Source: Candidatus Endomicrobiellum guadaloupense
GTDB lineage: Bacteria; Elusimicrobiota; Endomicrobiia; Endomicrobiales; Endomicrobiaceae
Length of the DNA stretch: 34,645 nt
NCBI GenBank assembly: GCA_031278895.1
Contig: JAITJN010000013.1
Location: forward strand, 1-34,645
Direction of reading: 5' to 3'
This document shows, one piece after another, positions 1-34,645 of the stretch. The position numbers were made by a program, and so were the translations under genes. Every line of letters begins with the position of its first letter. The stretch's first letter is position 1. The notes under the pieces are model-generated. The model was given only the letters and a program-made list of their open reading frames with translations, did not search any database and was not told the origin of the DNA.

Positions 1-114
1 GCGGGAGTAAAAATGGATATAAGTGAAAGGTTGAAGCTGGAAGTAAAAGGAGAAAGCTTTGTAGGAAAGAGAGAAGGATTGTTGGGAATGGTTAAGGTTA
101 AGTATGCAATATAA
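1..114 (+). CDS. 3' end of an unidentified gene (truncated by window edge)
   Basis: An open frame runs from the first base to a TAA at 112-114 and encodes the last 37 residues of a protein, or a shorter peptide if it began at the ATG at 13. The tail alternates charged and hydrophobic residues (LKLEVKG, then MVKVKYAI), as in a closing beta-strand of an outer-membrane barrel, but it ends in Ile rather than the usual aromatic residue. I do not recognise the family. The barrel idea is only an inference from the residue pattern. Confidence 0.4.
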   Translation, partial: AGVKMDISERLKLEVKGESFVGKREGLLGMVKVKYAI

Positions 115-121
115 TCAAAAT

Positions 122-202
122 TAAATGTATCAAATTATTAAAGAAAGAAACACATACGTATCCATCAACCTCACTTCCATTATCTGCTTGTTCCTCTTTA
201 TT
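122..202 (-). pseudogene. Fragment of a possible DDE integrase-core transposase
   Basis: Read on the minus strand, a short frame between stop codons contains DNGSEVDGY (codons at 184 down to 158). DNGSE followed by a hydrophobic residue is the typical second-Asp motif of rve/DDE integrase cores. The same peptide, as DNGSEIDGY, occurs in the relic at 5511-5762: 23 of 28 bases match, and four of the five differences fall at third codon positions, so both copies seem to descend from a once-coding gene. No start, flanking repeats or other transposase parts are visible here. The assignment rests on a short motif; another protein with this motif is possible. Confidence 0.4.
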
Positions 203-228
203 TCACATGGACAATATTTTTTAAAATA

Positions 229-302
229 TCGGGGAGGCGGGACTTGAACCCACAGCCTCCTGCTCCCAAAGCAGGCGCGATAGCCAATTACGCTACTCCC
301 CG
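229..302 (-). tRNA. tRNA-Pro (anticodon UGG)
   Basis: The reverse complement folds as a full cloverleaf. The acceptor is CGGGGAG paired with CTCCCCG, the D stem is GCG/CGC with a loop containing TTGG, the anticodon stem is CCTGC/GCAGG around the loop TTTGGGA (anticodon TGG, G37 next to it), and the T arm is GTGGG-TTCAAGT-CCCGC. A73 is the discriminator and CCA is not encoded. The first ten bases overlap the end of rdgB: the rdgB TAG stop is formed by bases 8-10 of the tRNA. The gene is therefore probably made from the valS-rdgB transcript and released by RNase P. An AT-only palindrome (214-229) follows its 3' end. Confidence 0.95.
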
Positions 303-901
303 GCTTGCGATAAACTTTTTATAATCTCTTTAGCCTTTTGTAAAGCTATTGCTCTATGACTAATAGAATTTTTTATATTTATACTTAGTTCTGCAAAAGT
401 CTTTTTATATTCAGGAACGTAAAATACTGGGTCGTATCCAAAACCATTGTTTCCTAAAGATTGGAGAGTTATTATACCATAATTTTTGCCTTCTGCCAAG
501 TATATCTCTCCATTTGGGCTTGAAATAACTATTACAGTTCTAAATTTTGCTGTTCTTTTTTTAAATGGAACACCTTCCAAAGCTAAAAGAAGTTTTTTAT
601 TGTTGTTGTCGTAAAGACGATCTTCACCAGCATATCTTGCAGAATAAACACCAGGTTCTCCATTTAACCAATCAACTTCTAATCCTGAGTCATCAGCTAA
701 TGTCCATTTATTAAAAAATTTTGCAGCGTCTTTTGCTTTCTTTATTGCATTTTCTTCAAGTGTTTTCCCGTCTTCATCTGTTTCTGGATACTTACAAAAG
801 GAAGTCATAGCTATAACTTTAATTTCTAAGTCATTAAGAATTTTTTTCATCTCTTCAACTTTCTGTTTATTGCTCGTAGCAAGAATTATTTCTTCTATCA
901 T
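293..901 (-). CDS. rdgB: XTP/dITP pyrophosphatase (RdgB/Ham1 family)
   Basis: This housecleaning enzyme hydrolyses dITP, XTP and ITP to monophosphates and keeps deaminated purines out of DNA. The 202-residue length is usual for the family. Family motifs are present in order: TSNK at residues 9-12, DDSGLEV at 70-76 with the catalytic/metal acid residues, GVYSARYAG at 84-92, GFGYDPVF at 153-160 and SHR at 181-183 for base binding. The ATG is preceded by an AAAGGGA ribosome site and lies 12 bases after the valS stop, so the two are co-transcribed. The gene's last four codons and its stop lie within the tRNA-Pro gene, an odd overlap that constrains the C terminus. Confidence 0.93.
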   Translation of the reverse strand: MIEEIILATSNKQKVEEMKKILNDLEIKVIAMTSFCKYPETDEDGKTLEENAIKKAKDAAKFFNKWTLADDSGLEVDWLNGEPGVYSARYAGEDRLYDNNNKKLLLALEGVPFKKRTAKFRTVIVISSPNGEIYLAEGKNYGIITLQSLGNNGFGYDPVFYVPEYKKTFAELSINIKNSISHRAIALQKAKEIIKSLSQAGE

Positions 902-913
902 AAAATCCCTTTC

Positions 914-3565
914 TTAGTCTAAAAATTTCAAACTTTCGTTTATCTTTGTAATCTTAAAAGTAGCGGCGTTAAGTCTTATTCGTACCTTTTCTATTTCAAT
1001 TTTAGGAGCGCGTTTAACAAAAGTATCATTGTTTAGTTTTGCTGTAGTTCTTTCAATCTCTTGCCTTACAAGAGCAGTTTCTTTTGCAAGTCTTGCTTTC
1101 TCTTTATTTATATCAATAAGCCCTTCTAGTGGTAAAAATATCTCAAAGCTTCCAGCAACTACTAATGCTGAATTTTTTGGCCTCTCCATATTTTTACCAA
1201 AGTATATCGTACTTATCTTGGCAAGTTGTTTTATATAGTTTTCATTTTCTTTAGCTATTTTTTCTTTGGCATCGTCTAAAATATTAAATAAAGCTTCTGT
1301 TTGTACAGCTGGAGAAATATTCATCTGGCTTCTAAGAGTTCTTATTTTTACAATTATATCTTGAATATTTTTCATTTTCTCAACTGAGTCTAAAGACTCT
1401 GAAAAATTTAGAGAAGGAAGTTCGCTTTCAGCTATTATTTTTGCGTTTTTATTTAATATTTGCCAAATTTCTGAAGTTATAAAAGGCATAACAGGCGATA
1501 TCAACTGAAGCGTAGATTTCAGTATATAAACAAGTATTGAAAGAACTTGCTTTTTAATATTTATATCTGAAGACATCATACGTATTTTTGACAGTTCTAT
1601 GTACCAGTCACAATATTTTGTCCAGAAAAAATCGTATAGTTCTCTTGAAGCTGTATCAATATTATACGTATTATAAGCAGATTTTACTTTGGCAAAAGTA
1701 TTTTTAAATTCTGCTATAATCCACTCATCTGCAAGTTCTAAAGGATCTATTTCTTCATCTACTTTATCTATGCCTTCTAAATTCATCAATATAAATCTTG
1801 ACGCGTTCCATATTTTGTTAGCAAAGTTTCTTGCAGCTAAAAATGATTCTTCAGAAATTTGCATATCTCTTCCAGGTGCTGCAGATTGAGCTAATGCAAA
1901 TCTCAACGCATCTGTACCGTACTTTTCAATAATATCGCGAGGGTCAACAACATTTCCCAAAGATTTCGACATCTTTTTCCCGTGGTTGTCTCTAACTATA
2001 CCATGTATAAAGATGTCTTTATAAGGAACATCGTTCATAAATTCAAAGCCAAACTGAACCATTCTTGCTACCCACAAATAAATTATTTCATGCCCTGTTG
2101 CTAAAACAGAAGTAGGATAAAAATATTTTAAATCTTCATTATTTTCGTCTTCACCCCAATTAAAAACACTTATAGGCCACAAAGCAGAAGAAAACCAAGT
2201 ATCTAAAACATCGTTATCTTGAACAAATTTACTCCCTTTACAGCAAGGGCATTCCTTAGGTTCTTCAAAAGAAGCTATTGATTTACAATTATTTTTTCCC
2301 CCATTATCATCTACACAATAGTAAACAGGAATTCTATGTCCCCACCATATCTGGCGGCTTATACACCAATCTCTTAAATTCTCAAGCCATAACACATATG
2401 GCTTTTTCCACGAGTGAGGATGAAATACAGTTTTTTCATCATTTGCTGCATCTACAGCTTTTTTAGACATTTCTCCAACATTTAAAAACCATTGTTCAGA
2501 CATCAAAGGTTCTATTTTTGTTGAGCATCTATAACATCTTCCAACAGAATGACTATAATTCTCTACTTTTTCTAAAAAGTCTGCTTCTTCTAAATCTTTT
2601 ACCACTTCTTTTCTTGCTTCATCAATACTTAACCCAAGATATTTCTCAGGAACATTTATCATTCTTCCATTTATATCTATAACTTCTATAGTTTCAAGAT
2701 TACTTCTCTTTGCTATATCGTTATCGGTTGCATCGTGTGCAGGTGTTACTTTTACAGCGCCTGTTCCAAATGATTTGTCAACTATATAGTCTGAAACTAT
2801 TTTTATTTCTCTTCCCACTAAAGGGAGTTTAAGGATTTTTCCAACCAAGTTTGTATATCTATCATCACTTGGGTTTACAGCAACAGCTGTATCTCCAAGC
2901 AAAGTCTCTGGACGAGTTGTAACTACAATGACATATCCGCCAGAATCTTTTAGAGGGTATTTTATATGCCAAAGATTGCTTTTTTCATCTTCATACTCAA
3001 CTTCTATGTCTGATAATGCTGTTTCACAGCTTGAGCACCAATTCACAAGTTTTTTACCTCTATATATAAGGCCTTTATCAAACATTTGTATAAAAGCCTT
3101 TTTAACTGATTTAGAACGGCTTTTGTCCATAGTAAAAGCAACTCTATCCCAGTCTAAACCACAACCTATCATTTTCAATTGGTCTAGTATTGTATCGCCT
3201 GTCTCACTTCTCCATTGCCACATTTTTTCTAAGAATTTTTCTCGACCTAAATCGTACTTTGTTTTTCCTTCTTTTTTAAGAAGTTTTTCAACAACAGTTT
3301 GTGTTGCTATACCACCGTGGTCAGTGCCTGGAACCCAAAGCGTATTATACCCTTGCAACTTTTTAAATCTTATTAGTATATCTTGCAAAGTAGTATTTAA
3401 AGCATGTCCCATATGTAAAGAACCAGTTACATTTGCAGGAGGTATTACTATAGTAAACGGCTTTTTATTTTTATCTATTTTTGCTGAAAAGGTTTTATTT
3501 TCTACCCAATATTTGCTCCACTTTTTTTCTACTTCTTTAGCGTTGTAAATTTTTCCCATATCCAT
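914..3565 (-). CDS. valS: Valine--tRNA ligase
   Basis: A class Ia aminoacyl-tRNA synthetase of 883 residues, the normal length for bacterial ValRS, which charges tRNA-Val in the cytoplasm. It carries the HIGH signature as HMGH (51-54), GTDHGGIATQ (80-89), the editing-domain motif TTRPETLLGD (216-225) that clears mischarged threonine, and KMSKS (531-535). Two Cys pairs (residues 344/347, and CPCC near 439-442) suggest zinc binding. The C-terminal 60 or so residues are a charged helix like the ValRS coiled-coil arm. The ATG at 3565 is favoured over the Met two codons on because an AGGGG site sits six bases upstream. It heads the minus-strand unit valS-rdgB-tRNA-Pro and is divergent from the SDR gene across 100 bases. 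TATAAT hexamers occur on both strands there, without good -35 boxes. Confidence 0.97.
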   Translation of the reverse strand: MDMGKIYNAKEVEKKWSKYWVENKTFSAKIDKNKKPFTIVIPPANVTGSLHMGHALNTTLQDILIRFKKLQGYNTLWVPGTDHGGIATQTVVEKLLKKEGKTKYDLGREKFLEKMWQWRSETGDTILDQLKMIGCGLDWDRVAFTMDKSRSKSVKKAFIQMFDKGLIYRGKKLVNWCSSCETALSDIEVEYEDEKSNLWHIKYPLKDSGGYVIVVTTRPETLLGDTAVAVNPSDDRYTNLVGKILKLPLVGREIKIVSDYIVDKSFGTGAVKVTPAHDATDNDIAKRSNLETIEVIDINGRMINVPEKYLGLSIDEARKEVVKDLEEADFLEKVENYSHSVGRCYRCSTKIEPLMSEQWFLNVGEMSKKAVDAANDEKTVFHPHSWKKPYVLWLENLRDWCISRQIWWGHRIPVYYCVDDNGGKNNCKSIASFEEPKECPCCKGSKFVQDNDVLDTWFSSALWPISVFNWGEDENNEDLKYFYPTSVLATGHEIIYLWVARMVQFGFEFMNDVPYKDIFIHGIVRDNHGKKMSKSLGNVVDPRDIIEKYGTDALRFALAQSAAPGRDMQISEESFLAARNFANKIWNASRFILMNLEGIDKVDEEIDPLELADEWIIAEFKNTFAKVKSAYNTYNIDTASRELYDFFWTKYCDWYIELSKIRMMSSDINIKKQVLSILVYILKSTLQLISPVMPFITSEIWQILNKNAKIIAESELPSLNFSESLDSVEKMKNIQDIIVKIRTLRSQMNISPAVQTEALFNILDDAKEKIAKENENYIKQLAKISTIYFGKNMERPKNSALVVAGSFEIFLPLEGLIDINKEKARLAKETALVRQEIERTTAKLNNDTFVKRAPKIEIEKVRIRLNAATFKITKINESLKFLD

Positions 3566-3665
3566 TTAAAGCCCCTTTAAGAATCTAACTTTATCTAAAA
3601 AAGAATTATATCAAATTTTGTATAATTTACTGGTACTTTATGGGTGTTAGGTAGATAAAAATAGT

Positions 3666-4367
3666 ATGAATAATAAAACAGTTTTAATAACCGGCTCTTC
3701 AAGAGGGATAGGAAAACAACTAGCTATAGCCTTTTCCAAGAATGATTGGAATGTATACGGCTGTTACAAAAATAATATCCCAGATTTTGACATCCCTAAT
3801 TCTGAATTTGTAAAAGCAGATATATCAAATTACAATGAAGTAAAAGATTTAATAAAAAAAGTTATTGCCAAGTTTGGAAAAATAGAGTGTGTTATAAACA
3901 ATGCTTCCATTATATCGGACTCTACAATATTTAAAATGACAGACACAATCTGGGATTCTGTTGTAAAAACAGATTTAAGCGGGACATTTTATATGATTAA
4001 AGAATCTCTAAGACAAATGATGAAACAAAAAAACGGAAGTATAATAAACATTGCTTCAATTTCAGCATTTAAATCTTATATAGGCAGTGCTAATTATTCC
4101 GCTTCTAAAGCTGGTGTTATAACGCTTACAAAAACAGCAGCAAGAGAAGGTGGACCTTTTGGAGTAAGAGTGAATGCTGTCCTTCCAGGTTTTCACTTTA
4201 CAGGTATGGGCAGTAACGCAAGTGATAAATATATAGAAGCAACAAAAAAAGAAAGCGTTTTAAATACTACAACTGATATTAAAGAATTAGCAGAATTTAT
4301 AATCTTTCTTGCTCAAACAAAAACAGTATCTGGACAAGTTTTCAATTTTGATTCAAGGTTGATATAA
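3666..4367 (+). CDS. SDR-family 3-oxoacyl-ACP reductase-like protein
   Basis: A 233-residue short-chain dehydrogenase/reductase of the FabG type, expected to reduce a 3-keto group with NAD(P)H. Visible parts are the Rossmann glycine motif TGSSRGIG (9-16), NNAS (78-81), the catalytic serine in NIAS (S131) and the Tyr-Lys pair YSASK (Y144, K148). The PG motif after the active site is also present (VLPGF). It lies five bases before a ketosynthase gene in the same direction, so the two probably form a condensation/reduction pair acting on acyl-ACP. No acyl carrier protein or dehydratase is next to them, so whether they serve ordinary fatty acid synthesis or a special product cannot be told. The ribosome site is weak. 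Confidence 0.85.
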   Translation: MNNKTVLITGSSRGIGKQLAIAFSKNDWNVYGCYKNNIPDFDIPNSEFVKADISNYNEVKDLIKKVIAKFGKIECVINNASIISDSTIFKMTDTIWDSVVKTDLSGTFYMIKESLRQMMKQKNGSIINIASISAFKSYIGSANYSASKAGVITLTKTAAREGGPFGVRVNAVLPGFHFTGMGSNASDKYIEATKKESVLNTTTDIKELAEFIIFLAQTKTVSGQVFNFDSRLI

Positions 4368-4372
4368 ATAAA

Positions 4373-5467
4373 ATGAAGGTATGCATTACTGGTATAGGAA
4401 TAGTTTCTCCTTTGGGAATAGGGAAAAAAGTCAACTGGGAAAGACTTATAAATTCTGAATCTGCTGTTAAATATAATAAAGATTTTGATATATATTCGGC
4501 TTCTGTTGACTCTTTTATTATGTCTCCTGAAATGCGTGAATACGAAATGGCCAAAACAGCTATTTTGGAAGCTATACATGAAGCTAATCTAGATAAATCT
4601 GGATACTCTAAAGAAAAAATTGGTCTGTGTATTGGCGAAAGCAAAATAAATCTTTTCAACAATATTTTTTCTCTTGGAAACACTCTTTCTAAAAACCTCA
4701 AAAAAACTTTTACCTTTTATGGAGATAGTTCAACTGTTTCTGCAGCATGTGCAACAGGGATTTTAACAGTTATACAAGGTTGTAGACTTATAGAAAACAA
4801 ACTGTGTGATGCTGTTGCATGTGGCTGCAGTGAAACTTCAATTCATCCTTTATATATAGCAGGATTTAAAAATATAGGTGTTTTGACAAAACGTATGCCA
4901 AGTCCTTTTGATAGAAACCGTGATGGTTTTGCTATTGGTGAAGGAGCTTGTTTTGTTGTAATTGAAAATATTGAAGAAGCTTTAAAAAGAAATAAAAAAA
5001 TTTATTGCGAAATTGCGGGGTATTCAAATGGAATATATTCAAATAACACACTTGCAATAAAATCCCATTCAAAGATGAAAGATATTATAAAAGTAGCTGC
5101 AAAACATGAAATGCCTGATTATATACACACGCACGGAACTGGAACAAAACTCAATGATTATAATGAAAGTATGGCAATATCCGAAGCTTTTGAAAATGCA
5201 AAAGAAATATCTTTAAGTTCAACTAAAGCAGCAACAGGGCATATGCTTAGCGTATCAGGCCTTATAGGGCTGTCTTTTTCTGCTCTTGCTATAAAAAATA
5301 ATATAGTACCTTCTACTTTAAATTTTAAATCTACTGAAATAAACTTAAATTTGGATTACACGCCAAACAAAGCAAGAAAGAAAATAATAAATTCAAGTCT
5401 AACTCTTTCTTTTGGTTTTGGAGGGCAAGGCACAGGCTTGTTTTTAAAGAAATTTAAAAATAGTTAG
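4373..5467 (+). CDS. Beta-ketoacyl synthase (KAS II/polyketide-like)
   Basis: A 364-residue thiolase-fold ketosynthase, which joins an acyl chain to malonyl-ACP by decarboxylative condensation. All active-site residues are visible: Cys126 in SAACATG, His254 in HTHGTGTKLND, and Lys285 and His290 in STKAATGH. The protein is roughly 45 residues shorter than typical FabF (about 410), with the shortening in the N-terminal half. GTGT after the first histidine is more usual in polyketide-type ketosynthases than the GTST of FabF. The partner reductase lies five bases upstream. Its role could be a second fatty acid elongation enzyme or a specialised pathway; the sequence alone does not decide. Its stop is followed by decayed DNA. 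Confidence 0.85.
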   Translation: MKVCITGIGIVSPLGIGKKVNWERLINSESAVKYNKDFDIYSASVDSFIMSPEMREYEMAKTAILEAIHEANLDKSGYSKEKIGLCIGESKINLFNNIFSLGNTLSKNLKKTFTFYGDSSTVSAACATGILTVIQGCRLIENKLCDAVACGCSETSIHPLYIAGFKNIGVLTKRMPSPFDRNRDGFAIGEGACFVVIENIEEALKRNKKIYCEIAGYSNGIYSNNTLAIKSHSKMKDIIKVAAKHEMPDYIHTHGTGTKLNDYNESMAISEAFENAKEISLSSTKAATGHMLSVSGLIGLSFSALAIKNNIVPSTLNFKSTEINLNLDYTPNKARKKIINSSLTLSFGFGGQGTGLFLKKFKNS

Positions 5468-5510
5468 CATATTTTTCTTACTTGTTTAGATTTGTAAAGT
5501 TTATAAAAAA

Positions 5511-5762
5511 ATGGGTACGCTTAGTGCCAATAGTTTTTATAAACAAATTAATGGCAGGATCTTCATTACTGAAAAATATCAAACACATATAGGACAAAAG
5601 GAGTAAGAGGAAAATCCTTTTGAAATAAAATGAATAGTGATGGATAACGGAAGTGAAATTGACGGATATGCAAACGAGTACTTGAAAAAACATAATTTAT
5701 TTGCCTATTTTAAGAGAACCGTATATTTTGATATTTACGATACCACCATATGGGACATTTAG
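5511..5762 (+). pseudogene. Relic of a possible integrase-core transposase with in-frame stops
   Basis: One reading frame from the ATG at 5511 to a TAG at 5760 is interrupted by TAA at 5604 and TGA at 5631, but reads sensibly across both. After ENPFEIK comes (stop) IVMDNGSEIDGY and then a helical stretch (YLKKHNLFAYF). This order, a basic strand before DNGSE and a helix after it, fits the middle of an rve/DDE transposase core. The part after residue 70 or so no longer looks like the family, suggesting further frameshifts. The relic matches the minus-strand fragment near 158-184 in both DNA and peptide. The rest of the 412-base gap (5468-5879) shows only the rpmE promoter. Confidence 0.45.
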
Positions 5763-5808
5763 CTATTTAGGGAGCCTGTTGAATAATGTTGTGATATTCT
5801 GCAATAGT

Positions 5809-5837
5809 TTGACTATTCGGTAAAAGTTTGTCACAAT
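5809..5837 (+). promoter_or_regulatory. Probable sigma-70-type promoter for rpmE
   Basis: TTGACT (5809-5814, five of six matches to the -35 consensus) is followed after 17 bases by CACAAT (5832-5837, four of six to the -10). It lies about 40 bases upstream of the rpmE start, after the transposase relic, and would serve the rpmE-prfA-prmC operon. This is a consensus match only. Confidence 0.45.
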
Positions 5838-5879
5838 AAAAACGGGTTATGTAGCAACAAATAAAAGGAGACGTTAAAA

Positions 5880-6215
5880 ATGAAAGAGGGAATACATCCA
5901 AAATACGAAGAAAGCGTAGTTTCTTGCGCTTGCGGCTATACTTTTAAAACTCGTTCAACAAAACCTTCAATTAAATTGGAAATATGCTCAAATTGTCACC
6001 CTTTCTTTACAGGCAAGCAAAAGCTTATAGATACAGCTGGAAGAGTTGAGAAGTTTCAGAAGCGCTTTGCTAAAACTGAAGGAAAAACTGTAGTAAAGAA
6101 GAAAGCGAAAGTAAAAATTGTAAAGCCAAGAAAGACTACTGTGAAAATACTTACGACTTCTCCAAAAAAGGTAAAAGCTGCTCCTAAAAAAGATAAAGAA
6201 GCTAAAGGTAAGTAG
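5880..6215 (+). CDS. rpmE: Large ribosomal subunit protein bL31
   Basis: A zinc-containing bL31 of the large ribosomal subunit. The first 70 residues are the conserved domain: MKEGIHPKY start, Cys16 and Cys18, then Cys36 and Cys39 as the zinc ligands (C+ type), and the [10 protein letters not shown] end. Residues 75-111 are an extra Lys/Pro-rich tail not found in ordinary bL31 (about 70 residues), probably disordered and RNA-binding. A clear AAGGAG ribosome site (5865-5870) precedes the ATG. It opens the rpmE-prfA-prmC group, a common arrangement that links ribosome and release-factor supply. Confidence 0.95.
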
Positions 6216-6230
6216 TTTTATAAATATTCT

Positions 6231-6279
6231 ATGGCAGAATCTTTTTTGTAAATAACAAGGTTCTGTCATCATATTTTTT
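6231..6279 (+). terminator. Terminator-like hairpin between rpmE and prfA
   Basis: ATGGCAGAATCTT (6231-6243) pairs with AAGGTTCTGTCAT (6257-6269) over 13 base pairs, with two G-U pairs and a 13-base loop. A run of six T (6274-6279) follows after CATA. This is the form of an intrinsic terminator, and it touches the proposed GTG start of prfA. It could act as an attenuator that lowers prfA-prmC expression relative to rpmE, or as a processing site. Confidence 0.55.
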
Positions 6280-7362
6280 GTGGATAAAATTATGTTTTTA
6301 GAAAAATTAAAATCGTTAAATAATCAATTTAAAGAAGTTGAAAAGCAGCTAGAATCTCACTTGGTTGTTGCTAATCAAGAAAAGTATAGAGAGCTTGCAA
6401 AAGAGCATTCTTATTTGCGTCCTATAGCAGAGAAATATGCTCAATACTCTAAACTTTTAAATGATATAAAAGAGGCTGAAGAGTTAAAAAAGTCTGATGA
6501 TTCCCAGATGAGAGATATGGCTTTTGCTGAATATAACGATTTAATGAATAAAAAAGACAAATTTGAGTCTGAAATAAAAGTATTGCTTATACCTCCAGAT
6601 GCTAATGAGAATAAAAATATTATTGTTGAAGTTCGTGCGGGTACAGGTGGTGATGAGGCTGCCTTGTTTGTAGGCGATTTATACAGAATGTATACAAGGT
6701 TTGCTGATAGAAATGAGTGGAAACATGAACTTATAGACTCTAATCCAACTGGTCTTGGCGGATATAAAGAAGTTGTATTTGAAATAAATGGTGATAAAGT
6801 GTGGCGTTATTTAAAGTTTGAACGAGGTACCCATAGAGTTCAAAGAGTTCCAGCAACGGAAGCGTCTGGAAGAGTGCATACGTCAGCTGTTACTGTGGCA
6901 GTTCTTCCTGAGGTAGAAGAAGTAGACTGCGAAATAAAAATGGAAGATCTAAGGATAGATACATATAGAGCTTCAGGTGCTGGCGGTCAACACGTAAATA
7001 AAACAGATTCTGCTATAAGAATCACTCATTTACCTACTGGTCTTGTAGTTGCATGCCAAGATGAAAGAAGCCAAATAAAAAATAGAGCAAAAGCTTTTAA
7101 AGTTCTAAGAGCAAAACTTTATGAGCAAAAAGTTTTAGAACAAGAAAAACAACTTTCAAGTGAACGCAGGCAGCAAGTAGGTTCTGGAGATAGATCTGAA
7201 AAAATCAGAACATATAATTTCCCTCAAAATAGAATAACAGATCATAGAATTGGCTACAGTGTTTATAATATCACAGAAGTCATGGATGGAGATTTGTCTG
7301 AACTTATAAACAAATTGATAGAAGCTGAAATTGAATTTAAACTTAAGGGAAATAATATCTAA
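6280..7362 (+). CDS. prfA: Peptide chain release factor 1
   Basis: RF1 reads UAA and UAG in the ribosomal A site and triggers release of the finished peptide. The 360-residue protein shows the N-terminal coiled coil, the codon-reading PAT tripeptide (191-193, which marks RF1 rather than RF2's SPF) and the catalytic GGQ (235-237) in GAGGQHVNKTDSAIR. The GGQ glutamine is the target of PrmC, encoded immediately downstream. The start is uncertain: GTG at 6280 directly follows a T run, and an ATG in frame lies at 6292. Neither has a good Shine-Dalgarno, which is unusual among these genes and may reflect control by the upstream hairpin. Confidence 0.96.
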   Translation: MDKIMFLEKLKSLNNQFKEVEKQLESHLVVANQEKYRELAKEHSYLRPIAEKYAQYSKLLNDIKEAEELKKSDDSQMRDMAFAEYNDLMNKKDKFESEIKVLLIPPDANENKNIIVEVRAGTGGDEAALFVGDLYRMYTRFADRNEWKHELIDSNPTGLGGYKEVVFEINGDKVWRYLKFERGTHRVQRVPATEASGRVHTSAVTVAVLPEVEEVDCEIKMEDLRIDTYRASGAGGQHVNKTDSAIRITHLPTGLVVACQDERSQIKNRAKAFKVLRAKLYEQKVLEQEKQLSSERRQQVGSGDRSEKIRTYNFPQNRITDHRIGYSVYNITEVMDGDLSELINKLIEAEIEFKLKGNNI

Positions 7363-8214
7363 ATGTTAAACGGGCAAAACGTTTATACATTATTAAAAAC
7401 GGCTGAAAACTTTTTAAAATCAAATGGACTATCCAATCCCAACGCTGATGCAGAAGTCTTATTGAGCTTTGTATTACAAATAAAGCGCTCTTCTCTTCCT
7501 TTATTAAGAGATAAAAAACCTACCAATAAACAAATATCACAATATAGAGATTATGTGTTAAAGCGTTCAACCCGTGAACCTGCAGCGTATATAACAGGTT
7601 TTGCCGGTTTTATGGGGCTTGAGTTTAAAGTAGATAAAGATGTGCTTATACCAAGATCAGAGACTGAACTTTTAGTTGAGCTTGCATTAAAAATAGCAGA
7701 AGAAAGAGATAAAAAATTTGTGTTAGATTTATGTACAGGCTCAGGTTGTATAGCTGTAAGTATGGCCAATCTTGGAAAGCTTGAATATATTGTTGCTTCA
7801 GATATAAGTGTTAATGCTTTGGCAATTGCAAAAGAAAATGCACAAATTAATAATGCTTTCAGTATCAAATTTATAGAAAGCGATATTTTTGAAAAAATAA
7901 CAGATAACAAATTTGATATGATTGTTTCCAATCCTCCATATATTGCAGAATCAGAATATATTGCTCTAGACCCTGAGCTTAAATTTGAACCTAAAAATGC
8001 GCTTACAGCGCAAGATGAAGGTTTGTTTTTTTATAAAAAGATAGCATCAAACGCACTGAAATATTTGAATGATAGCGGATATATTCTTATTGAACTAAAT
8101 TCAAATAAAGTACGAGATATAAGGCAAATATTTGTTGATAACAAGTATGTAGATATTGAAATAATAAACGATTATTCAGGTCTTCCAAGAATATTAAAAG
8201 CTCAAAGATCATAA
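7363..8214 (+). CDS. prmC: Release factor glutamine methyltransferase
   Basis: PrmC transfers a methyl group from S-adenosylmethionine to the glutamine of the GGQ motif in RF1/RF2, raising release efficiency. The 283 residues include the N-terminal helical domain, the SAM-binding loop DLCTGSGCIA (122-131) and the amide-methylating signature NPPY (190-193). The ATG follows the prfA TAA without a gap, so the two are translationally coupled and the enzyme is made with its substrate. Confidence 0.95.
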   Translation: MLNGQNVYTLLKTAENFLKSNGLSNPNADAEVLLSFVLQIKRSSLPLLRDKKPTNKQISQYRDYVLKRSTREPAAYITGFAGFMGLEFKVDKDVLIPRSETELLVELALKIAEERDKKFVLDLCTGSGCIAVSMANLGKLEYIVASDISVNALAIAKENAQINNAFSIKFIESDIFEKITDNKFDMIVSNPPYIAESEYIALDPELKFEPKNALTAQDEGLFFYKKIASNALKYLNDSGYILIELNSNKVRDIRQIFVDNKYVDIEIINDYSGLPRILKAQRS

Positions 8215-8273
8215 TGTTGTTATATTAGATTTTATTTTATATAGATATTTTAAAATAAATTATTGGGACTAAA

Positions 8274-9533
8274 ATGGATAAGATAATAATACATGGCGGG
8301 AAAAAATTAAAAGGTGAAGTTGTTATTTCAGGAGCAAAAAATTCAGCACTTCCTATTTTATTTGCAACTTTACTTACTGATGAACCTTCTATAATAAAAA
8401 ATGTCCCTTGTCTTGCAGATATAGATACAACTGTTGAATTTTTAAATTTTATAGGTAAAAAAACCGTTAAGAAGGGGAATATAGTAAGAACTTATTATTC
8501 AGAAAAATATAAGCATATAGCTCCTTACGATTTGGTAAGAAAAATGCGAGCAAGTGTTTTGATAATGGGACCATTGCTTGCAAGACTTAATAAGGTCGAT
8601 GTTTCTCTTCCTGGAGGATGTACTATAGGCGCAAGGTCTATAGATATACATTTAGATGCTTTTAAGAGGCTTGGAGCTGAGATTTCTGTTGAAGGTGGGT
8701 ATGTTAAAACTTCATCTGAAAATGGACTTAAAGGTGTTGCTATAGATTTAAAGTTCCCAAGCGTTGGAGCGACTGAGAATATTTTACTTAGCGCGGTTTT
8801 GGCCAAAGGTAGAACTACAATCGTTAATGCGGCTAAAGAGCCTGAAATAGAAGATTTAGCTAATGTTTTAAATAAAATGGGAGCTAAGATAGTTGGAGCT
8901 GGCAGTTCGAAAATATTTATTGATGGGGTTGAAAATTTGCATGGATTTACACATGAAGTAATTTCTGACAGAATAGAGGCAGCTACTTATATGATAGCTG
9001 CTGCTATTACAAAGGGAAATATTGTTCTCAGAAATGTTGTTCCTAAACATCTAAAAGCTGTGAGCTATAAACTACAAAAAAGCGGTTTAGCTATTAAAGA
9101 AAACACAACAAGCATTAGGGCTCAATGGATAAAAAATTTAAAAGCTCAAAATATAAAGACAGAGGTCTATCCAGGTTTTCCTACAGATGTTCAAGCCCAA
9201 TTTATGGCATTGATGTGCCTTTTAAAAGGACATTCAAAAATAGAAGAAACAATATTTGAAAACAGGTTCATGCATGTTGCAGAATTGCAAAGATTTGGAG
9301 CAAATATAACAATAGCTTCTAAGATTGCAAATATAGTCGGAGTTGAAAAATTTTCAGGAGCGCCTGTAATGGTTTCAGACTTAAGAGCTGGAGCAGCTCT
9401 TGTACTTGCAGGTCTTGCTGCTGAGGGAAAGACTGTAATATCAAGAATTTACCATCTGGACAGAGGTTACGAAATGCTTGAAAAAAAACTTAAGAAACTC
9501 GGAGCTGACATAAAAAGAATACACAAATCATGA
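8274..9533 (+). CDS. murA: UDP-N-acetylglucosamine 1-carboxyvinyltransferase
   Basis: MurA moves enolpyruvate from PEP to UDP-GlcNAc, the first committed step of peptidoglycan synthesis, in the cytoplasm. The 419-residue length is typical. Key parts are KN at 22-23, RKMRAS at 89-94 and the catalytic Cys116 in PGGCTIGARSID, the residue that is alkylated by fosfomycin; with Cys present the enzyme should be of the sensitive type. The C-terminal DLRAGAALVLAGL is the usual domain-closing motif. It follows prmC after 59 AT-rich bases and could have its own promoter there. Its TGA stop overlaps an ATG (ATGA at 9530-9533) of the small damaged frame downstream. Confidence 0.97.
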   Translation: MDKIIIHGGKKLKGEVVISGAKNSALPILFATLLTDEPSIIKNVPCLADIDTTVEFLNFIGKKTVKKGNIVRTYYSEKYKHIAPYDLVRKMRASVLIMGPLLARLNKVDVSLPGGCTIGARSIDIHLDAFKRLGAEISVEGGYVKTSSENGLKGVAIDLKFPSVGATENILLSAVLAKGRTTIVNAAKEPEIEDLANVLNKMGAKIVGAGSSKIFIDGVENLHGFTHEVISDRIEAATYMIAAAITKGNIVLRNVVPKHLKAVSYKLQKSGLAIKENTTSIRAQWIKNLKAQNIKTEVYPGFPTDVQAQFMALMCLLKGHSKIEETIFENRFMHVAELQRFGANITIASKIANIVGVEKFSGAPVMVSDLRAGAALVLAGLAAEGKTVISRIYHLDRGYEMLEKKLKKLGADIKRIHKS

Positions 9534-9794
9534 TTGTAAAGAAATGCAAAGTTTCAAAAACAATCAACATTTTTTGGAAAGATTTAGCAAGAAAGCTTCG
9601 TAATTATAAAAATGCAGTGTGGTTATCGACACCTTGTGTTTAAAGATAAAACAGGAAATACTATGAGTCACTTTATTCCTGAGATTGAAATCGGAAAGCA
9701 GAGTGTTACTGGTTTACCAGATAAAATAATTAGATTTTTTAGTAAGTTTAAGGTGATTTTTCTTAATGTGTTGTTAGATTTGATAAAATACTGA
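9530..9794 (+). pseudogene. Unrecognised small gene, probably frameshifted
   Basis: Two overlapping frames fill most of the 374-base gap between murA and hldD. The first starts at the ATGA overlap with murA and encodes 37 residues ending at 9643 (FWKDLARKLRNYKNAVW, then STPCV). The second is open from 9612 to 9794 and carries on in a similar style (VFKDKTGNTMSHFIPEIEIG). Joining them with one shift near 9625-9640 gives a single protein of about 85 residues, hence the pseudogene call. I do not recognise either half. It may instead be two unrelated chance frames. From 9795 to 9884 I see nothing else. Confidence 0.35.
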
Positions 9795-9884
9795 TTCAAA
9801 TTGATTCCGGATTGATCATATATACTTTTAAATTGCATAAAGAAGAATCATTTTATAAAATATACTCTCAAAATTATCTAAAGA

Positions 9885-9906
9885 CAAGAGGGTATCAAGA
9901 GGGTAT
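9885..9906 (+). repeat. Perfect tandem repeat carrying two Shine-Dalgarno sites for hldD
   Basis: CAAGAGGGTAT is present twice without a gap (9885-9895 and 9896-9906), one base before the hldD ATG at 9908. Each copy contains AGAGGG. The downstream copy is correctly spaced (4-5 bases) to be the ribosome binding site and the other is 11 bases further away. It may be a recent slippage duplication that changes hldD translation. Confidence 0.75.
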
Positions 9907-9907
9907 A

Positions 9908-10870
9908 ATGATAATATTAACCGGTGGAGCAGGATTTATCGGAAGCTGTTTCCTTGGGAAACTAAATAAGGAAGGAATAAAAGATGTTTTGGTTGTAGAT
10001 CATTTAGATAAAAATGATAAATGGAAGAATTTAGTAGGCAAAAGCTATTACGATTATATACAAAAAAATGATTTTCTTAATGCAGTAATAAGCAGACAAG
10101 TCCAAAAACCACAAGCAATAGTACATCTTGGAGCATGCAGTTTCACGACGTTAACAGATGCAGATTATTACATAAAAAACAATTACGAATATTCAAAAGC
10201 CTTAACTTTATGGGCTTTTAAGCTAGATGTACCGTTTATATATGCTTCTTCTGCTGCTACTTATGGAAATGGTGAGTTGGGCTATGATGATGATTTAGCA
10301 AAAATTAAAGATTTATCACCTCTTAACATGTACGGATATTCAAAGCATATGTTTGATTTATGGCTTTTAAACAATAATTACATAAATAAGGTTACTGGAA
10401 TAAAGTTCTTTAATGTTTTTGGCCCTAACGAATACCACAAAGGTGATATGAGAAGCCTAATATGTAAAAACTATGATAAAGTTTTTCAAAAAGGGCTGAT
10501 AAAATTGTTTAAATCGTATAATGAGAAGTATCCTGATGGTGGGCAACGCAGAGATTTTGTATATATAAAAGACGTTGTAAACGCGATGTACTTTTTGTTT
10601 CAAAATCCTTCAAAAACTGGACTGTTTAATTTAGGAACAGGAAAATCAAGAGCATGGAGCGATGTTGCAAAAGCAATGTTTGCGGCAGTAGGAAAAAAAG
10701 AGAATGTAGAATATATAGAAATGCCAGATTATTTAAAGTCTAAGTATCAGTATTTCACTGAAGCAAAAATGGATAGTCTAAGAGAAATAGGGTATGACAA
10801 ACCTTTTATGGAATTGGAAGATTCTGTCAGAGATTATTGTTCATATCTAAAGAATAAATCATATTTATAA
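9908..10870 (+). CDS. hldD: ADP-L-glycero-D-manno-heptose 6-epimerase
   Basis: An extended SDR enzyme that inverts C6 of ADP-heptose, the last step to the heptose donor of the LPS inner core. From the ATG at 9908 it has 320 residues, close to the family's usual 310. The NAD(P)-binding motif GGAGFIGS begins at residue 6, and the catalytic pair is Y142-x-x-x-K146 in YGYSK. FFNVFGPNEYHKGDMRS is a family-typical stretch. The frame is open further upstream to 9812 from a TTG, but those 32 residues are not conserved-looking and the ribosome site sits before 9908. The heptokinase gene follows 31 bases later. Confidence 0.94.
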   Translation: MIILTGGAGFIGSCFLGKLNKEGIKDVLVVDHLDKNDKWKNLVGKSYYDYIQKNDFLNAVISRQVQKPQAIVHLGACSFTTLTDADYYIKNNYEYSKALTLWAFKLDVPFIYASSAATYGNGELGYDDDLAKIKDLSPLNMYGYSKHMFDLWLLNNNYINKVTGIKFFNVFGPNEYHKGDMRSLICKNYDKVFQKGLIKLFKSYNEKYPDGGQRRDFVYIKDVVNAMYFLFQNPSKTGLFNLGTGKSRAWSDVAKAMFAAVGKKENVEYIEMPDYLKSKYQYFTEAKMDSLREIGYDKPFMELEDSVRDYCSYLKNKSYL

Positions 10871-10901
10871 AAGTTTATCACATTATAACTTGGAGTAAGA
10901 G

Positions 10902-11885
10902 ATGGAATTATTAAAACTGATATCGTTATTTAAAAAGCAAACTATTTTAGTTGTTGGCGATACTATGGTAGATAAGTTTATATGGGGAAAAGTAAAAAGA
11001 ATTTCTCCAGAAGCTCCAGTCCCAGTAGTTGAGGTTAATAAAGAGACTGAAGTCTTAGGTGGGGCAGCAAACGTAGCAAGCAATATAACAGCATTAGATG
11101 CAAGAGCTTTTATAGTAAGTGCTATAGGAGAAGATACAACAGGGAAAACTTTAATAGAAATGCTGTCAGAGAAGAATATAAGCTCAGAGTATTTAGTTTG
11201 CAGTTTACATCGTCCTACAATAATAAAAACAAGAATAATAGCAGCAAGCCAGCAAGTAGTAAGGGTAGATAAAGAAATAAGAGGGACTTTTGAAAAATCT
11301 ACAGAACTAAAAATTATAAAAAACATAGAAAACGCTATGCCTAAAGTCAATGCAGTTATAATTTCTGATTATGGAAAAGGAGTGATCTGCCATAGTGTTC
11401 TTAAAAAAACCATATCGCTAGCAAGAAAATATAAAATTCCAGTTACGGTAGATCCAAAAATAGATCATTTCAAGAAATACAAAAAAATTACGACAATGAC
11501 ACCTAACGAGAAAGAAGCAATAGAAGGAATGGAAGCAAAAAATATAAAAACAGACGAAGATATAGAGGGCTTAGGTAAAAAGATTCTTAAAACTTTAAAT
11601 TCAGAATCAGTTGTTATAACGCGTGGAGAAAAAGGAATGACGTTAATAGAACCTAATAACAAAATAACAAACATTCCAACTAGAGCGAAAGAAGTTTATG
11701 ATGTTACAGGAGCTGGAGATACTGTTATATCAACAATGACATTGGCATTGGCTGCAAAAGCGGACTTATTGAGCGCAGCAGAAATAGCAAATTTTGCAGC
11801 AGGAATAGTGGTTGGTAAAATAGGTACAGCGACGACAAATGCTAAAGAACTTGAACAAGTAATTAAGGATTTTTATAATAAATGA
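10902..11885 (+). CDS. D-glycero-beta-D-manno-heptose-7-phosphate kinase (single-domain HldE/RfaE1)
   Basis: A 327-residue PfkB/ribokinase-family enzyme that phosphorylates heptose 7-phosphate at C1 in ADP-heptose synthesis. It shows VVGDTMVDKFIWGKV near the N terminus, LGGAANVA (52-59), and the anion-hole/base motif DVTGAGDT (267-274) with catalytic Asp273. In E. coli HldE this kinase is fused to an adenylyltransferase; here the second domain is absent, so that step must be encoded elsewhere, as in bacteria with split hldA/hldC. A GGAG site lies six bases before the ATG. The stop overlaps the kdsB start (ATGA), so the two are coupled. Confidence 0.92.
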   Translation: MELLKLISLFKKQTILVVGDTMVDKFIWGKVKRISPEAPVPVVEVNKETEVLGGAANVASNITALDARAFIVSAIGEDTTGKTLIEMLSEKNISSEYLVCSLHRPTIIKTRIIAASQQVVRVDKEIRGTFEKSTELKIIKNIENAMPKVNAVIISDYGKGVICHSVLKKTISLARKYKIPVTVDPKIDHFKKYKKITTMTPNEKEAIEGMEAKNIKTDEDIEGLGKKILKTLNSESVVITRGEKGMTLIEPNNKITNIPTRAKEVYDVTGAGDTVISTMTLALAAKADLLSAAEIANFAAGIVVGKIGTATTNAKELEQVIKDFYNK

Positions 11886-12607
11886 AAACAACTGTGGTCA
11901 TTCCATCAAGATATGGCTCGAGTCGATTTCCTGGCAAACCTTTAGCAATGATAAGAGGTAAACCTCTTTTACAGCATACTATTGAACAAGTAATAAAATG
12001 TAAAGAAGTTGACTATATTTCAGTTGCTACAGACGATAAAAGAATTTACGATTTTGTAAAAAGTTTGAAGTTTAATGTTTTTATGACTCCAGAAACTTGT
12101 AAAAGCGGTACAGATAGACTCGCTTTTGTTGCATCAAAATTTTTAAAAAACTATGAAAATTTTATCAATGTTCAAGGTGATGAACCATTAATAGACCCAG
12201 ATCTTATTGACAATCTTGCGAGGTCTCTAAAAAAAAATAAAAGAGTTGAGTATATAACAGCTGCTTTTCCAATAAAAGATAAAAATTCAATAAATAATCC
12301 TAATATTGTGAAAGTTGTTTTTGACAAAAATATGGATGTTTTATATTTTTCAAGATTTGCAATTCCGTATAATAGAGATAATTCTAAAGTTAAATATTAT
12401 AAGCATATGGGCATATACGGATACAAAAAAAAGTTTTTACTAGAGTTCTCTAAAAGCAAATCTTCGTCTTTAGAAAAAGCTGAAAATTTAGAACAGTTAA
12501 GACCTCTTGAAAATGCCAAAAAAATTAGAATTATATTAGCAAAAAAAGATTCTGTTGAAGTAGATACTCCAGGAGATATTGCTAAAGTTGAAAAATATTT
12601 ACGTTAG
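11882..12607 (+). CDS. kdsB: 3-deoxy-manno-octulosonate cytidylyltransferase
   Basis: CMP-Kdo synthetase activates Kdo with CTP for transfer to lipid A. The 241-residue protein has the nucleotide-binding start VIPSRYGSSRFPGKPL (6-21), the metal-site motif NVQGDEPLIDP and the VDTPGDI end expected of the family. It overlaps hldE by four bases and is followed nine bases later by kdsA, in a Kdo gene run kdsB-kdsA-(small gene)-kdsC. Confidence 0.95.
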   Translation: MKTTVVIPSRYGSSRFPGKPLAMIRGKPLLQHTIEQVIKCKEVDYISVATDDKRIYDFVKSLKFNVFMTPETCKSGTDRLAFVASKFLKNYENFINVQGDEPLIDPDLIDNLARSLKKNKRVEYITAAFPIKDKNSINNPNIVKVVFDKNMDVLYFSRFAIPYNRDNSKVKYYKHMGIYGYKKKFLLEFSKSKSSSLEKAENLEQLRPLENAKKIRIILAKKDSVEVDTPGDIAKVEKYLR

Positions 12608-12616
12608 GGGCAATAT

Positions 12617-13441
12617 ATGCAGATAAAGAGACTAAAAATCAGCAGAAATATTACTTTAGCAAATGATAGATCTTTTGTCGTTATTGCAGGCCCATGCGTT
12701 ATTGAAAGTGAGAAACATGCTTTGACTTTGGCAGCAAGTTTAAAAAAAATAACTTCAGAATTAAAAATTTCTTTTATTTTCAAGGCTTCCTACGATAAAG
12801 CCAATCGTTCTTCCGGTAACTCTTTTAGAGGGCCAGGTGTTGAAGAAGGTTTAAAAATTTTAGGTAAAATAAAAAAAGAATTTAATGTCCCAGTAATAAC
12901 CGACGTACACAATGAAAGACAAGCAGCTATAGCTGGAGAAGTTGTAGATTTCTTACAGATTCCGGCATTTTTATCGCGTCAGACAGATTTAATAAAAGCT
13001 TGCGCGCTTACTGGAAAACCTGTAAATATAAAAAAAGGACAATTTTTAGCGCCTGAAGATATGACTAATGTTATTAAAAAATCTGAGAGCTTCGGCAATA
13101 ATAAATTGGCTTTAACTGAAAGAGGCGCTTCTTTTGGATATCATAACTTAGTGGTTGACTTTAGAGGTTTAGAGATAATGAAACAAACTGGATATCCAGT
13201 TATTTTTGACGCTACTCACAGTGTTCAGCTTCCAGGTGGACAAGGAAGTTGTAGTGGTGGCAACCGAAAATTTATTTTTCCTCTTGCTAAAGCAGCGATA
13301 GCTGTTGGTATTGCTGCATTATTTTTAGAAGTTCATGATAATCCCGATAAGGCTCTTTCAGATGGAGCAAATAGTTTAGAATTAAAAAACTTTAAACAGT
13401 TTTTAAAATATATTAAAGCTATAGACAAGGTGGTAAAATGA
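12617..13441 (+). CDS. kdsA: 3-deoxy-8-phosphooctulonate synthase
   Basis: Kdo-8-phosphate synthase condenses PEP and arabinose 5-phosphate. The 274 residues form the family's TIM barrel, with GPCVIESE (25-32), KASYDKANRSS with substrate-binding lysines, TDVH, and DATHSVQLPGG. The Asn in KANRSS fits the metal-independent type if it aligns with the position that is Cys in metal-dependent KDO8PS; that inference needs an alignment. The ribosome site AGGGG is six bases before the ATG. Its TGA overlaps the start of the next small gene. Confidence 0.95.
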   Translation: MQIKRLKISRNITLANDRSFVVIAGPCVIESEKHALTLAASLKKITSELKISFIFKASYDKANRSSGNSFRGPGVEEGLKILGKIKKEFNVPVITDVHNERQAAIAGEVVDFLQIPAFLSRQTDLIKACALTGKPVNIKKGQFLAPEDMTNVIKKSESFGNNKLALTERGASFGYHNLVVDFRGLEIMKQTGYPVIFDATHSVQLPGGQGSCSGGNRKFIFPLAKAAIAVGIAALFLEVHDNPDKALSDGANSLELKNFKQFLKYIKAIDKVVK

Positions 13442-13656
13442 AAAATAGAAGTTCAGTTGCACTAAAACATGAAAAAGATGCTTTGTGGAGACCTTCTTAT
13501 TCTTGGTATTTGAAGACATTTGTTATCGTTCTTGGACTTTTGACAGTTACTTTTTTTACACTAAATATACTTTTAAAGCAGTATATGAGACAAATAGATA
13601 AAGAGCTTACTCCATGGCTTAATAATGGAAATACCAATAAGGTTGCTACACAATGA
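13438..13656 (+). CDS. Small single-span membrane protein between kdsA and kdsC
   Basis: A 72-residue protein that I do not recognise. A basic N-terminal part (about 28 residues, with WRPSYSW just before the membrane) is followed by one transmembrane helix (about 30-50) and a short C-terminal tail, PWLNNGNTNKVATQ. It overlaps kdsA by four bases upstream and kdsC by four bases downstream (ATGA), so it is under translational coupling and clearly a real gene. Its place inside the Kdo block suggests an envelope role; nothing in the sequence says which. Positive residues before the helix favour a cytoplasmic N terminus. Confidence 0.75.
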   Translation: MKNRSSVALKHEKDALWRPSYSWYLKTFVIVLGLLTVTFFTLNILLKQYMRQIDKELTPWLNNGNTNKVATQ

Positions 13657-14186
13657 TGGACACTAAAAGGATTTTAGAAAGGGCCAAAAATATTAAACTT
13701 CTTGCCTGCGATGTTGATGGTGTTTTAACGCGAGGGGAAATAATTCTTTTAAATAGTGGAGAAGAAGTTAAAATATGGAATGTTAAAGACGGAATGGGTT
13801 ATAATCTGTTGTCAAGGATGTCGTATAAAGTTAAAACAGCTTGGATTACTGGAAGAAAATCCGTACAAGTTGAGAATCGTGCGTCTGAAATGAAAATAGA
13901 CTATTTAGTTCAAAATTGTGTTAACAAAAAACAAGCGATTGAAACAATAGCTCAAAAAGAAGCATTGGATTTGTCTCAAATAGCATATATTGGAGATGAC
14001 GTTATGGACATTTCTGTATTGAAATCTGTAGGTCTTTCTTCATGTCCAGCTGATGCTTGTGCTGTTGCAAAAGAAGCAGCAGGATTTATTTCATCTTTTA
14101 ATGGTGGAGACGCAGTAGTAAGAGAGATGATAGATTTTATTATAAAAGCTTCTGGCGAGTGTCAAAAAATTTTGAGAAGGTTTTAA
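13653..14186 (+). CDS. kdsC: 3-deoxy-D-manno-octulosonate 8-phosphate phosphatase
   Basis: A HAD-superfamily phosphatase of the small tetrameric KdsC type, which removes phosphate from Kdo-8-P. In 177 residues it shows the nucleophile motif DVDGVLT (Asp20, Asp22), WNVKDGMG (42-49), ITGRKS (motif II, Thr66) and GDDVMD (114-119, motif IV). There is no cap domain, as usual for the family. Two ATGs in a row (13653, 13656) could start it; the first overlaps the stop of the preceding small gene. The next gene starts immediately after its TAA. Confidence 0.94.
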   Translation: MMDTKRILERAKNIKLLACDVDGVLTRGEIILLNSGEEVKIWNVKDGMGYNLLSRMSYKVKTAWITGRKSVQVENRASEMKIDYLVQNCVNKKQAIETIAQKEALDLSQIAYIGDDVMDISVLKSVGLSSCPADACAVAKEAAGFISSFNGGDAVVREMIDFIIKASGECQKILRRF

Positions 14187-15101
14187 ATGTTAGAGTTAAA
14201 AAAAATTCGCAGAAAAATATATTATTATGGTGCATATGTTTTTTCAAGGGTGGTTTTGATATTGCCTTATAAGTTCTCAGTTGGTTTTCTTAGTTCTTTA
14301 TTTGGGAATATATCTTATTATGTCGCTATAGCAGGAGCCAGAAGTGCTAGAAAGAACTTAAAGAAATGCTTTCCTGAGAAGTCAGATAAAGATATAAAGA
14401 TAACTGTAAAAAAAATATTTTGTCTTGAAGTCAAAAATTTTTTTGAACTTGCAAATTTCCCTAGAATGAATTCTAGCTTTATTAGAAGTATAGCTTTTGT
14501 TGAGAAAATTGATACTATACAAGAAAGCTTTAAAAAAGGGAAAGGACTACTTTTTGCAAGCGCACACACAGGCAATTGGGAAATAACAGCTGCTATAATG
14601 GCAGAAATGAGGATTCCTGTAAACGTTGTTGCAAAAAAGATTTATATTGACGGTCTTAATGATATGCTTGTTGAATATAGGAAGAGCAAGAATGTAAAAG
14701 TTATACTAAGAGAATCTTCAGATTCTGGAATAAAACTCTTAAGGGCTTTAAAAAAAGGCGAAACCATAGCTATGCTTATAGATCAAGATGTAGACGTTCC
14801 TGGAGTTTTTGTTGATTTTTTTGGTCAAAAAGCATGGTCACCTTCAGGACTTGCTGTGCTTGCGTTAAAAACAGGAGCAGATGTCTATGTAGCGTTTGAT
14901 CAAAGAATAGATGATTATAGGCACAAAACCGTTGTCAATGGTCCGATAAATATTAATAAAACAGGGGATTTTGAAAAAGATATTGAAAGTCTCACCCAAG
15001 AAGTCACATCTATTTTAGAAGAACATATAAAAAAATATCCAGAGCAGTGGGTTTGGTTTCATGACAGATGGAAAACCAAACCTAAAGAAGTTAAAGGATA
15101 G
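14187..15101 (+). CDS. LpxL/HtrB-like lipid A acyltransferase
   Basis: A 304-residue lysophospholipid-acyltransferase-family protein like the late acyltransferases of lipid A. It has an N-terminal membrane segment (about 12-35), the catalytic HX4E motif HTGNWE (H127, E132) in ASAHTGNWEI, a glycine-rich second block (LIDQDVDVPGVFVDFFG) and the EQWVWFHDRWK end typical of the family. It should work on the inner face of the cytoplasmic membrane, adding a secondary acyl chain to Kdo-lipid A, which fits the Kdo genes upstream. Which chain is added cannot be read from the sequence. Confidence 0.9.
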   Translation: MLELKKIRRKIYYYGAYVFSRVVLILPYKFSVGFLSSLFGNISYYVAIAGARSARKNLKKCFPEKSDKDIKITVKKIFCLEVKNFFELANFPRMNSSFIRSIAFVEKIDTIQESFKKGKGLLFASAHTGNWEITAAIMAEMRIPVNVVAKKIYIDGLNDMLVEYRKSKNVKVILRESSDSGIKLLRALKKGETIAMLIDQDVDVPGVFVDFFGQKAWSPSGLAVLALKTGADVYVAFDQRIDDYRHKTVVNGPININKTGDFEKDIESLTQEVTSILEEHIKKYPEQWVWFHDRWKTKPKEVKG

Positions 15102-15104
15102 TCT

Positions 15105-15629
15105 ATGTATTTTTGTAAAAAGAATCTTGGCTTCATTATTTCCTTCTTTTCGATTTTTTTATTTTTTGCCTGTAAGTCTGAGAAAGTAGTTATTGAAGAA
15201 ATGCCGCCGATGTCTGAACAGACAATAGAAAAATTTACTATAACACAAACTGAAAATGGAAAGTTAAAAATGATGCTAGAAGCCGAGTCAGCGATTATAG
15301 ACGAAAATACAAATATAGCTCATTTAAATCTTCCAATAGTAAAATTTTATGATAATGGAAATTATGCTTCAACTCTTATCGCGCAAAAAGCTGATGTAAA
15401 TTTGGATACAAACGATGTTAAAGGTATAGGAAAATGCATTGTAGACACAGCAAACAAGGAGCATATACAAACCACAGATTTAATGTATAATGCAAAAAAG
15501 AATTTACTTTATAGTGACAATGACGTTAAGATTAAAAAACCAGGTCATACAATATTTGGAACGAGGTTTGATGCAGATATTAAACTTGAGAAGGTTACTA
15601 TTAGGAACCAGCGTACGGTTTTTGATTAA
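15105..15629 (+). CDS. lptC: LPS export periplasmic protein LptC (lipoprotein form)
   Basis: A 174-residue LptC-like protein, part of the periplasmic bridge that takes LPS from LptB2FG to LptA. The N terminus is a signal helix ending in FFAC (Cys23 lipidated by inference), so it looks like a lipoprotein rather than the single-span protein of E. coli. The remainder is beta-jellyroll-type sequence with the pattern of LptC (ENTNIAHLNLPIVKFYDNG, later ADVNLDTNDVKGIG). It stands directly before lptA and lptB, which supports the call. Its last 59 bases overlap lptA in another frame. Confidence 0.85.
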   Translation: MYFCKKNLGFIISFFSIFLFFACKSEKVVIEEMPPMSEQTIEKFTITQTENGKLKMMLEAESAIIDENTNIAHLNLPIVKFYDNGNYASTLIAQKADVNLDTNDVKGIGKCIVDTANKEHIQTTDLMYNAKKNLLYSDNDVKIKKPGHTIFGTRFDADIKLEKVTIRNQRTVFD

Positions 15630-16251
15630 TCTTGCAGTTTCGCTAATTATTATTTTTTGTAACTTAGCGTTTTCTTGTGATCAAGATTCAATATTTGGTC
15701 CCAAAACGTTTGATAATCAAAATACAGAAATAATAGCTGATAATATATCTTTTGATAAGAAACATTCAGAATTTTTGGCGTCAGTAAATGTAAAAATCAT
15801 TTCAAAACTTAAAAGTGGTGAGAGGATAGAAGCTTTTGGAAACTCTGCTAAATATAATACCAAAACTGGAAAAGGGGAGATTGGGGGAAAAGATACGATG
15901 ATAAAGTATTTTACCAAAACTTCTCCAAAACCTGTTATTATACGTGCAAAAGAGATACAATTTGATAAAGGCAATGAAAGTATAGGCGCATATGAGGATG
16001 TTTTTGTTATAACTTCTTCAGGCACTATTATCTCAGATAATGTTGTATTTGATAAGAAAACATCTATGGCAGTATTTGAAAAAGATAAAAAAAGACCTGT
16101 TGCTGATATTATGTATGATAATAGAAAACAGATTTACGAAGCAGATAAGATGATTCTTTATGACAGTTCAGACGTCAAAAAAATATTCATGGAAGGGTCT
16201 GTTAAAGGCAAAATAGGAATGGAAGATATCGCAGATGATATTAAAAACTGA
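15571..16251 (+). CDS. lptA: LPS transport periplasmic protein LptA
   Basis: An OstA/LptA-type beta-jellyroll protein that carries LPS across the periplasm. The frame is open from 15490, but the best start is ATG 15571, which has GAGG four bases upstream and puts a signal sequence at the N terminus: RR, then a hydrophobic run to about residue 35, ending CNLAFS. That gives 226 residues. Jellyroll repeats begin at TEIIADNISFDKKHSEF and continue to the end. It overlaps lptC by 59 bases and lptB by 17, an unusually long overlap on the lptC side. A later TTG at 15586 is a less likely start. Confidence 0.85.
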   Translation: MQILNLRRLLLGTSVRFLINLAVSLIIIFCNLAFSCDQDSIFGPKTFDNQNTEIIADNISFDKKHSEFLASVNVKIISKLKSGERIEAFGNSAKYNTKTGKGEIGGKDTMIKYFTKTSPKPVIIRAKEIQFDKGNESIGAYEDVFVITSSGTIISDNVVFDKKTSMAVFEKDKKRPVADIMYDNRKQIYEADKMILYDSSDVKKIFMEGSVKGKIGMEDIADDIKN

Positions 16252-16954
16252 AGAACTATTTAAAAAGTATAAACATAGAATGGTTGTAAATGGCATAAGC
16301 ATAAGTGTGAGTCAAGGTGAAATTGTTGGTTTGCTTGGTCCAAATGGAGCCGGAAAAACTACAACCTTTTATATGACGGTTGGTCTTGTCAAACCATATG
16401 ATGGCAGTGTTTATTTAGGAGACGATGAAATTACCTACTGGCCAATGTATCAAAGATCTCGTGCAGGAGTAAGTTATCTTGCTCAAGAACCATCAATCTT
16501 TCGTGGTTTAAGTGTGGAAGACAACTTAATAGTTATTGCTCAGATGCTTTCTATTTCAGAGGATGAACAACGAAAGAAAGTTGATGGATTACTTGAAGAT
16601 TTTGGTCTTACTAGACTAAGAAAACAGATGAGTATTACTCTTTCTGGTGGTGAAAAAAGAAGACTTGAAATTGCAAGAGCTTTGATAACTGATCCAAAAT
16701 TTTTGCTTCTAGACGAGCCATTTGTTGGAATTGATCCAATTACAGTTGATGATATACAAAAAATTATAAGAGATCTTAGAGACAGAGGTTTAGGGATTCT
16801 AATAACCGATCATAATGTAAGAGAAACTCTTGAAATTATTGACAGAGCTTATATTGTTTATGAAGGGGAAATTTTGCTTGAAGGAAGCGCCAAAGAATTA
16901 TTAGAAAACCCTAAAGCAAAAAAATTGTATCTTGGCGATAATTTTAAGATGTGA
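16235..16954 (+). CDS. lptB: LPS export ABC transporter ATP-binding protein LptB
   Basis: The ATPase that powers LPS extraction from the inner membrane with LptFG, which are not in this window. The 239 residues contain the Walker A GPNGAGKT (35-42), the Q loop (YLAQEPSIF), the signature LSGGE (136-140), Walker B LLLDEP (157-162) and the switch His193 in ITDHNV. YLAQEPSIFRGLSVEDNL is specific to LptB within ABC ATPases. It overlaps lptA by 17 bases. In many Gram-negatives rpoN follows; here hpf comes next after about 100 bases. Confidence 0.95.
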   Translation: MILKTEELFKKYKHRMVVNGISISVSQGEIVGLLGPNGAGKTTTFYMTVGLVKPYDGSVYLGDDEITYWPMYQRSRAGVSYLAQEPSIFRGLSVEDNLIVIAQMLSISEDEQRKKVDGLLEDFGLTRLRKQMSITLSGGEKRRLEIARALITDPKFLLLDEPFVGIDPITVDDIQKIIRDLRDRGLGILITDHNVRETLEIIDRAYIVYEGEILLEGSAKELLENPKAKKLYLGDNFKM

Positions 16955-17051
16955 AGTTTTTTAGAAACGGAAAAGTGCTGAATTTTTACTGATTTGATTA
17001 ACAAATAGTATATAATTTTGTATATTTAATAGTATTGTAAAGGAGAAAGAA

Positions 17052-17606
17052 ATGCAGATTAACATAACTGCAAGACATCTTAAACTGACAAACTCCATAG
17101 ACTCTTACATACGCAAAAAAATTACAAAATATGGGAATTTTTTTGATACAAACAATATTTTTGTACATGTTATAGTGTCTGTTGAAAAAAATAGACTTAT
17201 AACTGAAATACTTCTTCACTTAGGGAAAGTTTCTTTAAGATCGAAAGAAGAATCAACAGATTTATATGCATCAATAGACTTAGCTTCAGACAAACTTGAA
17301 AAACAACTCAAAAAACAGAAAGACATATCCAAAGCTCACAGAAAAGATAATCAGAAAATTTTAAAAAACAAGAAACGCAATATAGAAGAAGCGTTTTCTT
17401 ATGATACTATGGAGGACTCAAGAACAAAAATTGCAGAAATAAAACGATTTGATTTAAAGCCTGTTATTATTGAAGATGCTATTAATGAGATGGATAAATT
17501 TGGATATAGAGTTTATTTGTTTAAGGATGCAACTAGTGAGAATACAAAAGTTCTTTACCGCAATGATAGCGGGTCATTAGTCCTGTTAGAACCAAATGAA
17601 ATGTAA
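17052..17606 (+). CDS. hpf: Ribosome hibernation-promoting factor (long form)
   Basis: Long-type HPF, which binds the 30S decoding region and pairs ribosomes into inactive 100S dimers. Residues 1-100 match the HPF/YfiA fold (MQINITARHLKLTNSIDSYI start), a charged linker (about 100-130) follows, and residues 135-184 form the dimerisation domain (RFDLKPVIIEDAINEMDKFG, then VLYRNDSGSLVLLEP). A strong AAAGGAG site precedes the ATG. Upstream AT-rich sequence contains TATAAT (17011-17016), so a promoter is likely there, but no good -35 box is visible. The ptsN gene follows 18 bases later, the usual neighbour. Confidence 0.93.
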   Translation: MQINITARHLKLTNSIDSYIRKKITKYGNFFDTNNIFVHVIVSVEKNRLITEILLHLGKVSLRSKEESTDLYASIDLASDKLEKQLKKQKDISKAHRKDNQKILKNKKRNIEEAFSYDTMEDSRTKIAEIKRFDLKPVIIEDAINEMDKFGYRVYLFKDATSENTKVLYRNDSGSLVLLEPNEM

Positions 17607-17624
17607 CTCAAATAGGAGAAAGAG

Positions 17625-18083
17625 ATGAAAATTATGGATTTTTTAAGTCAGGACACAATAATTGTTGACCTGAAAGCTACGGACAAAAAGTCGGCAATTA
17701 TAGAACTGACTGAAGTTTTAAAAGATAATAAAAAAATTAAAAATAGCGAAGATTTAATAAATATTGTTTTAGAGAGAGAGAAACTTGGGTCAACAGGGAT
17801 TGGCCAAGGTGTTGCAATCCCTCATGGAAAGACTGATCTTTTGCAAGAACAAATAGGGGTTTTAGGAATTTCTCGCAAAGGGATAGAGTTTAATTCTTTA
17901 GATGGTGAACCTGTTCATATAATTTTTCTTTTAGTTGGACCTATTGAAGTTGCTGGCCAACATTTGAAAGCTCTTTCAAGAATCTCAAGATTATTCAAAG
18001 ATAAATTTTTAAGGCAAGCTATAAAAGAAGCTAAAACTACGCAAGAAGTAGTAAAGCTTATACAGCAAGAGGATGCTTATTGA
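17625..18083 (+). CDS. ptsN: PTS EIIA component, nitrogen-regulatory/fructose type
   Basis: A 152-residue EIIA of the fructose/Ntr family. The phosphorylated histidine is His67 in GVAIPHGKT, and LDGEPVHIIFLLVGP and the QHLKALSRISRLFKD block are typical. In PTS-Ntr systems this protein is a regulator rather than part of a sugar permease. With HPr and EI downstream it could receive phosphate in this organism, as it has no EINtr gene in view. An AGGAG site precedes the ATG, and its stop overlaps the ATG of hprK by one base. Confidence 0.92.
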   Translation: MKIMDFLSQDTIIVDLKATDKKSAIIELTEVLKDNKKIKNSEDLINIVLEREKLGSTGIGQGVAIPHGKTDLLQEQIGVLGISRKGIEFNSLDGEPVHIIFLLVGPIEVAGQHLKALSRISRLFKDKFLRQAIKEAKTTQEVVKLIQQEDAY

Positions 18084-19018
18084 TGAGTATAGATATAGAT
18101 GCTCTTCTTAAAGAAAAAAGTGAAGAATTCAAGTTAAAACTTTTGGCAGGGCAAGTTGGCGTCAACAGGATTATTACTGTGCCTGATATAAATAGACCTG
18201 GCCTTGCTTTAGCTGGTTTTCTAGAACATTTCCCGTATGAACGTCTTCAGGTTATGGGTATAATAGAGCACACATATTTTAATAGTTTAGATAACGACTT
18301 GCAAATAAAAGTGTTGTCTAATATTTTTTCAAATGAAAAAGCTGTTGGATGTATTTTGACTAGGAATCTAGATCCTACTGACACGATGATTAAAGTATTT
18401 TCCGATTTAGATGTACCTCTTTTGAGAACAAGTCTAAGGTCTTCTTCATTTATTGGTGATTTAAATTATTACTTAGATGCTAAGCTTGCGCCTTCAATTA
18501 AAATACATGGTGTTATAGTAAACGTTTATGGACTTGGAGTTTTAATAATAGGAAAATCTGCAATAGGAAAGTCAGAATGTGCTCTTGAGCTTGTCAAAAG
18601 AGGGCATAAGTTTATTGCAGATGATATTGTTAATATAAAAAAACTTTCTTCAGGGCGTTTTTTAATAGGAGGCGGGTTAAAGATTACAAAACATCTAATA
18701 GAAGTAAGAGGTATAGGAATTATAGATATTAAAGAACTGTTTGGTGTTGGAAATATTTTATATGAATCAAAAATAGAACTTGTTATAAAGCTTGAAGAAT
18801 GGAATCCTGTAAAAAAGTACGAAAGAATTGGCCTTGATGACTATTTTACTGAATATTTAGGGGTAAAAGTTCCTGAAGTTACAATTCCTGTTGCGCCAGG
18901 TAGAAATCTTGCTGTTCTTGTAGAAACTGCAAGTTTAAACCAAAGACTAAAAAACAGAGGTCATTTTACCGCTAGATTATTAGATTTTGAGTTACGTAAA
19001 GAAATAAACAATAAATAA
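18083..19018 (+). CDS. hprK: HPr kinase/phosphorylase
   Basis: HprK phosphorylates HPr on a serine with ATP or pyrophosphate and also reverses this, reporting metabolic state. The start ATG 18083 is preferred to a TTG three bases earlier; it gives 311 residues, the usual size. Visible are the N-terminal DRTGG-like domain, His142, the P loop GKSAIGKS (157-164), DD at 180-181, and the family signature EVRGIGIIDI (207-216). The C-terminal VPVAPGRNLAVLVE is also characteristic (here IPVAPGRN). Its likely substrate, HPr with Ser46, is encoded about 6 kb downstream in the same direction. Confidence 0.95.
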   Translation: MSIDIDALLKEKSEEFKLKLLAGQVGVNRIITVPDINRPGLALAGFLEHFPYERLQVMGIIEHTYFNSLDNDLQIKVLSNIFSNEKAVGCILTRNLDPTDTMIKVFSDLDVPLLRTSLRSSSFIGDLNYYLDAKLAPSIKIHGVIVNVYGLGVLIIGKSAIGKSECALELVKRGHKFIADDIVNIKKLSSGRFLIGGGLKITKHLIEVRGIGIIDIKELFGVGNILYESKIELVIKLEEWNPVKKYERIGLDDYFTEYLGVKVPEVTIPVAPGRNLAVLVETASLNQRLKNRGHFTARLLDFELRKEINNK

Positions 19019-19021
19019 GCT

Positions 19022-19885
19022 ATGACCAGACTATATATAATTTCAGGTATGTCAGGAGCTGGTAAAAGTCAAGCCCTCAAGATTTTTGAGGATTTTGGAT
19101 TTGTTTGCGTTGACAATATGCCAGTTCAAATGATTATAGATTTTATAGATATATCAAAGGAGTATGAAAATATTGCTGTAAGTATAGACTCCAGAGCTGG
19201 ACAACATCTTTTGGGGTTTGGAGATTTTCTTGAAGTTCTAGAAAATAAAAAAATTGACTACAAAATTATTTTCTTTAATGCATCTGACAGTATCATTCTA
19301 AGACGTTATTCAGAAACTCGTCGTCGTCACCCTAGTGGGAAATCTGTTTGTGAAGGTATAAAGCAAGAAAGAAAAATGTTGGATAATATTTTTAGTGTTG
19401 CTGATGAGATTGTTGACACTTCAAATCTTACAATAGGTGAGTTGAAAAAAGTAATTTCTGTTCTTGCAGATATCAAACAATCAGAAAAACAATATCTAAA
19501 CATTTCAGTTGTGTCTTTTGGTTATAAGTATGGTATCCCAAATGATGCTGATATAATTTATGATGTGCGTTTTATAACAAATCCTAATTATGTCCATGAA
19601 TTAAAGTATAAAACTGGACGGGATAAATCAGTTCAAAAATATATAGAAAAACAAAGAGAATTTAAAGTATTTTTTAATGAATTCTCAAAACTTATAGAAA
19701 TTACTCTTCCTGGATATATAAACGAAGGAAAAAGCTACTTAACCATTGCAATAGGCTGTAGTGGTGGACGACATAGATCTGTTTTTACATCTGAAAAACT
19801 TGTCGTTTTCCTAAAAAAGAGAAAATATAAAGTAAAGCTTATCCACAGAGATATTCTGTGGGGATATACCAATGAAAAAAACTAA
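19022..19885 (+). CDS. rapZ: RapZ/YvcJ-family nucleotide-binding regulator
   Basis: A 287-residue P-loop protein: GMSGAGKS at 9-16, an early DFGFVCVDNMP, the central SRA and RRRHP motifs and the C-terminal NPNYV and GCSGGRHRSVF blocks of RapZ. In E. coli RapZ delivers the small RNA GlmZ to RNase E and so tunes GlcN-6-P synthesis for cell wall and LPS; in Bacillus the YvcJ homologue has other roles. The RNA function cannot be assumed here. It overlaps yvcK by 14 bases, the same pairing as in Firmicutes. Confidence 0.94.
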   Translation: MTRLYIISGMSGAGKSQALKIFEDFGFVCVDNMPVQMIIDFIDISKEYENIAVSIDSRAGQHLLGFGDFLEVLENKKIDYKIIFFNASDSIILRRYSETRRRHPSGKSVCEGIKQERKMLDNIFSVADEIVDTSNLTIGELKKVISVLADIKQSEKQYLNISVVSFGYKYGIPNDADIIYDVRFITNPNYVHELKYKTGRDKSVQKYIEKQREFKVFFNEFSKLIEITLPGYINEGKSYLTIAIGCSGGRHRSVFTSEKLVVFLKKRKYKVKLIHRDILWGYTNEKN

Positions 19886-20816
19886 CATTGTTGCTATAGG
19901 AGGCGGTACAGGTCTTTCATGCTTACTTAGGGGGTTAAAAAAATATAACTATGATATAACGGCTGTAGTAAATGTCGCTGATGATGGAGGAAGTTCTGGA
20001 AAACTAAGAACGGAGCTTGGTATTTTGCCTCCTGGAGACATAAGAAGCTGTCTTGTAGCATTGTCAGAAGAAGAAAGTTTAATGTCTGAACTTTTTAAAT
20101 ACAGATTTCCTGCTAAAGGTTCTTTAAATGGTCATTCTTTTGGGAATCTTTTTTTAACTGCAATGTCTGCAGTTACTGGAGGTTTTGATAATGCAGTAAC
20201 GCATTGTGGACAAGTGCTTGCTGTAAAGGGAAGAGTTCTCCCTGTAACTCTTTCATCAATTTCGCTTGAAGCAGAATTAGATTCAGGGGAAAAAGTGAAA
20301 GGCGAACAGAAAATTTCAAAAGTTAAAAAAAAAATAAAAAAAGTATACTTAACCCCTGATTCTTCTCAAACAACGCGTGAAGTGATCTCAGCTTTTAGAC
20401 AAGCAGATGTAATAATTATTGGTCCCGGATCTCTGTATACTTCAATAATAGTTAATCTTTTGATTGGCGGTGTTGTAAGTGCTATAAAAAGATCAAAAGC
20501 ATATAAAATATATATCGGAAATATTATGACTCAGCCAGGTGAAACTCGCGATTACAAACTTTCTGATCATATAGCTGCTATAGAAAACAATTCTTATGAA
20601 AATATACTAGATTGTGCTGTGGTAAATAACAAAACTCTCCCTGAGAAACTTTTGAAAAAATACAAAAGATATGGGGCTTATCAGGTAGAAAATGATAAAA
20701 TTCGTATAAAAACCGTAAAAGCAAATTTAATTGCTGACGAGTTTTATGTAAGGCATGATAGTCAAAAGCTTGCTCGTGTTTTATCTGAAATAATTAGGGT
20801 ACATATTAAAAGATAA
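19872..20816 (+). CDS. yvcK: YvcK-family gluconeogenesis/morphogenesis factor
   Basis: A CofD-like protein of 314 residues, with GGGTGLSCLLRGL (10-22), VADDGGSSGKLR (35-46) and LPPGDIRSCLVAL. In Bacillus subtilis YvcK binds UDP-sugars and is needed for growth on gluconeogenic carbon and for cell shape. It forms an overlapping pair with rapZ and sits next to hprK, a set that is usual in Firmicutes but combined here with LPS genes. The exact substrate is unknown. A gap of 28 bases separates it from the PTS genes. Confidence 0.92.
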   Translation: MKKTNIVAIGGGTGLSCLLRGLKKYNYDITAVVNVADDGGSSGKLRTELGILPPGDIRSCLVALSEEESLMSELFKYRFPAKGSLNGHSFGNLFLTAMSAVTGGFDNAVTHCGQVLAVKGRVLPVTLSSISLEAELDSGEKVKGEQKISKVKKKIKKVYLTPDSSQTTREVISAFRQADVIIIGPGSLYTSIIVNLLIGGVVSAIKRSKAYKIYIGNIMTQPGETRDYKLSDHIAAIENNSYENILDCAVVNNKTLPEKLLKKYKRYGAYQVENDKIRIKTVKANLIADEFYVRHDSQKLARVLSEIIRVHIKR

Positions 20817-20844
20817 ATAATAAAGATCTGTTTTTGGAGTTTTT

Positions 20845-21264
20845 GTGATTAAGATTATTATCATCGCTCACTGTAGTTTAGCTAGTGAACTTGTAAAATC
20901 TGTCCAGACCATATCTGGCAAACAGTCTAATTTATATTCTATAGAACAAGGGTTAAACGATAGCTTGGAAGAGATGAAGCTTCGTATAGAAACTGCTATA
21001 AAAGATATAGATAATAAAGATGGAGCTTTGCTTCTTGTAGATATGTTTGGAGGAACTCCATGCAATGCATCAGCTCATCATATTTGTACTGATTTAAAAG
21101 TTGAAGTTATTTCTGGGGTAAATCTTCCTATGATTATTTCTGCAGTAATGTTTAGCAAAACAGATATGAGTTTATCAGAGCTAGCCAATAAAGTGCTTGA
21201 TAGAGGACAAAAAAGCATAATAAATATAAGAAATATCTTACGTAACCACCAAAGCATTAACTAA
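20845..21264 (+). CDS. PTS mannose-family EIIA component
   Basis: A 139-residue EIIA of the mannose/sorbose family. His9 in IAHCSLASEL is the phosphate acceptor, and LLLVDMFGGTPCNAS (about 62-76) is the family's hallmark. It takes phosphate from HPr and hands it to EIIB. It starts with GTG at 20845, supported by GGAG five bases upstream. EIIB follows 14 bases later, as a separate protein rather than the EIIAB fusion of E. coli ManX. Confidence 0.92.
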   Translation: MIKIIIIAHCSLASELVKSVQTISGKQSNLYSIEQGLNDSLEEMKLRIETAIKDIDNKDGALLLVDMFGGTPCNASAHHICTDLKVEVISGVNLPMIISAVMFSKTDMSLSELANKVLDRGQKSIINIRNILRNHQSIN

Positions 21265-21278
21265 TAGGAGAAGTGTAA

Positions 21279-21788
21279 ATGTCTATAGTTTTAGTTAGAA
21301 TTGATGATAGATTGGTGCATGGTCAAATAGTCCAAGGTTGGCTAAAAACAATTGATATTGATGCTATTTTAGTTGTTTCAGATTCAGCTGCAAAAGATAA
21401 AATGCAACAGACTCTAATGAAAATGGCTCTGCCGAATGCTATAAATCTTTATGTAAAAAGTCTTAAAGATGCGACCACATCGCTTAAAGGTGGATATTAT
21501 GACAAAGAAAATATTATGATATTGGCAGCACATCCATCAGACATTTTATATATGATGAATGAAGGTGTAAAGATTACTTCTTTAAATATTGGAGGAATGC
21601 ATTTTATAAATGGCAAAAAACAGCTATTTAAGAATATATGTGTTGATAATGAAGATATTAAAAATCTACATCGAATATATTCTAAAGGAGTTGAAGTAGA
21701 AAATAGAATACTTCCAGAAGACGAGAAGTCAAATGTTATGAATTTATTAGAAAAAGAATACCAGAATATTTGCGAGACTAGTAAATGA
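21279..21788 (+). CDS. PTS mannose-family EIIB component
   Basis: A 169-residue EIIB that phosphorylates the incoming sugar from a histidine. The active site is His14 in RIDDRLVHGQIVQGW, and the rest (SDSAAKDKMQQTLMKMA, then NIGGMHF) matches the family. The ribosome site AGGAG lies ahead of the ATG. Its TGA overlaps the ATG of the GH57 gene (ATGA at 21785-21788), so the two are translationally coupled. Confidence 0.93.
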   Translation: MSIVLVRIDDRLVHGQIVQGWLKTIDIDAILVVSDSAAKDKMQQTLMKMALPNAINLYVKSLKDATTSLKGGYYDKENIMILAAHPSDILYMMNEGVKITSLNIGGMHFINGKKQLFKNICVDNEDIKNLHRIYSKGVEVENRILPEDEKSNVMNLLEKEYQNICETSK

Positions 21789-23887
21789 GCAAAGTTAAAT
21801 TTATTTTCTGTACGCATAATCATCAGCCTATAGGTAATTTTGGCTGGGTTTTTGAAAAAGCCTATCGCAGTGCGTATAAACCTTTTATTGACATTATGTT
21901 AAATCATCCTAAAATAAAATGGAATATGCATGCTAGTGGAATGCTTTGGGAATATTTTGAAAAGGAACATCCTGATTATATAAAAAATGTGAAAAAACTT
22001 GTAGCTATTGGAACTCTTGAAATATTGTCTGGAGGGTACTATGAACCATTAATGGCTTCAATTCCAGATAGGGATAAATTTGCTCAGGTAACTAAACTTA
22101 ATAAATACATAAAAAAAACTTTTAATTGTAAAGAAGCAAGCGGAATTTGGCTTGCGGAAAGAGTATGGGAACCTGGCATGGCAAGAATTTTATCTGAAAG
22201 CGGTGGTCAATATACTATATTGGATGATTCTCATTTTATTGCTACAGGCGTGGATGCAACGAAGTTATACGGATATTATACTACTGAAGATGAAGGCTAT
22301 AATCTCAATATTTTCCTGATAAGCAAAAAAATGAGATATCTGATTCCTTTTGGAACGATTGAAGATATATTGGAATATTTTAGGCATCTAATAAGAGAAA
22401 ATTCTCAGACTGATCCAGTTGTAGTTATGGCTGATGACGGAGAAAAGTTTGGCATGTGGCCTACAACGTATAAACATGTTTATGACAACAAATGGCTTGA
22501 AAATTTTTTAATGGCTTTAGAACAAAATTCTGATATTGTTGAAACAACAACATTTTCAGAAATTTTAAATACAAAGAAATCTTCTGGAAGAGTATATTTG
22601 CCTTGTGCTTCATATGAAGAAATGGGCGAATGGACTTTACCTGTTGAAGAGCAGCAATCTTTTGAGAATGTTTTAGAAAGATATAAGAACGATAATGAGG
22701 CCAAGAAATTTTTGCGTGGAGGATTTTGGAGAAATTTTTTGACAAAATATGAAGAAGCTAATAACATGCATAAAAAAATGCTTTATGTAAGCGAGAAAAT
22801 TGAAAAATGTCTAAAACATGAAAAACGACATAGTCAAAAAGCTTCTAATGATCTGTATGCTGGTCAATGCAATTGCGCTTATTGGCATGGAGCTTTTGGA
22901 GGTTTGTACTTGCCACATTTAAGAAATGCCATTTATAAAATGTTGCTAAAGGCAGAAGAATTTTACAATAAAACTATGCTTAAAAAGGCGACTTGGAATG
23001 TTTTTGATTTCAATTGTGATTCCCAGGATGAATGTTTGTATGAAAGCAAGACGCAAAATATCTATATATCTCCTTCAAATGGCGGCTCAATTTTTGAGTG
23101 GGATATTTTTGAATTTCATCATAACTTACTTGATGTTTTGACAAGAAGATACGAGTCATATCATAATAAACTTAAAGATAACATAGGAAAAGTAGTTCTT
23201 ACAAATGATGCCTATTTGCAAACCCATAGCATACATGACGATTTGATAAGAGTAAAAGAAATAGGGCTTGATAAATATTTGGTTTACGATAAATATAAAA
23301 GAGCGTCATTAATAGATCATTTTTTCTCAAACAATGTAAAGTATGAAGAATGTGTATTTGGAAATTATGAAGAGAAAGGCGATTTCTTTGCTGGAGAATA
23401 CAAACATCAGATAAGGCATAACAGAAAATTCCTAAAAAAGAATTTTGTATTAAGTCTTTGCAGATATGGGAAAGTTGACGGGAAGGATGTTAAAGTTACA
23501 AAAGAAGTTGTTCCTTTTCTAAACGGATATAGTGTTAAGTATGAAATAAAAAATAATTCAAATGAAGATTTAGATATCTGCTTTGCTCCTGAACAAATTT
23601 TTGCTTTTACATCAAAAAGCGGAGATGATTCTTCAATACTGAAAAACGTTGACGAGTGGAAGAGATACGACAGCTATTTGAATATGGAAGTAAAAATTAA
23701 ATTTTCTCAAAAAAACGAAATTTTTGTGTATCCAGTTGAAACTATTTCAAATTCAGATAATGGGTTTGAGAAAACTTATCAGGGAACTGTAGTGCTTCCT
23801 ATTGTAGAATGTTTAGTTAAACAAAATGAAGTTAAAGAGTTCTCTTTTATTACAAGCGTATATTTTAAGAAGCAAAAGGAACTATAA
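21785..23887 (+). CDS. GH57-family 4-alpha-glucanotransferase/amylase-like enzyme
   Basis: A 700-residue GH57 protein with the DUF1925/DUF1926-type architecture of 4-alpha-glucanotransferases. The start HNHQPIGNFG (11-20) is the family signature. The nucleophile is Glu125 in GIWLAERVWEP, and the acid residue is one of Asp217/Asp218 in ADDGEKFGMWP. Residues after about 390 are the beta-sandwich part (SNGGSIFEWD near 455). No signal peptide, so it acts on cytoplasmic maltodextrin or glycogen. It sits between EIIB and EIIC with an ATGA overlap upstream and three bases downstream, an odd place that implies shared regulation with sugar uptake. Alpha-amylase activity is the alternative. Confidence 0.9.
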   Translation: MSKVKFIFCTHNHQPIGNFGWVFEKAYRSAYKPFIDIMLNHPKIKWNMHASGMLWEYFEKEHPDYIKNVKKLVAIGTLEILSGGYYEPLMASIPDRDKFAQVTKLNKYIKKTFNCKEASGIWLAERVWEPGMARILSESGGQYTILDDSHFIATGVDATKLYGYYTTEDEGYNLNIFLISKKMRYLIPFGTIEDILEYFRHLIRENSQTDPVVVMADDGEKFGMWPTTYKHVYDNKWLENFLMALEQNSDIVETTTFSEILNTKKSSGRVYLPCASYEEMGEWTLPVEEQQSFENVLERYKNDNEAKKFLRGGFWRNFLTKYEEANNMHKKMLYVSEKIEKCLKHEKRHSQKASNDLYAGQCNCAYWHGAFGGLYLPHLRNAIYKMLLKAEEFYNKTMLKKATWNVFDFNCDSQDECLYESKTQNIYISPSNGGSIFEWDIFEFHHNLLDVLTRRYESYHNKLKDNIGKVVLTNDAYLQTHSIHDDLIRVKEIGLDKYLVYDKYKRASLIDHFFSNNVKYEECVFGNYEEKGDFFAGEYKHQIRHNRKFLKKNFVLSLCRYGKVDGKDVKVTKEVVPFLNGYSVKYEIKNNSNEDLDICFAPEQIFAFTSKSGDDSSILKNVDEWKRYDSYLNMEVKIKFSQKNEIFVYPVETISNSDNGFEKTYQGTVVLPIVECLVKQNEVKEFSFITSVYFKKQKEL

Positions 23888-23890
23888 ACT

Positions 23891-24529
23891 GTGAGTATTT
23901 TTCTTGTTTCTTTTATTGGTGCTTTATGCAGTACAGATATAACGGCTTTTGGACAGTTTATGATTTATCGTCCGATATTTTGTGCTCCTATTGTAGGCTT
24001 TTTGGCAGGGGATATAATTACTGGCTTTTGTACTGGGATTGTTGTGGAATTATTTTGGATAAGAGCTGTCCCTATGGGAGTTTCCGTTGTTGTTGATATA
24101 TCAATGATAAGTATCCTATCTACTTTTTGGGCATGCACTTATTCCCCAGGATTAAAAGACGCTGCTATTTTAGGACTACTATTGGCAATTCCTTTCGCGT
24201 ATTTGTACAGATTTATAGATATATTAGGAAGAAAATTAAACATTAAAATAATGTATTGGGTAGAATCAGGTATTAAAGATTTTAAAAATAGATATATAGA
24301 AATTGGCATTTTGTCAAGTTTAATTCTTTTTATATTAAGAGCTTTTTTGTTTTATTTGTTTTCTGTAACAGTAGGGAGTAGATTGTTTTGCGATATTTAT
24401 GCAATACTGCCTAGTTACATTATGTCAGGTTTGGCAAAGGCTTGGTACTTGCTTCCTGTAGCTGGTTTTGGTCTAGCTTATAACTTGAGCAATATAAGAT
24501 TGTTATTTTTGAGGGATTGCGGCAAATGA
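23891..24529 (+). CDS. PTS mannose-family EIIC membrane component
   Basis: A hydrophobic 212-residue protein with about six membrane spans, matching EIIC of the mannose family: an early DITAFGQFMI, a GDIITGFCTGIVVELFWI stretch and the VPMGVSVV loop. With EIID it forms the sugar channel. It is shorter than most relatives (about 250-265), chiefly in the C-terminal half. The start is GTG at 23891 with AAGGA about ten bases upstream. Its TGA overlaps the EIID ATG. The sugar cannot be told from the sequence. Confidence 0.88.
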   Translation: MSIFLVSFIGALCSTDITAFGQFMIYRPIFCAPIVGFLAGDIITGFCTGIVVELFWIRAVPMGVSVVVDISMISILSTFWACTYSPGLKDAAILGLLLAIPFAYLYRFIDILGRKLNIKIMYWVESGIKDFKNRYIEIGILSSLILFILRAFLFYLFSVTVGSRLFCDIYAILPSYIMSGLAKAWYLLPVAGFGLAYNLSNIRLLFLRDCGK

Positions 24530-25314
24530 TTACATTGTATACTAGAGTTTTCATAAGAAGTTTTTTTCTACAATCATTATGGAATTATGAGCGAATGCAA
24601 AACATAGGGTTTGTTTTCATATTAAAGCCATTTTTTGACAAAATTTATACAGTACAAGAAAGGAAAAAGGGTGCTCTTTTAAGACATATTTCATATTTCA
24701 ATACTCAGCCTTATATGGTTGGTATAATAGTAGGTGAAGTCGTTGATATGGAAAGGAAGATATTAAAAGCAGATGATGTAAATAAACAAGATGAAATAAT
24801 ACGTGAGATGAATAGGTTTAAGAACAATATGGCAGGACCTCTTGCAGCTATAGGAGACTCTTTTTTTTATGGAGAGCTTAGACCTATGTTGTCTTTTTTG
24901 AGTATATTTATAATGATTCTGCTTACAAATAGGCACCCTGAGTATGTTATTTTAGCTCCAATTGTTTTTATAACTCTTTACAATTTAATACACTTAGGTA
25001 CAAGAATTTGTTTTATGTACGAAGGTTTTAAATATGCTGGTAAAAGTATGAAGATATTAATCCATTTTAAATCAATTTCTAATAATGTTCGTTTTTGTGT
25101 TTTCATTTTAGCTTTAGCAGCACTCTCTTTATACTTAGATGTTTTCAGTTTCAGCAATGAAGGTAAATTGTTCAATTCAGGATATGATGATTTATTTGTA
25201 TATTTTGCAGTTTTTTTATTTTCATTTTTTTCGGCAAGCAGATTTGGAGCTTTAGTTGTTATGTTTTCTGTTGTTACTATATGTATAATCCTGCCTATTC
25301 TAGGGATAAAGTAA
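24526..25314 (+). CDS. PTS mannose-family EIID membrane component
   Basis: The second membrane subunit of the mannose-type permease. The ATG at 24526 overlaps the EIIC stop (ATGA) and has GAGGGA nine bases ahead, so it is preferred to a TTG three codons earlier; this gives 262 residues. Family features are SFFLQSLWNYERMQNIGF near the N terminus, the NTQPYM motif, and AAIGDSFFYGELRP in the middle. The C-terminal part has several membrane spans. It ends in TAATG, sharing a base with the HPr start. Confidence 0.9.
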   Translation: MITLYTRVFIRSFFLQSLWNYERMQNIGFVFILKPFFDKIYTVQERKKGALLRHISYFNTQPYMVGIIVGEVVDMERKILKADDVNKQDEIIREMNRFKNNMAGPLAAIGDSFFYGELRPMLSFLSIFIMILLTNRHPEYVILAPIVFITLYNLIHLGTRICFMYEGFKYAGKSMKILIHFKSISNNVRFCVFILALAALSLYLDVFSFSNEGKLFNSGYDDLFVYFAVFLFSFFSASRFGALVVMFSVVTICIILPILGIK

Positions 25315-25577
25315 TGAAAGAAAAAATTATTATTGTTTCAAATAAAACTGGACTACATGCAAGACCTGCTGCAGATCTTGTTCAGACTCTAAGTAAATAT
25401 CAATCAGATATTAAAATTTTAAAAGATAATTTTGAAGTCGATGCTAAGAGTATTATGGGAGTTATGGCATTAGCAGCGTCTTTTGGTAGCGAATTAAAAT
25501 TTATCGCTGATGGAGCTGATGAATCTGAAGCTATTAGTGCTATAGAAGAATTATTTAGTTCAAAATTTGGCGAATAG
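25314..25577 (+). CDS. ptsH: Phosphocarrier protein HPr
   Basis: A classic 87-residue HPr that passes phosphate from EI to EIIA proteins. His15 in GLHARPA is the catalytic site and Ser46 in KSIMGVM is the HprK target; both are intact, so the protein can be used for transport and for regulation. The ATG at 25314 overlaps the EIID stop and gives the normal length; an ATG at 25281 inside EIID would add 11 residues before the domain. EI follows eight bases later. Confidence 0.95.
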   Translation: MKEKIIIVSNKTGLHARPAADLVQTLSKYQSDIKILKDNFEVDAKSIMGVMALAASFGSELKFIADGADESEAISAIEELFSSKFGE

Positions 25578-25585
25578 GAGTACCT

Positions 25586-27331
25586 ATGTTCGTTGATAAA
25601 GATATGGTATTAAAAGGATTTGCTGCTTCTTCTGGAATTGCTATAGGAAGAGTTTTCCTTCTTGAAGAAGAAGACTTTTGCTTTATACGAAAAGAAATTC
25701 CAAAAGCTTTTAGAAAAGCAGAAAAAAATCGCTTTGATGAGGCTATAGAAAAAACTAGAAACGAACTTAATGTTACATATAATAAAATTAATGATGTACT
25801 CGGAGAGAACTACGCTCATATAACAGATGTTCATCTTTTGATTCTAGATGATCCGACTTTTAAAAAAGATGTTTACAATCTTATTACTGATGGCGTTAAT
25901 GCTGAATATGCTCTTTTTAGAGTTCTTGATAAGATTATTCGCTCTTTTGAAACTATAAATGACAATTTCTTTAAGGAAAGAAAAGTTGATATACAAGATG
26001 TAGGCAAGAAAATTCTTATAAATCTCTTTGGTAAAAAAGAAAAAAATCTTACTAAATTAGATGAAGATTCCGTTATTGTCGCGCATAATTTGACCCCTGC
26101 AGATACTATATCAGTCAGAGAAAAGAAGATTGCAGGCTTTGCTACAGATATTGGAGGAAAAACTTCTCATACGGCAATCATTGCGCAGGGTCTTGCAATA
26201 CCTGCAGTGGTAGGACTAAAAAACATATCTTCATTGGTTAAAAGTGGGGAAACTATAATAGTTGATGGGGATAAAGGAGAAGTTATATTAAATCCTTCCC
26301 CAGCAACATTAATGAAATATAAAACAGAGCATGATGTACAGTTGACAAAAGCGAAAGAATTAGAAGGATTTAGAAACCTGACATCAGAAACCACTGATAA
26401 GCATAAAATTTCTATCCTTGCAAACATTGAGTATCCAGAAGAAGTACCTGTTATTTTAAATAATGGAGCTTCAGGAATTGGTCTATATAGGACAGAAATA
26501 ATATATTTCAACCGCGACTCTATTCCTACAGAGCAGGAGCATTTTGATATATATTCTAAAGTAGTAAAACAAATATATCCTTATGCTACTACAATAAGAA
26601 CGTTTGACTTGGGCGGAGATAAACTGACTAGAATGGGGGTGTTAAATATTGGAAACGAATCTAATCCGTTTCTAGGACTGAGATCTATAAGACTATGTCT
26701 TAAATATCCAGAAATATTCATAAGTCAGTTAAGGGCTATCCTAAAAGTTTCTGTTTTAGGAAAAGTAAAATTAATGTATCCAATGATTTCAGGGCTTGAC
26801 GAATTAAGAGATGCAAATGCTATTCTTGATAAAGTTAAGGAAGACTTAAAAAAAGAAAATATAAAGTTTGATGAGGACATGGAAGTTGGAACTATGATAG
26901 AAGTTCCATCAGCTGTTGCAGTTATTGACGCTATTGCAAAAGAAGTAGATTTTGTATCAATAGGAACAAATGATTTGATACAATATACACTTGCAGTTGA
27001 TAGAGTCAATGAGAATGTTGCTTATTTATACGATCCTATGAACCCTGCAATTTTGAGATTTATAAAACGTATCATTGATGAGGGGCATAAAGCTGGAATA
27101 AAAGTTGCAATGTGTGGCGAAATGGCAGGAGAATCTAAATATACTCCGCTTATTTTAGGTATGGGTCTTGATGAATTTAGTGTTTCGCCATCTCAAATTG
27201 CGACTCTAAAAAAAATAGTAAGGAATGTATCTTTTTCTGACTCCAAAACTATGGCGGATAAAGTTTTAACGTTGGAAGACAGCAAATCAATTTTGAAAGA
27301 AATTGATGCTTTTATGAAACAAGAGGGATAA
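25586..27331 (+). CDS. ptsI: Phosphoenolpyruvate-protein phosphotransferase (Enzyme I)
   Basis: EI takes phosphate from PEP and gives it to HPr, the entry step of the PTS. The 581-residue protein has the normal domain order: HPr-binding helical part, the phospho-His domain with His195 in GGKTSHTAI, then the PEP-binding barrel (TIRTFDLGGDK, then SIGTNDLIQY, and catalytic Cys in VAMCGEMAG). There is no GAF domain, so it is the sugar-type enzyme rather than EINtr (PtsP). AGGAG lies five bases before the ATG. The Nudix gene starts directly after its TAA. Confidence 0.96.
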   Translation: MFVDKDMVLKGFAASSGIAIGRVFLLEEEDFCFIRKEIPKAFRKAEKNRFDEAIEKTRNELNVTYNKINDVLGENYAHITDVHLLILDDPTFKKDVYNLITDGVNAEYALFRVLDKIIRSFETINDNFFKERKVDIQDVGKKILINLFGKKEKNLTKLDEDSVIVAHNLTPADTISVREKKIAGFATDIGGKTSHTAIIAQGLAIPAVVGLKNISSLVKSGETIIVDGDKGEVILNPSPATLMKYKTEHDVQLTKAKELEGFRNLTSETTDKHKISILANIEYPEEVPVILNNGASGIGLYRTEIIYFNRDSIPTEQEHFDIYSKVVKQIYPYATTIRTFDLGGDKLTRMGVLNIGNESNPFLGLRSIRLCLKYPEIFISQLRAILKVSVLGKVKLMYPMISGLDELRDANAILDKVKEDLKKENIKFDEDMEVGTMIEVPSAVAVIDAIAKEVDFVSIGTNDLIQYTLAVDRVNENVAYLYDPMNPAILRFIKRIIDEGHKAGIKVAMCGEMAGESKYTPLILGMGLDEFSVSPSQIATLKKIVRNVSFSDSKTMADKVLTLEDSKSILKEIDAFMKQEG

Positions 27332-27769
27332 ATGTTAAAAGAAACTTCGTGTGGAGCTGTGATTTATAAAATGCAAGGAGAGAGTCCTTTATTTTTACTT
27401 GTTAATTCTAAAAGAAATAATAGATGGGGCTTTCCAAAGGGTCATGTTGAAAATAGAGAAAGCGAGATAGAAACAGCTAAACGTGAAATTTTTGAAGAGA
27501 CAGGAATAAAAAAAATAGAATTTATTGAAAATTTCAGACAAGAAAATGTTTACTTAATTAATGGCTCTATAGATAAAACAAAAGGGAATTTAGTTGAGAA
27601 ACATTCAATTTATTTTCTTGCTTTGGCTTTGGAAGATGCTTTAAGCCTTGATGAGAATGAAATATCAAAACTAGAATGGTTAGATATAAAAAAAGCTAAA
27701 GAGCTGCTCTCTTTTGATTATCAAAAGAGAATTATAAAATTAGCTTACGATAAAGTTATTGGAGGATAG
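27332..27769 (+). CDS. Nudix hydrolase (diadenosine tetraphosphatase-like)
   Basis: A 145-residue Nudix protein. The complete Nudix box runs from Gly37 to Ile59 (GHVENRESEIE, then REIFEETGI), with Arg51, Glu52, Glu55 and Glu56 placed as in GX5EX7REUXEEXGU. SCGAVIY near the N terminus and RWGFPKGH before the box resemble Ap4A hydrolases of the NUDT2 type, but substrate cannot be fixed. It is joined head-to-tail with ptsI (no gap) and the next gene follows after two bases. Confidence 0.85.
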   Translation: MLKETSCGAVIYKMQGESPLFLLVNSKRNNRWGFPKGHVENRESEIETAKREIFEETGIKKIEFIENFRQENVYLINGSIDKTKGNLVEKHSIYFLALALEDALSLDENEISKLEWLDIKKAKELLSFDYQKRIIKLAYDKVIGG

Positions 27770-27771
27770 TT

Positions 27772-28482
27772 ATGAGTAATCCACTTTTAAAAGACAGTGT
27801 TTTTCAAACGCGTGTTAGAAGTACAGATGTAATGACAGTTTCTGGGACTATAAACAGAAGTATAATTTTGTGGGTTTTGCTTGCCGCGGGTGCATTTTAT
27901 TCTTGGACGCACCCAACAGTTATAATGCCATTGTTGCTTCCTATATTGCTTGGTGCTTTTGTCTTGGCTATAATTTCGTCTTTTAAAATGAATTTATCAC
28001 CGGTTTTATCTCCGATTTATGCCATTTGCGAAGGGCTTGTTTTGGGAGTTGTTTCAGTTTATTTTGAAAAATCTTATCCAGGTATTGTGGTAAATGCTGT
28101 ACTTTTAACAATGTGTGTTCTTCTTTGTATGCTTGCTTGCTATAAAACAGGTATGCTTAGAGCTACTCCAAGATTTAAAAAAGTTGTTATACTTTCAACT
28201 CTTGCCATAGCTTTAGTATATCTGATTGATTTGTTAATGGGTGTTTTTGGTGCAAGAGGTTTTAATTTTTTAGGAGATTCTTCGGGACTTGGAATAATAA
28301 TTAGCCTTGTAATAGTTGCCGTGGCTGCTTTAAATTTAATAATAGATTTTGATTTAATTGAACGTGGAGCGCAGCAAGGTGCGCCTAAATATATGGAATG
28401 GTACAGTTCTTTTGCTTTAATGGTAACGCTTGTATGGCTTTATCTTGAAATATTAAGACTTCTTTCCAAAACGAGAAATTAA
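27772..28482 (+). CDS. Bax inhibitor-1/YccA-like family membrane protein
   Basis: A 236-residue protein with about seven hydrophobic spans and a polar N-terminal tail of about 25 residues. The layout and the short motifs SPVLSPIYAICEGLVLG and ERGAQQGAPKYMEWY match the Bax-inhibitor-1-like subgroup (BaxI_1), in which the acidic/EYW end is typical. Some relatives act as Ca2+ leak channels; the role here is not known. It is tightly packed between the Nudix gene and engB (two and three bases), so it is in the same transcript. Confidence 0.85.
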   Translation: MSNPLLKDSVFQTRVRSTDVMTVSGTINRSIILWVLLAAGAFYSWTHPTVIMPLLLPILLGAFVLAIISSFKMNLSPVLSPIYAICEGLVLGVVSVYFEKSYPGIVVNAVLLTMCVLLCMLACYKTGMLRATPRFKKVVILSTLAIALVYLIDLLMGVFGARGFNFLGDSSGLGIIISLVIVAVAALNLIIDFDLIERGAQQGAPKYMEWYSSFALMVTLVWLYLEILRLLSKTRN

Positions 28483-28485
28483 GCA

Positions 28486-29067
28486 ATGCTTGAAAAGACA
28501 GTTTTTTTTAGAGCGCAATCAAATGCAGGCTTACTTCCACAAAGTTCAGCAGAAGTTATTTTGTCAGGGCGTTCCAATGTTGGCAAAAGCAGTGTTATAA
28601 ATACTTTATGTTCTCAAAAAAACTTGGCAAGAACATCAAAAACTCCAGGACGTACAAGAAGTATTAATGTTTACAGCGTTGTTATGAAGAAATGGATAAT
28701 AGACTTGCCTGGTTACGGGTTTGCAAAGGTAAGTCATCAGGAAAAAGAACTCTGGAACAGAATGATAGAAGATTGCATAATCTTTAGGAAAAGCAAAAAA
28801 ATAGTGTATATAATTGTTGATGCTTTTGTTGGACCGACAGAATTAGATTTTAGTATGGCAGCCTGGCTAAATGATCACAATATTCATTTTAAAGTAATTG
28901 CCAATAAGTGTGACAAACTGCCTGGCGATATTTCGCAAGACGAAATACAAGATAAAATTGCGCAATATTTTGCTATAGATAAAGCTGATACATTTGTTGT
29001 AAGTGCAAAAAACAAACAGCGTTTTGACAAGCTTAAAATAGACATCGTGAAATTTCTAAGTTGTTAG
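28486..29067 (+). CDS. engB: Ribosome biogenesis GTPase EngB/YsxC
   Basis: A 193-residue TrmE-Era-type GTPase needed for large-subunit assembly. G motifs are in order: G1 GRSNVGKS (28-35), G2 TPGRTRS (53-59), G3 DLPGYG (73-78), G4 NKCD (140-143), G5 SAK (173-175). The length is right for YsxC/YihA. A GGTAC/GTACC inverted repeat sits right after its stop at about 29068-29085 and may end or process the transcript ahead of the next gene. Confidence 0.95.
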   Translation: MLEKTVFFRAQSNAGLLPQSSAEVILSGRSNVGKSSVINTLCSQKNLARTSKTPGRTRSINVYSVVMKKWIIDLPGYGFAKVSHQEKELWNRMIEDCIIFRKSKKIVYIIVDAFVGPTELDFSMAAWLNDHNIHFKVIANKCDKLPGDISQDEIQDKIAQYFAIDKADTFVVSAKNKQRFDKLKIDIVKFLSC

Positions 29068-29103
29068 GGTACGGTTAGTGTACCGCAAAACTAAGGAGGA
29101 TTC

Positions 29104-29559
29104 ATGAAAAAACTATTGTTATCATTCTGTTTACTGTGTGCTTTTGTCGCTGTGTCATTTGCAGAAACTCCAATTAAGTTATCGTTGTGGGAGAAAATTG
29201 CTGTGCCAGATGAGGATTCTGTATGCGGTTTAGAAATAGGGATAGGAACTTATACTTCTAAACTAGTAGGTGTGGGTTTGAATTTTATTTATTCCAAAAC
29301 TGATGATGCAAAAGCCTGGCAAACGGGAATAGTAACAATATCAAAGCAATTTCTAGGGCTTCAAACAGGACTTCTTGCCTTGTCAGAAGACGTTACAGGA
29401 ATTCAATTTGGATTTCTAAACGTAGCAAAATCAGTAAGTGGTCTTCAATTTGGTTTAATAAATATGACTGAAAATATGAACGGAATACAGATAGGTCTTG
29501 TAAATTTTATTAAGACAGGAAAACTTCCTGTTATGATTATTGCTAACGCAAAGTTCTAG
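29104..29559 (+). CDS. Secreted protein with 14-residue surface-type repeats (LA_2272-like)
   Basis: A 151-residue exported protein. Residues 1-20 are a clear Sec signal peptide ending AVSFA before Glu21. Residues 71-140 form five consecutive 14-residue units of the pattern G-[LI]-Q-x-G-[LF]-x-x-x-x4-x, the middle three being the cleanest (85-98, 99-112, 113-126). Such units resemble the surface-repeat proteins named after Leptospira LA_2272 and look like short beta strands of a barrel or solenoid. The function is unknown. The AAGGAGG ribosome site is among the strongest in the window, suggesting good expression. An intrinsic terminator follows. Confidence 0.75.
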   Translation: MKKLLLSFCLLCAFVAVSFAETPIKLSLWEKIAVPDEDSVCGLEIGIGTYTSKLVGVGLNFIYSKTDDAKAWQTGIVTISKQFLGLQTGLLALSEDVTGIQFGFLNVAKSVSGLQFGLINMTENMNGIQIGLVNFIKTGKLPVMIIANAKF

Positions 29560-29578
29560 TTTTAAAATATATAATTAT

Positions 29579-29616
29579 TTGCGGAGAAGCTTTTCTGACT
29601 TCTCCGCAATTTTTTT
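29579..29616 (+). terminator. Rho-independent terminator after the repeat-protein gene
   Basis: GCGGAGAAG (29581-29589) pairs exactly with CTTCTCCGC (29599-29607), extended by two T-A pairs outside, around a nine-base loop. Seven T follow (29610-29616). The hairpin lies 20 bases after the 29559 stop and closes the long plus-strand run; the exonuclease gene begins 11 bases beyond the T run. Confidence 0.9.
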
Positions 29617-29627
29617 AGAGGATTTTG

Positions 29628-30383
29628 ATGGAAATAGTTTCGTGGAATATAAACGGTATAAGAGCGATATATAAAAAGAATTTCTTTGATTGGTTTAAAA
29701 ATGAAAAAGCCGATATAGTTTGTGTTCAGGAGACTAAAGCTCATGAAATACAGTTTCCAAAAGGATTGAAGAAAATTGATAGATATAATTTATACTGCTC
29801 TTCAGGTGAAAAAAAAGGGTATAGCGGTGTAGCTGTATGGTCAAAAATTGAACCTGAAAGCATAAGTACAAGTATTGAAAATAAACTTTTTGATAACGAA
29901 GGAAGAATACTAAGACTTAATTTTAAAGACTTTATACTTTTTAATATTTACTTTCCAAATGGTGGTGCTTCACAAGAACGCTTAAATTATAAAATAGAAT
30001 TCTATGATTACTTTATTGAATATCTTAAAAAGTTTAAAGATAAAAGAGTAATTATTTGTGGAGATTATAATACTGCTCATTATCCAATTGACTTAGCAAG
30101 ACCATATCAAAACGAAAAAACCTCTGGTTTTATGCCCAAAGAAAGAGAAAGGCTTGATAAGCTTGTAGATGCAGGGTTTATAGATACGTTTAGACATTTT
30201 AATAAAGAGCCAAACAATTATACTTGGTGGGATTATAAAACTGCTGCAAGGTCAAGAAACGTAGGTTGGAGAATAGATTATTTTTTTATTTCAAAAAGTA
30301 TATTAGAAACCCTTAGATCTGCCGAAATTGAAAGTTCAGTATTAGGTTCAGATCATTGTCCTATATCGATCAGTATTCTCTAA
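29628..30383 (+). CDS. Exodeoxyribonuclease III / AP endonuclease
   Basis: An ExoIII-family enzyme (xthA/exoA type) that cuts at abasic sites and trims 3' ends in base excision repair. The 251-residue length fits. The active-site set is complete: Asn7 in SWNING, Glu35 in VQETK, Asp146 and Asn148 in GDYNTAH, and Asp242-His243 in SDHCP. The ATG at 29628 has AGAGGA five bases upstream; a TTG three bases earlier is less likely. It stands just after a terminator, so it needs its own promoter or read-through, and no -35 box is visible in that short space. Confidence 0.93.
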   Translation: MEIVSWNINGIRAIYKKNFFDWFKNEKADIVCVQETKAHEIQFPKGLKKIDRYNLYCSSGEKKGYSGVAVWSKIEPESISTSIENKLFDNEGRILRLNFKDFILFNIYFPNGGASQERLNYKIEFYDYFIEYLKKFKDKRVIICGDYNTAHYPIDLARPYQNEKTSGFMPKERERLDKLVDAGFIDTFRHFNKEPNNYTWWDYKTAARSRNVGWRIDYFFISKSILETLRSAEIESSVLGSDHCPISISIL

Positions 30384-30386
30384 CCA

Positions 30387-30743
30387 TTAAATTTTAATTT
30401 GTATTCTAATACCTCGATCTTGAAGCTAATTCATTAGTCCCATAGATATTTTTGAGCCACTCCAATCGCCTCTTTTGTTTTCTTTTACAAAATAAATTTC
30501 AGCTTCATGACCTATCTAATGTAAAGCAAAAGCACTCTTAACTCCATGTACAAAATTCCCAAAATTTTGTATAAAGGATTATGGTTATTTGTACTGTTGT
30601 TCATCGCAGTAGCCGTTATATTGAGACTGTTTTCTTCAAGTCTGCTCCACCTCGACCAATCAGAGTCTATGTAGCTGCTTTTACATGGTGTCCTCTAAAA
30701 ATCCTTGATTATGATAATGTGTAATGTTTATTGCATCAGTCAT
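30387..30743 (-). pseudogene. Decayed gene remnant of unknown family
   Basis: Read on the minus strand, one frame from an ATG (30743) to a TAA (30387) covers 119 codons but is broken by at least seven internal stops. The 3' half still reads as protein (GHEAEIYFVKENKRGDWSGS, then KISMGLMN), and the first codons give MTDAINITHYHNQGF. Another frame in the middle also looks coding (DSDWSRWSRLEENSLN), so frameshifts have occurred too. I do not recognise the family. A TACAAAATT/AATTTTGTA palindrome lies inside (30549-30571). This accounts for nearly all of the 409-base gap between the exonuclease and htpX. Confidence 0.5.
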
Positions 30744-30768
30744 TTCAGATGATAAACAATTAGAATTT

Positions 30769-30792
30769 AAAAATAATAATAGAAATATTATT
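30769..30792 (-). terminator. AT-only hairpin with T run after htpX
   Basis: Immediately after the htpX TAG, AATAATA and TATTATT (30775-30781 with 30786-30792) can pair over seven AT pairs around four bases. On the minus strand five T follow (30769-30773). It is in the right place for the end of the LTA-synthase-like/lemA/htpX unit, but a stem without GC pairs is weak. Confidence 0.3.
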
Positions 30793-31806
30793 CTATAAGT
30801 TTTCATATTTTGTTAGATCCATTTCTTGTAAAGCTTTGATCCTTTTTTCAATTGGTGGATGTGTTGCAAGTAGGCCTGAAACTTTTGCAAAAAATGAAAA
30901 TTGTTTGTTTTTAGCTAACGGATTAGCAATGCACATTGGCGACATTGTTTGTTTGTCACTAAGATTTTTAACCATAGAATGTCCAGATATTTTTTGTAAT
31001 GCTCCAATTAACCCTTGAGGGTTTCTAGTTATCAAAGCTGCTGTAGCATCAGCTTGATATTCTCTTGTTCTTGATACAGCAAGCTTTATAAGAGGGGCTA
31101 CTAAATATCCATATATATAAAGAGCTATAGCTAAAGCAAACAAAAATATCTGTATTGCATTGTTATTGTTTTTAGAGTTTCCTGAAGATCTTGTTATAAG
31201 TGCAGTACGCAACAATATTTCTGCAATAACAGTTGCAAAGCTTATACATACAACCATTATAAGCATTAAACAAATGTCTCTGTTGCCAATATGTGCCATT
31301 TCATGAGCAATCACACCTTCAAGTTCAGGTTTTTCCAGATAATTTATAATACCTTTTGTTAAAACAACATAAGAATGTTTGGGGTCTCTTCCTGTAGCAA
31401 AAGCATTAAGACCTTCGTCATTTATAGAATAAACTTTAGGCATAGGTAGCCCGGATGCTATGGCAATATTTTCAACAATTCTTACAACTTCTGGAGCATT
31501 TTGTTTTGTAAGTTCAACAGCACCAGTTGCTGATAAAATAAAAGATTGTCCTGAATAATAACTTATCAAAATCCATAAAATTGCAATGATAGAAATTATT
31601 GGAATAATATAAATAGCAATCTCATTAGCAACTGCAAAAGTTGAAAGATTATAAGCCGCCGTGCTTGTGTCTGAGACTTTTATAAAACTTATAAACAGTA
31701 AAGATAAATAAACTAATCCCGCAAGTGTTAACGGAAACAATGCCATAAGTAGAGCAGTCTTTCTCGTGTTTGATTCTATAAAGTCGTAAGTAGTGATTCT
31801 TGTCAT
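30793..31806 (-). CDS. htpX: Membrane zinc metalloprotease HtpX
   Basis: A 337-residue M48-family protease of the inner membrane, involved in quality control of membrane proteins. It has N-terminal spans (about 19-42 and 62-82), the conserved NAFATGRDP loop (134-142), the zinc site HEMAH (H168, E169, H172), two further spans, and the third-ligand region REYQADATAA. The CIANP and ATHPPIEKRI end is typical. It lies ten bases after lemA on the minus strand, a common pair in bacteria. Confidence 0.94.
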   Translation of the reverse strand: MTRITTYDFIESNTRKTALLMALFPLTLAGLVYLSLLFISFIKVSDTSTAAYNLSTFAVANEIAIYIIPIISIIAILWILISYYSGQSFILSATGAVELTKQNAPEVVRIVENIAIASGLPMPKVYSINDEGLNAFATGRDPKHSYVVLTKGIINYLEKPELEGVIAHEMAHIGNRDICLMLIMVVCISFATVIAEILLRTALITRSSGNSKNNNNAIQIFLFALAIALYIYGYLVAPLIKLAVSRTREYQADATAALITRNPQGLIGALQKISGHSMVKNLSDKQTMSPMCIANPLAKNKQFSFFAKVSGLLATHPPIEKRIKALQEMDLTKYENL

Positions 31807-31816
31807 AATTAGTTAA

Positions 31817-32383
31817 CTAAAAAGAAACTTTAACAGGGTCTCTGGCTTCTTGTTGTGTCTCTGTAAGCTTGAAAAATTCTTGTTTTGTAAATCCAAAAGT
31901 ACTGCCTATTATGTTGCTTGGAAACATCTCAAGTTTTGTGTTCAAAGCCAAAATGTTTGAATTATAAAATCTACGACTTGACTGTATTTTATTTTCAGTA
32001 TCAGTGAGTTCTCTTTGAAGTTCTAAAAAATTTTGATTTGCTTTCAAGTTTGGATAATTTTCAGACAATGCAAAAAGAGATTTTAATGTTCCAGACAAAG
32101 CATTTTCAGCTTGTGCTTTACTTGACATATCGCCTCTTGCTTGCATAGCAGTATTTCTTGCTTTTACTACAGCATCTAAGGTAGTTTTCTCATGTATCGC
32201 ATAGCCTTTAACGGTTTCTACAAGATTTGGGATTAAATCATATCTACGTTTCATCTGTACTTCTATATCGCTCCAAGCTTCTTTTACTCTATTTTTAAGT
32301 GTTACTAACCTATTATAAGTTGCAAGGATATAAGTTCCGATAAGAACAATCAAAACGATAATAACCAACAGTATTGTCTGCAT
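31817..32383 (-). CDS. lemA: LemA family protein
   Basis: A 188-residue LemA protein: one N-terminal membrane helix (residues 1-22) and a soluble helical-bundle domain beginning YNRLVTLKNRVKEAWSDIE, with RRYDLIPNLVETVKGY and an ALSENYPNLKANQNFLELQ stretch. The biochemical role is unknown; the gene is often next to htpX, as here, which suggests a link with membrane proteolysis. It follows the sulfatase gene by 16 bases and belongs to the same transcript. Confidence 0.92.
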   Translation of the reverse strand: MQTILLVIIVLIVLIGTYILATYNRLVTLKNRVKEAWSDIEVQMKRRYDLIPNLVETVKGYAIHEKTTLDAVVKARNTAMQARGDMSSKAQAENALSGTLKSLFALSENYPNLKANQNFLELQRELTDTENKIQSSRRFYNSNILALNTKLEMFPSNIIGSTFGFTKQEFFKLTETQQEARDPVKVSF

Positions 32384-32399
32384 GTTTTTGTCTCTCCAA

Positions 32400-34385
32400 T
32401 TATTTTTGATTTATATACATATCTGATGTAGATATTGTATTTTTGTAGTATTTTACCATAAATTTATGTTCTTCAGTTGCTTCTACTATGGAAAGCATTT
32501 TTGATTTTGAATCGAAATTAAAATATATAAGTTCGCCATTTTCTATATTATAAGATACAGCTTTATCTGTGGACAATATAAAACCATTGCTATTGAAAGC
32601 TATATGCTTTGTATCTTTATCTAATATGCTTGTTCCTGCAGCGGTATATTCTACTTCTGAAAGTGACAAATCGTAAAGCGTTGGACCTATGTCCATGTGG
32701 CAAGCTGTTGTATTTGAGTCTATTTTTTTCTTTAGCTTATCTGGAATGTACATATACATAGGAACGGCATACTTTTTAAAAAGTTCTTCTTTTACCAAAG
32801 TACGTATTTCTCTAAGATTATGGTCACCTGTTATAACAACTATTGTATTGTTTCTAAGTTCAGAGTTTTTTATAGTGTCAAGAAATTTTGCAGCTTCTCT
32901 ATTAGCGAATTGATAAGTTTCAAAAAGCTTTCTAAGATATTTTTCTTTTTCTCCATGCATCATGTGTTCAATGTCTTTTGGTATTTTAAGATTTAAAGGT
33001 TTATAGTATGGTGGTACTTCATAAGGAGGATGCGTTGCTGTAGACATAGCATAGATAAACTTAGGGGTATTATTGTTTTTGAGTTCCCTTAAAACAATTT
33101 CAAAAAATTGTGCATCATTAATTCCCCACTCATGACGATATTCATTTTTTATAGAACCTTCTCCATATATTTCGTCAAATCCTTGTGTTTTTAAAAAATC
33201 TCCAATTCCTCTCCAAGCAAGACTTCCGCCATATACAGCTTTTGTAATATAATCAGATCTTTTATATGGCAAAGCTAGAGAGCTTGAGAATTTTGTATAA
33301 GCTTTGGGGCTTTGTGTTACTTGAAGTGAGAAAGGCCTTTGTGGCATATTTAGAATAGTTGATTCCAAACAATGTATCGTTATTACTCCAGATGGCAAAA
33401 AATTATAAAGCACTGTGTCTTCATCAAAATGCTTTTTTAGTTCACCTAAAACATTAAAGTCTTCACTGTTATACAAAACAGGAAGTTCTCCAAAACTTTC
33501 TAGAATAATAAAAATTACATTTGGTTTTATCTCTTTGGCCTCAGCATTTTTTATAGATTTCTTATTAAATATTGATATATCAACTTTGCTCTTATCTACA
33601 CCAATCTTTTTTGTGATATTTATTTCATCACTGCTTTGCTCAATTTTTGCTTGAATAGCATCTGAAAGAGAATGTGTTGCTGTTAATGCTATGTTATTTA
33701 TAAACGAATTTGTTGATATTTGTGCGTGAAATTTTCCTAAAGGAAACATCGAAATAGTTCCTCTTGCAAACATAAATGTTATAAGAGGTATTAAAATAAC
33801 AATAAATGCTTTAACAAAGATATTAAAGTAAGAAGAGTTTATAAGACGGTGCATATTAAGAAGTTTTTTTGCAGTTATAGAAACAATTTTGCATATCACA
33901 GTGCAGATCAAAATCAATACAGGTAAAAGTATATAAAAACGCCAATCTGAGATAATTGTTTTTATCAAAGTAAATGTATCGTCGTCAAAAAAATCAAATA
34001 ACAATATGTTTATATGTTCCCCAAAACAAATATAAAAACCAAAATCAACAGCAGTAGCTAAAGCAATTGCTATAAATGCAATACAATACCAGAATTTTAT
34101 AAAAGATAGTGCACTTTTAAAGACTCTTAAATTTTTTATCAAAAGCAAAGCAGTAAATATTAGTATTACAATTGAATTTAGATACGCAAGCGCAGATAAA
34201 TCGAGCCGAAACCCAAGAATAAAAGCTCTAACTATTTCTGTAAAATGCACAAACAATGAGATATCTTTAAAGTAAAAAAAGAAAAATATCCTATATAAAG
34301 TCATTGCTACAATTGCAGCTATATTTAACGGTATTATCTTAAGTAAACAGTTAGTATAATTTTCAAAATTATAACTTTTAGACAT
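32400..34385 (-). CDS. LTA-synthase-like membrane sulfatase/phosphoglycerol transferase
   Basis: A 661-residue alkaline-phosphatase-superfamily protein with about five membrane spans in residues 15-210 and an outward-facing catalytic domain (about 285-610), as in LtaS and the phosphoglycerol/phosphoethanolamine transferases. The metal and active-site region includes Glu296 in IILESFGE, a probable nucleophile Thr336 in SGVITIHCLES, Trp391-Arg392 in SLAWRG, His452 in ATHPPY and Asp521-His522 in ITGDHN. The donor and acceptor are unknown; in an LPS-bearing cell it more likely decorates glycans or LPS than builds teichoic acid. AAGGAA precedes the ATG. It heads the minus-strand unit. Confidence 0.85.
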   Translation of the reverse strand: MSKSYNFENYTNCLLKIIPLNIAAIVAMTLYRIFFFFYFKDISLFVHFTEIVRAFILGFRLDLSALAYLNSIVILIFTALLLIKNLRVFKSALSFIKFWYCIAFIAIALATAVDFGFYICFGEHINILLFDFFDDDTFTLIKTIISDWRFYILLPVLILICTVICKIVSITAKKLLNMHRLINSSYFNIFVKAFIVILIPLITFMFARGTISMFPLGKFHAQISTNSFINNIALTATHSLSDAIQAKIEQSSDEINITKKIGVDKSKVDISIFNKKSIKNAEAKEIKPNVIFIILESFGELPVLYNSEDFNVLGELKKHFDEDTVLYNFLPSGVITIHCLESTILNMPQRPFSLQVTQSPKAYTKFSSSLALPYKRSDYITKAVYGGSLAWRGIGDFLKTQGFDEIYGEGSIKNEYRHEWGINDAQFFEIVLRELKNNNTPKFIYAMSTATHPPYEVPPYYKPLNLKIPKDIEHMMHGEKEKYLRKLFETYQFANREAAKFLDTIKNSELRNNTIVVITGDHNLREIRTLVKEELFKKYAVPMYMYIPDKLKKKIDSNTTACHMDIGPTLYDLSLSEVEYTAAGTSILDKDTKHIAFNSNGFILSTDKAVSYNIENGELIYFNFDSKSKMLSIVEATEEHKFMVKYYKNTISTSDMYINQK

Positions 34386-34448
34386 TATATGTTTCCTTTT
34401 TTGTTAAGTATATCATATTACCTAACTTATAAAGTAGTGTTGAAAAAT

Positions 34449-34544
34449 ATGAAACACATATTATCATTCTCTTTTTTAAGTGGGTTGATGTTGGTGATAT
34501 TGGGCATTGTATTGATAATTAGAATGGAATATATTATATATTAG
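34449..34544 (+). CDS. Possible 31-residue membrane peptide (weak)
   Basis: A short frame from ATG 34449 to TAG 34544 encodes a basic N terminus and a hydrophobic helix (SGLMLVILGIVLIIR). There is no clear ribosome site and nothing recognisable. It could be a small protein, the broken start of a membrane protein, or chance in AT-rich DNA. The rest of 34386-34645 shows no other feature I can support. Confidence 0.15.
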   Translation: MKHILSFSFLSGLMLVILGIVLIIRMEYIIY

Positions 34545-34645
34545 TGAGATAAGATGTAATTAATATGATAAAGATACCATGTGTCCCAAGATAATGTAAA
34601 AGAAATAAAAGAGTTGTCAAAAAAGAAAGATTGAAATGTATTGTG

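Follow-up and report, generated by a model that had tools for sequence, protein, structure and literature searches.

Why a GH57 gene should lie between the EIIB and EIIC genes of a mannose-family PTS operon is the question raised by this stretch of DNA (34,645 nt, hereafter the window), which belongs to the 1.3 Mb genome, in 66 contigs, of a Candidatus Endomicrobiellum, an endosymbiont of termite-gut flagellates. Genes were identified by Pfam and NCBIfam profile matches (Table 1), which together with their coordinates bear out the initial annotation in describing seven consecutive PTS and GH57 genes on the forward strand without interruption (EIIA-EIIB-GH57-EIIC-EIID-HPr-EI, 20845-27331). On the 5′ side of this previously noted span the cluster continues with its upstream half, ptsN-hprK-rapZ-yvcK (17625-20816), and the full gene order across 17625-27331 reads ptsN-hprK-rapZ-yvcK-EIIA-EIIB-GH57-EIIC-EIID-HPr-EI. 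Both halves of an HprK/HPr regulatory cluster are present, HprK scoring above its cut-off and HPr carrying the regulatory Ser motif; yvcK is missing from several sister endosymbionts.

Table 1. Genes of the PTS/GH57 cluster in the window and the profile matches or motifs that identify them.
Feature	Coordinates	Strand	Evidence
ptsN-like EIIA (PTS_EIIA_2)	17625..18083	+	Pfam PF00359 130.8 bits
hprK, HPr kinase/phosphorylase	18080..19018	+	TIGR00679 336.9 bits (cut-off 240); 4-base overlap with ptsN
rapZ	19022..19885	+	PF22740 and PF03668
yvcK/CofD-like gene	19872..20816	+	PF01933 364.9 bits
EIIA, mannose family	20845..21264	+	PF03610 (EIIA-man) 84 bits; His retained in AHCSLA
EIIB, mannose/sorbose family	21279..21788	+	PF03830 (PTSIIB_sorb) 164 bits; active-site motif RLVHGQ
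GH57 4-alpha-glucanotransferase (predicted), 700 aa	21785..23887	+	PF03065, PF09094, PF09095
EIIC, mannose/sorbose family, 212 aa	23891..24529	+	PF03609 (EII-Sor) 88 bits
EIID, mannose family	24526..25314	+	PF03613 (EIID-AGA) 126 bits; ManZ-type structures E ~1e-23
HPr	25314..25577	+	PF00381 101.7 bits; His motif GLHARP, Ser motif KSIMG
Enzyme I	25586..27331	+	TIGR01417 602 bits; active-site motif GGKTSHTAI

The stop/start overlaps reported earlier at EIIB-GH57, EIIC-EIID and EIID-HPr were also confirmed. They take the form of ATGA at 21785-21788, of ATGA at 24526-24529 provided that EIID starts at its first ATG (a longer TTG start is available at 24517), and of TAATG at 25312-25316 with HPr starting at 25314 instead of at an in-frame upstream ATG at 25281. 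Promoter and terminator scans of the operon returned matches no more frequent than in shuffled sequence. The permease is of the mannose family and has all of EIIA, EIIB, EIIC and EIID, with the phosphorylatable His present in EIIA and EIIB. Its EIIC is short (212 aa compared with 266 for E. coli ManY, of which the alignment covers 11-202) and still passes the Pfam cut-off; because most EIICs of Elusimicrobiota end alike on the 233-position Pfam model, at approximately position 200, this shortness is lineage-wide and not a sign of decay.

The GH57 protein matches the Thermococcus litoralis 4-alpha-glucanotransferase (1k1w) with E=1.2e-121 across residues 1-669 of 700, a near-full-length match that already fixes the fold, and has the catalytic domain (PF03065) followed by the middle AmyA-A_glucT_m (PF09094) and C-terminal AmyA-gluTrfs_C (PF09095) domains, all above cut-off. 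Equivalents of T. litoralis E123, D214 and K217 are present in the window enzyme, and the catalytic nucleophile Glu (123) and acid/base Asp (214) are found in all 146 aligned homologues as well. Within GH57, a lysine at fingerprint position 23 marks the 4-alpha-glucanotransferases (PMC6037648), and this lysine too is found in the window enzyme and in 146/146 homologues of the alignment. Eight further active-site positions were checked against the T. litoralis enzyme, and seven of them are kept (nine of ten including the catalytic pair); the exception is Asp354, for which the window enzyme and most bacterial relatives have Cys. Judging from these residues and the domain set, the gene product is probably a 4-alpha-glucanotransferase for glycogen or maltodextrin. 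It is under purifying selection, with a dN/dS of 0.093 between the window and a sister species (L034), which resembles that of EI (0.082) and lies below those of EIIA to EIID (0.13-0.25) in the same comparison.

The position of GH57 was compared by gene coordinates in a sample of 150 Elusimicrobiota genomes. All 73 copies of GH57 of this group lie inside a PTS cluster, and none was found outside one. The order EIIB-GH57-EIIC-HPr is seen in 55 of them (including five decayed copies in endosymbionts), and a further nine have GH57 and HPr 17-185 bp apart in genomes without any mannose-type EIIB or EIIC; the remaining nine are in incomplete arrangements, mostly at contig ends. The splitting of the EII genes by GH57, as first described from the window, is therefore a stable arrangement. 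Since the same order recurs across dozens of genomes a chance arrangement is very improbable, and a one-off insertion is ruled out by the use of the same slot throughout the phylum. The condition that the initial annotation named as refuting its idea, GH57 lying elsewhere in all close relatives, does not occur: these carry the gene in the same slot, or a decaying copy of it there.

Around GH57 the cluster is often reshuffled, with EII, yvcK and branching enzyme genes gained and lost. The EII-less clusters that were examined mostly run from ptsN-hprK-rapZ to GH57-HPr-EI, five of them (L115-L118 and L121) having a mannose-type EIIA and no B, C or D component, and in basal Elusimicrobiota GH57 branching enzymes and DUF4912 proteins are also encoded in the same cluster. 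EII is kept without an intact GH57 in ten endosymbiont genomes and in the sampled Elusimicrobiaceae except one, and one endosymbiont has a broken hprK with HPr retained. Because the nine genomes without EIIB and EIIC retain GH57 directly before HPr, the constant partner of GH57 is not the EII permease and is probably the general PTS chain.

The suggestion that this is a lineage-specific module is not supported, the pairing of GH57 with the PTS spanning Elusimicrobiota and at least two further phyla. GH57-HPr-EI is found in 27 of 30 Hydrogenedentota loci, with hprK upstream in 21 of the 27, and the other three loci stop at the 3′ end of GH57 or close to it. In Omnitrophota, HPr-EI lies directly 3′ of GH57 in 19 of the best 30 loci, mostly with ptsN and yvcK on the 5′ side; the GH57-HPr-EI loci of both phyla are devoid of EII permease genes. 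Zixibacteria have hprK upstream of GH57 in five of five cases, two of which also have EIIA and EIIB, and carry HPr-EI elsewhere. In Margulisbacteria and their relatives the neighbours of GH57 are a second GH57 gene, one that is GalT-like and one for a branching enzyme. For Myxococcota, Nitrospirota, Chloroflexota and further phyla, no PTS genes were found near the GH57 relative. The GH57 tree intermingles clusters with and without EII within Elusimicrobiota, where the GH57 arrangement is mostly vertical, and the PTS-linked genes overall do not form one clade. A single origin of all PTS-linked GH57s is not supported, the tree requiring five changes, though on a weakly supported backbone.

What GH57 does follow within the genus is glycogen synthase (GlgA), which was scored by PF08323 in 27 sampled Endomicrobiellum genomes. 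GH57 and GlgA are both intact in eight of these and neither is intact in 19 (Fisher p = 4.5e-7, uncorrected for kinship). In two of the 19 (G070 and G118) both genes are broken, and in the other 17 the synthase is undetected and GH57 is broken or gone; EIIB and EIIC are retained in 10 of the 19. G118 is the nearest relative of the window genome, and its GH57 has lost residues 114-327 and changed frame; its EIIC and EIID share 89-91% identity with those of the window. In a phylogeny built from five operon proteins, the best estimate is that the intact state changed five times, with good branch support for at least three of the changes; all three independent pairs show the synthase changing in the same direction as GH57, a number too small for significance alone. 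Across this endosymbiont series of intact, decaying and deleted states, GH57 thus follows glycogen, not sugar uptake, although the joint loss of many pathways as genomes shrink could imitate such a functional link. Genes for a glycogen synthase, a GH57 branching enzyme and a phosphorylase lie elsewhere in the window genome. Outside the genus there are 15 GH57-bearing genomes without a PF08323 glycogen synthase, some of them also without a PF00343 phosphorylase, so that the glycogen link as measured is not universal.

Standalone GH77 genes, of the amylomaltase family, occur in 61 genomes that lack an intact GH57 compared with seven that have it (Fisher p ~1e-15, uncorrected for kinship) and in none of the 29 GH57-bearing Endomicrobiaceae. 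Two Endomicrobiaceae (G128 and G140) have no GH57 remnant, EIIB and EIIC lying next to each other with a gap of 60-64 bp, and both possess GH77. Of the genomes with an intact glycogen synthase, 111/114 have GH57 or GH77. This distribution suggests that GH77 takes over the place of GH57 where the latter is missing, and the complementarity lends the transferase assignment support that does not depend on sequence similarity.

Several other explanations of the locus have to be set against this evidence. Were GH57 to process an oligosaccharide or amino sugar imported through the EII permease, enzyme and permease would form one catabolic unit, and the 4-base overlap that places GH57 between EIIB and EIIC, in a slot kept throughout the phylum, would be readily understood. 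We regard such a unit as very improbable and reject it as the main link, given that EII and GH57 are lost separately: nine genomes, as well as other phyla, have GH57 beside HPr and no EIIB or EIIC, ten endosymbionts and the Elusimicrobiaceae have retained EII without GH57, and GH57 follows glycogen synthase instead. Mannose-family PTSs deliver phosphorylated monosaccharides or small sugars, which to our knowledge are not GH57 substrates. The Endomicrobiaceae mannose-type PTS has been described, by inference, as a glucose system that was partly lost in endosymbionts, in papers that mention neither glycogen nor GH57 (PMC11257099, PMC8809381), and nothing in the present data points to the oligosaccharide or glucosamine-type sugar proposed in the initial annotation. 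The catalytic assignment itself might be mistaken, the enzyme being an amylase-type hydrolase of the same GH57 group. The Cys in place of Asp354 would fit a hydrolase, and we know of no characterised member of the group from these phyla; the full-length match to a transferase, the fingerprint lysine in all relatives and the complementarity with GH77 make this improbable.

Two further explanations accept the association with the general PTS chain and differ in what it would mean. GH57 may simply have been trapped in an ancestral operon that is hard to break, and stay there with no regulatory meaning. Mostly vertical inheritance of the arrangement within Elusimicrobiota, and the two genomes that lack GH57 and keep EII intact (G128 and G140), are compatible with mere inherited synteny, but despite frequent reshuffling GH57 has stayed next to hprK or HPr-EI across several phyla and 0/73 Elusimicrobiota copies lie elsewhere, and we consider it doubtful. 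An equally doubtful alternative, framed by analogy, is that a phosphoform of HPr binds and switches GH57, as in E. coli, where HPr binds to glycogen phosphorylase and regulates it, a precedent for PTS control of glycogen (PMC11046441). The adjacency of GH57 and HPr in EII-less clusters of three phyla would accord with this, as would the usual presence of HprK in the cluster and the retained HPr Ser motif. It is weakened by the endosymbiont in which hprK is broken and HPr kept and by the homologue alignment, where no residue conserved solely in PTS-linked GH57 enzymes was found. Nothing in the GH57 sequence therefore points to HPr binding, which makes control through shared expression at least as likely.

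The explanation that we favour, and hold to be rather probable, is that GH57 is a glycogen/maltodextrin 4-alpha-glucanotransferase co-expressed with HprK, HPr and EI, tying storage-glucan turnover to the phosphorelay. This entails three inferences, namely that the enzyme has 4-alpha-glucanotransferase activity, that the genes share a single mRNA and that the HprK-HPr-EI chain controls glycogen turnover. The enzyme would be cytoplasmic and would remodel maltodextrins derived from glycogen, disproportionating the short chains left by glycogen phosphorylase into chains fit for phosphorolysis or renewed extension. Its gene would be an old member of a general PTS phosphorelay operon, around which the EII permease comes and goes, and its production jointly with HprK, HPr and EI would couple storage-glucan turnover to the phosphorelay signal, that is, to PEP/pyruvate and, via HprK, to energy status. 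The PTS phosphorelay may in this way regulate the GH57 enzyme, by shared transcription at minimum or by HPr binding. The initial proposal that sugar uptake and storage-glucan turnover are controlled as one is accordingly retained in part: co-control of PTS state and glucan turnover fits the data, and the link to sugar import falls with the separate loss of EII and GH57. It is unlikely, if conceivable, that the HprK-HPr-EI chain directly controls GH57 (and in some lineages also branching enzymes) throughout Elusimicrobiota, Hydrogenedentota and Omnitrophota, and that in the EII-less members this control is a main output of a non-transporting PTS.

Knowledge of PTS control over glycogen comes mainly from E. 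coli, whose genes for it are scattered. In several little-studied phyla the link appears to be built into the order of the genes, including in members whose PTS comprises HPr, EI and often EIIA and has no mannose-type permease, and for such permease-less chains GH57 is a concrete candidate output. That the pairing is kept even where the transporter is missing suggests joint control of storage sugar and the sugar-sensing chain. A search of the open literature turned up no account of a GH57 gene inside an HprK/HPr/EI operon; the component parts are known, and their conserved pairing is, provisionally, undescribed.

The T. litoralis 4-alpha-glucanotransferase (1k1w) shares with the window enzyme its domain set, length, catalytic Glu and Asp, most substrate-site residues and the fingerprint Lys; the window enzyme differs in its Cys for Asp354, in its bacterial, non-thermophilic host and in being encoded in a PTS operon. 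E. coli ManXYZ (6k1h, 7dyr) has the same EIIA, EIIB, EIIC and EIID families and the same active-site His of EIIA and EIIB, whereas in the window EIIC is approximately 50-60 residues shorter C-terminally, the EII genes are split by GH57 and the operon has its own HPr and EI. In the E. coli HPr-glycogen phosphorylase system (PMC11046441) a general PTS protein acts on glycogen turnover, as one may do in the window, although there the target enzyme is another one and the genes are unclustered. A further counterpart is the Gram-negative HprK-RapZ-EIIA(man)-HPr-EI cluster, which has the same set of regulatory genes in the same neighbourhood; the cluster of a Myxococcales genome (L138) has no GH57, whereas that of the window contains it.

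In genome G017, hprK is split into several frames, and HPr, EI, EIIA, EIIB, EIIC and EIID are still open despite this break, so the HPr kinase can be lost from the PTS in these endosymbionts. In G112 (locus L133), EIIB, EIIC and EIID are all broken and HPr and EI are open, a state that is a later stage of PTS decay, following the loss of GH57. In G100, a HindIII-like restriction endonuclease, together with an N4/N6 DNA methylase, has left a remnant inserted between rapZ and EIIA, in the slot occupied by yvcK in the window, and a gap of similar size is found at the same place in G074 (L130). A Zixibacteria gene located between EIIB and GH57 resembles, by eye, an MCE/MlaD-type lipid-transport protein.

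The DUF4912 gene is a constant partner of the GH57 branching enzyme, and the pair occurs in the genome that carries the window as well as in PTS clusters of both the EII-less and the EII-bearing kind. A predicted GH57 4-alpha-glucanotransferase is carried by L123 and other f12 genomes (G002, G006, G012, G015, G018, G021 and G024), in which branching enzymes also occur where looked at; neither glycogen synthase (PF08323) nor phosphorylase (PF00343) was found in this GH57-bearing set.

Coordinates of features in the compared loci and the window
Feature	Locus	Position
DUF4912 gene directly 5′ of GH57 branching enzyme	L203	3932-6165
DUF4912 gene directly 5′ of GH57 branching enzyme	L116	8047-10619
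DUF4912 gene directly 5′ of GH57 branching enzyme	L120	6258-8761
DUF4912 gene directly 5′ of GH57 branching enzyme	L123	2854-5526
Split hprK (G017)	L125	6655-7336
Restriction endonuclease and DNA methylase remnant (G100)	L129	6313-8338
MCE/MlaD-like gene (Zixibacteria)	L078	4851-5747
EIIC	window	23891-24529

The C-terminal 50-60 residues of Escherichia coli ManY have no counterpart in the window EIIC, and most EIICs across the phylum match the Pfam model only to approximately position 200 of 233. In the GH57 alignment, Asp354 of the Thermococcus litoralis enzyme is replaced by Cys (QCNC motif) in most bacterial relatives, and Asp is found at this position in 8 of the 19 PTS-linked Omnitrophota proteins.
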